NCBI GenBank assembly: GCA_028280405.1 | Contig: JANQLW010000021.1 | Coordinates: 1-64,000, forward strand | Source: Bacteroidales bacterium | GTDB lineage: Bacteria; Bacteroidota; Bacteroidia; Bacteroidales; GCA-2711565 | Direction of reading: 5' to 3' | Length of the DNA stretch: 64,000 nucleotides | Shown: positions 1 through 64,000 of the stretch, one piece after another | Position numbering within the stretch: position 1 is the first letter of the stretch | Layout of the letters: each line of letters begins with the position of its first letter | The notes under the pieces: generated by a model | The model's database searches: none | What the model was told of the DNA's origin: nothing | The model's input: only the letters and a program-made list of their open reading frames with translations | Translations under genes and position numbers: made by a program

Positions 1-1383
1 ATACCCCGGATTTTGGGTTAGATTTGCATTCACATCAACTTCCGATTGTGGGATGGGATACAAGGCATCTGCCGGCTGCCAGTCTGTTTTTAATGTTCCT
101 AGCACAGCATCAATCCTACCTGTACGTTTCAAGTCCAGCCAACGGTGACCCCACTCGGTAAATAACTCTACAAATCGTTCCTGCTCTATGGCTGCCAGTA
201 GAGAAGCCTGATCGTTTGCCGTTGTGTTTTCCAGACCTGCACGATTGCGAATCACATTCAGGTCGGCTTGTGCTCCAGTAACATTTCCTTGTTGTGCCCT
301 GGCCTCTGCCCGTATCAAATATTGTTCAGCGAGTCTCAGTACCATTGAATATTCTGTAATTGGAACATCCCTGTCTACATTATTATGAATTTTGTATTTA
401 AACGGATAATAATATTCTGTACCGTCGACATCAGATGAAGAGACCCAATTCAGCAGTCGTTTGTCGTCTTCCGATTCAAAAGCCTCTAAAACTTCACCAC
501 TCAACTCCTGTCTTAATAGTGTTGTACTACCGGGAATGATAATAAAAGTCAAGCCTTCAAAGGCATTTTGAATGTCCGGTTTTAATTGCCAAATCGTTTC
601 CTTGCTGTTTCCTAAAAATACATCATTCAGATCGGGCTCAATGCCATAGACCAAATCATTATTTATGACTGTTGAGGCCAGGGATTCAGCTTTATCCCAG
701 TTTTGCAGATATAAATGTGTTCTCGCCAATAACGCGCTTGCCACATATTTATTTACACGGATTTTCTCCTGATTAGCATGACTGTAATCTTCGGGCAATA
801 AATCGATGGCTTCTTCCAAATCCAGAATAATTTGTTCATATACTTCGTCTTTTGGCATTCGCGAAGCAATACGGTTTTCCTGAGGATCTGTTGAAAGAAT
901 CAGCGGAACATCACCGTAGAGGTTCACCAGATAAAAATAGGAGAATGCCCTAATGCATTTAGCCTCTCCGGTCAATTGGGCCTTTAAGGCTTCACTAACG
1001 CCTGAAGAATTGTTTAATCCTTTTAAGGCCGCGTTTGCATAGAAAATGTATTGGTAAAACTTTTGCCAAATGGAATATACGTCACGATTATCCGTTGATA
1101 AGGAATTCGTATTAAATTCAATCCAATATAAATTATTCGTTTGAAGATAATGAAGTTCATCCGAAGAAAAGGAGGATAAATAAGAAATACTTGAACTCGC
1201 TCCACCGGCCGGGCCACTATATACTTCAGTGTACAGACCTATAATTGCCCGTTCGGCAGATTCATCACTGGAAAAAACATCTTCATTGCTTATTTCCGTT
1301 GTGGGTGAACCAACCTCTAAGAATTCTTCACAGGAACAGAATATGATTAAAGAGCTTGTTAAAAAAATCTTTCCTAAAACCAT
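1..1383 (-). CDS. SusD/RagB family nutrient-binding outer membrane lipoprotein (C-terminus truncated by window edge)
   Basis: Manual reverse-strand translation is open from about 1383 to the edge: MVLGKIFLTSSLIIFCSCEEFLEVGSPTTEISNEDVF... with lipobox-like C, FYLVNLYGDVPLIL and LYPIPQSEVDVNANLTQNPGY; follows SusC in the same orientation. Confidence 0.9.
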   Translation of the reverse strand, partial: MVLGKIFLTSSLIIFCSCEEFLEVGSPTTEISNEDVFSSDESAERAIIGLYTEVYSGPAGGASSSISYLSSFSSDELHYLQTNNLYWIEFNTNSLSTDNRDVYSIWQKFYQYIFYANAALKGLNNSSGVSEALKAQLTGEAKCIRAFSYFYLVNLYGDVPLILSTDPQENRIASRMPKDEVYEQIILDLEEAIDLLPEDYSHANQEKIRVNKYVASALLARTHLYLQNWDKAESLASTVINNDLVYGIEPDLNDVFLGNSKETIWQLKPDIQNAFEGLTFIIIPGSTTLLRQELSGEVLEAFESEDDKRLLNWVSSSDVDGTEYYYPFKYKIHNNVDRDVPITEYSMVLRLAEQYLIRAEARAQQGNVTGAQADLNVIRNRAGLENTTANDQASLLAAIEQERFVELFTEWGHRWLDLKRTGRIDAVLGTLKTDWQPADALYPIPQSEVDVNANLTQNPGY

Positions 1384-1489
1384 TGTATACTTATCCTTTC
1401 TTTTTATGAATACCCCCATGCAAGACTTAAGGATATGATGAAAGGTTTTTATATTTTTTTTCATTGTTTTCATTGTTTGAGGTTTTCAA

Positions 1490-4400
1490 TTAAAAAGTTA
1501 ACTCGATCCCGGCCGTTATAGTCCTTAGCGGAGGCAGGCTTAGAGAGGCTCCGGCTCCCGGATCCAATCCCATATAATCAGTAAACGTTAACAGGTTTTG
1601 TCCTTGAATATAAATCCTGAAATCTTTTAGGTTTAATTTTTTCAATAGAACGTTTGAGAATCTGTATGATAATGAAAGGTTGCTTAACCGGATATAAGAC
1701 TGGTCGGTTATGGCCGCATTACTATTTCCCAAAAATCTGTATGTATTGCGAAAGGTGGTATTCGTATACTTCTGTACATCAGCAAGGTCACCGGCTTCCT
1801 GCCAACGGTCAACAACCAGAGCCGGTTGATTGCTTCTTGAACCAGGCCAGCTAAAACTCCTTAAATAACTGAAGCCTTTTTGTTTTACAAACTGAAAGTG
1901 GAAATTCAGCTCAATGTTTTTGTATCGAATAGTATTTTGCAATCCTCCAAAATAGTTTTGACTTACCTCATAAAAGCTACGGTCGTGCTGATAGGATATA
2001 CGATCATCACCATTCATATCTTCAAAAGTGTATAAACCCGTTTCCGGATCAAGACCGGTAGCGGTGAAAAGACGTGAAAGAAAAAGGGATTTCCCTATTT
2101 GGTAAACATTGGAATATCCGGAATTTTCAAAATCAGGAAACGATACTAATTTATTACGGGGTATACTGAGGTTAAAGCCGGAGTTCCATTCAAAATGAGC
2201 AGATTTTATATTGATGGTATGTAACTCAAATTCCCATCCTTTATTTTCGATAATGGCCGGTAAATTAAACGCCAGAGAATGATGTCCCGTAATTACCGGT
2301 AAAGGTAAACCGACCAGTTGATCAGAAGAACGATTTCGATACCAGCTTGTTGAAAATAGTATTCTGTTATCTATAAAACCAAGCTCCAATGCCAGTTCGA
2401 GTTTTTTATTTGTTTCCCAGGAAAAATCATCGTTGGGTAGCCTGCTGGGGATCAATCCTATTTGCTCTTGATAAGTTGATGTTCCCCAGAAGACCCTATA
2501 AGTGTCAAGGTATTGGTAATCCCCAATTTGATCGTTGCCGGTAGTCCCATAGCTGCCCCTTATCTTTCCAAAACTTAAAAAAGGGAAATTTTCCTTGATA
2601 AGATTCTCATTAGAAAAAATCCAGGCTGCTCCCACAGCTCCAAAATTAGCAAAGCGTTTATCAGGCCCAAAACGGCTGGAACCGTCCCTTCTGCCTGTCA
2701 GGTTGAGGATATAGCTGTCTTTCCAATTAAAATTTAAGCGACCGAAAATGGCATTATAGCGATATTTGGAACTAGTAGGAGATATATACAGTAAATCTGC
2801 AGCCTGTGGATTCTTCAGCAGTGCATCACTGGCAAATCCAACACCTTGTATTGTTTCACCTTCATTTGTTGTTTCCTGAAAGCTAGCTCCTGCTAAAAAC
2901 TGTATGCTGCCTTTTCCGATGGTATGGCTATATTCAATTTGCGGTTCGATGATCCATGTCTTTACCCTGTTATCACCAAATAAAGATGAGGCTCTGAATC
3001 TATGTCTAATATCCGGCCTTCTAAAGGCTTTTGGCTCCAGGCTTATTTCTTCGATTTGCGTATCGGTATAGCCCAGATCTGTTTTTGCTTTTAGGTTTTT
3101 CAGAATTTCATAATTCAAGGTCAACTTCGCAATAAACGCAGTGGTTCTTCCTTCGTACTTTTTTACCTGAAGGGCAGCCAGCGGATTCGTAAAAGTATTG
3201 TTTTCCCAATTAATATCCCCGTTTTCATCATAAAGCGCAGGGGCGTTAGGTGGTAAGGTTAGCGCATCTCTTGTAAGGTCTATGCGAGGTAATATGTTTT
3301 TATCACTTGAATAATTCGAGGAAAAGCTTAATCTAAATTTATTATTGTTTGACAAATGATTCAGGTTCATAAAGCCTGTGAATCTTTTGTAATTAAAATC
3401 TCCGGGAAAAACAGTTCCTTCGGTGTAGTAGTTGCTGCTAAGCATAAATTGTGTATTCGCATTTCCACCGGAAACAGAGAGTTGTGTGTTCGTGGTAAAG
3501 GATGCCCCCCCAATGATCTCATCCTGCCAATCGGTATAGCGGTCTTGATCCCAAACCAATAGATCAGGAGCTGAATTTGCGTTTGGTGTACGACCATCAT
3601 TTTCGTATGCCTCCAAACGCATTTCCAGGTATTGCTCCGTATTTAAAAGATCCAGCCTATTTGGAACTTTCGATATTCCACTTGTATGCTTAATAGTAAA
3701 AGTTGTTTTCCCAACTTTTCCTTTCTTTGTTGTTATAAGCACTACACCATTCGAGCCTCTTGAACCGTAAATAGCCGTGGCATCCGCATCTTTTAAGATT
3801 TCAATACTTTCGATAATAGACGGGTCTATACTATTCAGTGGATTTACGTTATTTTCTAAAATACCACTTAATTGCCCTGCAATACTATTTGAAGGATAAG
3901 GCACCCCATCAATAATATAGAGCGGAGAGTTTGCACCAATTTCTCTTCTTATACTATTAATGCCCCGTATTTGAATATCAAAGCCTCCGCCTGGCAGACC
4001 TGTTTTTTGCACAATACTAACACCGGTCATTCTACCTTGAATGGCCTGTAAAGGATTTGCAACGGGTTGTTGTTCTATTTCTTTGGCTGCTACTCTGGAG
4101 ATATTTCCGGTCTTTGTTTTCTCAGTCACCGTATAATATCCTGCATTAATAGTTACCTCCTCCAACTCAGTGGCGGCTTGTTCAAGGCTCACATTAATCG
4201 TAGTTTTGTTGCCCACTTTAATTTCCTGTTTGGCATAACCCACATAAGAAAATACCAATACTGTTTTTGAATCAGGAACTGTAATAGAATACTCTCCATC
4301 TATATTCGTGGTTATACCTTTAAATGTTCCTTTTATCATTACGGTGGCATTGGGCAAGGGTTTGCCTTCGGCGTCGGTTACTTTTCCGGTAATCACAATA

Positions 4401-4777
4401 TCCTCTTCTTTTTGTTCGATCACGATGATATTTTCGATGATTGAATAATTTAAAGGCTGGTTTTTCATACATATATCTAATACATCCTCAAGCGAAGCAT
4501 TAGATACGTTTATATCTACTTTTTTTGCTTGTTTGATCAGCCGTTCGTTGTAGAAAAACTGGTATTCGCTTTGTTTTTCGATTTCACTTAATAGTGTTTC
4601 CAGCCTGGCATTTTTCTGTGAAAGTGTTATTCCCTGGGAATACACTCCGGCCGCCATGCTAAAGTGGCAACATACAATCAATAAAAAGGCGGTTATTTTC
4701 ATGACTCTGATTGTTTGGGTCAATACTCCCTTCTGCCTTAGGCAAAAGGCCTTTTTTTGTGTAAAAAATAAATCCAT
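1490..4777 (-). CDS. SusC/RagA-type TonB-dependent outer membrane transporter with STN domain and CarboxypepD_reg-like domain
   Basis: 1095 aa; STN-like N-terminus (ITLSQKNARLETLLSEIEKQSEYQFFYNERLI), GKVTDAEGKPLPNATVMIKGTFKGITTNIDGEY, plug domain DADATAIYGSRGSNGVVLITTKKGK. Confidence 0.95.
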   Translation of the reverse strand: MDLFFTQKKAFCLRQKGVLTQTIRVMKITAFLLIVCCHFSMAAGVYSQGITLSQKNARLETLLSEIEKQSEYQFFYNERLIKQAKKVDINVSNASLEDVLDICMKNQPLNYSIIENIIVIEQKEEDIVITGKVTDAEGKPLPNATVMIKGTFKGITTNIDGEYSITVPDSKTVLVFSYVGYAKQEIKVGNKTTINVSLEQAATELEEVTINAGYYTVTEKTKTGNISRVAAKEIEQQPVANPLQAIQGRMTGVSIVQKTGLPGGGFDIQIRGINSIRREIGANSPLYIIDGVPYPSNSIAGQLSGILENNVNPLNSIDPSIIESIEILKDADATAIYGSRGSNGVVLITTKKGKVGKTTFTIKHTSGISKVPNRLDLLNTEQYLEMRLEAYENDGRTPNANSAPDLLVWDQDRYTDWQDEIIGGASFTTNTQLSVSGGNANTQFMLSSNYYTEGTVFPGDFNYKRFTGFMNLNHLSNNNKFRLSFSSNYSSDKNILPRIDLTRDALTLPPNAPALYDENGDINWENNTFTNPLAALQVKKYEGRTTAFIAKLTLNYEILKNLKAKTDLGYTDTQIEEISLEPKAFRRPDIRHRFRASSLFGDNRVKTWIIEPQIEYSHTIGKGSIQFLAGASFQETTNEGETIQGVGFASDALLKNPQAADLLYISPTSSKYRYNAIFGRLNFNWKDSYILNLTGRRDGSSRFGPDKRFANFGAVGAAWIFSNENLIKENFPFLSFGKIRGSYGTTGNDQIGDYQYLDTYRVFWGTSTYQEQIGLIPSRLPNDDFSWETNKKLELALELGFIDNRILFSTSWYRNRSSDQLVGLPLPVITGHHSLAFNLPAIIENKGWEFELHTINIKSAHFEWNSGFNLSIPRNKLVSFPDFENSGYSNVYQIGKSLFLSRLFTATGLDPETGLYTFEDMNGDDRISYQHDRSFYEVSQNYFGGLQNTIRYKNIELNFHFQFVKQKGFSYLRSFSWPGSRSNQPALVVDRWQEAGDLADVQKYTNTTFRNTYRFLGNSNAAITDQSYIRLSNLSLSYRFSNVLLKKLNLKDFRIYIQGQNLLTFTDYMGLDPGAGASLSLPPLRTITAGIELTF

Positions 4778-5004
4778 ATATTTGTAAAGTTTTGGTGATA
4801 CAATAAAATAATTTGCTCAAAATTGTGTTATGTTAGCCGAAATATTGGCCGGGTTCCGTCTCCAGCGGAAGCCGGTTTTTTTCTGCTGAATCCGCCGATT
4901 GGCAGAAAAACAGATTTTTTCCGGTTATCATTTATTTTCTATTGGTATCAAGTGTCAGGTATCATCATTGGTCGTTTTTATGTGTTTATTAGTTGTTAAT
5001 TTTC

Positions 5005-5024
5005 ATCCCGATAGCTATCGGGAT
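5005..5024. repeat. Perfect 20-bp palindrome ATCCCGATAGCTATCGGGAT
   Basis: Reads identically on both strands; located after the fecR stop, in the fecR-susC gap. Confidence 0.85.
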
Positions 5025-5029
5025 CGGGA

Positions 5030-6277
5030 TCACTGTATTACCCGTATCTTTCTTCCCTCAATAGCAAAGTGTACTTCGCTCTTTTCCAGAACCTTCAATA
5101 ATTGTGATAAATTCACAGACCGGGATATTTTACCGCTGAAGGTATCGGCTATTGGGGGATCTGCGTAAATCACTTCAATATCATACCAACGTGCTACCTG
5201 GCGCATAATGGCTTTAATGTCCACACTTTTAAAGATGAAAAAACCATCTTTCCAGGCAGTGGCTTCTCCGTCGTCTTCTAAGATCTTAAGTTCATTGTTT
5301 TTGGTTAACTGTGCTTGTTGCCCCGGCTTCAAGATGACGGAGGGACGGGGTGACGAAGAGACTAAGGGACCGGGTAAAGAAACTTCCACACTTCCTTCCA
5401 ATAATGTGGTTTTAATGAAGTTTTCGTTGTCATAGGCATTTATGTTGAAGTGTGTTCCCAGTACACTGACTTCAGCCTTATTATTTATGTTGACGATAAA
5501 GGGTTTTCCCGGATTCTTAGCGACTTCAAAGTAAGCCTCTCCTGTGATGTCCACACGGCGTTCTTTTGATCTGAACGCAGCAGGGAAACTAATGGATGAA
5601 GCAGCATTGAGCCAGACTTTTGTACCATCCGGCAAGTTTAATTGATGCTGGCCCCCACGGGGTGTTGTTAATGTGTTAATTTGTGAAGATTTGAAAATTA
5701 TGGAATCACGCTCAGGGTGGATGGCTTTAGCCAATGAATCACTATATAGCAATTGACCATTATCCAATTTAATAATTTTTGTATTGCCTTGTTGGGCAAA
5801 CTTTCCGGATTGAACATTATCAAGAATAATTTCACGGCCATCTGCTAGTGTAAGGGTTGCTTTATTGCTTCCTGGTGAAACATCGTTCTTGTAACGTATG
5901 GAAACATCAGCAATTTCTGTAATTGATGATTCCGTATCCCGACTTAGGAACCAGTAAACTGCAAAGGATAAACTAAGCCCAACAAATACTGCTGCCGCAA
6001 TTTTTGTCCATACATGGAATTTCCGCCGGGTTTTAAATGGGATGCTTCCTCTTTCATCCCCGCCCATGATCTTCTTGAGCATGCGGTCCCATCTATCCTG
6101 ATCGTATGCTTCCGTTGGAGTGGCTGATTCAAGCATTTCTTTCAAATAGGCTGTCAGTTCATGATCACCTGATTTCCTGATCCAGGTAAACAGTTCAGCT
6201 CTTTCTTCCGGTGAAGCATCTCCGGAAGCATAACGTTGAAGTAAAAATCTGGCCCGATCGGTATTTTTATTTTTCAT
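5030..6277 (-). CDS. FecR family anti-sigma regulator (DUF4974-type C-terminus)
   Basis: 415 aa; LTTPRGGQHQLNLPDGTKVWLNAASSISFPAAF, DITGEAYFEVAKNPGKPFIV, one TM segment; upstream of SusC. Confidence 0.93.
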   Translation of the reverse strand: MKNKNTDRARFLLQRYASGDASPEERAELFTWIRKSGDHELTAYLKEMLESATPTEAYDQDRWDRMLKKIMGGDERGSIPFKTRRKFHVWTKIAAAVFVGLSLSFAVYWFLSRDTESSITEIADVSIRYKNDVSPGSNKATLTLADGREIILDNVQSGKFAQQGNTKIIKLDNGQLLYSDSLAKAIHPERDSIIFKSSQINTLTTPRGGQHQLNLPDGTKVWLNAASSISFPAAFRSKERRVDITGEAYFEVAKNPGKPFIVNINNKAEVSVLGTHFNINAYDNENFIKTTLLEGSVEVSLPGPLVSSSPRPSVILKPGQQAQLTKNNELKILEDDGEATAWKDGFFIFKSVDIKAIMRQVARWYDIEVIYADPPIADTFSGKISRSVNLSQLLKVLEKSEVHFAIEGRKIRVIQ

Positions 6278-6519
6278 TGTTTATTAAGTTTATCCCTTAT
6301 AAGAGGGCAAGGATTTTGAATTATGTGCTATACATATATAGGACTTACCCAAATAGGTGAATGGACTATTGAAGCGAGAAAATATTTTTGTTTTTATGTG
6401 TAATGGGGTGTTTGTTAATGAATAAAAGTATAAGGTTGAGTGTGTTTATGGATTGTGCCGCCGGCCAGAGGTGGCTATCTAGAAAGTCTTTGCAAATCTT
6501 AGCACATAACTTTGCGGTT

Positions 6520-6554
6520 CTTTGCGTAATAACCTAAGTGATTGTTACGCAAAG
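6520..6554. repeat. Inverted repeat CTTTGCGTAATAA / TTGTTACGCAAAG (contains TTACGCAA cores)
   Basis: Arms 6520-6532 and 6542-6554, one mismatch in 13. Confidence 0.85.
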
Positions 6555-6651
6555 CTTCGCAGAGAAAACGCAACGCAGAGCGTAAAACAAAAAATTTTAT
6601 TCATTTCTTTACTTTTTGGACAACCTCCTCGTTAAACAAACCTTGGGGGCA

Positions 6652-6720
6652 CCATCCTTTTTTCTGCAAATCACTACCAAATGTTTAATAATCTTCAAGT
6701 TATTTGTGATTTTAGGATGG
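6652..6720. repeat. Nested imperfect inverted repeat (CCATCCT...AAATCAC...GTGATTT...AGGATGG)
   Basis: CCATCCT 6652-6658 pairs with AGGATGG 6714-6720; AAATCAC 6668-6674 pairs with GTGATTT 6706-6712. Confidence 0.7.
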
Positions 6721-6770
6721 CGTCCCGATTTACCCATATCCACTAATTTTTAATTCATAATAAATACACT

Positions 6771-6811
6771 TTACGCAATTCTTACGCAATCTTTACGCAA
6801 TCTTTACGCAA
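6771..6811. repeat. Four direct repeats of TTACGCAA at exact 11-bp spacing
   Basis: TTACGCAA read at 6771, 6782, 6793 and 6804. Confidence 0.9.
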
Positions 6812-8131
6812 TTATTTTAATTCATAATAAGCTCCGGCTCCTTTAGTTCCCGAGAATTTTAGTATTTCTAATTTGACTAAATATTTTAGGTCTAAAGTTG
6901 CAGTCTCTCTAGATATCTTATTAAGTTTTTGATAATCCTTATTTGTTATTCTTCCATTTTTCTTTACAAATTCAATTGCTTTTACTTGCCTACTGTTAAG
7001 TTCTTTACTATCAGATGTATTAGTTGAGTAAGCATTTTTTAATATTGTAACACTAATGCCTCCATACGCTGTTTCTATTAATGGTTCGGGTAGTCCTGCT
7101 TTTGTACATTCATTAATAATTTTTTGCATTCCCCGGCCCCAAGCCTCAATCAATCCTCCTTTAAAGAAAACTCCTGCAAGTATCGGATTAGGAGGACGAG
7201 ATGAGTGTTTCGTTTTTAAATCTTCAATACTTAAACCTTCCGGTAAAGTACCTTCATTCCAGACGATCAGTTTATCATCGTAAACACTTATTTGTATGGG
7301 AGCTCCCATATAATTACGGTGAACAATTGCATTGAGTATTGTTTCGCGGATTGCTTCATATGGATATTCCCATCCTTCAATACGGTATAAGCCTTTATAA
7401 GAGATCGGAGAAACTAAAAATTTTTTATCAAGCATATCAAGAGTTTTATTGGCTAGCTGAAAGGCATTCCCTTCTACTACTTCCTGAAATTTTAGATCAT
7501 CATCTGATTTTCCGAACCGACCAATTTTTACGAAAGCATTAACGAAAAAACGACAGGGGTTTTTACCAAAAAGTAAAACAGCAGAACGTTTTAGTTGCTT
7601 GATTTCGAGTAATAATAGATTGTTCAGAATTTGTTCAATATCATCTTCATTTTCGATAAAAGGTAAACGTTTGCTAGTTGTTGCTCCTTTCTTAAATGCT
7701 TCAATCGCAATTATATCAATATCGGAAATAGCTGCTCTTTCCTCTATTACATCATCCCATGTTTTACCAGCTTTTTTTAAAAGGAATTCATTAAGCGAAT
7801 TTCCTTTAAGTTCTTGCTTTGTACTTCCACTCCGGTAATGGTATTTCCCTTGATATGAGATGGGGACATTATAAGGCTTTATGTCAATTTCAATAAAGTG
7901 TTTACTTTTAAGTTTTTTTAAATCTACATCACATATGATTCCTAAATGTGTTTGGATTTTATTAGGAATATTGTCCATTAAGCGTTTATAATTATCAATT
8001 CCTACAACTTTACCATCGTCGTTTTTACCAATAATTATTTTACCGCCTTGTGCATTAGCAAATCCACATATCCATTTTAAGTATTCATCTCTCCAAGATG
8101 TTTTGTATTCAGTATTTTGAGATTCTGTCAT
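6812..8131 (-). CDS. ATP-binding protein with AlbA_2 (Schlafen-like) putative DNA-binding domain
   Basis: 439 aa; TEYKTSWRDEYLKWICGFANAQGGKIIIGKNDDGKVVGI (AlbA_2), AIRETILNAIVHRNY (ATPase_c_4 type), C-terminal winged-helix-like region. Confidence 0.9.
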   Translation of the reverse strand: MTESQNTEYKTSWRDEYLKWICGFANAQGGKIIIGKNDDGKVVGIDNYKRLMDNIPNKIQTHLGIICDVDLKKLKSKHFIEIDIKPYNVPISYQGKYHYRSGSTKQELKGNSLNEFLLKKAGKTWDDVIEERAAISDIDIIAIEAFKKGATTSKRLPFIENEDDIEQILNNLLLLEIKQLKRSAVLLFGKNPCRFFVNAFVKIGRFGKSDDDLKFQEVVEGNAFQLANKTLDMLDKKFLVSPISYKGLYRIEGWEYPYEAIRETILNAIVHRNYMGAPIQISVYDDKLIVWNEGTLPEGLSIEDLKTKHSSRPPNPILAGVFFKGGLIEAWGRGMQKIINECTKAGLPEPLIETAYGGISVTILKNAYSTNTSDSKELNSRQVKAIEFVKKNGRITNKDYQKLNKISRETATLDLKYLVKLEILKFSGTKGAGAYYELK

Positions 8132-8375
8132 ATACTCACTTTAATTCATCAGATTGAACAACAAACAATCTGCATAAGCGTGTTTTCTCAATCTGATCTG
8201 TTTTAATATTAATACCAAAACCTTGAATTTGTCCCATTTTTTTAATTGAGTTTGTATTGCAGTATTTCAGAAAGTGAAAACAATCAACCTTATTCAGGCG
8301 TATTGAAACCAATAATCCGATTCTAAAAAAATTAATTACTTTTATCCTCAAGATGTATTCCGTATTAATGCACAG

Positions 8376-8969
8376 ATGAACAGGCTTGAGAATGAAAAAG
8401 AACTATTTGCCTTGATTGCCCGGAGTGATGAAACTGCTTTTACCAAGGTCTTTCATCATTATAACCGGCGATTGTATCCGTTTGTACTGAAGATGCTTAA
8501 ATCGGAATCCCTGGCTGAAGAAATCATACAAAGTATTTTTATCAGGCTTTGGCACAATCGTCATCGCTTAGATCAGGTGGAAGACCCCCGGGCTTATATT
8601 TTTACGATGGCTGCCAACAAGACACGAGACCAGTTGAAAAAGCTTGCCAATGAAAACCGGTTACTAAAGGAAGTAGAACAACAGGTATCCGGAATGATAA
8701 GTAATGAAACGGAAGAGATGATCTTTCTTAAAGAAAGTGAAGCTTTACTTGCCAAGGCTGTGGAAAAACTTCCTGCCCAACGACAAAAAATTTACAGGCT
8801 TAGCCGGGAGGAAGGGAAAAGCTATGATGAAATTGCTAAAGAACTGAATATTTCCGTAAACACGGTCAGGAACCAACTTGTTGAAGCGCTGCGTTATATT
8901 CGTAAGGCCATGCAAAATGCAACAGGCTTTCTTACTGCTTTCATTACTCTTTTCGATAATTCAGCTTAG
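8376..8969 (+). CDS. RNA polymerase ECF sigma-70 factor (Bacteroidetes expansion family)
   Basis: FTKVFHHYNRRLYPFVLKMLKSESLAEEIIQSIFIRLW (region 2) and LPAQRQKIYRLSREEGKSYDEIAKELNISVNTVRNQLVEALRYIR (region 4). Confidence 0.95.
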   Translation: MNRLENEKELFALIARSDETAFTKVFHHYNRRLYPFVLKMLKSESLAEEIIQSIFIRLWHNRHRLDQVEDPRAYIFTMAANKTRDQLKKLANENRLLKEVEQQVSGMISNETEEMIFLKESEALLAKAVEKLPAQRQKIYRLSREEGKSYDEIAKELNISVNTVRNQLVEALRYIRKAMQNATGFLTAFITLFDNSA

Positions 8970-9027
8970 TGTTATTTAGAAAAATTATTTATAGTTTTAC
9001 AATCGCATATATAAAACCATAGTTTAT

Positions 9028-9414
9028 ATGAATTACTACTTAAATAAGAATATAAGTTTACCCTTTGAAGCTGTGAAGGAAAAACTGACCGAGAATTTAA
9101 AAGAACAGGGTTTTGGAATCATTACGGAAATAGATATTAAATCTACCTTAAAGGAAAAAATAAATGTAGAATTTAAAAGATACCATATCCTGGGAGCCTG
9201 TAATCCTCATTTTGCACACAATGCATTAATGATGGAGGAAAAATTGGGAGTGTTTTTGCCTTGCAATGTTATTATTGTTGAGCAAGATGATGGAACCGTT
9301 GATGTTAGCACAATGGACATCCAGAGAGTAATACAGATGACCGAGAATGATGAGTTGGAGTTGTTTGCTAAACAAGTTTCGGAAAGAATAGAAGCTGCGA
9401 TTGAAGATTTATAA
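9028..9414 (+). CDS. DUF302 domain-containing protein
   Basis: 128 aa; FKRYHILGACNPHFAHNALMMEEKLGVFLPCNVIIVEQ is DUF302-like. Confidence 0.85.
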   Translation: MNYYLNKNISLPFEAVKEKLTENLKEQGFGIITEIDIKSTLKEKINVEFKRYHILGACNPHFAHNALMMEEKLGVFLPCNVIIVEQDDGTVDVSTMDIQRVIQMTENDELELFAKQVSERIEAAIEDL

Positions 9415-9469
9415 TTTTTTTTAACAACCCATTTGCATTTTTTAAAATTCTGATATCTTCGCAAAGCGA

Positions 9470-10672
9470 ATGGGAAGACTATATAAAATATCAATCATTG
9501 GAATAGTAGTTGTTTTTTTAATTGCTTGCAAAACAAAGAAAACAACAGAAGAAAGTTTGAATCTGGAATGTATTGCCGAGGGGCTTATTCTGAATCTGGA
9601 TGATAAATTAATTTCAAAAAAAACGCATTGGCTGGATAGTATATTTCAACGCTTGCATAAGCGTAACGGATTTAATGGCGCTGTGCTGTATGTGGAAAGA
9701 GGCCGGTTTGTTTACAAAAATGCTTTTGGTTATAGTGATATTCGTAAAAAGGAATATATTTCTACACACTCATCTTTTCAGTTAGCTTCAGTTTCCAAGA
9801 TGTTTACTGCTATGGCAGTTATGATTCTTAAAGAGAGAAATGAATTGGAGTATGATGTGGATATCAGAAAATATTTACCGGAATTTCCCTATGAAAATAT
9901 AAGTATCAGGTTATTGTTGAATCATCGTTCGGGATTAAGCAGGTATATGTCATTGGCACATGACCAATGGAAAAACAAACAAGTTCCTTTGAAGAATGAT
10001 GATATGATGGACTTATATATCAAGTATAAACCATCTCCATATTTCAGGCCTAATAATGGATTTAACTATAGCAATACTAATTATGCTTTGTTGGCTAATA
10101 TTGTAGAACGCATTAGTGGAAAACCCTTTGATGTATTTGTGAAGGAAAATATTTTTGATCCTCTTGAAATGAATGACAGCTTTATTTATCATATGAATAA
10201 CGATAGCATCGTTTCCCCTTATATTACTGTTGGAATTCCGGGATATAGATACCGGGGCTGGCGTCCTGTTAGGCAAAGGAACGAATATCTAAATGGTGTT
10301 ATGGGTGATAAAGGTGTGTATTCTTCAGTAGAGGATTTATTCAAATTTGATCAGGCACTTTATCAGAATACATTGGTGAGTGATACTACATTAGCAGAAG
10401 CTTTTGTTTCTGGAAGCCCTAAATCAAGAAAGCGTAGAGATAATTATGGCTTTGGGTGGAGAATCAGGGGAGGTATGGATAGTACAGTTTATCATTATGG
10501 ATGGTGGAAAGGCTTTAAAGCCTTTTATATACGTGATATGAAAAAACAAAAAACAATCATCCTTTTAAGTAATCGAACAAAAGGCATTGGATCCACACCT
10601 TTATGGAATATTATTCGTTCTGAAAAATATGAACTTCCGGAAGTAAGTTTATTGGCAGATACTATCCGTTAA
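9470..10672 (+). CDS. Serine hydrolase, class C beta-lactamase-like lipoprotein
   Basis: FQLASVSKMFTAMAV (SxxK), YSNTNYALLANIVERISGKPF (YxN), YHYGWWKGF; lipobox-like IACK. Confidence 0.9.
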   Translation: MGRLYKISIIGIVVVFLIACKTKKTTEESLNLECIAEGLILNLDDKLISKKTHWLDSIFQRLHKRNGFNGAVLYVERGRFVYKNAFGYSDIRKKEYISTHSSFQLASVSKMFTAMAVMILKERNELEYDVDIRKYLPEFPYENISIRLLLNHRSGLSRYMSLAHDQWKNKQVPLKNDDMMDLYIKYKPSPYFRPNNGFNYSNTNYALLANIVERISGKPFDVFVKENIFDPLEMNDSFIYHMNNDSIVSPYITVGIPGYRYRGWRPVRQRNEYLNGVMGDKGVYSSVEDLFKFDQALYQNTLVSDTTLAEAFVSGSPKSRKRRDNYGFGWRIRGGMDSTVYHYGWWKGFKAFYIRDMKKQKTIILLSNRTKGIGSTPLWNIIRSEKYELPEVSLLADTIR

Positions 10673-11354
10673 CTACAAGTTTAAATCCAATTCCATGAAC
10701 ATTGATCAATTCAATTTTTGAATCGGCTTTTAAATATTTTCTAAGTTTGGTAATGTATACATCCATACTTCTGGCATTGAAATAGCTATCATCTAACCAG
10801 ATTTTATTCAAAGCTTCACTTCTGTCCAATACTTCATTTATTTTTTCGCAAAGAAGCTTCAATAATTCTGCTTCTTTAGAAGTAAGCTTTTGATCAGTAC
10901 CTTCTGTAGTTAAAATTTGTCGGTTATAATCAAAAGTACTATCACCTATATTGTATATATTCGTTTTGTTTACTGGCTGCGAATCACTTACTCTTCTTAA
11001 AATAGCTTTCATCCTAACAAGTAATTCTTCCATGCTGAATGGTTTACTTATATAATCATCGGCACCAACTTCGAAACCTTTCAGCTTATCTTCCTGTAAA
11101 GTTTTTGCCGTTAGGAACAAAATAGGAATTACTTTATCTGTTTTACGAATATCTTTAGCAAGTGTAAACCCATCCTTAACCGGCATCATCACATCTAAAA
11201 TACAAATGTTATAGGTATTTTCATTGAACTTGGTAAGTGCTTCTTCTCCATTAACACATAAGTCTGTAGGATATCCTTTTGCGATTAAATAGGACTGCAG
11301 AATAGTACCGAGGTTTTTGTCATCTTCTGCTAATAAAACTCTTTGTTCTTCCAT
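10662..11354 (-). CDS. OmpR-family response regulator
   Basis: Receiver domain VLLAEDDKNLG, ILDVMMPVKDGF, LFLTAKTL, GADDYISKPF; winged-helix LTSKEAELLKLL. Confidence 0.95.
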   Translation of the reverse strand: MEEQRVLLAEDDKNLGTILQSYLIAKGYPTDLCVNGEEALTKFNENTYNICILDVMMPVKDGFTLAKDIRKTDKVIPILFLTAKTLQEDKLKGFEVGADDYISKPFSMEELLVRMKAILRRVSDSQPVNKTNIYNIGDSTFDYNRQILTTEGTDQKLTSKEAELLKLLCEKINEVLDRSEALNKIWLDDSYFNARSMDVYITKLRKYLKADSKIELINVHGIGFKLVVNG

Positions 11355-11359
11355 AATAA

Positions 11360-12790
11360 TTAGTTTATATCGCCATATGGCAAAAATATTTTAAATGTTG
11401 TTCCTTTATTCAATTCACTTGTAAGATTAATCTGACCCCCATGCTTTGTAACAATAGCCTTTACATAGGCCAGCCCTAAACCAAACCCTTTAAAATTATG
11501 TACATTTCCTGTCGGAACCCTGTAAAGTTTATCAAAGATTTTTTTTTGATTTTCTTTGCTGATCCCTATACCATTGTCTTTGATTTCAATATATACACCC
11601 TGGTCAGCTTCATAAGCAGAAACCAAAATCTCAGGCTCTTCCAAGTTATACTTATTTGCATTATCTATCAAATTTAGTACCACATTTGTGAGATGCATAC
11701 GGTCTGCTTTTAATTTGATACTTTCAGACTGGATATCGGCATAAATATTACCACCTTTATTTTCAATTTGAATTTTGATCTTTTTAATTACACTACGGAT
11801 GATCTCATTAAGTTCAACCCATTCCAATTTAAGCTTAAGTTCTCCTTTTTCCAGAATAGCTGTTTGAAGTACTTTTTCAGCCATTCCTTTTAAGCGATTA
11901 TTTTCTTCTCCTATAATTCCAATATAGTTTTCAAAAAGAGATGCTGTTTTGGCAATATCTTTATCTTTTAGAGCCTCACAAGCTAATGCTATAGTTGAAA
12001 TAGGGGTTTTAAATTCATGCGTCATATTATTTATAAAATCATTACGCATTACAGATAATTTCTTTTGCTTAAACACAGTATTCACTATATAGTAGAATGA
12101 AAGAATAATTATAATTACCAATATAAATGATATAATAAGCATAGCGCTCATCTGGCTCAAAATAAATTGCTTTTCATTTGGAAAATAGATAAGTAATCTG
12201 TTTGGATTTGTAAAGTTATCTCTGGAAAATAGTGGAATAACAAAACTCTTTTTGAAGTCAAGCAATTTATCAGGGTATTTCCCGGTTTTCTGAATTACCA
12301 TTTTATTTAATGCAGCATTATAGATGCCGTATTCAAATGTAGTTTTAATCCCATAGTTGTTAAGTTCAACAACTATGATGGAATCCATTTCTTTTTCATT
12401 AATTCTATCAATGATTAATTGAGATTTTCGGGAGGTATTGTTAAAGTTTAATTTAATAATATCCAATTGTGAATTAAATAAGAATTTATCAAACTCTTCC
12501 TGAGTCTTAATGTTTTCAAGCCTCTTAATCAGTTTGTTGCTTCTGTCAATTTCATTTTGCATACTCTTAGGTAAAGAGGCAGAAAATTTACGTTGCTCTT
12601 TAAACTTATTAAGAATGTCAATTTGTTCTAACTTCATAGCAACATTTTGCATTGCCTTTTCAACATTCTGAATGAATGCTCCCTCCTTGACTTTGATCGC
12701 ACTCCGAATCCAGTAAATCTGTATACTCATTAATCCTGTGATGGCCAGAGTTACCAATACTATGGTGAGAATAATAAGCTTCTTGTTCAT
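11360..12790 (-). CDS. Membrane sensor histidine kinase
   Basis: Two TM segments, FINNMTHEFKTPISTIALACEAL (H box), LIDNANKY (N box), DNGIGI, FKGFGLGLAYVKAIV. Confidence 0.95.
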   Translation of the reverse strand: MNKKLIILTIVLVTLAITGLMSIQIYWIRSAIKVKEGAFIQNVEKAMQNVAMKLEQIDILNKFKEQRKFSASLPKSMQNEIDRSNKLIKRLENIKTQEEFDKFLFNSQLDIIKLNFNNTSRKSQLIIDRINEKEMDSIIVVELNNYGIKTTFEYGIYNAALNKMVIQKTGKYPDKLLDFKKSFVIPLFSRDNFTNPNRLLIYFPNEKQFILSQMSAMLIISFILVIIIILSFYYIVNTVFKQKKLSVMRNDFINNMTHEFKTPISTIALACEALKDKDIAKTASLFENYIGIIGEENNRLKGMAEKVLQTAILEKGELKLKLEWVELNEIIRSVIKKIKIQIENKGGNIYADIQSESIKLKADRMHLTNVVLNLIDNANKYNLEEPEILVSAYEADQGVYIEIKDNGIGISKENQKKIFDKLYRVPTGNVHNFKGFGLGLAYVKAIVTKHGGQINLTSELNKGTTFKIFLPYGDIN

Positions 12791-12830
12791 GCTACAAATG
12801 TAAGAGATGAGTAGCTTGATTGGCAGTTTG

Positions 12831-12865
12831 TTAACTTTTTTTAACGTTTGTTTAAGTCTGTTAAC
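12831..12865. promoter_or_regulatory. Four TTAAC/TTTAA direct repeats at 10-bp period; candidate OmpR-family operator
   Basis: TTAACTTTTT 12831, TTAACGTTTG 12841, TTTAAGTCTG 12851, TTAACAAATC 12861. Confidence 0.55.
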
Positions 12866-12901
12866 AAATCAATTTATAGGCTCGTTTTACATTTGTATTG
12901 T

Positions 12902-13017
12902 TGAAATTAATAATGCGTTTGAGCGAACGCAAAATTAACATAAGACTTTTCATAAATTTGGTTTTTGGTTCATAGTTAAAGCAAAGTGGTCCCGAATATT
13001 CGGGACCACTTTTTTTA
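12902..13017 (+). ncRNA. Candidate small RNA divergent from the two-component operon
   Basis: Bacteroidetes -7-like TACATTTG at 12888-12895; internal hairpin TGCGTT/AACGCA (12914-12931); ends at a perfect terminator hairpin. Confidence 0.45.
12983..13017 (+). terminator. Rho-independent terminator, perfect 30-nt palindrome plus T-run
   Basis: AAAGTGGTCCCGAATATTCGGGACCACTTT followed by TTTT. Confidence 0.85.
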
Positions 13018-13109
13018 TGTTTTTTCTATTCTTTAGTTCAATTAAAATAGGATTGATTTGTTTATATTTGGCAGGAATATTCAGAATCATTTCATCAAGA
13101 TCCAACATC

Positions 13110-14459
13110 ATGACAGACTTACAATTTAATTATTCGAAAGCATTAGGTTTTATTACCGAAGAAGAAGTGCTTGCTTTTAAAGATGAATGTAAAAATCATT
13201 TAAAGAGCTTAAAAGAAAAAACCGGTAAAGGGAGTGACTTTTTAGGCTGGATAGATTTACCTGAAAACAGTAAAAGTTTAATAGAACCAATACTGGCTGA
13301 TGCTAACAGCTTAGCCTGTAAATCAGATGTAGTAGTTGTAATTGGGATTGGAGGCTCTTATCTGGGGGCTAAGTCTGTGATTGATGCATTAAACCATCAT
13401 TTCGATTCTTTTATAGAAAAAGATACCCCAAATATTGTCTATGCCGGACAGAATATTAGTGAGGATTATATGTCTGATTTATTGGAGGTTTTGGATAAAA
13501 AAGAATATGCTATCGTTGTTATTTCCAAGTCCGGAACAACAACTGAACCTGCCATTGCATTCAGAATTCTGAAAAACCATATTGAAGCTAAATATGGTAA
13601 AGAAAAAGCAGTTGAAAGAATCATTGCAATTACTGATAAGGAAAAAGGTGCGCTTAAGGAATTATCGGACAAAGAAGGGTATAGAACCTATGCGGTTCCT
13701 AATGATGTTGGAGGCAGGTATTCTGTTTTAAGTCCGGTAGGTTTATTACCAATAGCCATAGCCGGATATGATATTCAAAAATTGATTCAGGGGGCTGCTA
13801 ATATGCAAAAATTTATTTTTAGCGACAATACTTCTTTTGAAAAAAATCAGGCTTTAATTTATGCTGCCTGCCGGAATGCCTTATACCGAAAAGGATTTAT
13901 AAATGAAGTGATGGTTAATTATGAACCTCGTTTGCTATATGTTTCTGAATGGTGGAAGCAATTATACGGCGAAAGTGAAGGAAAAGAAAATAAAGGCATT
14001 TTTCCGGCAAGTGTAAATTTTACGACTGATCTGCATTCAATGGGACAATATATTCAGGAAGGCCTGCGTAATTTATTTGAGACTGTTATTTCTGTGAAAT
14101 GCGGTAATAAAAATATTATGATCCCTGAAGATATTTCCAATATGGATAAGCTTAATTATATAAGTGGAAAAAGAATTTCGGAAGTAAACCATATGGCTGA
14201 AATCGGGACTACTTTAGCTCATATAGATGGAGGAGTGCCTAATTTACAAATTGTAATACCGGAAATCAGCGAACATATATTAGGACAATTAATATATTTC
14301 TTTGAAATCGCTTGTGCAGTAAGTGGATATATTTTAGATGTAAATCCATTTGATCAACCGGGGGTTGAAGCTTATAAGAGAAATATGTTTGCTTTACTTG
14401 GTAAGCCAGGGCTTGAAGAAGAAACTAAATCTATTAACCTAAGATTAAATAATAAATAA
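13110..14459 (+). CDS. pgi: Glucose-6-phosphate isomerase
   Basis: Start moved to MTDLQFNYSKALG because the listed ORF start (13017) lies in the terminator T-run; VVISKSGTTTEPAIAFR, GYRTYAVPNDVGGRYSVLSPVGLLP. Confidence 0.95.
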   Translation: MTDLQFNYSKALGFITEEEVLAFKDECKNHLKSLKEKTGKGSDFLGWIDLPENSKSLIEPILADANSLACKSDVVVVIGIGGSYLGAKSVIDALNHHFDSFIEKDTPNIVYAGQNISEDYMSDLLEVLDKKEYAIVVISKSGTTTEPAIAFRILKNHIEAKYGKEKAVERIIAITDKEKGALKELSDKEGYRTYAVPNDVGGRYSVLSPVGLLPIAIAGYDIQKLIQGAANMQKFIFSDNTSFEKNQALIYAACRNALYRKGFINEVMVNYEPRLLYVSEWWKQLYGESEGKENKGIFPASVNFTTDLHSMGQYIQEGLRNLFETVISVKCGNKNIMIPEDISNMDKLNYISGKRISEVNHMAEIGTTLAHIDGGVPNLQIVIPEISEHILGQLIYFFEIACAVSGYILDVNPFDQPGVEAYKRNMFALLGKPGLEEETKSINLRLNNK

Positions 14460-14461
14460 TC

Positions 14462-15007
14462 ATGAAATTTCAGGAATTAATTCTAAACAGACAAAGTGTT
14501 AGAAAATATATCGACAAATCCATTGAGAAAGAAAAAATCATGAGTTGCCTTGAGGCAGCACGATTGGCTCCATCAGCCAGTAATGCTCAACCCTGGAAGT
14601 TTATTGTTATTGATGATTTTGATCTGAAAGAAAAAGTGGCCAAAGAAACCTATAGCCTGGTAGCTGGCTTTAATAAGTTTGTTCATCAGGCCCCGGTAAT
14701 CATTGCAATTACTCTGGAAAAGCCTACTTTAGTGAATAGAATTGGCGGAAGAATTAAAAAGAAAGAATGGAAACTTATTGATGTGGGCATTGCTGCCGAG
14801 CATCTATGCTTACAGGCTACAGAACTAGGATTGGGCACCTGTATGCTGGGTTGGTATAATGAAAAGGAGATAAAGGAACTTTTAAATATTCCTGAAAAGA
14901 AATCAATTGCCTTATTAATTAGCATAGGCTACTTCGATAAGGATTATAAGTTGAGAAAAAAGATCCGTAAAAGCATGGACGAAATTTGTTCGTTTAATGC
15001 TTATTAA
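14462..15007 (+). CDS. Nitroreductase family protein
   Basis: NRQSVRKYIDKSIEKEKI, AARLAPSASNAQPWKFIVI, LGTCMLGWYNE. Confidence 0.92.
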   Translation: MKFQELILNRQSVRKYIDKSIEKEKIMSCLEAARLAPSASNAQPWKFIVIDDFDLKEKVAKETYSLVAGFNKFVHQAPVIIAITLEKPTLVNRIGGRIKKKEWKLIDVGIAAEHLCLQATELGLGTCMLGWYNEKEIKELLNIPEKKSIALLISIGYFDKDYKLRKKIRKSMDEICSFNAY

Positions 15008-15578
15008 ATTTTTGCCCTAAAAATATTTTTTCAAGAATTCTTGGAAAGTGTTTGTATTCTAATGCATGCACTTTTTTTGCGATGGTATCCGGTGTATCAT
15101 CTGCATTAATCCCTGTTTTAGCCTGAAAAATAATTTCCCCTTCATCATACCTTTCATTCACATAATGAATGGTAATTCCGGTTTCTTTTTCTTTATGATT
15201 ATACACTGCATGATGCACATGATCGCCATACATTCCTTTCCCTCCGAATTTGGGAAGTAAAGCAGGGTGGATGTTGATGATCTTATTCGGATAATATCGA
15301 GTCAAATAATCAGGAATTAGCCACAAGAAACCTGCAAGAACTATAAAATCAATTTCCTTTTCTTTTAAAATGTCCAGCACACTTTCAGAATTGTAAAACT
15401 CATTTCTGTTGAAGGTAAACGAAGGAATATCCAGATTCTTTGCACGTTCCAAAACGTATGCATCTATTTTGTTCGAAAGTATGGCTTCAATGTTTATTTC
15501 GTTGTTATTTTTAAAATATTCTACGATATTTTGAGCATTGGAACCATTCCCTGAAGCAAAAATTGCAAGTTTAATCAT
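14994..15578 (-). CDS. purN: Phosphoribosylglycinamide formyltransferase
   Basis: LAIFASGNGSNAQNIVEYF, INIHPALLPKFGGKGMYG, HYVNERYDEGEIIFQ. Confidence 0.95.
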   Translation of the reverse strand: MIKLAIFASGNGSNAQNIVEYFKNNNEINIEAILSNKIDAYVLERAKNLDIPSFTFNRNEFYNSESVLDILKEKEIDFIVLAGFLWLIPDYLTRYYPNKIINIHPALLPKFGGKGMYGDHVHHAVYNHKEKETGITIHYVNERYDEGEIIFQAKTGINADDTPDTIAKKVHALEYKHFPRILEKIFLGQKFNKH

Positions 15579-15794
15579 GATTTATCCGATCAAATAGTTG
15601 AAAAAAACGTTTCAAAGTTATATTTTTATATTGACATGACTAAAGGTTAGGCAAGAATAAAAATGATGAGGTTGTTATACATATATTAAGACCCTCATTA
15701 TGAAATGGAAAAATGAAATATGTTCGATTTTCTTTGTTTTTTTTTGATTTAATTTATTTCTTTGCACCCTGTTTAACCAAAAATTTAAAAAGAT

Positions 15795-16031
15795 ATGTCT
15801 GATACTAAATCAAGAGTAGTAGCTATCATCGTTGACAAATTAGGAGTTGACGAAGCAGAAGTAACGGCAGAAGCTAGTTTCACTAATGACCTAGGTGCTG
15901 ATTCACTAGACACTGTAGAGTTAATCATGGAGTTCGAAAAAGAATTCAACATGGCAATTCCGGATGATCAAGCTGAAAAGATCGGAACTGTAGGTGATGC
16001 TATTGCTTACATTGAAGAAAATGTAAAATAA
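15795..16031 (+). CDS. acpP: Acyl carrier protein
   Basis: 78 aa; [20 protein letters not shown] phosphopantetheine site. Confidence 0.98.
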
Positions 16032-16043
16032 ACAAACGAATAC

Positions 16044-17297
16044 ATGGAATTAAAACGTGTAGTAGTTACAGGTCTTGGTGCCCTGACTCCATTAGGTAAT
16101 ACTATCCCTGAGTTCTGGGAAGCATTAGTTAATGGGGTTAGTGGTGCAGACAAAATCACCCTTTTTGATGCTGAGAAATTTAAAACTCAGATCGCGTGTG
16201 AGGTTAAAGGATTTAATGTTAATGATCATTTTGACCGTAAAGAAGCCAGAAAGCATGATCGCTATTCGCAATTTGGTATAGTGGCTGCTGACCAGGCTAT
16301 CGCTGATGCAGGTTTCGAGATTGAAAAACTTGATGTTGATAGAATTGGTGTTATCTGGGCTTCAGGTATTGGTGGATTAAAAACTTTTCAGGATGAAGTT
16401 TCATCTTTTGCTAAAGGTGATGGTACTCCCAGATATAATCCATTCTTTATACCTAAAATGATTGCCGACATTTGTGCCGGACATATTTCAATTAAGTATG
16501 GTTTCAGAGGGCCAAATTTTGCTACTGTTTCTGCATGTGCTTCTTCAGCAAATGCATTAGCAGATGCTTTTAATCTAATCCGTTTAGGAAAAGCAGATGC
16601 ATTTATTACTGGTGGTTCTGAAGCTTCCGTCGTAGAAGGCGGAATAGGAGGGTTTAATGCATTGCATGCTATTTCAACTCGCAATGATGACCCAAAAACA
16701 GCTTCTCGTCCATTTGATAAAGACCGCGACGGTTTTGTATTAGGTGAAGGTGGTTGTGCAATTATATTTGAAGAATTAGAACATGCTCTTAAAAGAGGTG
16801 CTACTATATATGCTGAAGTTGCAGGTTGTGGCTTATCTGCAGATGCACATCATATGACAGCTCCACATCCGGAAGGATTAGGTGCTCAAAATTGTATGAA
16901 GTATGCAATCGAAGATGCAGGCCTTGAATTAACGGATATTGATCATATCAATACTCATGGAACTTCTACTCCTGTTGGTGATATTGCTGAACCTAAAGCA
17001 ATCGTATCACTTTTCGGTGAACATTCGTATAACATCAGCATTAATTCTACTAAATCAATGACTGGTCACTTATTAGGTGCTGCCGGTGCTATTGAAGCTA
17101 TTGCAACTATACTTACTGTGAAAAATGATGTTGTTCCTCCAACAATTAATCACTTTACCGATGATCCTGAAATTGATAGCAGGCTTGACTTTACCTTCAA
17201 TAAAGCAAAAGAAAGAGTTATCAATGTTGGTCTAAGTAATACATTTGGATTCGGAGGACATAATGCGTCGATTATTTTTAAAAAATACAAAAGATAA
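16044..17297 (+). CDS. fabF: Beta-ketoacyl-ACP synthase II
   Basis: VVVTGLGALTPLGN, TVSACASSANALADA, NTHGTSTPVGD, KSMTGHLLGAAGAIEA. Confidence 0.97.
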   Translation: MELKRVVVTGLGALTPLGNTIPEFWEALVNGVSGADKITLFDAEKFKTQIACEVKGFNVNDHFDRKEARKHDRYSQFGIVAADQAIADAGFEIEKLDVDRIGVIWASGIGGLKTFQDEVSSFAKGDGTPRYNPFFIPKMIADICAGHISIKYGFRGPNFATVSACASSANALADAFNLIRLGKADAFITGGSEASVVEGGIGGFNALHAISTRNDDPKTASRPFDKDRDGFVLGEGGCAIIFEELEHALKRGATIYAEVAGCGLSADAHHMTAPHPEGLGAQNCMKYAIEDAGLELTDIDHINTHGTSTPVGDIAEPKAIVSLFGEHSYNISINSTKSMTGHLLGAAGAIEAIATILTVKNDVVPPTINHFTDDPEIDSRLDFTFNKAKERVINVGLSNTFGFGGHNASIIFKKYKR

Positions 17298-17300
17298 AAT

Positions 17301-18029
17301 TTGATTTTTTTCAAAGTCATACGAACGTATTTTTCTGAAAATAGAACATTGTTATTTTGTATAAAAAATATTTTCGGGTTTTATCCTGGAAATATTTTTT
17401 TGTATAAACTAGCCTTAAGGCATCGCTCTGTTGCCAAAGAAACCCTGAATGGATTGCGTTTAAGTAATGAAAGACTAGAGTATCTTGGAGATGCTGTATT
17501 GAGCTCCATTGTAGCTGATTTCCTTTTCAAAACATTTCCTTATAAAGATGAAGGCTTTTTAACTGAAATAAGATCCAGAATTGTAAGCCGGTCGCAACTC
17601 AATAGATTAGGACAAAAGCTTGGCCTTACCAGATTAATACTATCTAATGCAGAATCCAGAAATCAGTGTAAATCAATGAGTGGTGATGCATTTGAGGCTT
17701 TTATTGGAGCTATGTATATCGACAGAGGATATCAGTTTACCCGTAAAATTGTAATTAATCGTGTCATTAAACTTCATTTGGATATTCATGAATTGGTTAA
17801 ACAGGACGCGAATTATAAGAGTTTAATGATAGAGTGGGGGCAGAAGGAAAAAAAATCTGTTGAGTTTAATGTAATAGATGAGATCGGCGAAGGATTCAAA
17901 AAGCAATATTTGATCGAAGTAAGTATTGAAAAAGAAAAAATTGCCCAGGCTCAGGATTATTCAATAAAAGGAGCTGAAAAACTTGCTGCTGAAAAAGCTT
18001 ATACTCAAATTGTAGCAGAGCTTAATTAG
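17301..18029 (+). CDS. rnc: Ribonuclease III
   Basis: SNERLEYLGDAVLSSIVADFLF signature; acpP-fabF-rnc order. Confidence 0.95.
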   Translation: MIFFKVIRTYFSENRTLLFCIKNIFGFYPGNIFLYKLALRHRSVAKETLNGLRLSNERLEYLGDAVLSSIVADFLFKTFPYKDEGFLTEIRSRIVSRSQLNRLGQKLGLTRLILSNAESRNQCKSMSGDAFEAFIGAMYIDRGYQFTRKIVINRVIKLHLDIHELVKQDANYKSLMIEWGQKEKKSVEFNVIDEIGEGFKKQYLIEVSIEKEKIAQAQDYSIKGAEKLAAEKAYTQIVAELN

Positions 18030-18074
18030 ATTCACTCTCCAGACATTAATTTTGTATCTTTACTTTGATTTCAA

Positions 18075-18548
18075 ATGTCATTCATGGTAAAGAAACTTTC
18101 CTTAAATATAGATTATGCTTCTGAGTTCTCTTTTATAGGGATTTCAAGTCATTTGAAAGATTATCGGCTTAGCTATTTTATCAATCGATATTGTAAGCTG
18201 GAGTTAAAAAGAATAGAAGATTTCTGTGAAAGGGGAATCGGAGAATATGAATTGAATTATGCCGTATATTATTATAAGTGCCCTGATACACTCAATAATT
18301 TTTGTTTGATTTCAAATCAGAATGCCGGAATTAAATTAATACCAGCCCTTAAACAATTTGATTACTTCCTGCTTATTCAAAATGAACTTCATACAAATAG
18401 CAAACAGGAATTAGTAAAGAAGCTTAAAAGTATTCCCAACTTATTAGCGGCTTATGAGATAGATTTTAGTAAAATGAAATCTATTAATCACTTGCTAGTA
18501 GACCTGGAGTTACAATTAATCGAAAACTTAAAATCTTATAGTGAATAA
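18075..18548 (+). CDS. IPExxxVDY family protein
   Basis: 157 aa; resembles this small Bacteroidetes family, next to rnc. Confidence 0.65.
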   Translation: MSFMVKKLSLNIDYASEFSFIGISSHLKDYRLSYFINRYCKLELKRIEDFCERGIGEYELNYAVYYYKCPDTLNNFCLISNQNAGIKLIPALKQFDYFLLIQNELHTNSKQELVKKLKSIPNLLAAYEIDFSKMKSINHLLVDLELQLIENLKSYSE

Positions 18549-18557
18549 AAGGAACTG

Positions 18558-18675
18558 TCCAAAAAGCCAGGGTGTGAATTTACTTGCATAATTCTCTCAA
18601 AGATAAAATTTATGTTTTTAGTTAATTAGCAATTCACACCCTGGCTAAAATCCCATTTGTTTTTCTCTTTTTGGA
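18558..18675. repeat. Long-range inverted repeat, perfect 16-bp inner arms nested in 9-bp outer arms
   Basis: AGCCAGGGTGTGAATT (18565-18580) / AATTCACACCCTGGCT (18631-18646); outer TCCAAAAAG (18558-18566) / CTTTTTGGA (18667-18675). Confidence 0.9.
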
Positions 18676-18688
18676 AAGCTTCTTTGTT

Positions 18689-19711
18689 TTATAAGGCAGC
18701 ATCAAATTGCTTTAAGAATCTTTTATTATTTTCAAAGAATAGCCTGATATCATCAATTTGATATTTGAGCATTGTTATACGTTCAATACCCATGCCAAAT
18801 GCGAAACCGGTATATTCTTTACTGTTAATACCACAATTATCCAGTACGTTTGGATCTACCATACCACAACCTAAAATCTCTACCCATCCGGTATATTTAC
18901 AAATATTACATCCTTTTCCTCCGCAAATATTACATGAAATATCCATTTCTGCTGATGGCTCAGTGAATGGGAAATAAGATGGGCGCAAGCGTATTTTGGT
19001 ATGTTCGCCGAAAAGTTCTCTTGCAAAATAAAGTAGTGTTTGCTTTAAATCTGCAAAGGAAACATCTTTATCAACATATAATCCTTCTACCTGATGGAAA
19101 ATACAGTGGGCTCTGGCTGAAATAGCTTCATTTCTGAATACCCTGCCCGGAGAAATGGTTCTGATCGGTGGTTTAGAGTTTTCCATTACCCTAACCTGAA
19201 CTGAAGAAGTATGCGTTCTCAATGCAATATCAGGATTCTTTTCAATAAAGAATGTATCCTGCATATCGCGAGCCGGATGTTCTTGAGGAAAATTTAGCGC
19301 TGTAAAATTGTGAAAGTCATCTTCAATCTCAGGCCCTTCAGATACTGTGAATCCAATTCTGGAGAAAATATCAATGATTTGATTACGTACAATTGATAAT
19401 GGATGACGACTTCCTAATTTTTCAAAATCAATAGGAAGGCTTAAGTCCCCATTATCTGTATCGTCAGTAGTATTTTCTTCTATGTGCGACTGAATCTCAT
19501 TGAATTTAGTTTGAGCTGCATTTTTCAAATTATTTAAAGCTTGTCCCATCTCTTTTCGAAACTCTGGAGCAACATTCTTAAACTCTCCAAATAATGAAGG
19601 AATGATCCCTTTCTTACTTAAATATTTAAGACGATATTGTTCCAGTTCTTCTTTGCTATCTGTTGCAAATGCAGCAACTTCATTCAATAATGCTTCTATC
19701 TTTGCTTTCAT
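18689..19711 (-). CDS. pheS: Phenylalanyl-tRNA synthetase alpha subunit
   Basis: LRTHTSSVQVRVM, GRVFRNEAISARAHCIFHQVEGLYVD, GFAFGMGIERITMLKY. Confidence 0.97.
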   Translation of the reverse strand: MKAKIEALLNEVAAFATDSKEELEQYRLKYLSKKGIIPSLFGEFKNVAPEFRKEMGQALNNLKNAAQTKFNEIQSHIEENTTDDTDNGDLSLPIDFEKLGSRHPLSIVRNQIIDIFSRIGFTVSEGPEIEDDFHNFTALNFPQEHPARDMQDTFFIEKNPDIALRTHTSSVQVRVMENSKPPIRTISPGRVFRNEAISARAHCIFHQVEGLYVDKDVSFADLKQTLLYFARELFGEHTKIRLRPSYFPFTEPSAEMDISCNICGGKGCNICKYTGWVEILGCGMVDPNVLDNCGINSKEYTGFAFGMGIERITMLKYQIDDIRLFFENNKRFLKQFDAAL

Positions 19712-19716
19712 CTTTT

Positions 19717-20370
19717 TTAATCAATAATTCTAATTGACATTTTAACATCCTTAATCGGTGTGTTTCTCATTCTGCCTTTAGTAGTTGTTTCAACTGAAGC
19801 AATTCTATCTACAACATCAAGTCCTGAAATTATTTCTCCAAAAACGGTATAGTTCTGATCTAAATGAGGAGTTCCTCCAATTTTTCTATAAACTTTTCGA
19901 TGTTCTTCAGGAATATTTATCATTGCACGGTCTTCAAATTTTTCGATTTCCTCATCAGTTAAAGACCCTTTTCCCTGAACAATATAAAATTGGCAGTAAG
20001 AAGATTCTTTATTTGGATTTACATCATCTCCCATGCGGGCAGCTGCTAATACACCTTTTTTATGAAATAAATTAGGCCTGAATTCTGCTGGAATAGTATA
20101 AGCGGAATCTTTATATTCTCTGTCTCCTTGTCCGCCGCCTTGAATCATAAAACCTTCAATAACTCTGTGGAATGGAGATCCTTCAAACCAGCCATCTTTA
20201 ACCAGTTTAATGAAGTTGTCTCTGTGAAGAGGGGTTTCGTCATATAGCTTAAATACCATTTTGCCATAATCAGTTGAAATTTCAATTTTTGTAAATGGAT
20301 CTTTGTTTGAATTACAGGCAGAAATACCAATAATACAAATTGCAATGATAAAATAGAGAATTCTTTTCAT
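19717..20370 (-). CDS. Peptidylprolyl isomerase, cyclophilin type (lipoprotein)
   Basis: Start at MKRILYFIIAICIIGISAC; FHRVIEGFMIQGGGQGD, SSYCQFYIVQG. Confidence 0.92.
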   Translation of the reverse strand: MKRILYFIIAICIIGISACNSNKDPFTKIEISTDYGKMVFKLYDETPLHRDNFIKLVKDGWFEGSPFHRVIEGFMIQGGGQGDREYKDSAYTIPAEFRPNLFHKKGVLAAARMGDDVNPNKESSYCQFYIVQGKGSLTDEEIEKFEDRAMINIPEEHRKVYRKIGGTPHLDQNYTVFGEIISGLDVVDRIASVETTTKGRMRNTPIKDVKMSIRIID

Positions 20371-20438
20371 AGTGAACGATTTAATTGGCTGCAATATTAC
20401 TAAATATTAGAGAATTATCGAAGGATTTTCCAATTTAC

Positions 20439-21017
20439 TTACTCGGATTGGGCTTCACTATAACAACTTCTGCAAAGTGGTTCATAACTTTCCGTTTCAC
20501 CTAATACAACAAGATTTTCATCAGGAACAATACGATGTGAAAATTGGGCAAGGTTTCCGCACTTCATACAAATAGCATGAACTTTAGTGACATATTCAGC
20601 ACTGGCCATTAGTCCTGGCATAGGCCCGAAAGGAACTCCCCGGAAATCCATATCCAGCCCGGCAACGATAACTCTATGCCCTCGATTAGCAAGCTCATTG
20701 CATACACTTACCAATTCCATATCAAAAAACTGTGCTTCATCTATACCAACAACATCTGCATCTATATCATAAAGTAAAATTTGCCCTGCTGTTTGTACAG
20801 GTGTACATTTTACTTTGTTTTCGTCATGAGAAACAACATTTTCATCAGCATAACGGGTATCAACTTCAGGTTTAAAAATTTCTACTTTTTGCTTTGCAAT
20901 TCTGGCCCTGTTTAATCTGCGAATCAATTCCTCTGTTTTCCCAGAAAACATTGAACCACAGATTACTTCTATATAGCCTGATCTTCCTGCTGAATTATTG
21001 TTTTTCTCTAAAAACAT
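20439..21017 (-). CDS. tdk: Thymidine kinase
   Basis: [40 protein letters not shown]. Confidence 0.96.
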
Positions 21018-21079
21018 TAGTATACTCTAAATTTAAGATGTTGAAGTTATTTAATCTAGAATTAACCTGTGTTGTGATT

Positions 21080-21178
21080 AGCCAAGCCCTGACTTGGGAT
21101 ACGATTATTGGGCCAAAATTAATTACGGTTTTATCTTCCCTCTTTTAATGAACAAAATACAGAAGTCAGGGTTTGGCT
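21080..21178. repeat. Long-range inverted repeat, 16-bp arms
   Basis: AGCCAAGCCCTGACTT (21080-21095) / AAGTCAGGGTTTGGCT (21163-21178); single mismatch would be a G-U pair in RNA. Confidence 0.9.
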
Positions 21179-21298
21179 TCCAACTTTTAACAACTTCATT
21201 GATTTAATGAACAGCTAATTTAATATTTTTTCGCGCTTAATTTTTGAAAATTATCATTTGATTGAATAGAATATTAAATTTGCAGAAATTGTTTTTCT

Positions 21299-21982
21299 AT
21301 GTCAAAGCTATTCCTTGTCCCAACTCCTATTGGAAATCTTGAAGATATTACACTTCGGGCAATTAGAATATTAAAGGAAGTCGATTTAATTTTGGCAGAA
21401 GATACCAGAAAGACAGCTATATTATTAAAACATTTTGAAATTAAGAATAAACTGTTCTCCCATCATCAATTCAATGAACATAAAACTACAACTCAATTGG
21501 TAGAGCGAATAAAAAGTGGGGAAAGTATGGCATTGGTTACTGATGCGGGAACTCCTGCTATTTCTGATCCGGGCTTTTTGTTGGTGAGAGCATGTATTTC
21601 TAATGAAGTGGAAGTAGAATGTTTACCAGGACCAACAGCATTTGTCCCTGCCTTGGTCAATTCAGGCTTACCTTCTGATCATTTTGTATTTGAAGGTTTC
21701 TTGCCTGTGAAAAAAGGCCGTCAGACCAAGCTGAATGAATTAAAAGATCAAAAGTATACGATGATTTTTTATGAATCTCCACATCGGCTTTTAAAAACCT
21801 TAACTAATTTTTCAGAAATTTTCGGTGAAGAAAGAAATGCATGTGTAAATCGTGAAATTACAAAAATTCATGAAGAAAATATTCGGGGCTCATTAAAAGA
21901 AATAATTCAATATTTTAATAATAAGAATGTTAAAGGAGAAATTGTAATTATTGTTGAAGGCTCTGGTCAGAAAAATAAATAA
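21299..21982 (+). CDS. rsmI: 16S rRNA (cytidine(1402)-2'-O)-methyltransferase
   Basis: LFLVPTPIGNLEDITLRAI, ALVTDAGTPAISDPGFLLV, FYESPHRLLKTL. Confidence 0.96.
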   Translation: MSKLFLVPTPIGNLEDITLRAIRILKEVDLILAEDTRKTAILLKHFEIKNKLFSHHQFNEHKTTTQLVERIKSGESMALVTDAGTPAISDPGFLLVRACISNEVEVECLPGPTAFVPALVNSGLPSDHFVFEGFLPVKKGRQTKLNELKDQKYTMIFYESPHRLLKTLTNFSEIFGEERNACVNREITKIHEENIRGSLKEIIQYFNNKNVKGEIVIIVEGSGQKNK

Positions 21983-22090
21983 AAAATTGTCCGAAAACTG
22001 TACGATCCTGTACGAACACTTTTAAAAAGCGAACACTTTTTCTTAAAAAAATAAAAATAATTGTTCTTTAAAATCAATGATTTACAATTT

Positions 22091-22108
22091 TTGGCACGGT
22101 ATGTGTAT
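22091..22108 (+). promoter_or_regulatory. Sigma-54 (-24/-12)-like promoter TTGGCACGGTATGTGTAT
   Basis: TTGGCACG with GG, 10 nt, then GT (consensus GC) at the -12 position. Confidence 0.6.
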
Positions 22109-22116
22109 AATAATAA

Positions 22117-22317
22117 GCAACGTTAGCAAAAAAATGAAGCAAGTCAAAGAAACCTTAGGGTAATATTATTGAAGAAAGAAATTCTACGATTTGATTCATT
22201 TTAAATTGTAAAGATTCTCACAAAATTTTAGAGCGGTTTTGTGATTCATAAATTTTATGTTAGTTAAATATTTGGTGTTAAAAAAGTCCTCCTAGCCAAG
22301 GAGGACTTTTTGTTTTT
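22117..22317 (+). ncRNA. Candidate sigma-54-dependent small RNA / micro-ORF transcript
   Basis: Unit between the sigma-54-like promoter and a strong terminator; internal hairpin TCACAAAA/TTTTGTGA (22218-22244); micro-ORF MKQVKETLG* at 22134-22163. Confidence 0.45.
22281..22317 (+). terminator. Rho-independent terminator
   Basis: AAAAAGTCCTCCT AGCCA AGGAGGACTTTTT (13-bp perfect stem) then TGTTTTT. Confidence 0.88.
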
Positions 22318-22345
22318 ATGCATATCTTAGATCATATTTTAAAAT

Positions 22346-22768
22346 ATGATGTACCAGTATCCCTATCCAAGACCATCCGTAACTGTTGATATTATTGTTT
22401 TTGACCGGAAAAAAGAAAATGTACTCCTGATCGAGCGGAAAAATGAACCTTTTAAAAATTCCTGGGCTTTGCCTGGAGGATTTGTAGATAAGGATGAAGC
22501 TTTGGATAAAGCTGCTTATCGTGAGCTTGAGGAAGAAACGGGAATTAGAAGTATCAACTTAAAACAGTTTTATACTTTTGGAAATCCGGGAAGGGATCCA
22601 CGGGGGCATACCGTTTCAATTGTATACTGGGGAATTATACAGAATATAAAACAGGTGAGAGCCGGAGATGATGCCCTAAATACGAAATGGTTTTCTATAA
22701 CAGTATTACCCAAACTTGCCTTTGATCATCTTGATATTTTAAACATTGCTATTGAGGAACTTATTTAG
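22346..22768 (+). CDS. NUDIX hydrolase
   Basis: Nudix box GGFVDKDEALDKAAYRELEEETGI. Confidence 0.95.
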   Translation: MMYQYPYPRPSVTVDIIVFDRKKENVLLIERKNEPFKNSWALPGGFVDKDEALDKAAYRELEEETGIRSINLKQFYTFGNPGRDPRGHTVSIVYWGIIQNIKQVRAGDDALNTKWFSITVLPKLAFDHLDILNIAIEELI

Positions 22769-22852
22769 CCACTTTTTATATTTTCTTGTACTACTTTATA
22801 TTGGATTTTGCCAGAATAATACTTATTTTTAATCTTTCTAAATAAAATTATT

Positions 22853-23407
22853 ATGGCAGCAATACCTACTATACAAATACCTCTGGGCTTCAAAGCACCG
22901 GAGTTTAATTTATTAGAGCCTTCTACGGGGAAACATAAAACCTTATCAGCATTAAAATCAGATAAAGCTACTGTAATTATGTTTATTTGTAATCATTGTC
23001 CTTTTGTTAAACATGTGCTGGATGAGTTAATTCGATTGTCAAATGATTATATCCCAAAAGGAGTGTCTGTAATAGGGATTAATTCGAATGATGTTATCAA
23101 TTATCCTGATGATAGTCCTGAAAATATGAAGAGGCTCGTAGATGAAATGAATATCCCTTTTACTTATCTGTTTGATGAAACCCAACAGGTAGCAAAAGAT
23201 TACAGTGCAGCTTGTACTCCTGATTTCAATATTTTTGATAAGGAAATGAAATGTGTATATCGTGGCCAACTGGATTCTTCACGCCCTGGTAATGATATTC
23301 CCGTTACCGGTGAGGATATACGAGCAGCATTAGATGCATTATTAAATAATGGCAAGGTTAACGAAGAGCAAAAACCAAGTATCGGCTGTAATATTAAGTG
23401 GAAATAG
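22853..23407 (+). CDS. Thioredoxin-like / AhpC-TSA family protein
   Basis: KAPEFNLLEPSTGKHKTLSALKSDKATVIMFICNHCPFVKH. Confidence 0.88.
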   Translation: MAAIPTIQIPLGFKAPEFNLLEPSTGKHKTLSALKSDKATVIMFICNHCPFVKHVLDELIRLSNDYIPKGVSVIGINSNDVINYPDDSPENMKRLVDEMNIPFTYLFDETQQVAKDYSAACTPDFNIFDKEMKCVYRGQLDSSRPGNDIPVTGEDIRAALDALLNNGKVNEEQKPSIGCNIKWK

Positions 23408-23450
23408 ATCGCTATTTAGGAAAAAATCCTAAAGTGTTTTGTCTGAAACC

Positions 23451-23506
23451 GCCCTTTATAGCCTGTGTGGTAATTTTTTTCATTTTTCACACAGCCTCTT
23501 TAGGGC
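23451..23506. terminator. Probable bidirectional terminator between convergent genes
   Basis: GCCCTTTATAGCCTGTGTG (23451-23469) / CACACAGCCTCTTTAGGGC (23488-23506), small internal mismatch loop. Confidence 0.65.
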
Positions 23507-23517
23507 GTTGCTAAATA

Positions 23518-24492
23518 TTATTTTTGGCGTTCTGTAGTATATTCTATTAAATCAATCATAGATGATTTAAAGTCTGAATCAGGATATTCACTAATAAACT
23601 GAATAGCCTTATTTCTGTATTCAATCATTTTTTTTGCGGCATAGTCTAATCCGCCGCAATCCTTTACCTTTTGAATGACTTCAGAAACTTTCTTTGGATT
23701 CGTATTCTTATTCTTTATAATATAGATCAATTTTCTTCTCTCAATCCAATCAGATTTTTGTAAAAGATAGATCAGAGGAAGCGTCATTTTCCTCTCCTTA
23801 ATATCAATGGCTGTGGGCTTGTCTTTACTCAAGTTTTGCTCGTAATCAAATAAATCATCTTTAATTTGAAAAGCAACTCCAATATTTTCGCCCATTTCCC
23901 TGAAACGTTCGATGGTATCTTCATCTGCTCCTACTGAAGCTGCTCCGGTAGCACAGCATGATGCAATTAAAGAGGCTGTCTTCTTTCTAATAATTTCAAA
24001 GTACACATCTTCTCTTATGTCTAATTTCCGGGCTTTCTCAATTTGCAATAGCTCACCTTCACTCATTTGTTCTACGGCTCCTGAAACAATCTTCAGCAAA
24101 TCATGATCCTCATTTTTAATGGCAATGAGTAAACCTCTTGATAATAAATAATCTCCCACCAGCACAGCGATCTTATTTTTCCAAAGTGCATTTAATGAAA
24201 AGAAGCCTCTTCTTTTATAGGATTCATCCACTACATCATCATGCACCAAGGTAGCTGTATGTAATAATTCTATCAGTGAAGCAGCACGGTAAGATCTTTT
24301 CGTTACTCCGCCGCAAATACCTGCAGAGAGAAACACATAAAGAGGTCGCATTTGCTTTCCTTTACTTTTAATAATGTACCGGGTGATTTTATCAAGTAAT
24401 GGAACCCTACTCTTCATCTGGTCTTTGAAGATTTTATCGAACGTTTTCAAATCCTCTTTAAACGGGGCTTTTATTTTATCAAGTTTGGACAT
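23518..24492 (-). CDS. Polyprenyl synthetase family protein
   Basis: LIELLHTATLVHDDVVDESYKRRG, FQIKDDLFDYE. Confidence 0.95.
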   Translation of the reverse strand: MSKLDKIKAPFKEDLKTFDKIFKDQMKSRVPLLDKITRYIIKSKGKQMRPLYVFLSAGICGGVTKRSYRAASLIELLHTATLVHDDVVDESYKRRGFFSLNALWKNKIAVLVGDYLLSRGLLIAIKNEDHDLLKIVSGAVEQMSEGELLQIEKARKLDIREDVYFEIIRKKTASLIASCCATGAASVGADEDTIERFREMGENIGVAFQIKDDLFDYEQNLSKDKPTAIDIKERKMTLPLIYLLQKSDWIERRKLIYIIKNKNTNPKKVSEVIQKVKDCGGLDYAAKKMIEYRNKAIQFISEYPDSDFKSSMIDLIEYTTERQK

Positions 24493-24621
24493 ATTCAGCG
24501 CTTCAAATTTAACATAAATCCAGAATAATAGTATGCTTTTAACACTTATTTAAGAGAAAAGAAAAAAGTATGAATCTGTAATTTCATTTGGAATTAGCTT
24601 AATTTTGCAAAAAAAGTATTT

Positions 24622-25398
24622 ATGTCAGGGTTTTTATTTAGCGATATTATTTTTGGGCCGGTAAAAAGCAGAAGGCTGGGAGTTTCTTTAGGGATCAATT
24701 TATTACCTACCGAACAAAAGTTTTGTTCTTTCAATTGTATTTATTGTGAATGTGGCTGGAATCCTGAAAATATTAAAAAGGATATTAAACTTCCGGGCCG
24801 TCAGGAAATTTATGAATTACTTGAAAAAAAATTAATAGAGCTAAAAAACATTAACCTGATTCCGGATGCTTTTACTTTTGCCGGAAATGGAGAACCAACA
24901 ATACACCCTGAATTTGATCTTATTGTGAAGGATACCATTGCTTTGCGCAACAAATATTTCCCTGATGCGAAAACAACAGTCCTTTCCAATGCCAGTATGA
25001 TCCATAAGGATAAAACATTTGAAGCTTTAAAGCTGGTTGATAAAAATATATTAAAACTGGATACAGGATCCCAGGAACAATTTGAACGTATTTGTCAGGC
25101 ACATGCAAAAATGCAGATCGAAGATTTAGTAGATTATCTTTGTAAATTTCATGGAGAGCTAATTATCCAAACATTATTTTTAAGAGGAGAATATAATGGG
25201 TACATTATTGATAATACTACCGATTATGAAGTAGGTTTATGGCTGGAACATTTAAAAAAGATAACTCCTAAATCAGTAATGATTTATTCGATTGACAGAA
25301 GTACCCCGGCTAAAAACCTTGAAAAAATTTCCCGGGAAGAATTAAATAAGATTGCTGATAAGGTACATAAGATAGGATTGAAAACGGAAGTATACTAA
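24622..25398 (+). CDS. Radical SAM protein
   Basis: CSFNCIYCECGW cluster motif (CX3CX2C), FAGNGEPTIHPEF. Confidence 0.9.
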   Translation: MSGFLFSDIIFGPVKSRRLGVSLGINLLPTEQKFCSFNCIYCECGWNPENIKKDIKLPGRQEIYELLEKKLIELKNINLIPDAFTFAGNGEPTIHPEFDLIVKDTIALRNKYFPDAKTTVLSNASMIHKDKTFEALKLVDKNILKLDTGSQEQFERICQAHAKMQIEDLVDYLCKFHGELIIQTLFLRGEYNGYIIDNTTDYEVGLWLEHLKKITPKSVMIYSIDRSTPAKNLEKISREELNKIADKVHKIGLKTEVY

Positions 25399-25796
25399 TG
25401 CATAGATATCCGGTTAAAATATTACTTGCCTTTGGAGAAACCATTAGTGGTAATAAGGAAATATTGGACTGGCTTTTAAATAACGGATATCCCGAAATTG
25501 CTGCATTAACTTCTGCCATTAGAGGAAGTGATGATGCTGTGCAGTGGCTATTGGATAATAAATTCCCTCATCTTGCGGCTCTGGATGGTGCGATTGCCGA
25601 AAGTAAAAAAGCATATCAATGGCTTGAACAACATAATTATAAATTTTTAATAGTATTTGCTGATGCATGTAATGGGCATAAGGCAGCAATTGATTGGTTT
25701 CATAAAAATGATCTTGAAATTTTTATTAGACTGGCTCAAAAAATCAAAAAATTTAAAGATGGGATGACCTTTGATTATCATAAGATTCATTTTTAA
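25398..25796 (+). CDS. Small repeat-containing protein, translationally coupled to the radical SAM gene
   Basis: 132 aa with repeated xxWLxxNxxPxxAAL units; TAATG overlap with upstream stop. Confidence 0.7.
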   Translation: MHRYPVKILLAFGETISGNKEILDWLLNNGYPEIAALTSAIRGSDDAVQWLLDNKFPHLAALDGAIAESKKAYQWLEQHNYKFLIVFADACNGHKAAIDWFHKNDLEIFIRLAQKIKKFKDGMTFDYHKIHF

Positions 25797-25952
25797 GCTT
25801 AAATTTAACGAAAAAGTAAACTTCATTTTTCATGCGGTATTTTGCATATTCCATATATCTGTTGTAGCTTATAACTCACATAAACGACATTTTAGAAAAG
25901 GAACGCTTCTTTATTTTTATAAGAATAGCTTCTCTTTCAAAACACTCAAGTA

Positions 25953-26564
25953 TTACAGGAATTGAGATATAACAGTCTTGAAATAATCTTGCGTAGGTGT
26001 ATCATAATTTTTAATAGGAGAAAATACTAAACTTGCTTTTAAGGTGGAATCTGTTATAAAAAGATAAGGTAAGTTCAAAGAATCTACTGGCATTTTTAAT
26101 GCACCAACAGGTAAATTGTAGACTTTACAATTTAGCTTTGATATTCGAATAAAATTATAGAACTCTCTAAAATTATCATAAGATACCAGAACAATTATTT
26201 TTTCTTTCCCTACCTTTTCAATGAACTTTTTAATATGTTGCAAACAAATATTGACACAGGGTTCGCAATTTAACTCTGTGGTTACAAGCACTAACTTTTT
26301 GTCTATATTAATTGCTTTTGAGAGTGAAGTTTTGCTATGGTCAGAATCCTCTAATAAAACATCTGGTAATTTATTATCAAACGATTTATAACAATATTTC
26401 ATACTATAATTTATAGCAAGCAATTTTGAATAAATCATCTTATTTTCCTGTTTTCCTCTTAAATAGTTGGTTTTGTATTTCCTGTTGGCAAAAAATAAAA
26501 TTGCAATTAATAAAACAAATGATAAACAAAGGATGACATAAACAACATTACTTTTATTAAACAT
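25953..26564 (-). CDS. Membrane-anchored thioredoxin-like protein
   Basis: N-terminal TM helix, LVTTELNCEPCVNICLQHIKKF (CxxC), downstream of 6-bladed propeller gene. Confidence 0.6.
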   Translation of the reverse strand: MFNKSNVVYVILCLSFVLLIAILFFANRKYKTNYLRGKQENKMIYSKLLAINYSMKYCYKSFDNKLPDVLLEDSDHSKTSLSKAINIDKKLVLVTTELNCEPCVNICLQHIKKFIEKVGKEKIIVLVSYDNFREFYNFIRISKLNCKVYNLPVGALKMPVDSLNLPYLFITDSTLKASLVFSPIKNYDTPTQDYFKTVISQFL

Positions 26565-26568
26565 AATC

Positions 26569-27792
26569 CTATTGTTCTTTTAGTTTAACAAACATAAGAA
26601 TTGGGTTATCCATATCTTTCATAACACTTGTCATTTTAATTAACTCTTTCATTTTACCTGTTTTTAATTTTTCAAAGTTATTATGATTTTCATCTAAATT
26701 TTCCAAGTGCTCTAACAAATCATATGGATAAATTAAAGTAACTAGTTCACCATGTTCACTAATTCCTATTGGCTTTCCGAACAATCCATAATCAAGATCA
26801 TTAAACACATTCTGTGTCTGAATAATATGTTTGGTGCTCTTATTATAAATGACAGTAAAAAATTTACCCTTACTCCGGTATTGAAAAATAAAAATATTTT
26901 CATTCTCTAAAACATTTTGGATATAACTAGAATATTTACTTCCAATTTCTCTAATAGTTTTAAGAATAAACATTGGACCTTTCGATGTTGACTTTTTCAA
27001 TGAGTTATAATATTTTGCAGGAATCTTCAGTTTACCAAAATCAATTAAATACTTTTTTCTTACTTCTGTTTCTGTTACATAATAAATAGTATCACAAAAA
27101 CTTATAGCCATATTAAAACCATCTTTATATTTAACCATCATATTAAAAGAACTAAATGGTATATTTTTTACTTCTTTTCTAATAGGAAGTCTGCTATCAA
27201 CTGTTTTTAATCTTTTATTTAAAATTGATATATTATCATGTGGAGAGGAGATTGATGTATTATTATAAAAAAATACATATTCACCATTATCAAATTTACC
27301 AAAATATTTTGCTGAAAAAGGATATTTAGAATTAGAAACTAACAGCCCATTATAATCCACTATAAGTAATTTTCTATTTCCAGGATCAAGTATTTCAATC
27401 GTACTATTTTTTTCGTCAATTAAAAAGTCTGTAATAACTACATGTTCTTCAGGCCCCTTCCCTACCTTATCATTTTGAAAAACAAATTTACCATCACTGC
27501 TAAATATGAATAAACTATTAGTTTTAGTATCATTTATAAATATTTTATTATCTGCAAATACTATCTTTTTAATTTCTGAAACTAAATGGTTTGATTTAGT
27601 TTCTAATGGCATATATTTTATTTCAGAAGCTATAGTGCTCAAATGCAAAGTATCTGTTGCTGATTCAGGAATTTTAATTTCTTCATAAGAACACTTAGTT
27701 GAAGCATCTTTTACTTTACTGGTTGAGTCAGTACATCCTAATAGGCAAAGAAAAAGCAAAGAAATAACTGATAATTCTGAGATAGTTTTCAT
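26569..27792 (-). CDS. 6-bladed beta-propeller lipoprotein
   Basis: Lipobox LLFLCLLGCTD; SEIKYMPLETKSNHLVSEIKKIVFADNKIFINDTKTNSLFIFSSDGKFV. Confidence 0.85.
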   Translation of the reverse strand: MKTISELSVISLLFLCLLGCTDSTSKVKDASTKCSYEEIKIPESATDTLHLSTIASEIKYMPLETKSNHLVSEIKKIVFADNKIFINDTKTNSLFIFSSDGKFVFQNDKVGKGPEEHVVITDFLIDEKNSTIEILDPGNRKLLIVDYNGLLVSNSKYPFSAKYFGKFDNGEYVFFYNNTSISSPHDNISILNKRLKTVDSRLPIRKEVKNIPFSSFNMMVKYKDGFNMAISFCDTIYYVTETEVRKKYLIDFGKLKIPAKYYNSLKKSTSKGPMFILKTIREIGSKYSSYIQNVLENENIFIFQYRSKGKFFTVIYNKSTKHIIQTQNVFNDLDYGLFGKPIGISEHGELVTLIYPYDLLEHLENLDENHNNFEKLKTGKMKELIKMTSVMKDMDNPILMFVKLKEQ

Positions 27793-27829
27793 AATTTTAA
27801 TTTTATTAATTATAATAGATACACATAGA

Positions 27830-27858
27830 AAAGGTTGTTAAGTTATTTAACAACCTTT
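27830..27858 (-). terminator. Hairpin terminator/attenuator upstream of the propeller gene
   Basis: AAAGGTTGTTAA / TTAACAACCTTT perfect 12-bp arms; minus strand continues TTTTCT. Confidence 0.6.
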
Positions 27859-27879
27859 CAATATTGAGTTTAAGGATTT

Positions 27880-28011
27880 CTAAAATCCTCCTGGACAAAG
27901 TTCCTGATACTCTGGATAGCAATAATGTTCATGTATTGGATAAACACAACGTGCGACTTCATACCCTAAACTAGGACAGTAAATATAGTCTATAAAATTA
28001 TACTTTTCTGC
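27880..28011 (-). pseudogene. Remnant of a small Cys-rich peptide gene (possibly NVEALA-like)
   Basis: Open frame AEKYNFIDYIYCPSLGYEVARCVYPIHEHYCYPEYQELCPGGF* preceded by in-frame TAA and lacking ATG; 4 Cys; lies just upstream of the propeller gene. Confidence 0.4.
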
Positions 28012-28096
28012 TTATTCAATTAGAACAATATTATTCTTTAACCTATAACACAAAAATTATCTAAAGGGGTGAACCAATATTAAAATTATTTGTTAA

Positions 28097-28130
28097 TTAA
28101 AAAGGGATCCGAACTTCTTCAGACCCCTTG
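28097..28130 (-). terminator. Likely nrdJ terminator
   Basis: Minus-strand AAGGGGTC...GATCCCTTTTT hairpin plus T-run, just after nrdJ. Confidence 0.6.
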
Positions 28131-28156
28131 TCAAAATTGAATTATTAAGAATTAGT

Positions 28157-30877
28157 TTAACCACACTTAGAATAGCCACAGGAAGTGCAGGTCAGGCAAC
28201 CATCCTGGTAAACAAGGCTATGTTTATCATTACATTCCGGGCAACTTGCTTTTTTGATTTGAGTTCCATCTGGAATATATTTTTTCAATGCACGGATTAC
28301 ACCGTTTTTCCAGGTATTAATTGATTCGTCATCTAAAGTTAAGTTTGAAATCAAATCTACTACAAATGGAAGTGGCATACCGTGGCGAAGGATACCGGAA
28401 ATTAATTTGGCATAATTCCAGAATTCCTTTTCGAATGAACGGGATAATCCCTCTACGGTAATTTTATATCCGGCTTTATCTTCAAATCGGAAATCGTAAC
28501 GGGTTTGTCCTTCTTCGTTTTTATTCTTAATTACCCATCCTTTATTTACCCATGTCGGTAAGAAAAAATCTTCAGCTTTACCGGTAAAAACTTCATAGGG
28601 CTTACCGTCAAAAACACCAATTACTGCCATCCATTTTTCATAATCATTTTGGAAACGTACAATTTCTGCTTCCAGTACTTTTGGACGGGCAGGTGCTTTG
28701 GTTTCTTTAAATTCATTAAGGTCTTCTTCTTTATCGGAATCATTGGTCACCAGTACTCCTGAACGGGAACCATCGCGGTAAATTGTCATTCCTTTACAAC
28801 CACTTTCCCAGGCTGTTTTGTAGATTTCACTTACCAATTCTTCAGGCGTTTCTTTAGGAATATTTACAGTAACACTGATAGAATGATCAACCCATTTTTG
28901 AATTGCTCCCTGCATTTTTACTTTGCTTACCCAATCAATATCGTTTGAGGTCGCTTTGTAGTACGGAGATTTTTCAATGATTTTATTTAATTCTGCATCA
29001 GGCAGGCTTTCAACTTCCTGAACATTATATCCGTTAACTTCCAACCAGGTTTTAAACTTAGGATGGAATACTACATATTCTTCCCAGCTATCGCCGACTT
29101 CGTCTGTAAATGTGATATTTACATTTTTATCGTTAGGGTTAACTTTACGACGGCGCTTATAAGAAACCATGAATACAGGCTCAATCCCTGATGAGGTTTG
29201 TGAACAAATACTTACACTACCCGTTGGGGCAATGGTTAACATCGCAATATTTCTACGGCCGTATTTTTCCATGTCTTCATAAACAACAGGTGCAGCTTCT
29301 TTAATCCTCTTGATGAATGGATTGTTCCGCTCTCTTTCGGCATCAAATACAGGGAATGGGCCACGATCTTTAGCTAATTCAACGGATGAACGATATGCTT
29401 CAATGGCTAATAATTTATGAACTTCAGTTGAAAAATTGGTGGCAGTATCCGTACCATACCTGCATCCTAAAGCAGCAAGCATATCTCCTTCTGCTGTTAT
29501 ACCAATTCCGGTACGACGGCCTTCTATTGTTTTTTGGCGAATTTTTACCCAAAGATTACGTTCAATTCTTTTGGTTTCAAAATCTTCAGGATCCGAATCT
29601 ACCTTTGCCAAAATACCATCAATTTTTTCAACTTCTAAATCGATAATATCATCCATGAAACGTTGAGCAAAATGAACATGTTTTGAGAATAATGCTCCGT
29701 CAAAACTAGCTTCTTTTGTAAATGGTTTATCAACGTAACTGAAAAGATTAAGAGCTAATAAGCGACAACTATCATATGGACAAAGCGGAATTTCTCCGCA
29801 AGGATTGGTAGATAAAGTTTTAAATCCTAAATCACTATAGCAATCAGGTACTGATTCACGGATTACAGTATCCCAGAATAGAACTCCGGGTTCGGCTGAT
29901 TGCCATGCATTATGAATGATTTTATCCCATAATTTACGGGCATCAATGTCTTGTTTTACCTGAGGGTTATCGGAATTAATCGGGTATTGTTGAGTGTAAG
30001 TAGTTCCGTTAATAACAGCCTTCATAAACTCATCATCAACACGAACAGATACATTGGCCCCTGTAACTTTGCCTTGTTCCATTTTTGCATCAATGAAATT
30101 TTCAGCATCAGGATGTTTTATAGAAATACTTAACATCAAAGCACCTCGTCGTCCATCCTGAGCAACTTCACGAGTGGAATTAGAATATCTTTCCATGAAA
30201 GGAACAATCCCTGTTGAAGTTAAAGCGGAATTGTTTACTTTGCTTTTTACAGGACGGATGTGTGATAAATCATGGCCAACACCACCTCGGCGTTTCATCA
30301 ACTGAACTTGCTCCTGGTCCACTTTTAAAATACCTCCATAAGAATCAAAGTTCCCGTCACCTCCAATTACAAAACAATTGGATAAGGATGATACCTGAAA
30401 ATCATTTCCAATACCAGCCATTGGGCTTCCCTGAGGTATAATATATTTAAAATCCTTTAATAAGTTGAAGATTTCTTCTTCACTTATTGGATTAGGATAT
30501 TTTTTTTCTATGCGTGCTATTTCGCGCGCCAATCTGCGATGCATATCGTTTGGAGTTAATTCAAATATTTCTCCATCTGAATTCTTCAGGGCATACTTAT
30601 TCATCCAAACATTTGCAGCTAAGGTGTCTCCGCTAAAATATTCAGTAGCTGCTTCTAAAATTTGCTCATGAGAATACTTTTTTAATTCTTCTTTCTTCTC
30701 TACAGCTACATCCATCATCTCAATTTCTTCTTCTCTCACTTCGTTCTTTTTTTGAAAATTTGATTCTTCCGACGGAAATTCCGGACGGATTCTTTTTTGT
30801 AAAACTTCCTCGTAAAAGCTGGCATCCTTTTTCTGATCTAATTTCTTATCAGTATTGGCAAAAAGATTATTCTCCAT
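28157..30877 (-). CDS. nrdJ: Adenosylcobalamin-dependent ribonucleoside-diphosphate reductase (class II)
   Basis: 906 aa; LSTNPCGEIPLCPYDSCRLLALNLFSYV, MLTIAPTGSVSICSQTSSGIEPVF, C-terminal CxxC Zn-like tail. Confidence 0.93.
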   Translation of the reverse strand: MENNLFANTDKKLDQKKDASFYEEVLQKRIRPEFPSEESNFQKKNEVREEEIEMMDVAVEKKEELKKYSHEQILEAATEYFSGDTLAANVWMNKYALKNSDGEIFELTPNDMHRRLAREIARIEKKYPNPISEEEIFNLLKDFKYIIPQGSPMAGIGNDFQVSSLSNCFVIGGDGNFDSYGGILKVDQEQVQLMKRRGGVGHDLSHIRPVKSKVNNSALTSTGIVPFMERYSNSTREVAQDGRRGALMLSISIKHPDAENFIDAKMEQGKVTGANVSVRVDDEFMKAVINGTTYTQQYPINSDNPQVKQDIDARKLWDKIIHNAWQSAEPGVLFWDTVIRESVPDCYSDLGFKTLSTNPCGEIPLCPYDSCRLLALNLFSYVDKPFTKEASFDGALFSKHVHFAQRFMDDIIDLEVEKIDGILAKVDSDPEDFETKRIERNLWVKIRQKTIEGRRTGIGITAEGDMLAALGCRYGTDTATNFSTEVHKLLAIEAYRSSVELAKDRGPFPVFDAERERNNPFIKRIKEAAPVVYEDMEKYGRRNIAMLTIAPTGSVSICSQTSSGIEPVFMVSYKRRRKVNPNDKNVNITFTDEVGDSWEEYVVFHPKFKTWLEVNGYNVQEVESLPDAELNKIIEKSPYYKATSNDIDWVSKVKMQGAIQKWVDHSISVTVNIPKETPEELVSEIYKTAWESGCKGMTIYRDGSRSGVLVTNDSDKEEDLNEFKETKAPARPKVLEAEIVRFQNDYEKWMAVIGVFDGKPYEVFTGKAEDFFLPTWVNKGWVIKNKNEEGQTRYDFRFEDKAGYKITVEGLSRSFEKEFWNYAKLISGILRHGMPLPFVVDLISNLTLDDESINTWKNGVIRALKKYIPDGTQIKKASCPECNDKHSLVYQDGCLTCTSCGYSKCG

Positions 30878-31393
30878 GCTGTTTCTATTAACTATATTAT
30901 TTATTTTTTGGGTTTTAGTATAAAGTTGATAATCTGGGTATTAAATTTTTTCAACTTTCACTTTTTTCTAACAGCAATATACGACCAAAAAAAAGTTTTT
31001 TGGAAATTAGTTATCAACACAGGGTGGTTGAAAAAATCTAAATTACTGACATCAAAAAATATATGGGACTTAAAAAAAATATCATAAAAATTTAATCTTT
31101 TTTTGAGCAGTATGGTCTGTATTTTGTATGCTGATTTTGAAAAGTTTACAATCGCTTGAATAGCGCGCGTTACAAAATTAACAACATTATTTATTACCTG
31201 CAATTTAATTTCTCTTTTTTCTTTAATTTTAAAATACCCAATTGCTAATAACTTTATTTTTTTTCTAATCCAAAAATTTGGAAAATTCTTCAGATTTATT
31301 TAATCCACGAATTGAAATTCATTCTGAAAGTTTGATTTGTATTTTCAACTTAAATTCTATTTTTGCATATAATTAATATAATAGAAGATCCGA

Positions 31394-32041
31394 ATGTTAC
31401 AGATAAAGAAATTTGCTTTCAATGCCTTTCAGGTTAATACTGTTTTACTATTTGATGAAACAAAAGAATGTGTGATTATTGATGCTGCCTGTTATGATGA
31501 TTATGAACGAAAACAGTTGGTCGAATTCATTAAGGAAAATGAGCTAAAACCTGTTCGACTGATCAATACGCATTGCCATGTGGATCATATCTTAGGGATT
31601 AACTTTGCCAGTGATTATTACAAAATCGGGCTTGAAATTCACAAAGCAGGTGAAGCTTTTTTGGACAATGCAGTAAGCCATGGTATGAGTTTTGGTTTTA
31701 ATATTGAAGAGCCGGTAAAACCGGTTTCTTTTTTGAAAGACGGTGATGTTATTTCTTTTGGAAATACTAAACTAAATATATTATATACTCCTGGACATGC
31801 TGATGGAAGTATATGTATTTATGCTGAAAAAGAAAAACTGATAGTTGTTGGCGATGTATTATTCCATGGAAGTATTGGCCGTACAGACTTGCCAACCGGT
31901 AATTTTGAAGTTTTAAAGGAAAGCATCCATAATAAATTGTTTGTTTTAGAAGATGATGTAAGAGTTATTGCTGGCCATGGACCCGATACAACTATTGGAT
32001 TTGAAAAGCAAAATAACCCATTTGTCGGCTTAAGAGCCTAG
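31394..32041 (+). CDS. MBL-fold metallo-hydrolase (glyoxalase II-like)
   Basis: INTHCHVDHILG (HxHxDH), YTPGHADGSICIY, VGDVLFHGSIGRTDL. Confidence 0.94.
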   Translation: MLQIKKFAFNAFQVNTVLLFDETKECVIIDAACYDDYERKQLVEFIKENELKPVRLINTHCHVDHILGINFASDYYKIGLEIHKAGEAFLDNAVSHGMSFGFNIEEPVKPVSFLKDGDVISFGNTKLNILYTPGHADGSICIYAEKEKLIVVGDVLFHGSIGRTDLPTGNFEVLKESIHNKLFVLEDDVRVIAGHGPDTTIGFEKQNNPFVGLRA

Positions 32042-32068
32042 CTTTTTCTTTTGTTTTATTTTCGCAGC

Positions 32069-32833
32069 ATGATAATTACAGATACCCATACCCATTTATA
32101 TCTGGATCATTTCAAAGATGATCGGGACCAGGTTATTCAAAATGCCATTGAAAAAGGTGTTGAATATATGTTAATTCCAAATATTGATAGTGGTTCAGTT
32201 AAAGGTATGTTAGATATTTGTGATCGATATCCCAAAAATTGTTTTCCGATGATGGGATTACATCCTACAGATGTGAAAGAAAATTATAAGGATGAGATTG
32301 CGAATATTGAAAAATGGCTGAGTAAGCGAAAATTTGTGGCTATTGGGGAAATTGGTATGGACCTATACTGGGATAAAACTTTTTATAAAGAACAGGAATA
32401 TTGTTTCAGATACCAAATTGATTTGGCAAAAGAACATCATTTACCTATAGTTATTCATTCACGTGAGTCAATCAATGAAATTTTTAATATTCTTGAGAGC
32501 ATACCAGAACTTCCAAAAGGAGTGTTTCATTGTTTTAGCGGAACACTTGAAGAGGCTTATAGGGCAATAGATATGGGCTTTTATTTAGGTATAGGAGGAG
32601 TAATTACATTTAAAAAATCGAATTTGGCTAATGTTGGCAAGAAAATTGGTATAAATCACCTGCTACTGGAAACGGATGCACCGTTTTTAACACCTGCTCC
32701 TTTCAGAGGGAAAAGGAATGAAAGTGCATATACCTATTATGTAGCAGAAAAAATTGCAGAATTAAAGGAAATAAGTATCGAAGAAGTTGCCAATCAGACT
32801 ACAAAAAACGCTAAGGATTTATTTAAATTTTAA
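32069..32833 (+). CDS. tatD: TatD family deoxyribonuclease/hydrolase
   Basis: Start at MIITDTHTHLYLD; GEIGMDLYWDKT, PIVIHSRES, FHCFSGTLEEA, LLETDAPFLTP. Confidence 0.94.
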   Translation: MIITDTHTHLYLDHFKDDRDQVIQNAIEKGVEYMLIPNIDSGSVKGMLDICDRYPKNCFPMMGLHPTDVKENYKDEIANIEKWLSKRKFVAIGEIGMDLYWDKTFYKEQEYCFRYQIDLAKEHHLPIVIHSRESINEIFNILESIPELPKGVFHCFSGTLEEAYRAIDMGFYLGIGGVITFKKSNLANVGKKIGINHLLLETDAPFLTPAPFRGKRNESAYTYYVAEKIAELKEISIEEVANQTTKNAKDLFKF

Positions 32834-32839
32834 AGAGAA

Positions 32840-33868
32840 ATGAAGAATGCGCCGGCAATTTTGGTAATTTATACAGGTGGAACTATAGGGATGATACAAA
32901 ATCCTGAAACAGGTGCCTTACAGCCTTTTAATTTTGATAGTGTATATGAACAAATTCCTGTTCTTGAGAATTTAGATTATAATATTGATTTTTATTCCTT
33001 TGATCCGCTTATCGATTCTTCCGATATGCATCCGGAATTCTGGATTCATCTGGCTGGCTTGATTGAAGAAAAATATGAATCCTATGATGGCTTTGTAGTA
33101 TTACATGGTTCAGATACGATGGCTTATACTGCATCTGCATTAAGCTTTATGTTAGAAAACCTGAATAAACCTGTAATCTTTACAGGTTCTCAATTGCCTT
33201 TGGGAGTGATAAGAACAGATGGCCGTGAAAACTTTATCAATTCTATTGAAATTGCGGCAGCCTCCAAAGACAATACTCCTGTGATTCCGGAAGTTGCCAT
33301 TTACTTTGAAAACAGATTGTTTAGGGCAAATCGTACCAGTAAATTAAATGCAGAGAACTTCAATGCTTTCTATTCAGGGAATTATCCTGCATTGGCAGAA
33401 GTTGGTGTACATGTGAAATACAACTATAATTATATAGGAAAACCCAATTTTAAAAAACTAATTGTACATAAAGAATTGGATTATAATGTAGGTATACTGA
33501 AATTATTTCCGGGGATTTCAAAAAATACTGTTGAAGCCATTTTAAATACTAATGGATTAAAAGCTTTAATTCTTGAAACTTTTGGTGCCGGAAATGCGCC
33601 AACTAATAAATGGTTTATAGAATTATTGGAGCAAGCAATAAAGAAAGGTCTTATTATATATAATGTAACACAGTGTAAAGAAGGCAGTGTTGAAATTGGA
33701 AAATATGAAACCAGTGTTGATCTGGGCAGAATAGGTGTAATAGGCGGAAATGATATAACTACGGAGTCCGCAATAACAAAATTAATGTATTTGCTGGGAA
33801 GTGGTTTCGATTCAGAAGCAATAAGCAGGTTATTGCAAACAGATTTACGTGGAGAAATTACAATTTAA
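32840..33868 (+). CDS. ansA: Type I L-asparaginase
   Basis: VIYTGGTIGMIQNPETGAL, FVVLHGSDTMAYTASALSFML. Confidence 0.95.
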   Translation: MKNAPAILVIYTGGTIGMIQNPETGALQPFNFDSVYEQIPVLENLDYNIDFYSFDPLIDSSDMHPEFWIHLAGLIEEKYESYDGFVVLHGSDTMAYTASALSFMLENLNKPVIFTGSQLPLGVIRTDGRENFINSIEIAAASKDNTPVIPEVAIYFENRLFRANRTSKLNAENFNAFYSGNYPALAEVGVHVKYNYNYIGKPNFKKLIVHKELDYNVGILKLFPGISKNTVEAILNTNGLKALILETFGAGNAPTNKWFIELLEQAIKKGLIIYNVTQCKEGSVEIGKYETSVDLGRIGVIGGNDITTESAITKLMYLLGSGFDSEAISRLLQTDLRGEITI

Positions 33869-33918
33869 TGTCTTGGATAACATTATTTTTATATTTTTGC
33901 GATCGTTATTAAAATATT

Positions 33919-34006
33919 GGAGAGGTGGCCGAGTGGTCGAAGGCGCACGCTTGGAAAGCGTGTGAACGCCAAAAGCGTTCCGGGGGTTCGAATCCCTTCC
34001 TCTCCG
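33919..34006 (+). tRNA. tRNA-Ser (anticodon GGA)
   Basis: GGAGAGG...CCTCTCC acceptor pairing, anticodon arm CACGC TTGGAAA GCGTG, long variable arm, TTCGAAT. Confidence 0.95.
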
Positions 34007-34172
34007 CTCTAAAATTTTAAAAGGTTTGAAAAAGCAAAAAACCTTGAAAAACCTTTAGATCGATTAAAATAAATTTTATATTTGCGATCGGTAAGTTTTG
34101 TAATTTATTGAAATAACAATAGATTTAATTAAAAATTAAGTTTGAATTATTAAGAACAAATAAAAGTTTACT

Positions 34173-35000
34173 ATGAAAAAATTAATTGCTTTATTGACAA
34201 TAGCAGGAATGCTAGTTTTTGGATTTTCAAGTGTCGTGATAGCTCAAGATACTGAAACAGATGCTACACAAACTGAAGATACAATTGATACCACAGCAAC
34301 AGAAACTGAAGATGTTGCACAAGGTTTTGCTGCAGGTACATTAGAACAACCAGCTGAGGAAGAAAAAGGCTTCCAACAAATATTAAAAGATCAGTTTATT
34401 GCTGGTGACTGGAGATTTATGGGTATCGTTCTTCTTACTTTAGTTGCAGGTTTAGCACTTTGTATTGAAAGAATTATTTACTTAAACTTATCTACTACTA
34501 ACAATCAAAAATTATTAAATAAAGTAGAAAATGCACTTGAAACAAGTGGGCTTGAAGCTGCTAAAGATATTTGTAAAAATACTAGTGGTCCCGTTGCAAG
34601 TATTTTCTATCAAGGTATTGACAGATACGACGAAGGCTTAGAAGTTGTTGAAAAATCAATCGTTTCTTACGGCAGTGTCTTAATGGGCCGTTTAGAAAAA
34701 GGTTTATCATGGATCTCATTATTTATTGCAATTGCTCCTATGCTTGGTTTCATGGGTACTGTAATTGGTATGATCGTTGCATTCGAATCTATTGAAGCTG
34801 CCGGTAATATCTCTGCAAATATTGTAGCAGGTGGTATGAAAGTTGCACTTTTAACAACTGTATTTGGTTTGATTGTTGCTGTTATTCTTCAGATCTTCTA
34901 CAACTATTTGATCGCTAAAGTTGACAGCCTAGTAAATGACATGGAAGATAGTACTATTACTTTCATCGACATTTTAACTAAATTCAAATCAAAAAATTAG
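34173..35000 (+). CDS. MotA/TolQ/ExbB proton channel family protein
   Basis: GLSWISLFIAIAPMLGFMGTVIGMIVAFESIEAAGNISANIVAGGMKVALLTTVFGLIVA. Confidence 0.95.
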   Translation: MKKLIALLTIAGMLVFGFSSVVIAQDTETDATQTEDTIDTTATETEDVAQGFAAGTLEQPAEEEKGFQQILKDQFIAGDWRFMGIVLLTLVAGLALCIERIIYLNLSTTNNQKLLNKVENALETSGLEAAKDICKNTSGPVASIFYQGIDRYDEGLEVVEKSIVSYGSVLMGRLEKGLSWISLFIAIAPMLGFMGTVIGMIVAFESIEAAGNISANIVAGGMKVALLTTVFGLIVAVILQIFYNYLIAKVDSLVNDMEDSTITFIDILTKFKSKN

Positions 35001-35006
35001 CTTATC

Positions 35007-35426
35007 ATGACTGATACATTAAATAAATTTTTACAAATAGGCCTTTTCGTAGTATTGGCCGTTTCATTGGTTCTCTTTGCCCTATTATATATTAATAAGG
35101 AACCAATGGTACCAACAGTAATGTATTGGGCATATATATTATTCTTCATTACTGTAGCTTTACTTCTAGCTTTCCCAATAATTTATTTCATTAAAAATCC
35201 TAAACAAGGTATTAAATTCCTGATTGCTTTGGTTGTATTTGCAGCCCTTTACGGAATCTCTTATGCTTTAGCATCTGATTCAACTGATGCATTGGTTTAT
35301 GAATTAAATAATGTAGACGCTGGAACTTCAAGAATGATTGGTGCTGGTATGATTATGACCTACATCATTGCTGGTATTGCACTTCTTGGATTAGTTTACG
35401 CTGGGATATCAAAAGTATTTAAATAA
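35007..35426 (+). CDS. Multi-TM membrane protein of unknown function in ExbB/ExbD operon
   Basis: 139 aa, about four TM segments, between exbB and exbD genes with short gaps. Confidence 0.8.
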   Translation: MTDTLNKFLQIGLFVVLAVSLVLFALLYINKEPMVPTVMYWAYILFFITVALLLAFPIIYFIKNPKQGIKFLIALVVFAALYGISYALASDSTDALVYELNNVDAGTSRMIGAGMIMTYIIAGIALLGLVYAGISKVFK

Positions 35427-35442
35427 TTAAAAAGACTTAAAA

Positions 35443-36015
35443 ATGGCTAGGAAAACTCCTGAGGTTAATGCCGGATCAATGGCAGATATTGCATTCTTAA
35501 TGCTTATCTTCTTCCTGGTAACTACTACTATGGATGTAGATACAGGTATTATGGTGCAGTTACCACCTCCTCACGATCCGAATCAGGAAATCCAGGATTT
35601 TAAAGAACGTAATATCATGAAAATATTGGTGAATAGTTCCGACCGCTTGTTGGTTAATGGTAAGCCAGGTGATATTCGTACTTTGAGAAATGATGTGATC
35701 GATTTTATGTCAATCCACGAAAATAATCCGGATTATCCTGAAGTAACCCCTAAATTTATAGATGGCCTTGGACAGGTAAATGTCACTAAAGGTCTGATTT
35801 CTTTAAAAAACGATAGAGGAACTTCTTATGAAATGTATATCAGAGTTCAGGATGAACTTGAACTTGCTTTTAAAGAATTGAAGAATAGAGCTTCTGTAAA
35901 ACATTTTGGAAGGGAATATGATAAGCTTATTTCTAAAGATAGAATTAAAGCAATCAATAAAGCAGTTCCTAAGCGTGTATCTGAAGCTGAACCAGAAGAT
36001 ATAGGAGGAAAATAA
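35443..36015 (+). CDS. ExbD/TolR-family biopolymer transporter
   Basis: NAGSMADIAFLMLIFFLVTTTMDVDTGIMVQLPP. Confidence 0.94.
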   Translation: MARKTPEVNAGSMADIAFLMLIFFLVTTTMDVDTGIMVQLPPPHDPNQEIQDFKERNIMKILVNSSDRLLVNGKPGDIRTLRNDVIDFMSIHENNPDYPEVTPKFIDGLGQVNVTKGLISLKNDRGTSYEMYIRVQDELELAFKELKNRASVKHFGREYDKLISKDRIKAINKAVPKRVSEAEPEDIGGK

Positions 36016-36016
36016 T

Positions 36017-36481
36017 ATGTCAAGATTTAAACAAAAAGGCGGAAAAGAGGTACCAGCTATTAGTACTTCTTCATTACCAGACATCATTTTCATGCTGCTT
36101 TTCTTTTTCATGGTAACTACTACCATGCGTCAGGCTGATGTGTTAGTTAGAAATAATTTACCACAGGCAACAGATGTACAAAAACTTGAAAAGAAATCAT
36201 TGGTTAGTTTTATCTATGTTGGGCCTCCAACAAATAAAAAATATGGTACTGAATCTCGTATCCAGTTAAATGAACGCTTTGCTACTATTGAAGAAATTCA
36301 AGAGTTTATCTTTAAGGAAAGAGAAGCGAGAAATGAGGCAGACAAGAAAAAACTGATAACCTCTTTAAAGGTTGACAAAGAAACTAAGATGGGTGTTGTA
36401 ACTGACATCAAACAGGAACTTCGTCAAGCGAACGCACTAAAAGTTGTTTACTCAAGTAACAAAAAAACAGACCTAAAATAG
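36017..36481 (+). CDS. ExbD/TolR-family biopolymer transporter (second copy)
   Basis: ISTSSLPDIIFMLLFFFMVTTTMRQADVLVRNNLPQA. Confidence 0.94.
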   Translation: MSRFKQKGGKEVPAISTSSLPDIIFMLLFFFMVTTTMRQADVLVRNNLPQATDVQKLEKKSLVSFIYVGPPTNKKYGTESRIQLNERFATIEEIQEFIFKEREARNEADKKKLITSLKVDKETKMGVVTDIKQELRQANALKVVYSSNKKTDLK

Positions 36482-36502
36482 CAATTATTTTATATAGAGA
36501 AG

Positions 36503-36530
36503 AAGGGAATCAATTTGATTCCCTTTTTTT
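36503..36530 (+). terminator. Terminator of exbB/exbD operon
   Basis: AAGGGAATCAA / TTGATTCCCTT followed by TTTTT. Confidence 0.85.
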
Positions 36531-36564
36531 ATATATTTAATTTTCCTGTATCTTAAAAATAGTT

Positions 36565-37497
36565 TTAGACCTGAAAACGATCTTTCTTTTGTTTATATAT
36601 TAAGTAACATAATGATAGGGTTAAAAGAATACTTATAATGACTCCAATAGCATTATCTGATGGTACAAGTATTTCTTTTTCTCCGGTTAAAAGCTCTTTT
36701 GAATCTGTTGCATAAAATGCGGCTAAAACGGATCCGTTATTTACAAAATGAAGGATGATGGGTATCCATAAACTTCCGGTCCAGACAAAACTATACCCTA
36801 GTATTAAACCTAATGCAAAGCGTGGTAAGAATCCATAAAACTGCAAATGAAGAGCACTAAATAAAAAGGATGATAAAATGACAGCTAAATGAATACTTCC
36901 TGACCATTTTTTGAAAAAACGTATCAAAACTCCTCTGAAAAGTAATTCTTCTCCTATTGCCGGAATTACAGCAATTAAAAACATGTTGACAATGATTGTT
37001 CCAAATGAGTTTGCTTGTATAAATATTTTGGTGAGCTTCATAGCATCACCTTCTTTTGTTTTCATCCAGTTTTCGATGCCGGATAAAAATTCTGGAAGAA
37101 CCATTTTGTGATTTATCACACCAAGCCATGCAATAAACGGAACACTTACAAATATTAACAGAATTCCCAGAAATAATTGGTTTATGTTTATCCGGACGTT
37201 TAATTTTAGATAATCCATTATTTTACGATGGACCAGAAATGCAAAAAATACAGGAGGGAAAAAGAAAAATCCTAATTGGTTAATTAATTGCACATACTTT
37301 AAAAAGCCAATGGATGCGGGATCATCATAGTTTGTAATATTCCCAACTTCCTTTACCAGGTCATTTCCCCATATCGGCAGTGCAAGTGCTAATCCAAATA
37401 TGTTAAAAAATAATATGGATAAAACAATGATTAATAGTAAACTTAAGAATTGTATTCGATATGTTGATCTTCCCAGATAAGCTTCTTTTCCAAACAT
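36565..37497 (-). CDS. CPBP-family (CAAX protease-like) intramembrane metalloprotease
   Basis: AIGEELLFRGVLIRFF, FLFSALHLQFYGFLPRFALGLILG, multiple TM. Confidence 0.93.
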   Translation of the reverse strand: MFGKEAYLGRSTYRIQFLSLLLIIVLSILFFNIFGLALALPIWGNDLVKEVGNITNYDDPASIGFLKYVQLINQLGFFFFPPVFFAFLVHRKIMDYLKLNVRININQLFLGILLIFVSVPFIAWLGVINHKMVLPEFLSGIENWMKTKEGDAMKLTKIFIQANSFGTIIVNMFLIAVIPAIGEELLFRGVLIRFFKKWSGSIHLAVILSSFLFSALHLQFYGFLPRFALGLILGYSFVWTGSLWIPIILHFVNNGSVLAAFYATDSKELLTGEKEILVPSDNAIGVIISILLTLSLCYLIYKQKKDRFQV

Positions 37498-37558
37498 TTC
37501 TAAAAATTAAAGAATTAAAAGGTAAAATTAATAATTTTGCATTTCTAAAAATGCTAAA

Positions 37559-38542
37559 ATGGTGAAGATAGATCATATTGAAGTTGGAGAATTCCCTATT
37601 TTGCTTGCACCTATGGAAGATGTCTCCGATCCTCCATTCCGTTATGTTTGTAAAATGATGGGAGCTGATATCATGTATACGGAGTTTATTTCTTCTGAAG
37701 GATTAATACGTGATGCTGCTAAAAGTGTGAAGAAATTGGATTTTACCGAGTTTGAGCGCCCTATAGGAATTCAGATCTTTGGCCATAATATTGAATCGAT
37801 GATCAAGGCTGCACAATATGCAGAACAGGCAAATCCAGATATTATAGATATTAATTACGGATGCCCGGTTAGAAAAGTGGTTGCAAAAGGGGCTGGTTCC
37901 GGAATTTTGAATGATATTCCCAAAATGGTTAAGATGACTGAAGCAGTGGTGAAAGCTACCAGGCTTCCCGTTACTGTAAAAACCAGATTGGGTTATGATA
38001 ATGAGCATAAGGAAATAGTTGATATTGCCGAGCGTTTGCAAGATGTAGGTATTAAAGCTTTAACCATTCATGGCCGTACCAGAACAATGCGTCCCAGAGA
38101 AAAAGCTGAATGGGAATTAATAGGGGAGGTGAAGAATAATCCGAGAATGCATATCCCAATTTTTGGCAATGGAGATGTTTTTGATGCGCAAAGTGCTAAA
38201 TATTTCAAAGATAATTTTGGGGTAGATGGATTAATGGTTGCCCGTGGTTCTTATGGAAACCCCTGGATCTTTAAAGAAATCAAGCATTATTTAAATACCG
38301 GTGAGTTATTAGAAAAGCCCAATATTAAAGAACGCATACAAATCTGCAAAATCCACCTTAAAAAATCAGTTGAATGGAAAGGTGAACGTACAGGCCTGCT
38401 GGAAATGCGGAAACACTATTCCGATTACTTTAAAGGATATGTAAATTTCAAACCTTATCGCATGCAATTAGTACATCTTGAATCTTATGAAGAAATTCTT
38501 AAAGTATTGGATGAGGTTGAAAAAGTTTATGCCGAAGATTAA
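37559..38542 (+). CDS. dusB: tRNA-dihydrouridine synthase
   Basis: LLAPMEDVSDPPFR, DINYGCPVRKVVAKGAGSG, LTIHGRTRTMRP, GLMVARGSYGNPWIF. Confidence 0.95.
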   Translation: MVKIDHIEVGEFPILLAPMEDVSDPPFRYVCKMMGADIMYTEFISSEGLIRDAAKSVKKLDFTEFERPIGIQIFGHNIESMIKAAQYAEQANPDIIDINYGCPVRKVVAKGAGSGILNDIPKMVKMTEAVVKATRLPVTVKTRLGYDNEHKEIVDIAERLQDVGIKALTIHGRTRTMRPREKAEWELIGEVKNNPRMHIPIFGNGDVFDAQSAKYFKDNFGVDGLMVARGSYGNPWIFKEIKHYLNTGELLEKPNIKERIQICKIHLKKSVEWKGERTGLLEMRKHYSDYFKGYVNFKPYRMQLVHLESYEEILKVLDEVEKVYAED

Positions 38543-39195
38543 AGTTTTTTTAATACAGAGTCTTTTAAAGCTCCTTTTTTTTCGAAAAGGTCAATCATGT
38601 CTTCTTTCGTTAAATCCAGGTAATAAGCGCTTAGACCTGTTTTTTTTGCTGGTTCAATGTTTTGTATTGAATCATCAATAAAAAGACTTTCTTCTGCTTT
38701 AATTGACCCATCCTTTAATACATATTCATAAGAAGTCAAATCCGGTTTACGGCATTTTATATTAAAAGAATAATAAGCTTTCAAAAACAGATCATCAAAT
38801 GAATCATACCCGGTAATATTCTGAAACTCTTTTAAGAATACATTGTAATGAATAACGTTAGAGTTGCTGAGTAAATAGATATTATAATTCGATTTTATTT
38901 TTTCCAGAAGCTCAAGCCTTTCTTTTCGAAATCCTACAAGAATTGAATTCCAGGCATAATCAATTTGATCATCACTCAGGTGAGCATATTCATGTGATTT
39001 TAAACTTTTACGAAATTCAGCAGGACTTATCAGTCCGCATTCCAGATTTTCAAATAAATGATTTTGCACAGCCTTTGAATACATCATATCAAATTGGTCA
39101 ATCCCTATTTCTTTAAATGTTTGCACGGGCTTTTCATAATCTATATCGTAGATTACACCTCCAAAGTCAAATATGATATTGCGAATTGATTTCAT
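38539..39195 (-). CDS. HAD-superfamily hydrolase
   Basis: IIFDFGGVIYDIDY, LLSNSNVIHY, CRKPDLTSYEYVL, ESLFIDDSIQNIEPA. Confidence 0.94.
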   Translation of the reverse strand: MKSIRNIIFDFGGVIYDIDYEKPVQTFKEIGIDQFDMMYSKAVQNHLFENLECGLISPAEFRKSLKSHEYAHLSDDQIDYAWNSILVGFRKERLELLEKIKSNYNIYLLSNSNVIHYNVFLKEFQNITGYDSFDDLFLKAYYSFNIKCRKPDLTSYEYVLKDGSIKAEESLFIDDSIQNIEPAKKTGLSAYYLDLTKEDMIDLFEKKGALKDSVLKKL

Positions 39196-39292
39196 GAAAA
39201 TAATTCTATAAAAACTTGAAATAATAGCGCAAAATTATATAAATTTGCAACCACTTTTTGAAAATAAAAAAGAATTGTTTTTTTATTTTTCA

Positions 39293-39366
39293 GGGCCTAT
39301 AGCTCAGCTGGTTAGAGTAGTTGACTCATAATCAATTGGTCCCTGGTTCGAGTCCAGGTGGGCCCA
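39293..39366 (+). tRNA. tRNA with CAT anticodon (tRNA-Ile2 or tRNA-Met)
   Basis: GGGCCTA...TGGGCCC acceptor, anticodon loop CTCATAA in GTTGA/TCAAT stem, TTCGAGT; CCA not encoded. Confidence 0.92.
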
Positions 39367-39372
39367 CTTAGT

Positions 39373-39414
39373 AAAAACAGACTACAGCTTCTTTATCGGT
39401 AGTCTGTTTTTTTT
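39373..39414 (+). terminator. tRNA terminator
   Basis: AAAAACAGACTAC / GTAGTCTGTTTTT plus T-run. Confidence 0.85.
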
Positions 39415-39482
39415 GTTTCAAAAAGATTATTTTTCACCTGGACGAGAAGCCTGTCCCGAAGAACAAAGTAAAATCGGGAAGC

Positions 39483-39496
39483 CCAGGTGGGCCCAC
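39483..39496 (+). repeat. 14-bp exact duplicate of the tRNA 3' end
   Basis: CCAGGTGGGCCCAC at 39354-39367 (tRNA) and 39483-39496. Confidence 0.9.
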
Positions 39497-39501
39497 AAGT
39501 C

Positions 39502-39543
39502 AAAGCGGATTATCATTTATGAGAATGGTTTTCCGCTTTTTTA
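39502..39543 (+). terminator. Second terminator following the duplicated tRNA 3' end
   Basis: AAAGCGGA...TCCGCTTT plus TTTTTTA. Confidence 0.75.
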
Positions 39544-39546
39544 TAC

Positions 39547-39598
39547 ATCAACTATCATATAAGAAAAAATTTTGATTGTTTCATACATGGTAGTTGAT
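39547..39598. repeat. Inverted repeat ATCAACTATCAT / ATGGTAGTTGAT
   Basis: Arms 39547-39558 and 39587-39598, one wobble-type mismatch. Confidence 0.75.
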
Positions 39599-39667
39599 AA
39601 TTGCTAAATGATCTATACGATATGATATTATTTATTCAATACCAGAAAATCAGATTTGTCTATCACT

Positions 39668-39700
39668 AAAAAAGCGCAGCCTTTTGAGCTACGCTTTTAT
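39668..39700 (-). terminator. Likely fhs terminator
   Basis: Minus-strand AAAAGCGTAGCTC...GGCTGCGCTTTTTTAG, downstream of fhs. Confidence 0.65.
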
Positions 39701-39742
39701 GAATCATAATAAATGTTTGAATTATAAATATACTAGCATAAT

Positions 39743-41413
39743 TTAAAATAAGCCCGTAATATTTCCATCTTCATCAATATCAATTACTTCAGCCGAAGGA
39801 GTACTTGGCAAACCGGGCATTCTCATGATTGTTCCGGCAATGGGAACCACAAAACCTGCTCCGGATGCAATTTCTATTTCCCTGATATTGATTATGAAGT
39901 TACGCGGACGACCTTTTAATTCAGGTTTATCTGAAAGCGATTTTTGTGTTTTCGCAATACAAACTGCTAAGCCATCCAGTCCTAATCTGGTAATTGTCTG
40001 AAGGTCTTGTCTTGCTTTTAAAGAATATTCAACATCATCTGCTCCATACATTTTTTGCGCAATGATTTTGATTTTTTCTTCTATCGGCATGCTATGTTTA
40101 TAAATAGGCTGAAAAGAAGTAGGTGAAGTTCCATTCGTTGCATCTACAACCATTTCAGCTAATTCAGTAGTCCCTTCGCCACCTTTTTCCCAACCTTCTA
40201 CAAGAGATGCTTTAACACCTAATTTATCACAATGTTTTTTCAGGATTTCAATTTCTGTATCTGAATCGGAAATAAATCTATTGATGGCAACGATCGGGTT
40301 AAATCCAAATGCACGCATATTTTCAACATGTTTATCCAGATTTTCCAATCCCTTCACTAGTGCAACAATATCAGGTTCACAAAGATCCTTTAATTTAGTA
40401 CCTCCATGATACTTTAAAGCCCGAATAGTTGCAACTAATACAACAGCTCTTGGAGCCAGATTACCATATTGACACTTAATATCGAAAAATTTTTCAGCAC
40501 CCAAATCAGAAGCAAATCCTGCTTCAGTAACTACGTATTCCGATAAAGACATACTCATTTTTGTTGCAATAATAGTATTGGTTCCCTGAGCAATATTTGC
40601 AAATGGCCCACCATGAATAATAGCAGGAGTTCCTTCTAAAGTTTGGACAAGATTAGGTTTAATGGCGTCTTTTAATACTACTGCCATAGCTCCATGAGCA
40701 TTCAGGTCTCTGGCATAAATAGGCTTGTCGTCATAGGTGAAACCTACAAAAATATTTCCCAGCTTTTCTTTTAAATCCATCAAATCGTTTGCAAGGCATA
40801 AAGTTGACATTACTTCTGATGCCGCTGTAATGTTAAAACCTGTTTCTCTTGGAACACCTTGTTTTGTACCACCTAATCCAATAACAATATCTCTTAATGA
40901 GCGCTCATTCATATCCATTACCCTTTTCCAAGTAACCGTTCTTGGGTCTAAACCTAAGCTTCTTTTCTTATCCTGAATATTGTTGTCAATTAATGCTGAT
41001 AATAGATTATGTGCTTTTTCAACTGCTGATAGATCCCCTGTAAAATGAAGGTTAATATCTTCCATGGGAATTACCTGTGAATAGCCTCCACCCGCAGCTC
41101 CACCTTTGATCCCAAAAACCGGCCCTAAAGATGGTTCTCTAAGTACCACTGTTGTTTGATTGCCAATCTTATTCATTCCCTGAGTTAATGCAATTGACAT
41201 TGTTGTTTTTCCTTCTCCAGGAGGAGTTGGAGTAATTGCAGTTACCAATACAAGCTTACTCTTCTTAATTTTTTTCTCATCAATTAATGTCAAAGGAAGC
41301 TTGGCTTTGTAATGCCCATATTGTTCCAAATTTTCCGGTTTTATTTTCAATTGTGCTGCAATATCAGTTATGGGCTTAATTTCCGCAGCTCTTGCAATAT
41401 CTATATCTTTCAT
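39743..41413 (-). CDS. fhs: Formate--tetrahydrofolate ligase
   Basis: VTAITPTPPGEGKTTMSIALTQGM, LREPSLGPVFGIKGGAAGGGYSQVIPMEDINLHFTGD. Confidence 0.98.
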   Translation of the reverse strand: MKDIDIARAAEIKPITDIAAQLKIKPENLEQYGHYKAKLPLTLIDEKKIKKSKLVLVTAITPTPPGEGKTTMSIALTQGMNKIGNQTTVVLREPSLGPVFGIKGGAAGGGYSQVIPMEDINLHFTGDLSAVEKAHNLLSALIDNNIQDKKRSLGLDPRTVTWKRVMDMNERSLRDIVIGLGGTKQGVPRETGFNITAASEVMSTLCLANDLMDLKEKLGNIFVGFTYDDKPIYARDLNAHGAMAVVLKDAIKPNLVQTLEGTPAIIHGGPFANIAQGTNTIIATKMSMSLSEYVVTEAGFASDLGAEKFFDIKCQYGNLAPRAVVLVATIRALKYHGGTKLKDLCEPDIVALVKGLENLDKHVENMRAFGFNPIVAINRFISDSDTEIEILKKHCDKLGVKASLVEGWEKGGEGTTELAEMVVDATNGTSPTSFQPIYKHSMPIEEKIKIIAQKMYGADDVEYSLKARQDLQTITRLGLDGLAVCIAKTQKSLSDKPELKGRPRNFIINIREIEIASGAGFVVPIAGTIMRMPGLPSTPSAEVIDIDEDGNITGLF

Positions 41414-41498
41414 TTAATTGTACTTTTATTAAATAGATTGCAAAAATATTGTTAGTTTTGATATTTAACAAGACTAGTTTTGTTAATAATTAATAATT

Positions 41499-42380
41499 AT
41501 GAGTAATCAAATAGAACTGAGACACTTTAAATATTTTTTAGCTCTGGCTGAAGATCTACATTTCAGAAAAGCAGCAGAAAGATTGTTTATCTCACAACCC
41601 GGACTAAGCCGCCAAATAAAGGTTATGGAGGAAAACCTCGGAGTGATGCTATTTGAAAGACATAATCGAAAAGTTGAGTTGACTATAGCAGGTAAATATT
41701 TATACAAAGAGGTAAAAAGTAATTTCAAAAGATTAGATAATATTATTGATTATACACGCTTATTGAGTGAGGGAATAGACGGAAAGCTGAAATTAGGATA
41801 TGTTGGTTCAGCTATGCAGAAGGTAATTCCAGACTTGTTGCTTCAGTTTAAAAAGGAATATCCCAATGTTCACTTTAGTTTGAGTGAAATGGATAATAAT
41901 AAGCAAATACAAGCGCTACTTGATCAGGAAATTGATGTTGGCTTTGTGAGACAGGAACGTGTTCCCCGGGGACTAATTGTAAAACCAGTATTGAAAGAGA
42001 CTTTCTCATTGGTGCTGCCTAAAGTACATAAGCTTAATACATCAAATTTTAAGCATTTATCACAGCTGAGAGATGAGCATTTCATATTTTTTGATTCCTC
42101 TTTTGGAAAGTCGTCTTATGAGAAAATACTTCAGATTTTTGATGATAGTGGTTTTACTCCTTTATATTCACACTATACCGTAAATGCCAGTTCAATATTC
42201 AGATTGGTAGAAAATAATTTTGGATTCTCTATTGTACCTACCTCTCTTAAATATGGATACGATATGGATATAAAATTCATTGAACTGGATAAGATCAGGC
42301 AAAGAACAACCCTGAAAATTGCCTGGAATAAGATGAATACAAATCCAATTCTGGAAAATGTTTTGAAAATTTATGAATAA
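41499..42380 (+). CDS. LysR-family transcriptional regulator
   Basis: LRHFKYFLALAEDLHFRKAAERLFISQPGLSRQIKVMEENLGVMLFER. Confidence 0.95.
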   Translation: MSNQIELRHFKYFLALAEDLHFRKAAERLFISQPGLSRQIKVMEENLGVMLFERHNRKVELTIAGKYLYKEVKSNFKRLDNIIDYTRLLSEGIDGKLKLGYVGSAMQKVIPDLLLQFKKEYPNVHFSLSEMDNNKQIQALLDQEIDVGFVRQERVPRGLIVKPVLKETFSLVLPKVHKLNTSNFKHLSQLRDEHFIFFDSSFGKSSYEKILQIFDDSGFTPLYSHYTVNASSIFRLVENNFGFSIVPTSLKYGYDMDIKFIELDKIRQRTTLKIAWNKMNTNPILENVLKIYE

Positions 42381-42551
42381 TGATATGAATTCGAATAGCT
42401 GTAATAACCTTTCCTGCAGGCTTTTTTGTTAAGAAAAGTTAAGCTCTGGGTCCACAGGAGTTATTTTGGTTAACTTCGCTTCAAATGGGATTGTTCTTTC
42501 TTGAGATTCTAAAAAGTAATATTGTATATTTGCAGTTAAAATTAATAATAG

Positions 42552-43226
42552 ATGAGAAAAATATTTATTGTATTGAGCTTAGCTTTATTAACAAGCGGAG
42601 TTTTTGCACAAGATTTTACTACCAAAGCAGGAAATAAAATTGATTTTGGATTTGATTTATTTTATGATATCTGGGGTAACAAACCTGATGGAATGCAGAT
42701 TCATGGATTGAGTTTTGGTAATAGCATATATGCAATGTATGAAAAGGAAATCTGGACTAAAGATGGCAGATTCAGGCTGGGAATGGGGGTTGGAGTTACT
42801 ACACATAAACTTTCTACCAATACAACGATTAAAGATCCTTATGAAACTCCGATTACTTTTGTGCCAATACATGAAGACGTAGAGTATGATAAAAGTAAAT
42901 TTGTTGTTAACTATTTAGATTTTCCTATTGAGATTCGCTATAAAACACCTAGCAAGTTTCGTTTAGCTATTGGAGCTAAATTGGGATTCCGTTTAAATAA
43001 TCATACTACATATAAAGGAGAAGAACTTACAAATAGTGGAATTTATCAAGTTGTAAAGTATAAAAAAATTAAAGATATAGAAGGAATCAGATTTGGTACT
43101 TCTTTAAAGTTTGGATATAAATGGTTAAACTTTAATGTATTCTATTCTCTTACAAAATTGTTTAGTGGAGATAAAGGACCTGAACTTTATCCAATTTCTA
43201 TAGGTATTACCTTTAATCCTTTCTAA
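42552..43226 (+). CDS. Outer membrane beta-barrel protein (porin family-like)
   Basis: Signal peptide, alternating amphipathic strands, C-terminal aromatic residue. Confidence 0.7.
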   Translation: MRKIFIVLSLALLTSGVFAQDFTTKAGNKIDFGFDLFYDIWGNKPDGMQIHGLSFGNSIYAMYEKEIWTKDGRFRLGMGVGVTTHKLSTNTTIKDPYETPITFVPIHEDVEYDKSKFVVNYLDFPIEIRYKTPSKFRLAIGAKLGFRLNNHTTYKGEELTNSGIYQVVKYKKIKDIEGIRFGTSLKFGYKWLNFNVFYSLTKLFSGDKGPELYPISIGITFNPF

Positions 43227-43235
43227 GGATTATTC

Positions 43236-43847
43236 CTAAAAATATAAAGCAAGAATTAACATGAGTGCTATACCGGATAAAAGTCCGGTATATACTTGTG
43301 CCTGCGTATGTGCTTTTAACTTTAGTCTGGCAAAGCCTGTCAGGCCTGCACCAAAAATTACGAAGATTAAATAAAAAGGACTATCCATTAATGACATAAG
43401 TGTTAAGCCCAATGTCATTCCTAAAAATGCTCCCATTGCCAGCATGTGAATACTTATTTTCCATTTTAAATTGACAATAAATGCTAATACAACCAGAGAA
43501 GCACCTCCTAAAGCAAAGTATTTAAATACCGGAGAGATTTGGATATTGTTTAATAAAAAATACAAAAAGAAATTGAATACCATCATTATTAGGAAAGGGA
43601 TGTTTCTTTCTTTTCTTTCATACATTTGAAATGAATCAATAACCTTCCAGTGTTTAAGCATTAGCATAGTGCTTAATGGCAAAGCACAGGTTAATACAAA
43701 TACGATAAGTAACAGTCTGATTTTTGCAGGCATGGGTAAAACCATTGCATAATAGGCTTTTTGACTAAAAAGTAATATAAAGGCATATGTAGGTATTAAT
43801 ATTGGATGTAATACATACGAAACAATATTAGCTAATCGTGTTTCCAT
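43236..43847 (-). CDS. PAP2 phosphatase-like membrane protein
   Basis: Multi-TM; KISIHMLAMGAFLG and ARLKLKAHTQAQVYTG resemble PAP2 motifs. Confidence 0.6.
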   Translation of the reverse strand: METRLANIVSYVLHPILIPTYAFILLFSQKAYYAMVLPMPAKIRLLLIVFVLTCALPLSTMLMLKHWKVIDSFQMYERKERNIPFLIMMVFNFFLYFLLNNIQISPVFKYFALGGASLVVLAFIVNLKWKISIHMLAMGAFLGMTLGLTLMSLMDSPFYLIFVIFGAGLTGFARLKLKAHTQAQVYTGLLSGIALMLILALYF

Positions 43848-43857
43848 AATTTAAATA

Positions 43858-45309
43858 TTATAATTCCTTGCGAAGACGCGCAACAGGAATGCTTAATTGT
43901 TCACGGTACTTAGCTACCGTTCTGCGGGCAATTGAATAACCTTTTTCCTTCAAAATATTGGTTAATTGCTCGTCTGTAAGTGGTTTGCTCTTATCTTCTG
44001 CATCTATACAATCGCTTAAAATTTTCTTTATTTCACGCGTAGAAACTTCCTCACCACTTTCAGTAGTCATGGATTCGGAGAAAAAGCTTTTAAGTAAAAA
44101 AGTGCCAAAAGGTGTTTGAACATACTTGCTATTAGCAACTCTTGAAATTGTTGAAATATCCAGATTAACGATTTCAGCAATATCTTTCAGAATCATTGGT
44201 TTCAGATTCGTTTCATCTCCGGTGAGGAAATAATCAAACTGATAATTCATAATTGCATTCATCGTATAATATAAAGTATTCTGACGTTGTTTGATTGCAT
44301 CTATAAACCACTTGGCAGAATCTATTTTTTGTTTTACAAACATAAAGGCATCTTTTTGCTGTTTGGTTTTTTTCCCTTCAGCATAAGATTCCAGCATATC
44401 TGTATAAGTTCTGCTCAAATGTAATTCGGGAGTGTTTTTAGAGTTCAGGCTTAACTCTAAACTCCCATTATTATTATGAATGATAAAATCAGGGATTATG
44501 TAGTGATTTGTTTTAGCCGATTCACTTAATGAATTTCCTGGTTTAGGGTTTAATTTAAGAATTTCATCAATAGCCTCTTTTAATTCGTCTTCTGTAGAAT
44601 CCGAACGCTTGATGATTTTCTCATAATGCTTTTTGGTAAATTCATTAAAATAACGATCAATGATCAACATTGCCAGTTTAATACTGGGCTTTTCCTGATC
44701 TTCTTTTCTAAGTTGAATCAGTAAACATTCCTGTAGATTTCTGGCACCTACACCTGCAGGATCAAACTCCTGAATGATTGAAAGGATCTTGAAAATTTCA
44801 TCTTTATCTGTAGAAATATTTTGGGTAAATGCCAGGTCATCTACCATCGCTTCTATTCCGCGCTGTAAATAACCACTATCATCAAGGTTCCCAATAATAG
44901 TTAGCGCGATATCATATTCTTTTTCACTCAGCTTTCTTAACCCCAGTTGATTAATTAATAAATCATGAAAAGTGGCACCACTTACAAAGGGGATTTCTTT
45001 TCTTTCATCATCCGAGCTGTAATTATTGGTAGAAAGCTTATAAGAAGGTATATCATCTTCATCCAGATAATCCGCTAAATCAAATTCATCATCCTTGTTG
45101 TCATATTCTTCGGTTTCAGCCTGTTCATTGTCAAAATCATCTTCTACCGTTTCAATATCCCCTGATTCTTCCAAAGCAGGATTTTCTTCAATTTCCTGCT
45201 TTATTCTTTGTTCCAGAGCTACTGATGGAATCTGCAACAATTTCATCAGCAAAATTTGCTGAGGAGAAAGTTTTTGTAAAAGCTTTTGTTGCAGTTTTTG
45301 ATTTAACAT
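43858..45309 (-). CDS. rpoN: RNA polymerase sigma-54 factor
   Basis: MLNQKLQQKLLQKLSPQQILLMKLLQIPSVALEQRIKQEIEENPALEE; C-terminal IARRTVAKYREQLSIPVARLRKEL (RpoN box). Confidence 0.97.
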   Translation of the reverse strand: MLNQKLQQKLLQKLSPQQILLMKLLQIPSVALEQRIKQEIEENPALEESGDIETVEDDFDNEQAETEEYDNKDDEFDLADYLDEDDIPSYKLSTNNYSSDDERKEIPFVSGATFHDLLINQLGLRKLSEKEYDIALTIIGNLDDSGYLQRGIEAMVDDLAFTQNISTDKDEIFKILSIIQEFDPAGVGARNLQECLLIQLRKEDQEKPSIKLAMLIIDRYFNEFTKKHYEKIIKRSDSTEDELKEAIDEILKLNPKPGNSLSESAKTNHYIIPDFIIHNNNGSLELSLNSKNTPELHLSRTYTDMLESYAEGKKTKQQKDAFMFVKQKIDSAKWFIDAIKQRQNTLYYTMNAIMNYQFDYFLTGDETNLKPMILKDIAEIVNLDISTISRVANSKYVQTPFGTFLLKSFFSESMTTESGEEVSTREIKKILSDCIDAEDKSKPLTDEQLTNILKEKGYSIARRTVAKYREQLSIPVARLRKEL

Positions 45310-45384
45310 ATAACACCTAATTAGTTTCTTAAATAAGAGCTAATCTATGATACTAAGATACAAATTTACCTATTAAATCTACGA

Positions 45385-46827
45385 CTAAAATTCTGCATTT
45401 TGAGGGGTACGCGGGAATGGAATTACATCCCTGATATTTCCCATTCCGGTAATGAATAACATGAGGCGTTCAAACCCAAGTCCATATCCCGCATGAGGTA
45501 CAGAACCAAATTTTCTGGTTTCCAGAAACCACCATAATTCTTCTTCAGGAATATCTAATTCTTTGATTCTTGCATAAAGTACATCATAATCTTCTTCACG
45601 TTGAGAACCTCCAATAATTTCGCCTATTTGCGGGAATAATACATCCATAGCTCTTACTGTTTTCCCATCAGGATTTTGCTTCATATAGAATGCTTTAATT
45701 TCTTTAGGATAGTCAGTTAGAATTACAGGTTTTTTGAAGTGCTTCTCTACAAGATATCTTTCATGTTCTGATTGAAGATCTACTCCAAAGCCTTCAATAA
45801 TATACTGGAACTTTTTCTTCTTATTTGGTTTGGAATTCTTTAGGATTTCAATCGCTTCACTATAAGTTAACCTTACAAAATCATTTTCAACTACGAACTT
45901 AAGTTTTTCAATAAGTTCCATGGTACGATCTTCAGCTTTTTTATTCTTTTCTTCATCCTGAAGTCTTTTACTTAAGAATTGGAGATCTTCCATACAATTA
46001 TCTAAAGCATATTGAACAACATATTTCAAATGTTCTTCTGCCAGATCCATATTATCATGAATATCATGGAAAGCTACTTCCGGTTCAAGCATCCAGAACT
46101 CAGCCAGGTGACGGGAAGTATTGGAATTTTCTGCCCGGAATGTAGGGCCAAAAGTATAAACTTGTGACATTCCTAAAGCAGCTAACTCTGCTTCCAGTTG
46201 ACCAGATACCGTAAGATTAGTTGGTTTACCAAAAAAATCTTCTTTATAATTTACTGAACCATCTTCATTTAAAGGTGGGTTCTTAGGATCCAGAGTAGTT
46301 ACTCTGAACATTTCCCCTGCACCTTCAGCATCAGATCCTGTAATAATGGGAGAGTGAATGTTAAAATAACCTTTATCATTAAAGAACTTATGATTTGCAA
46401 ATATCATGGCATGCCTTACCCTTGTGATTGCACCAAAAGTATTAGTACGAAAACGTAAGTGCGCAATTTCTCTTAAAAATTCCAAAGAATGCTTTTTAGG
46501 CTGGAGCGGATAATGATCCGGATGAGCTTCACCTAAAAGGTCAACATGGGTAGCTTTGATTTCTACTTTTTGCCCTGAACCTTTTGATTCAACAATGATC
46601 CCATCTGCCGATAAAGAAGCTCCGGTGGTAATCTTTGAAAGTAAATCATCATTATCGAATTCTTCAAAATCAACAACAATTTGACAATTATTTAAACATG
46701 ATCCGTCATTTAAAGCAATAAATACTACATTTTTACTTACACGTTTAGTTCTTACCCAGCCTTTTACATTCACCTGTGAACCAAAGGCATTTGATTTTAA
46801 TAATTCGTTGATTTTAGTTCTTTGCAT
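45385..46827 (-). CDS. asnS: Asparaginyl-tRNA synthetase
   Basis: [73 protein letters not shown]. Confidence 0.97.
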
Positions 46828-46928
46828 GATGATTTAAAATTTTTACAAAAAAACAACTTTTTAATGGTTTCTCAATGAATAAATCATAATAAAAAGCTGA
46901 TTTAATTTTTACCTTTGTAATAATTATT

Positions 46929-48026
46929 ATGGCTGCAAATTTAGACATTATTCCATTATATCAATGGACGGAAGTAAAACAACGTCCATTAATTATAGCC
47001 GGGCCCTGTAGTGCCGAGTCTGAAGAACAACTTATACGCACTGCACGTGAATTAAGCAATTTTTCATCTGTTAATGTTTTCAGGGCAGGTATTTGGAAGC
47101 CCCGTACGCGGCCTAACTATTTTGAGGGAGTTGGAAAAATTGGCTTAAAATGGTTGCAGCGGGTTAAAGAAGAATTTGGCTTTAAGACAGCTGTAGAAGT
47201 TGCTACTCCCCAACATGTAGAAGATTGCCTGCGACATGATATTGATATGTTTTGGATCGGAGCACGTACAGTTGTAAATCCTTTTTCAGTACAGGAAATT
47301 ACAGAAGCTTTAAGAAATACCAATGTGCCTGTAATGGTAAAAAACCCAATTAATCCTGATCTTAAATTGTGGTTAGGTGCTATTGAAAGAGTATATCAAG
47401 CAGGTACAAAAAAAATTATAGCTATTCACAGAGGTTTTTATACGATTAATAAAAATATTTTTAGAAACCCCCCACTGTGGGAACTTCCAATTGCATTAAA
47501 AAGGACATTGCCTCAAATTCCAATCGTTGTTGATCCAAGCCATATATGTGGTAATACAGAAATGCTAGCTCATATTTCTCAGAAGGCTATGGATTTGGAA
47601 ATGGATGGACTGATGATAGAAACCCATTATAATCCCTCAATTGCTTTATCGGATGCTGAACAGCAAATTACCCCTTCTACTTTAAATTCAATTCTGAATA
47701 GTCTTGTGATCAGAGAAAGAGCCGGGAGCCCGGAGTTTCAAAATAAGCTCATTGAATTAAGAGAGCAAATAGATGAAATTGACCAGGAACTTCTTGAAAT
47801 ATTAGGAAAAAGAATGAAGATCGTAAGTGAGATAGGTCAATATAAAAAGGAACATAAGATCACGATTCTTCAATTAAAACGTTGGAGTTATATTGTAGAG
47901 GATCGCTTAAAAACCGGAATGTATCACGGACTTGAAAAACAATTTCTGGAAAAAATGCTGGAACTTCTGCATACTGAATCCATGAGGTTGCAAACGGATA
48001 TTTTGAATAATGAGGTGATACCTTAA
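46929..48026 (+). CDS. Bifunctional DAHP synthase (class Ia-like)/chorismate mutase type II
   Basis: IIAGPCSAESEEQLIRTAREL, FRAGIWKPRTRPNYFEG, VVDPSHICGN; C-terminal LREQIDEIDQELLEILGKRMKIVSEIGQYKKEH (AroQ). Confidence 0.96.
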   Translation: MAANLDIIPLYQWTEVKQRPLIIAGPCSAESEEQLIRTARELSNFSSVNVFRAGIWKPRTRPNYFEGVGKIGLKWLQRVKEEFGFKTAVEVATPQHVEDCLRHDIDMFWIGARTVVNPFSVQEITEALRNTNVPVMVKNPINPDLKLWLGAIERVYQAGTKKIIAIHRGFYTINKNIFRNPPLWELPIALKRTLPQIPIVVDPSHICGNTEMLAHISQKAMDLEMDGLMIETHYNPSIALSDAEQQITPSTLNSILNSLVIRERAGSPEFQNKLIELREQIDEIDQELLEILGKRMKIVSEIGQYKKEHKITILQLKRWSYIVEDRLKTGMYHGLEKQFLEKMLELLHTESMRLQTDILNNEVIP

Positions 48027-48046
48027 GGTGTCACCTCATTTTTTTT
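48012..48046 (+). terminator. Terminator overlapping the DAHP synthase stop codon
   Basis: GAGGTGATACC TTAA GGTGTCACCTC ATTTTTTTT. Confidence 0.85.
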
Positions 48047-48962
48047 ACATCCACCGACGTCGCTTAAAGTAAAGTACCATAGTCCCGGCAATAACCACCA
48101 TGGCAATCATAACAGCCCAAAAAGCATTGGAGCCTTCCTCACTGGCAAAAGGCAACCATTTCAGGTTCATACCATAGAGTCCGGTAATAAATGTTAAAGG
48201 CAGTAGGATAGAAGATACCATTGTTAGTACTTTCATAATTTCGTTGATCTTGTTTGCCTGAAGCGAATCAAAGGTTTTGGATAATCCTTCTATCAATTCT
48301 TCATAGTCTTCCGTCATATCCCACATACGCTGATAGTAATCGAGGATATTACCCCAGTAATCTTCCATATTTTCAGCAAAACCTTCAATTAAACCGGTTT
48401 CAAATTTATGGAATAATCTAAGCTGAGGTTTGAAAATTGTATTCAAAAGAATAATATTTTTTCGGGTGACTGAAATCTGTTCAATCGTTTTTTCAGCTTT
48501 TTTATTAAACAATTCCTGACTAATAAAATCCAACTCACTGCCAATTCTTCTCAATAGCATTAAGGATTCAGTCATGACCTTTTCCAAAATACGATATAAT
48601 AAAGCATCTGAAGTCCCTACTTCAAATTCTTCATTTCTGGCTTTTTGTTCCTTAGCTTCCTGGAACATTTTGGAAACGACCCAGTGCGATTGCCCAATAG
48701 TAATAATATAATCTTCGCCCCAGAATATCTTAACTTCTTTAGTATGAAGAAAGGTTCCGTTTTTATCAAAACTTGGAAAATGAAGTATAAGGAAATAATA
48801 GTCGTCGTAACTATCTATTTTGGAACGTTGGTTTACAGTTTTACAATCCTCAATATCTAAAGGGTGAAAGTAATATTTCTCTTTTAAGTACTGAAGGTTT
48901 TCTTCCGTAGGATTAAGTACATGGTGCCATTTTAAGGTACCTATTTTAATAGTTTCAATCAT
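48045..48962 (-). CDS. corA: CorA family magnesium/cobalt transporter
   Basis: C-terminal TM region with FITGLYGMNL (GMN motif). Confidence 0.95.
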   Translation of the reverse strand: MIETIKIGTLKWHHVLNPTEENLQYLKEKYYFHPLDIEDCKTVNQRSKIDSYDDYYFLILHFPSFDKNGTFLHTKEVKIFWGEDYIITIGQSHWVVSKMFQEAKEQKARNEEFEVGTSDALLYRILEKVMTESLMLLRRIGSELDFISQELFNKKAEKTIEQISVTRKNIILLNTIFKPQLRLFHKFETGLIEGFAENMEDYWGNILDYYQRMWDMTEDYEELIEGLSKTFDSLQANKINEIMKVLTMVSSILLPLTFITGLYGMNLKWLPFASEEGSNAFWAVMIAMVVIAGTMVLYFKRRRWM

Positions 48963-49193
48963 AATCCCTCCCCTTTTAAATATTTATAAACTGTTTTCTA
49001 CATTCCTGCTTTTCTTTTTTTGTTGCACAAAAGTAACAAATTAATTGAATTTTTTCATTATTAAACAATGCTTATGTTGAAAAAAGTCGTGATAATATTT
49101 TAAAAGCTTAATAGTTATTTATATTCTTTGTAAAATGTTATTAATTATGATATTGAATATTTGTAAATAGGAAATAATATGAACTTAAATATG

Positions 49194-49439
49194 TTAGAAG
49201 TCGAATAAATCTTTTATCTCTACATTAAGTCCTTTTGCAATTTTTTCTAATGTTTTTGCAGTAGGGTTTGTTTTTCCTCTTTCAATCCTTCTTAAAGAGC
49301 CGTCATCTATATCAATATTATAGGCTAAATCAATTTGCCTGATATTTTTTTCTTTCCTTAATTCTATAATTCTTTTACCTAGTTTTATTAGTAAATCCGT
49401 CTTCTTCATACCACACTCTTCATTTTGTTTAATAAACAA
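49194..49439 (-). CDS. XRE-family helix-turn-helix regulator
   Basis: GKRIIELRKEKNIRQIDLAYNIDIDDGSLRRIERGKTNPTAKTLEKIAKGL. Confidence 0.9.
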   Translation of the reverse strand: MFIKQNEECGMKKTDLLIKLGKRIIELRKEKNIRQIDLAYNIDIDDGSLRRIERGKTNPTAKTLEKIAKGLNVEIKDLFDF

Positions 49440-49456
49440 GGTAATAGTTTCTTAAA

Positions 49457-49496
49457 AATTAACACAGGGTATATATGCCCTGTGTTAATTTTTTTT
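49457..49496. terminator. Orphan terminator-like hairpin in divergent intergenic region
   Basis: AATTAACACAGGG (49457-49469) / CCCTGTGTTAATT (49478-49490) followed by T6. Confidence 0.75.
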
Positions 49497-49689
49497 ATAC
49501 ATTTGGTCATTAGTTATTTGGCGTATAGCTTGCATGTTTATTGCCATTGATTTTATATAACTAATAGTAGTATGTTAAATAGTATAAAATTGGTAATCTG
49601 TTTTGAGTAGGGGCTATTAATATGAAATCTAATTAGTTGCCAGGTTAGGAAATTGGAAATAATTTAAGAATATATAAATATATTGAAAA

Positions 49690-49899
49690 ATGGGAAATAA
49701 TAGCCACATTGATTTTGAAATTGACATCCTTTATGAACTTGACGAATTAGATAGATTTGAAATGATCCCCTTGGATAATAAAGGGCTGGACTATATGGTG
49801 TATGAAAAGGGTTCTAGAATATATTATTTTGAAAAAATTAGTGAAACCCATTTACGTTTTTTCTGTAGCACAAAACGGGTATCATTTTATTTATCTTGA
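49690..49899 (+). CDS. Small hypothetical protein upstream of wza-like gene
   Basis: 69 aa ORF in operon orientation; no recognised domain. Confidence 0.4.
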   Translation: MGNNSHIDFEIDILYELDELDRFEMIPLDNKGLDYMVYEKGSRIYYFEKISETHLRFFCSTKRVSFYLS

Positions 49900-49946
49900 T
49901 ATTCTTCAGTAAAATTTTTTGAATTACTATTTGAATAACCAGTTTT

Positions 49947-50720
49947 ATGAAACAAATAAATAATAGCAGTTTGTTCATTGCCCTTGTAATTCTTATTATT
50001 CTGACTTCATGTATTTCTCAAAAGAAGTTAGTTTATTTACAAGATCGTAAGATGCTTGAAAAAAAAGTATTTGATAATAAGAAGGATGAGGAGTATAAAA
50101 TTCAACCCAATGATAATCTTTATATTAAGATCTCATCTCTTGAAGAAAAGGCTAACCTGATTTTTAATGGAATGGCTAATAGGTATCCTGGTAGTACTAA
50201 TGAAATGGGTACCTATCTTGATGGATATTCTGTTTCGGGAGATGGGAATATTGACTTTCCTTTAATTGGGAGAACTTTTGTTAAGGATATGACTATTGAT
50301 GAAGTAAAGGTAAAAATTGAAACGGAATTGGATAAATACATAAAAGATATTAGAGTTGTTGTTAAATTGATCAATTTTGACATTGCAATATTAGGCGAGG
50401 TTAAAAAACCTGGTCAATACAAAGTCCACAGGAATAAAATCAATTTATTTGAAGCTATAGCAATGGCTGGTGATCTTGGGGACTTTGCAAATAGAAACAG
50501 AATAAAATTGATTCGGCAAGATAAAAATAAAACAAGTGTTCATTTACTAGATCTTACCGATCAAAATATTATTGAGTCCAGATATTTTTATTTACTGCCT
50601 AACGATATTATTTATGCAGAACCCCTTAAAGGGAAGCAGTTCACCTTTGCAAATTTCCCTTATTCCATTGTTTTTTCAGCGATATCGACCTTGATCCTGA
50701 TGTTAAATTATGTAAATTAA
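49947..50720 (+). CDS. Polysaccharide biosynthesis/export (Wza/BexD-like) lipoprotein
   Basis: Lipobox LILTSCIS; YKIQPNDNLYIKISS, ILGEVKKPGQYKV. Confidence 0.94.
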   Translation: MKQINNSSLFIALVILIILTSCISQKKLVYLQDRKMLEKKVFDNKKDEEYKIQPNDNLYIKISSLEEKANLIFNGMANRYPGSTNEMGTYLDGYSVSGDGNIDFPLIGRTFVKDMTIDEVKVKIETELDKYIKDIRVVVKLINFDIAILGEVKKPGQYKVHRNKINLFEAIAMAGDLGDFANRNRIKLIRQDKNKTSVHLLDLTDQNIIESRYFYLLPNDIIYAEPLKGKQFTFANFPYSIVFSAISTLILMLNYVN

Positions 50721-50726
50721 TTTAAG

Positions 50727-53168
50727 ATGGAATATTTAAATGATCATAATACCAAAGATGAAGAAATTGATCTAAGGCTTTTATTATTTAAGGTTTTAAG
50801 GTACTGGTACCTACTTGCATTATCAACCTTGATTGCTTTAGGTGTTGCTTTTTTTTTCAATAAGTATACATTGCCTAAATATAAAGTTTCAACTACAATA
50901 TTAATAAAGGAGAATTATAGTGATGTGGATGCTCAGGATTTGATAGGTTTTAGGTTTATTAATAATAAGAAAAAAATAGAAAATGAAATTGGAATTCTGA
51001 ATTCATATTCCTTGATCTCCAGGACTATTCAAAACCTTGATTTTGATATTTCTTATCATTACAGGGATCAGTATATAGAAAGGGAAATGTATCAAAATTC
51101 ACCTATTATTGTTTTTATTGATAAAGATTATCCTCAGTTGGTTAGGACAAAATTTAATGTGCGCATAATTTCCGATAAACGTTTTGAACTTCAAGTTCAA
51201 TGTGAGAATCCATTGACCTGTAATTTCTTTAAATATGATTTGGAACAATCCGATAATAATGTTGATTTTTCTCGTATTTATAATTTTGGGGATACGATAT
51301 CCCACCCTTTGTTCAAGATACATATTGCTTTAAACAATAAATATGTTTCAGAGGCATTTTATGAGAGAACCATTTCTTTTGTTTTAAATGACCTTGATTA
51401 TTTGGTAGGAGCTTACAATAATCTTAAAATTGAACCTATAAATAGAGAAGCTTCTATAATTTCAATAACCATGGAAGGGAGTAATGTGAAAAAAATGGTA
51501 GCTTTTTTAAATAGTCTAACCGATGAATATCTTAACCGAGAACTGGAAAAGAAAAATGAAATTACTCGGAATACGATTGAGTTTATTAGTGATGAGCTTC
51601 TTGGGGTTTCGGATTCATTGGCAATTACGGAACGTAATTTAGAAAATTTCAAATCAATGAACCAGGTCATGAACCTCAATTATCAGGCTCAACATATTTT
51701 TGAGGCTATGAAGACATTAGAAAATGAAAAAGCTGTTCTATTGGTAAAGTCGAAGTATTATAAGAACCTGAAAAAATATTTGGTTGAAAAGGAATCAATT
51801 GAAGATATTGCCGTCCCATCTTCTATTGGAATAGAGGACCCTTTATTAAATTCACTGATTAAAGAATTGATTATACTGTATGCTAGAAGGACTGAATTAT
51901 TATATAGTTCAACTAAAAAAAATCCACTGGTATTAAAACTTGATCAGCAAATTTTGAATATAAAATCATCTTTGCTTGAAAATGTAAACAGTATTATAAA
52001 AACTTCAGACATATCTGTTTCAGAAATTGATAAACGCCTTAACCGGCTTTCCAGGCAAATTGATCATTTGCCCGGAACTCATAGAAAGTTGTTTAGGCTT
52101 GAAAGGCAGTTTAAGCTAAATGATGCTATATATACATTCCTGTTACAAAAGCTATCAGAAGCCAGGATTACAATGGCTTCGAACCGGCCGGATAATGAAC
52201 TAATTGATCCAGCCCGGATCACTCAATCAGAGAAAGTATTCCCTAAAAAGAAAATGAGCTATATGGTCGCTTTCTTTATAGGAATGCTTATACCTCTAGC
52301 TTACATTTTTAGTAAAGAATATTTTAATAATAGAATTGTTGAAAAGCAAGATATATTGAATATTTCTAAGTTACCTTTTCTTGGATATATAACACATAAT
52401 CATTCTCATACGGATTTAGTTGTTGAACAGAACCCAAAATCATTAATCTCAGAATTATTCAGGTCTGTACGAACTAACATACATTATATGGTAAAAGGAA
52501 AGTTTAAGCCAGTTATTATGGTCACTTCAAATATAGTAGGTGCCGGTAAAACATTCATTTCAATAAATCTTGCTTCTGCTTTTGCTCAATATGGGAAAAA
52601 TACAGTTTTGGTTGGGTTTGATTTGAGAAAGCCTGGAATTTATAAAAGCTTTAAACTTCCTAATGCTATTGGACTTAGTACTTACTATATTGGCAAAAGT
52701 TCATTGAAAGAAATTATTCAGAAAACTTCTGTTAGTAACCTTGATGTTATCCTTGCGGGACCGATCCCACCTAACCCTTCAGAGTTAATTGCCTCTGAGA
52801 AAACGAAAGAGCTTTTTGATGAATTACAAAAAACTTACGAGTATATAGTTATAGATACTCCTCCGGTTGGCTTGGTAACAGATGCTTTTTTGTTAAATGA
52901 ATATGCTGATGTAAGTTTATTTTTAATAAGGCAAAATTATTCCAGAAAAAAACCTTTTGAATTAATTATTAAAGATATTGAACAAAAACAGATAAACAAT
53001 TTTGGCATTTTAATGAATGATGTAAAACTTAGATGGAAAGAATATGGATATGGGTATGGGTATGGGTATGGAAAAGGTTACTACACCGAAGATAAAAATC
53101 TAAAAGGAATATCAAGAATTAAAAAATCATTTAATGCTATTCTCAATAAAATAAAAGCTAATGTTTAG
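50727..53168 (+). CDS. Polysaccharide co-polymerase / tyrosine autokinase (BY-kinase, Wzc-like)
   Basis: Wzz domain; VTSNIVGAGKTFISINLASAFAQYGKNTVLVGFDLRKPG (Walker A/A'), YIVIDTPPVGLVTD; C-terminal YGYGYGYGYGKGYY cluster. Confidence 0.95.
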   Translation: MEYLNDHNTKDEEIDLRLLLFKVLRYWYLLALSTLIALGVAFFFNKYTLPKYKVSTTILIKENYSDVDAQDLIGFRFINNKKKIENEIGILNSYSLISRTIQNLDFDISYHYRDQYIEREMYQNSPIIVFIDKDYPQLVRTKFNVRIISDKRFELQVQCENPLTCNFFKYDLEQSDNNVDFSRIYNFGDTISHPLFKIHIALNNKYVSEAFYERTISFVLNDLDYLVGAYNNLKIEPINREASIISITMEGSNVKKMVAFLNSLTDEYLNRELEKKNEITRNTIEFISDELLGVSDSLAITERNLENFKSMNQVMNLNYQAQHIFEAMKTLENEKAVLLVKSKYYKNLKKYLVEKESIEDIAVPSSIGIEDPLLNSLIKELIILYARRTELLYSSTKKNPLVLKLDQQILNIKSSLLENVNSIIKTSDISVSEIDKRLNRLSRQIDHLPGTHRKLFRLERQFKLNDAIYTFLLQKLSEARITMASNRPDNELIDPARITQSEKVFPKKKMSYMVAFFIGMLIPLAYIFSKEYFNNRIVEKQDILNISKLPFLGYITHNHSHTDLVVEQNPKSLISELFRSVRTNIHYMVKGKFKPVIMVTSNIVGAGKTFISINLASAFAQYGKNTVLVGFDLRKPGIYKSFKLPNAIGLSTYYIGKSSLKEIIQKTSVSNLDVILAGPIPPNPSELIASEKTKELFDELQKTYEYIVIDTPPVGLVTDAFLLNEYADVSLFLIRQNYSRKKPFELIIKDIEQKQINNFGILMNDVKLRWKEYGYGYGYGYGKGYYTEDKNLKGISRIKKSFNAILNKIKANV
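53043..53072 (+). repeat. In-frame hexanucleotide repeat TATGGR x5 encoding (YG)n
   Basis: TATGGA TATGGG TATGGG TATGGG TATGGA read directly. Confidence 0.92.
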
Positions 53169-53194
53169 TAATACTGTATTGGCAGGAGTGAATT

Positions 53195-53908
53195 ATGTAT
53201 AAGCATTGGGTTATTACAGATATACATGGGTGTGTCAATACCCTCTTTGCTCTGATTGAAAATCAGATTAAACCGAATTCTACTGACCATTTTTATTTTT
53301 TGGGAGATTATATAGACCGTGGACCTGACTCAAAAGGAGTAATTGATCTTTTAATCTCTATGAAAGAATCAGGATATTGCATGAGTTTTTTAAAAGGGAA
53401 TCATGAAGATTGTTTTTTAAAAGCATGGGATTGGGAAGTTAAATCTGTTTCAAAAGGTTTTTTTAAAAAGAAAAACCCATATGAAAATATTTGGATGGAA
53501 TATGGAGGAAAACACACGCTTAAAAGTTTTGGTTTCGGTAAGCTTATTCAAGTTCCTTCGTATTACATAGCCTGGATAAAAGAACTTAAATATTATTTAG
53601 AAATAGAAAAGTTTATTTTAGTACATGCAGGATTAAATTTTAAGAAGGATAATCCTTTAGAAGATAAGGATGCAATGTTATGGTTGCGTGATTACAGGAT
53701 TGTTCCTGAAAGGATTAACTATAGAAAAATAATACATGGCCATGTACCTGTATCTTTAGACTTTATTGAGTTCAATATCAAGAACAATAGATATCCGTTC
53801 ATAGCTCTTGATAATGGTGTTTATATGAAAGGAATACCAGGCTTTGGAAATCTTATTGCATTAGAGTTAAATTCAATGGAGTTTAAGGTACAACCTAATA
53901 TAGATTGA
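53195..53908 (+). CDS. PPP-family metallophosphoesterase (Ser/Thr/Tyr phosphatase-like)
   Basis: ITDIHGCVNTL (DxH), GDYIDRGPDSKGV, KGNHEDCFL, HAGLNF. Confidence 0.92.
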   Translation: MYKHWVITDIHGCVNTLFALIENQIKPNSTDHFYFLGDYIDRGPDSKGVIDLLISMKESGYCMSFLKGNHEDCFLKAWDWEVKSVSKGFFKKKNPYENIWMEYGGKHTLKSFGFGKLIQVPSYYIAWIKELKYYLEIEKFILVHAGLNFKKDNPLEDKDAMLWLRDYRIVPERINYRKIIHGHVPVSLDFIEFNIKNNRYPFIALDNGVYMKGIPGFGNLIALELNSMEFKVQPNID

Positions 53909-53940
53909 CTAGTAGAAATATTATTTGTATTCAAAAATTG

Positions 53941-54513
53941 CTATTTCCATTCCAGACTTTCAATAAGCTTTTCAATATCCAGTTTAATGAAATCAATGAC
54001 CGGAGCCATTGAATCATTATTAGGTATAATATTAAAATACAAAGCTCCTCTGAGAAAATGAGCTGAACTATCAGTAACAAAAAACTGATAAGGAGAAGCG
54101 GCTCCGCTGCCACTTATTTCATAGATCAATCCGTATAATTTTCGGTCCTTATTATAGATGACCCTGTTGTCAATTGCGCTGGCTTTGGGAATGTGTTTCA
54201 TTGCCATGGTTCTGCTGTCTTCCATAAACTTATTTAAATTCCCGTTTACCTTTTTATAACTAAGATGAATACTCCCTTTAAATTGCTTGAAATTTAAGTT
54301 AATCCAATTTTTTTCATGAGGAGAATGAATGTCATGGCTAATTTTTGTATAAATAGGATAATCGAATGAATAGGGGTAAATAGAATCCAGTTTTCTATAC
54401 TTTTTTTCAGGCATATCAATCCTGAAATAGCCACGTGGTTTAGGATAATAGTCAGCACTACAGGCAATAAAAAAAATAACCAAAAAAAAGATTAGAAAAT
54501 ACTTCAATTTCAT
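53941..54513 (-). CDS. gldD: Gliding motility lipoprotein GldD
   Basis: Start at MKLKYFLIFFLVIFFIAC; ADYYPKPRGYFRIDMPEKKYRKLDSIYPYSFDYP; next to gldE. Confidence 0.92.
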   Translation of the reverse strand: MKLKYFLIFFLVIFFIACSADYYPKPRGYFRIDMPEKKYRKLDSIYPYSFDYPIYTKISHDIHSPHEKNWINLNFKQFKGSIHLSYKKVNGNLNKFMEDSRTMAMKHIPKASAIDNRVIYNKDRKLYGLIYEISGSGAASPYQFFVTDSSAHFLRGALYFNIIPNNDSMAPVIDFIKLDIEKLIESLEWK

Positions 54514-54514
54514 A

Positions 54515-55867
54515 TTATACCTCTCCATCCGAATCAATAGTTACTTTTATCTCTTTAATACGTCTGTTATCAACAGCTTCAATTTTAAACAAAAAATTTC
54601 GATAATGAATTGTTTGTGCCGGTTCGGGAATTTGACCGATCAATTCCAGTATTAATCCTCCTAATGAATCGGAATCACCTTTGTCTTCATCAAAGATATC
54701 ATCATCAATATTCAGGATTTTACAAAAATCGTTTAGTGTGGTTTTTGCTTCAAATAAATAATTATGATCATCTATTTTTTCATATTGTATATCATCATCC
54801 CTGCTATCAAATTCGTCATTAATTTCACCTACGATTTCTTCCAGTACGTCTTCAAGTGTTACGATGCCTGAAGTACCTCCATATTCATCTACTACAATTG
54901 CAAAATGGATTTTCTTTTCCTGAAATTCCTTAAGCAGGTCATTGATTTTTTTATTTTCCGGAACAAAAAATGCCGGACGTAAGAGTTTTTGCCATTTGAA
55001 ATCTTTATTTTCGTCAAGATGAGGTAACAAATCTTTGATATAGAGCATGCCTTCAATCTTATCAAAGGATTCTTCATAAACAGGGATCCTTGAATAACCT
55101 GCATCCAGAATAAGCTTATAAAGTTCATCAAACTTCATCTTGATATCCAGGGCAACAACATCAGTACGGGCTTTCATAATTTCTTTTACATCAATATCTC
55201 CAAAACGAACAATACCTTGTAGTATTTTTCTTTCCTCTTCCTGAATATTTTCATCTGTACTAATATCAATCGCTTCTGATAATTCATCTCTGGAAATACG
55301 GGGCCCTTTTCCTGCTACTTTTTTGTCTATAAATGAAGTTGAATTTACCATTAATGTACTTGCGGGATAAAGAATTTTGACCATTATGTTTAATGGTCTG
55401 GCCATAAATCTTGCAAAACTAAGAGGCTGCTGAGTAGCATATATTTTGGGCATTATTTCTCCTGCAAATAAAATGAGTGCAGTGACTACCACTACCTGTA
55501 TCAAAAAAGCAATGATGGGAAAATCAGTCAGGTTAAATATAATAGAAGTAATGTAAGTGGAAAGTATAACGATGGCAACATTTACAAAATTATTTGCAAT
55601 CAGTATCGTTGCCAGTAATCTTTTGGGTATTTCCATAAGGTTGTTTACTAACTCAAGGCTTTTTCTTTTCTTTCCTTTGTGTTCATCAACCTGAGATGGT
55701 GAAAGTGAAAAATATGCAATTTCAGAACCTGATATTAGGGCTGAACAAAATAATAGCCCTATAAGAATAGCAATGCAAATTAAAGCTTCAAGGGTAAATG
55801 CTTTAAACAATGAGTCGGATGAAATGTTGATTAAGTTTAAAAGAGGTTCTAAATCAGAATCGTCCAA
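54515..55867 (-). CDS. gldE: Gliding motility-associated protein GldE (CNNM/CBS/CorC domains)
   Basis: DUF21-type TM region, two CBS-like regions, [25 protein letters not shown]. Confidence 0.93.
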
Positions 55868-55964
55868 AATAAAAGATGTATTGGTTAAAACACAAAGTTA
55901 CAAAATAAAAAATCAGAGTCATGCATTATATTTAGAAATCACAACTCTGATTCAAATGATCTTA

Positions 55965-56390
55965 TTAGAATGGTAAATCGTCTTCGGGAGCAGGGGGATT
56001 CTCCATAGGTTCAGCAACCTGGTTCTGACTTGAGTTTTCCATTCCGCTTTGTTCACGGCGAGCTCCACCCAGCATGGTCATATTATCGCCATAAATTTCG
56101 GTAGTATACCTTTTGTTGCCATCTTTGTCATCCCATGAACGGGTTTTGATTTTTCCTTCGATATACACTTGACTTCCTTTGTTTAGAAACCGTTCAGCTA
56201 CATCTGCCAGGCCTCTCCAAAGAACAATATTGTGCCATTCTGTTTGATCAATTCTGTTTCCGTCTTTGTCTTTATAGCTTTCAGTTGTTGCTAAAGGAAA
56301 GCTTACTTTCTTCACCCCATTATCAAAGGTGATTGCTTCAGGGTCTTTTCCAAGATTACCTACTAAAATAACTTTATTTACTCCTGCCAT
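55965..56390 (-). CDS. ssb: Single-stranded DNA-binding protein
   Basis: NKVILVGNLGKDPE, EWHNIVLWRGLAD, acidic C-terminus DDLPF. Confidence 0.96.
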   Translation of the reverse strand: MAGVNKVILVGNLGKDPEAITFDNGVKKVSFPLATTESYKDKDGNRIDQTEWHNIVLWRGLADVAERFLNKGSQVYIEGKIKTRSWDDKDGNKRYTTEIYGDNMTMLGGARREQSGMENSSQNQVAEPMENPPAPEDDLPF

Positions 56391-56493
56391 AATTTTATGA
56401 ATTAGTATTACAAAAATAAGAATTAAAATGAGCTTGTTGCAAGCTCAATAAATTAATTCCATAATCTCAAAAAAGTCTATCTACATAATTACC

Positions 56494-57570
56494 CTAATGT
56501 ATAATAATCTGATTTAAATGATGGTTAATGAAATTTTCAATAAGCTTTGAAACAGGCAGTGTTTTCAGCTTATTCAGCTTGACTCTTGTGAATTTGTTTT
56601 CCTCGATATTTAAGTTATTATCTTTTTCAAAAAAAATGATAAAATGTGCATACACAGATTTATGGCTTAACTGGTGCTTTTTCAATTTGACTTCGGTATA
56701 ATTGTTAAGATAATCTGTATTTATCCATTTCTTTACTTCTGTCGAATTGATGATTTTTTTTAAACTTTGCTTACTGTTGCTTTCGATACAGGGAAATTCA
56801 TACATGTTTTTCCAGATTCCTTTATCATTTCTTTTCCGGATAAACAACTCATTATTATTGTCAATGTAAACAAAATAGTACAGAAATAAGTCGACCGGTT
56901 TTCTGGCTTTTTCTTTATAAGGTATTTGATTTACGATATTGGATTTGTAGGATTTACAATACTTTTTAAATATACAATTCGTACAATTCGGATTTTGTGG
57001 TTTGCAATAGAGGGCTCCAAATTCCATCATTGCCTGGTTAAAGTCTGCAGCTTTTTCTTTAATAAATATGGAATTAACTTTTTTTTCAACTTTATTATGC
57101 CCCTTTGTAGTATTTACGGCTTCTTTAATTCCGAATAGCCTGCTGATTACTCTTAGAACATTTCCATCTACTACCGGATAAGGAAGATCGAATGATATAG
57201 ATGCTATAGCAGCAGCAGTGTAAGGCCCAACACCTTTGAGTTTTTTGATCCCCTCGTAGGTATTAGGAAATACCCCATTGAGATTCTTATATATGTATTT
57301 AGCGGAAAAGTGTAGGTTGCGTGCCCTGGAATAATAACCAAGCCCTTGCCAGTATTTTAATATTTCCTCTTCATCCGCAATTGCTAAAGCTTTTACATTT
57401 GGAAATCTCTTTACAAATTTTAGATAATAATCCAACCCTTGATCAATTCGGGTTTGCTGAAGAATAATTTCGGAAATCCATATTAAATAAGGATCCTTCG
57501 TTTCTCTCCAGGGAAGTTTTCTTTTATTAATAGTATACCAGTCTAAAAAATTTTTACCAATCTCTTTCAT
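56494..57570 (-). CDS. mutY: A/G-specific adenine glycosylase
   Basis: LPWRETKDPYLIWISEIILQQTRIDQGLDYYLKFV, LKGVGPYTAAAIASI, CKPQNPNCTNCIFKKYC Fe-S motif. Confidence 0.96.
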   Translation of the reverse strand: MKEIGKNFLDWYTINKRKLPWRETKDPYLIWISEIILQQTRIDQGLDYYLKFVKRFPNVKALAIADEEEILKYWQGLGYYSRARNLHFSAKYIYKNLNGVFPNTYEGIKKLKGVGPYTAAAIASISFDLPYPVVDGNVLRVISRLFGIKEAVNTTKGHNKVEKKVNSIFIKEKAADFNQAMMEFGALYCKPQNPNCTNCIFKKYCKSYKSNIVNQIPYKEKARKPVDLFLYYFVYIDNNNELFIRKRNDKGIWKNMYEFPCIESNSKQSLKKIINSTEVKKWINTDYLNNYTEVKLKKHQLSHKSVYAHFIIFFEKDNNLNIEENKFTRVKLNKLKTLPVSKLIENFINHHLNQIIIH

Positions 57571-57703
57571 CTTCCGAACAAATTTATATAGAGCTTCTTA
57601 GAAATAAAAAATATTTCAAAGTTTTTATATTAATTTAAAAAAAGATTATCTTTGCCACCCGAAAGTAAAAATTTTATTATCAAATCATTAAAAGTATAAA
57701 GAC

Positions 57704-57988
57704 ATGACAAAAGCAGAAATCGTAGCAGAGATCGCTAATAAAACTGGTATTGAGAAAGTTGCTGTACAAGCTACAGTAGAAGCTTTTATGGATACAGTAA
57801 AAGACTCTATGGTAAAAGGTGAAAATGTTTACTTAAGAGGTTTCGGTAGCTTCACTATTAAAAGAAGAGCTGAGAAAACAGGAAGAAATATTTCTAAAAA
57901 TACAACTATTATTATTCCTGCCCATAATATTCCATCTTTCAAACCTGCGAAAACTTTTGTTAATGAAGTTAAGAATTCAGTAAAATAA
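57704..57988 (+). CDS. HU-family DNA-binding protein
   Basis: MTKAEIVAEIANKTGI, GENVYLRGFGSFTIKRRAEKTGRNI. Confidence 0.96.
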   Translation: MTKAEIVAEIANKTGIEKVAVQATVEAFMDTVKDSMVKGENVYLRGFGSFTIKRRAEKTGRNISKNTTIIIPAHNIPSFKPAKTFVNEVKNSVK

Positions 57989-58009
57989 TTTTTTTAAAAA
58001 ATTGTTGTT

Positions 58010-58099
58010 ATGCCAAGCGGGAAGAAAAGAAAAAGACATAAAATGTCTACTCATAAGCGCAAAAAGCGTTTAAGAAAAAACAGACATAAAAAGAAATAA
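58010..58099 (+). CDS. 29-aa highly basic protein, AURKAIP1/COX24-type (ribosome-associated)
   Basis: Manual translation MPSGKKRKRHKMSTHKRKKRLRKNRHKKK*; between HU and rng; absent from ORF track because short. Confidence 0.85.
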   Translation: MPSGKKRKRHKMSTHKRKKRLRKNRHKKK

Positions 58100-58122
58100 A
58101 TATTTCTTTTAAGGATTTTTTT

Positions 58123-58158
58123 GATCACATGGAACAAATTGTTTCATGTGATCTTTTG
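58123..58158 (+). terminator. Terminator after HU/COX24-like operon
   Basis: GATCACATGGAACA AATT TGTTTCATGTGATC then TTTT. Confidence 0.8.
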
Positions 58159-58224
58159 TATTTGGTTTTACTGACCCTCTTTATACTTCATTGATTGACT
58201 CGATGATTATTAAAAATATTCTTA

Positions 58225-59778
58225 ATGGATAAGGAATTAATTATAAATGCTAATTCATCAGAGGTTGAAATAGCGCTTTTGGAAGATAAATTCCTTGTTG
58301 AATTGCACAAAGAAAAGAACAACAACAACTATGCAGTTGGTGATGTTTACCTGGGAAGGGTGAAAAAGATAATGCCTGGATTAAATGCAGCTTTTGTTGA
58401 CGTGGCATATGAGAAAGATGCATTTCTTCATTATTTGGATTTAGGGCCACAAGTAAAATCGCTGAATAAATACAGTAGAACAGCACAGGCTTCTAATTCA
58501 GGAAACAGACCACAGCTAAGCAAATTTGAGCTTGAAGCTGATATCGAAAAAACCGGAAAAATAACCCAGGTTCTTACTTCTAATCAACAAGTGTTAGTCC
58601 AGATTGCTAAAGAACCGATCTCTACTAAAGGGCCCCGAATCTCCTCCGAAATATCTTTTGCAGGACGATTCCTCGTATTGGTGCCATTCTCTAACCGCAT
58701 TTCCATTTCTCAGAAAATTAAAAATGCGGACGAAAGAAATCGTCTGAAAAGATTGATTCAAAGTATTAAGCCAAATAACTTCGGAGTTATTATTCGTACA
58801 GTAGCCGAAAACAAAAAAGTAGCAGAACTCGATACAGATCTCAGAAACCTACTTGATAAATGGGAAGCTCTTACCAAAAGAATGGCTACGGCTAAAGCGC
58901 CTCAAAAAATTATAAGTGAACTGGATCGTACTTCCGCATTGTTAAGAGATTTAATGAATGAATCTTTTAATCATATTCATATTAATGATCCGGCACTTTA
59001 CGAAGAAACTAAAAGCTATATCCGCACCATTGCCCCTGATAAAGTGGATATTGTTAAGCTTTATAAGGGTAAAAGAAACATATTTGAACACTTTGGTATT
59101 GATAAACAAATCAAGAGTTCATTTGGCAAAACCGTGACAATAAAGAGTGGTGTTTACTTAATCATAGAGCATACTGAAGCGATGCACGTAATTGATGTGA
59201 ATAGTGGACATCGTGTTAAAAAGGAAAAAGATCAGGAACAAAATGCCCTTGAAGTTAATCTTGAGTCGGCTGTAGAAATTGCTCGCCAGTTAAGGTTAAG
59301 AGATATGGGTGGTATCATTGTAATCGACTTTATCGATATGCATGAAGGCAAAAATCGTCGTATTTTATTTCAAAAGTTGAAAGATGAAATGTCGAAAGAT
59401 CATGCAAAGCATACGATTTTGCCGCCAAGTAAATTTGGCCTTGTACAAATTACCCGTCAGCGAGTAAGGCCGGAAATGAATGTTGAAATTCTGGAAAAAT
59501 GCCCGGTTTGTGATGGCACGGGAAAAATTAAGCCAAGTATTATCTTCATTGACGAAATTGAAAATAATATTCGCTATTTATTGAATGACCAAAATGAAAG
59601 ATTCCTGAAAGTTGGATTGCATCCATACTTATATGCTTATGCTACTAAAGGATTATTTTCATTACGATTAAAATGGTTCTTCAAATATAAAAAATGGATT
59701 AAAATTCAATCAATGGCATCTTACCAATTGCTTGAATACCATTTCTTCAATAAAAGCGGAGATGAAATAATGATGTAG
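58225..59778 (+). CDS. rng: Ribonuclease E/G family protein
   Basis: VGDVYLGRVKKIMPGLNAAFVDVAYEKDAFLHY (S1), GGIIVIDFIDM, CPVCDGTGKI. Confidence 0.96.
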   Translation: MDKELIINANSSEVEIALLEDKFLVELHKEKNNNNYAVGDVYLGRVKKIMPGLNAAFVDVAYEKDAFLHYLDLGPQVKSLNKYSRTAQASNSGNRPQLSKFELEADIEKTGKITQVLTSNQQVLVQIAKEPISTKGPRISSEISFAGRFLVLVPFSNRISISQKIKNADERNRLKRLIQSIKPNNFGVIIRTVAENKKVAELDTDLRNLLDKWEALTKRMATAKAPQKIISELDRTSALLRDLMNESFNHIHINDPALYEETKSYIRTIAPDKVDIVKLYKGKRNIFEHFGIDKQIKSSFGKTVTIKSGVYLIIEHTEAMHVIDVNSGHRVKKEKDQEQNALEVNLESAVEIARQLRLRDMGGIIVIDFIDMHEGKNRRILFQKLKDEMSKDHAKHTILPPSKFGLVQITRQRVRPEMNVEILEKCPVCDGTGKIKPSIIFIDEIENNIRYLLNDQNERFLKVGLHPYLYAYATKGLFSLRLKWFFKYKKWIKIQSMASYQLLEYHFFNKSGDEIMM

Positions 59779-59863
59779 GTATTGATTTACCTGCATCATC
59801 TTCTTTATATAAAAACATTAATCAGAAAATTTAATACTAAGCAATTTTTATATTTTTGCATTC

Positions 59864-60859
59864 ATGGAAACAGTTGTAAGCGGAATCAGACCTACAGGAA
59901 ATTTACATTTAGGGAATTACTTTGGTGCAATCAAAAACTTTATTCGTATGCAGGAAGAAAATAATTGTTATTTCTTCATTGCAGATTATCATTCTTTAAC
60001 TACACATCCAACTCCTGAAAACTTACATGGGAATGTAAAACAGGTTTTGGCAGAATACCTTGCAACAGGACTTGATCCTGAAAAAGCAACTATTTACATA
60101 CAAAGTGATGTTCCTGAGGTTATTGAATTGTATTTGTTACTTAATATGAACGCCTATTTAGGGGAACTGGAGCGCGTAACTTCTTTTAAGGAAAAAGTTC
60201 GTAAGCAACCTGAAAATGTAAATGCCGGCTTATTGACTTATCCAACTTTAATGGCTGCTGATGTGATTATTCATAAAGCAGCAAAGGTTCCTGTTGGTAA
60301 AGATCAGGAGCAAAATCTGGAAATGATGAGAACATTTGCACGTCGTTTTAACAGAATGTATAAAGAAGATTATTTTCCGATTCCCAGTGCATATAATTTT
60401 GGAGAAGCCTTAGTGAAAATCCCTGGATTGGACGGAAGCGGAAAAATGGGAAAATCAGAAGGAGAAGGAAATGCTATTTTCTTGAATGATGAACCCAAAG
60501 TGTTGCAAAAGAAAATTATGCGTGCTGTTACTGATGCAGGACCAACGGAGATGGATCAGGAAAAACCGGAAGCGATTGAAAATTTGTTTACTTTGATGAA
60601 GGTCGTTTCTACTCCGGATACCCTTGAGCATTTTGACGATCTTTACAATAAATGTGAAATCAGATACGGAGATTTTAAAAAGCAGCTGGCTGAAGATATG
60701 CTGAAGTTTACAACGCCATTCCGTGAACGCATCCGGGATATTTATTCAAATACTGATTATTTGAGAAAAGTTGCTGCACAAGGTGCTGAGAAAGCAAGGG
60801 AAAGTGCTTCAAAAACAATTAAGGAAGTAAGAGAAATTATCGGATTCCGACAATTCTAA
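59864..60859 (+). CDS. trpS: Tryptophanyl-tRNA synthetase
   Basis: VVSGIRPTGNLHLGNYFGAIKNF (HIGH), GSGKMGKSEGEGN (KMSKS). Confidence 0.97.
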   Translation: METVVSGIRPTGNLHLGNYFGAIKNFIRMQEENNCYFFIADYHSLTTHPTPENLHGNVKQVLAEYLATGLDPEKATIYIQSDVPEVIELYLLLNMNAYLGELERVTSFKEKVRKQPENVNAGLLTYPTLMAADVIIHKAAKVPVGKDQEQNLEMMRTFARRFNRMYKEDYFPIPSAYNFGEALVKIPGLDGSGKMGKSEGEGNAIFLNDEPKVLQKKIMRAVTDAGPTEMDQEKPEAIENLFTLMKVVSTPDTLEHFDDLYNKCEIRYGDFKKQLAEDMLKFTTPFRERIRDIYSNTDYLRKVAAQGAEKARESASKTIKEVREIIGFRQF

Positions 60860-60860
60860 T

Positions 60861-62057
60861 ATGGGCCATCAAATAGATAATACAAAAGTAAAGCAGGAAA
60901 CAGCCGTTCTTATAGGAGTAGCTATTAAAGGGCAGGATGCTGACCGGGTAAATGAATACCTTGATGAGTTGGCCTTTTTGGTGGATACTGCCGGAGGATT
61001 ACCCGTTGCCCGTTTTACACAAAGTTTGGATTTTCCTAATCCTAAAACATTTGTTGGGAGTGGTAAGCTGGATGAGATTGCAACCTATATTGAAGAAAAC
61101 GAGGTTGACATGGCTGTATTTGATGATGAATTAAATCCATCACAGCTTCGAAATGTAGAAAAACTGCTTAATTGTAAAATCTTAGACCGAACCAATTTGA
61201 TCCTTGATATTTTTGCTAAGCGGGCCAGAACGGCACATGCAAGAACTCAGGTGGAATTAGCTCAATATAATTATCTTTTACCTCGATTAACACGAATGTG
61301 GACTCACCTTGAGCGTCAACGTGGAGGTATCGGAATGCGTGGGCCAGGTGAAACGGAGATTGAAACAGACCGCCGGATTATTCGTGATAAGATTTCTTTA
61401 TTAAAAAAGAAATTAGCTCAGATTGATAAACAAAAAATCACTCAACGGAAAAATCGTGAAAGTTTAATTCGTGTAGCTTTGGTTGGATATACCAATGTTG
61501 GAAAATCAACAATCATGAATTTGTTGAGCAAGTCGGAAGTGTTTGCAGAGAATAAATTATTTGCTACTCTTGATACTACGGTACGTAAAGTGGTTATAGA
61601 TAATCTTCCATTCCTTTTGACAGATACGGTTGGTTTTATCCGTAAACTTCCACATGGTTTGATTGAGTCATTTAAATCAACCCTGGATGAGGTAAGAGAA
61701 GCCGATGTTTTAATTCATGTGGTTGATATATCACATCCGGATTTTGAGGAGCAGATTAATATTGTGAATCAAACACTGGCTGATATTCATGTAGTTGAAA
61801 AACCGACTCTATTGGTATTCAATAAGATTGATGCATATACTTTTGTGGAAAAAGAAGAGGATGATTTGAGTCCGATGACGAAAGAAAACTATTCATTAGA
61901 AGAGTTAATGAATTCCTGGATGGCAAAAATTAATACCCCTTGTATTTTCATTTCTGCAACTGAAAAAGAAAATTATCATGAATTCCGTGACATCATTTAT
62001 AAGCATGTAAAGGAAATGCATGCGAAACGCTATCCGTACAATAACTTCCTTTATTAA
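60861..62057 (+). CDS. hflX: GTPase HflX
   Basis: RTAHARTQVELAQYNYLLPRLTRMWTHLERQRGGIGMRGPGETEIETDRR, GYTNVGKSTIMN. Confidence 0.97.
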   Translation: MGHQIDNTKVKQETAVLIGVAIKGQDADRVNEYLDELAFLVDTAGGLPVARFTQSLDFPNPKTFVGSGKLDEIATYIEENEVDMAVFDDELNPSQLRNVEKLLNCKILDRTNLILDIFAKRARTAHARTQVELAQYNYLLPRLTRMWTHLERQRGGIGMRGPGETEIETDRRIIRDKISLLKKKLAQIDKQKITQRKNRESLIRVALVGYTNVGKSTIMNLLSKSEVFAENKLFATLDTTVRKVVIDNLPFLLTDTVGFIRKLPHGLIESFKSTLDEVREADVLIHVVDISHPDFEEQINIVNQTLADIHVVEKPTLLVFNKIDAYTFVEKEEDDLSPMTKENYSLEELMNSWMAKINTPCIFISATEKENYHEFRDIIYKHVKEMHAKRYPYNNFLY

Positions 62058-62066
62058 ATAATTTGA

Positions 62067-62127
62067 AGGGCTAAAGCCCTAAATCTATTTCCAGATTCTA
62101 TCTTAAACCCGGAGCTAAAGCACCGGG
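62067..62127. repeat. Pair of REP-like palindromes sharing a GCTAAAGC core
   Basis: AGGGCTAAAGCCCT (62067-62080) and CCCGGAGCTAAAGCACCGGG (62108-62127). Confidence 0.8.
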
Positions 62128-62226
62128 CTAATAAACTTTAACAAAATCTTGTCCCGAAATTTCAGGATTGATACTTGATACTTGTTTCTAAAAATCTATC
62201 TTTGTCTCAGATAATTTACTCAACCA

Positions 62227-63846
62227 ATGAAAAAGATTCATCTGATCGCTTTAGGAGTGTTAAGCGGTGTTTTATTTGCTTTAGGATGGCCTTTAAGAGG
62301 ATTTCCATTTATCCTTTTTTTTGCCTTTATTCCTATTCTCTTTGTAGATGATTATTTGATCAAATTCAAAAACGACTTTAATCGGTTTAGTATTTTTTTC
62401 ATGCTGTATCCGGGTTTTTTTGTGTTTAATGCATTAACCGTTTATTGGATCTGGAATTCAACAATTTCCGGAGGAATAGGTGCCCTGTTTCTGAATTCCT
62501 TTTTTATGACTACTGCATTTACCCTGTATCATATAAGTAGAAGACAATTATATGGGTATCAAAAAGGAAGTTTTCTATTGCTCTTCTTTTGGATTGCGTT
62601 TGAATATTTTCATCTCGACTGGGAGTTGTCTTTCCCCTGGCTAAATCTTGGAAATGGATTTGCCATGCATCATAAATTGATCCAATGGTATGAGTATACA
62701 GGTACCTTGGGAGGCTCTTTCTGGATTGTTTTGGTCAATCTCTTGGTATATAAACTAATTCTTCGTTACAGAAAATATAAGTCATTTGGTATAGGTGAAT
62801 ATGTTTTGAGTGGAATTATGCTATTAGTCATTGTAATTCCCATTTTGATTTCTCTCAATATTTATAAGAATTATGAAGAGAACATAGATTCCTTAGATGT
62901 AGTTGTAACCCAGCCCAACCTTGATCCCTATAAAGAGCAATATAACTTACCTTACCGGACGGTAATAAGAAGAATCACAGATCTGACAGATAAAAAAATT
63001 GACAAAAATGTAGATTTTATTGTATGCCCCGAGTCTGCAAATCAACAGGATATTTTTGAGGATAGAATAGATTATTATGAGTCGAATCAAATGCTCAGAA
63101 GATATCTCCGTAAATATCCTGAAACGAAATTGATCATTGGTGCATCTACTTTTAGATTTGTAAACGGAAAAGATACCTTAAGTAATGCAACCAGATGGCA
63201 TTCAGTCGTAAAGAAACATTATTGGGCATTTAATACAGCCATGTATTTTGAAAAGAATGATCCTGTTCAATTATATCATAAATCCAAATTAACCCCGGGG
63301 GTTGAAAAGATGCCTAGCTGGGGTATTCTTAAGCCTCTTGAAAAATTTGCGATTGATCTAGGAGGAACAATAGGTACTTTAGCTACTGATGACAAGCGTA
63401 AGAACTTTGTGTCCAGAGATGGAACTAAAATAGCAACAGTTATTTGTTATGAGTCCATTTACGGTGAATTTGTTTCCCGTTTTGTTAAAAATGGTGCGCA
63501 TGTAATATTCATTATTACCAATGATGGATGGTGGGGTGATACTCCGGGTTATAAACAACATTTTTCAATGGCAAAACTCAGAGCGATTGAAAACAGACGT
63601 TCAATTGCGAGGTCTGCAAATACCGGAATTTCATGTTTTATAAATCAGAGAGGAGATGTTAGCCAACCTACAGAGTACTGGGTAAGAGATGTAATCCGTG
63701 AAAAAATCAACCTGAATAGCGAACTTACATTTTATACAGAGAATGGAGATTATATAGCAAGAATTTCTTCTTTGATAACAGTTTTGTTTATGCTGCTTGC
63801 AATATCTATGGGTATTATAAACAGTAGAAAAAAGCTGAAGAAATAA
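62227..63846 (+). CDS. lnt: Apolipoprotein N-acyltransferase
   Basis: TM N-terminus, CN-hydrolase domain: VVTQPNLDPYKEQYN, CPESANQQ, YHKSKLTPGVEKMP, VICYESIYGEF. Confidence 0.95.
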   Translation: MKKIHLIALGVLSGVLFALGWPLRGFPFILFFAFIPILFVDDYLIKFKNDFNRFSIFFMLYPGFFVFNALTVYWIWNSTISGGIGALFLNSFFMTTAFTLYHISRRQLYGYQKGSFLLLFFWIAFEYFHLDWELSFPWLNLGNGFAMHHKLIQWYEYTGTLGGSFWIVLVNLLVYKLILRYRKYKSFGIGEYVLSGIMLLVIVIPILISLNIYKNYEENIDSLDVVVTQPNLDPYKEQYNLPYRTVIRRITDLTDKKIDKNVDFIVCPESANQQDIFEDRIDYYESNQMLRRYLRKYPETKLIIGASTFRFVNGKDTLSNATRWHSVVKKHYWAFNTAMYFEKNDPVQLYHKSKLTPGVEKMPSWGILKPLEKFAIDLGGTIGTLATDDKRKNFVSRDGTKIATVICYESIYGEFVSRFVKNGAHVIFIITNDGWWGDTPGYKQHFSMAKLRAIENRRSIARSANTGISCFINQRGDVSQPTEYWVRDVIREKINLNSELTFYTENGDYIARISSLITVLFMLLAISMGIINSRKKLKK

Positions 63847-64000
63847 TTATTGGATAATTATTTTTTCTTTGAATATCTGATCTTCAGTTTCTAGTTTTAC
63901 GAAGTAATTTCCTTTTGACAAATGCTTTAGATTTAAACTTATAGTATGATCTCCAAATAATGTTTTATATTCTTTGAAATAACACATTTTGCCTGTCTGA
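63847..64000 (-). CDS. C-terminal fragment of a protein with T9SS type A sorting domain (runs off window)
   Basis: Manual reverse translation QTGKMCYFKEYKTLFGDHTISLNLKHLSKGNYFVKLETEDQIFKEKIIIQ*; GNYFVKL...K.IIIQ is T9SS CTD-like. Confidence 0.8.
   Translation of the reverse strand, partial: QTGKMCYFKEYKTLFGDHTISLNLKHLSKGNYFVKLETEDQIFKEKIIIQ

Follow-up and report, generated by a model that had tools for sequence, protein, structure and literature searches.

A putative sigma-54-type small RNA beside rsmI in Bacteroidales and its predicted pairing with the start regions of TonB-dependent receptor mRNAs

The gap between rsmI and a NUDIX hydrolase gene in a Bacteroidales genome holds a unit which, at a probability of roughly two in three (about 0.68), is a trans-acting small RNA (sRNA) of ~200 nt, controlled by sigma-54 and an enhancer-binding protein (EBP), pairing with the starts of TonB-dependent receptor mRNAs and derived from an mRNA 3'UTR. 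The unit was analysed within a 64,000-nt stretch of one contig, referred to here as the window. An initial annotation had described repeats, a promoter box, a hairpin, a micro-ORF and a 13-bp terminator stem, all of which are found in the gap, and had guessed at either a sigma-54/EBP-dependent sRNA or a micro-peptide. The former guess gains support from a dyad, a TGG-N10-G box, a seed and a terminator that recur across families, and from the presence of the dyad at an EBP locus.

Layout and conservation of the unit

The features of the unit and of its surroundings in the window are as follows.

21299..21982, + strand: rsmI, the upstream neighbour, with synteny kept across families
21999..22014, + strand: upstream enhancer dyad TGTACGATCCTGTACG (lineage consensus TGTnCG-N4-YGnACA), found in relatives and at the EBP locus
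22013-22022 and 22030-22039, + strand: tandem CGAACACTTT words, putative further enhancer half-sites, kept in relatives as [CT]GAACAC(TTT)
22091..22106, + strand: sigma-54-type -24/-12 promoter TTGGCACGGTATGTGT, with GG at 22093-22094 and G at 22105
22118..22316, + strand: predicted sRNA transcript, devoid of any conserved ORF, its start placed 26 nt past the T of TGG
22134..22163, + strand: micro-ORF MKQVKETLG, judged not functional, conserved in none of four genus relatives
22218..22244, + strand: hairpin with arms TCACAAAA (22218-22225) and TTTTGTGA (22237-22244), nearly invariant in five genus members
22245..22281, + strand: seed region TTCATAAATTTTATGTTAGTTAAATATTTGGTGTTAA, antisense to SusC/TBDR start regions
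22257-22277, + strand: core ATGTTAGTTAAATATTTGGTG within the seed, identical in 5/5 genus members with the unit
22281..22316, + strand: intrinsic terminator, a 13-bp stem (22281-22311) and a T-run
22346..22768, + strand: NUDIX hydrolase gene, next after the unit in most of the genus and in part of family f103
43858..45309, - strand: rpoN (sigma-54), identified by eye from the ORF sequence, in line with the earlier statement that this gene lies within the window
1490..4777, - strand: SusC-type TonB-dependent receptor, a predicted target (duplex -20.4 vs -11.5 for shuffles, z -4.4)

The 64-kb window contains just two copies of the CGAACACTTT word, in tandem, starting at 22013 and 22030. RNA of the length of the transcript has a better fold than 199 of its 200 shuffles, which is moderately unusual (z -3.0), and the seed, situated ~130 nt into the predicted RNA and adjoining its 3' terminator, is moderately accessible in the folded molecule (mean pairing probability 0.48 over 22243-22281). 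The RNA element is present as a single copy in its own genome (G000). A search of Rfam with the window and eight loci gave no family at the gathering score; the strongest of the sub-threshold matches, Phe_leader at 22278-22360 on the minus strand (30.6 bits vs a cut-off of 55), was caused by the terminator stem and was set aside.

A DNA search over 60 relatives, all genomes compared being MAGs, located the unit in four of the five other members of the genus (G001-G004), in each case in the gap after rsmI and, in G001-G003, before the NUDIX gene; the 71% complete genome of G005 gave no match in this search. The cassette shared within the genus consists of the dyad TGTnCG-N4-YGnACA with CGAACAC, a TGGCAY-N7-G box, the stretch ATGTTAGTTAAAYATTnnGTG(CA) and then the terminator. 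Its invariant alignment blocks are the GTAC words, CGAACAC, TGGCA, TCACAAA...TTTTGTGATT and, above all, ATGTTAGTTAAATATTTGGTG, the most conserved part of the unit, which the initial annotation did not describe. The transcript body and the terminator stems have diverged in sequence while this core stays invariant, and a stem-loop followed by a T-rich tail is retained in 15/15 cassettes despite the divergence of the stems. Conservation of promoter and terminator between rsmI and the next gene, which had been named earlier as a point to check in relatives, extends across families as well. The conservation of the cassette goes well beyond chance.

Promoter, enhancer dyad and candidate activator

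The promoter box is not significant by itself, as two-mismatch matches to TGGCACG-N4-TTGC number 10 in the window vs 6.7 expected; it was accepted as real because of its conservation in relatives rather than because of window statistics. TGGCA and a G at N10 spacing are invariant in 19/19 cassettes, a count slightly favoured by choice, since the sites were selected by TGGCAY alone and the exclusions comprised L258 (spacing broken), second TGGCAY words in L174, L176, L246 and L247, and also L256 and L261, though both keep the G. The same arrangement is invariant in 7/7 promoters of an exporter gene described below. The base after the invariant G, at the position of the -12 C, is T in seven of the 19 cassettes, C in seven, A in four and G in one, and T again in 5/7 exporter promoters. 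The GT at -12, which had been taken as a reason to doubt the strength of the promoter, is thus normal for the lineage, and that doubt is removed; the degeneracy of the C relative to the classical sigma-54 consensus GG-N10-GC nevertheless counts against the main reading. The dyad and the CGAACAC words are conserved ~50-95 bp upstream of the promoter. Among 14 cassettes with the RNA element (complete save L248, L171 and duplicates), the TGT-N10-ACA dyad is present in 12, and those of G000 and L176 are each one mismatch off. A search of four genus genomes with CGAACA-N40-70-TTTGGCA returned 23 matches vs 10 with a reversed control, and therefore no wider regulon could be called.

The own genome codes for nine full-length EBPs, and the dyad occurs at the locus of one of them, P0001, while the other eight are without it. 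This protein is a response-regulator EBP encoded beside a histidine kinase at L210 (G000:C53), outside the window. Divergent from it is an HlyD/MFP-type exporter gene, whose promoter carries TGGCACAAATTTGGC. Orthologues of P0001, 78-89% identical, were found in ten other genomes, the next paralogues reaching at most 57-58%. The dyad lies upstream of the EBP in 9/9 orthologue genomes with upstream sequence (G344, where the contig ends at the EBP, is not among the nine), and the exporter with a TGG-N10-G promoter is present in seven of these nine; G119 and G176 keep the dyad and have no exporter. The dyad of the P0001 locus, TGTTCGTATnTGTACA, is conserved in relatives, and even loci lacking the exporter (L276, L280) retain an altered form of it upstream of the EBP. 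P0001 is a candidate activator of the unit because its own locus, unlike those of the other eight EBPs, bears the same dyad. This choice of EBP is a guess based on the identity of the motif.

Antisense complementarity to receptor start regions

Complementarity in the own genome was assessed against the start regions of 87 Plug-domain genes, the start codon of each being assigned to the first ATG of its frame. With a 46-nt seed, the boundaries of which, like those of the other seeds, were set by eye after the conservation had been seen, the 87 starts gave a mean of -17.8 kcal/mol, beating 100 of 100 dinucleotide shuffles (-13.95 kcal/mol, sd 0.61). A 37-nt seed gave a mean z of -1.84 for the 87 receptors vs -0.13 for 49 ORFs taken from the one 64-kb window and including one SusC gene (p 3.5e-8); the receptors are not independent in this comparison, since they are paralogues and 20/87 of them, vs 0/49 window ORFs, share AAAUUUAUGAA at the start codon. 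The signal is located in 54 SusC receptors with a long N-terminus (STN-type), whose start regions have a z of -2.50, compared with -0.11 within the coding parts of the same genes (p 2e-12) and -0.63 for sequence further upstream (p 1e-8). The remaining 33 receptors show little signal (p 0.08). The best other match of the covariance model R1, built on the RNA element, in this genome (E 0.0027) is likewise antisense, immediately upstream of a SusC-type receptor's start codon. The 21-nt core alone gives a weaker difference (p 0.005), so that part of the signal in G000 depends on UUCAUAAAUUU, which is present in its seed, absent in relatives and able to pair with AAAUUUAUGAA. The 2-nt insertion that makes UUCAUAAAUUU could be an adaptation to receptor expansion. 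Plug-domain receptors number 87 in G000 vs 33 in G002 of the same genus.

As a class, the receptors of G002 show no significant complementarity (p 0.10), nor do those of G206 (family f103) and G344 (family f84) with seeds taken from their own 3'UTRs (p 0.82 and 0.19, respectively). Broad targeting of SusC genes may therefore be special to G000. One orthologous receptor in G206 and G344, termed here MLRN-TBDR (MLRNLLLTxGIVL..., frames of 1239 and 1246 aa), is nonetheless far out of line. Its duplex reaches -33.2 kcal/mol with z -7.6 in G206 and -32.5 kcal/mol with z -6.1 in G344, while the next best receptors with the same seeds and genomes have z of about +0.1 and -0.9. The flank outside the palindromic core covaries between seed and MLRN-TBDR, with A-U pairs in f103 and G-C pairs in f84, the sequences concerned being TAGTTTTATG with CATAAAACTA in f84 and TTAATTTTATG with CATAAAATTAT in f103.

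Two further observations concern relatives. A second small RNA of f103 (L062, L064 and L067, in G726, G290 and G206, respectively) has an TGGCAYGAAATT-type box (TGGCAY), ATGTTAGTTRAACATTGTGCAAAA and a terminator, and is antisense to the MLRN-TBDR mRNA. In G001, an 18-nt perfect antisense match of the core (L075, G001:C47:40148-40165), one of two equal best other matches in that genome (E 0.12), is positioned just before the start of a small secreted protein, MKKLLMTIICVLIVISGFSQ....

Parent mRNA, rival readings and known systems

The core was searched over the order, together with covariance model R1. The RNA element and its terminator were also found in families f84 and f103, where the stop codon of a 154-182-aa ORF lies about 7-11 nt ahead of the element. 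This ORF codes for a small secreted protein that has a TonB-C-like domain and begins with a stretch resembling a signal peptide; in f84 its end, TGA stop included, is formed by the TTTTGTGA strand. Family f115 likewise has this 3' element, at the same distance of about 7-11 nt behind a TonB-C-like stop codon, the ORF adjoining rsmI. The same dyad and TGGCAY box lie upstream of the TonB-C-like ORF, with rsmI adjacent in most loci. The match of the parent protein to PF03544 (Pfam TonB_C) is borderline (E 4e-5, 24.4 bits vs a cut-off of 24.6); an AlphaFold2 model computed for one member follows the order of the TonB C-terminal fold (pLDDT about 82-91 for residues 71-130), and Foldseek returns TonB CTDs as its leading matches (best E 0.0076). 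When 324 genomes were searched with a profile of the protein, it turned up in further families, including f76, f111, f68 and f86, where several loci have rsmI and/or GAACACTTTT with TTGGCA upstream of the gene. At E<=1e-5 the profile search detected no homologue in G000, G001 or G004, and in G002 there is a weak match only, within a 544-aa frame. The distance from the -24 box to the element is about 166-170 nt in the genus vs 510-607 nt in the other families. Presence of the element across the class was rejected, the weak covariance-model matches outside the order (L030-L050) having no such context and looking like chance.

A parsimonious history would thus begin with a TonB-C gene under a sigma-54-type promoter at rsmI, bearing an sRNA element in its 3'UTR, with the ORF subsequently lost in the genus of the window. 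Since the genus has lost the ORF and kept the promoter and the 3' part, an sRNA stemming from an mRNA 3'UTR is the best reading of the unit.

This same history could have left a mere relic, in which promoter and 3'UTR persist, perhaps transcribed, without a function of their own; the presence of the ORF in sister families and its absence here speak for this reading. Such an outcome is quite improbable, because a relic is not expected to keep both a core that is invariant in five genus members, though body and terminator stems have diverged, and a seed antisense to receptor starts in its own genome. It is unlikely, too, that the 3' element is structural or protein-binding (a stability element or an RNA-chaperone site) and that its antisense matches come from the core being palindromic. 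The core contains ATGTT-N5-AACAT, which can form a 5-bp hairpin and would match both strands, and this weak palindrome, which could alone give antisense matches, does count against the main reading. The complementarity, however, reaches the non-palindromic flanks and covaries there in f84 and f103, the second RNA of f103 is antisense over about 40 nt with the start codon included, and the best matches lie at start codons of exported proteins.

The remaining alternatives concern the product and the promoter. A micropeptide, either MKQVKETLG, as the initial annotation had suggested, or MLVKYLV from the conserved core, is extremely improbable: both frames are open in the window and MLVKYLV reads through in genus members, yet MKQVKETLG is absent from relatives and the core frame of G290 meets a TAG after five codons (ATG TTA GTT AAA CAT TAG) with the RNA sequence kept. 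Use of the promoter by the primary sigma factor of Bacteroidota (TTTG/TAnnTTTG type) would find some encouragement in a TTTG that overlaps the start of the box and in the AT-rich sequence after it. This is very unlikely, given that a suitably spaced TAnnTTTG and a conserved second box are both missing, that invariance across the 19 cassettes is confined to TGGCA and the G at N10, and that enhancer dyads lie upstream.

As a sigma-54-controlled sRNA, the unit would work in the following manner. A phosphorylated NtrC-type EBP, for which P0001 is the candidate, would bind the dyads at 21999-22039 and activate sigma-54 RNA polymerase at 22091-22106, and the resulting RNA would end at the terminator at 22281-22316. 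Its seed (22245-22281) would pair with mRNAs of TonB-dependent receptors at their translation-initiation regions, those of SusC-type receptors in G000 and that of the single MLRN-TBDR in sister families. Pairing would most likely block translation of the receptors, so that outer-membrane transporters go down while the same regulator turns the exporter on. The RNA itself would descend from the 3'UTR of the gene for the small secreted TonB-C-domain protein, of which the genus retains promoter, seed and terminator but not the ORF. The sequences themselves show the conservation, the arrangement of promoter and dyads, the terminator, the dyad in common with the EBP locus, the antisense complementarity and the missing ORF; expression, dependence on RpoN and the EBP, and repression as the direction of the effect are all inferred. 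A broader and tentative idea, possible rather than probable, is that of a sigma-54 envelope-stress module, in which one EBP would switch on an exporter and, at the rsmI locus, a periplasmic protein consisting of TonB-C only along with an sRNA of the same mRNA, the latter two both aimed at TonB-dependent transporters. The protein would perhaps compete with TonB and the RNA would block new receptor synthesis; one genus would have dropped the protein, leaving the RNA to take over, and one species would have widened the targets to dozens of SusC mRNAs.

In enterobacteria, the sigma-E-dependent sRNAs RybB, MicA and MicL turn down outer-membrane proteins under an envelope-stress-type regulator, and MicL derives from the 3' end of the cutC mRNA. 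The logic proposed here, from such a regulator through an sRNA to lower outer-membrane proteins, is similar, yet the present case involves sigma-54 with an NtrC-type EBP in place of an ECF sigma factor, another phylum and TonB-dependent receptors as targets; moreover, the genus of the window no longer has the parent ORF. Sigma-54-dependent sRNAs of Gammaproteobacteria, namely Qrr, GlmY/GlmZ and CrcZ, are encoded behind a -24/-12 promoter that is itself preceded by EBP sites, a layout which the unit, with its -24/-12-type box and dyads, resembles; their targets and regulators differ, and no sequence relation is claimed.

In Bacteroides thetaiotaomicron, the FopS/GibS sRNAs pair next to susC-type start codons and block translation, the predicted targets of FopS being enriched in outer-membrane proteins (PMC11697453). 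The unit resembles them in its terminator, its Bacteroidales host and its pairing at susC-type starts, here predicted from sequence alone. FopS, however, forms a family of 14 copies that have canonical sigma-ABfr promoters and carry the seed at their 5' end (PMC11697453), whereas the RNA in the window is single-copy at a fixed rsmI locus, with a seed beside the 3' terminator, a sigma-54/EBP-type promoter and a putative 3'UTR origin. It may represent, beside FopS, a second and independent route by which Bacteroidales could shut down SusC transporters. The loci also form a readable evolutionary series, in which loss of the coding part would have turned an mRNA bearing a regulatory 3'UTR into a free-standing sRNA, with promoter and locus constant.

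Little was found in the literature on the function of sigma-54 in Bacteroidota. For a sigma-54 regulon of this phylum, the present analysis puts forward a candidate EBP binding site, a candidate sRNA and the mRNAs it may target. Control of TonB (COG0810) by sigma-54 has been predicted in Flavobacteriia and was called unconfirmed by the survey in question (PMC12316311). Both cases have a sigma-54-type promoter before TonB-domain genes; the one described here differs in its short secreted TonB-C-only protein beside rsmI, its dyads, its candidate EBP and its 3'UTR sRNA element. Short secreted TonB-C-like proteins (L246-L270) are encoded in many Bacteroidales families, several of them with CGAACACTTTT and TTGGCA upstream.
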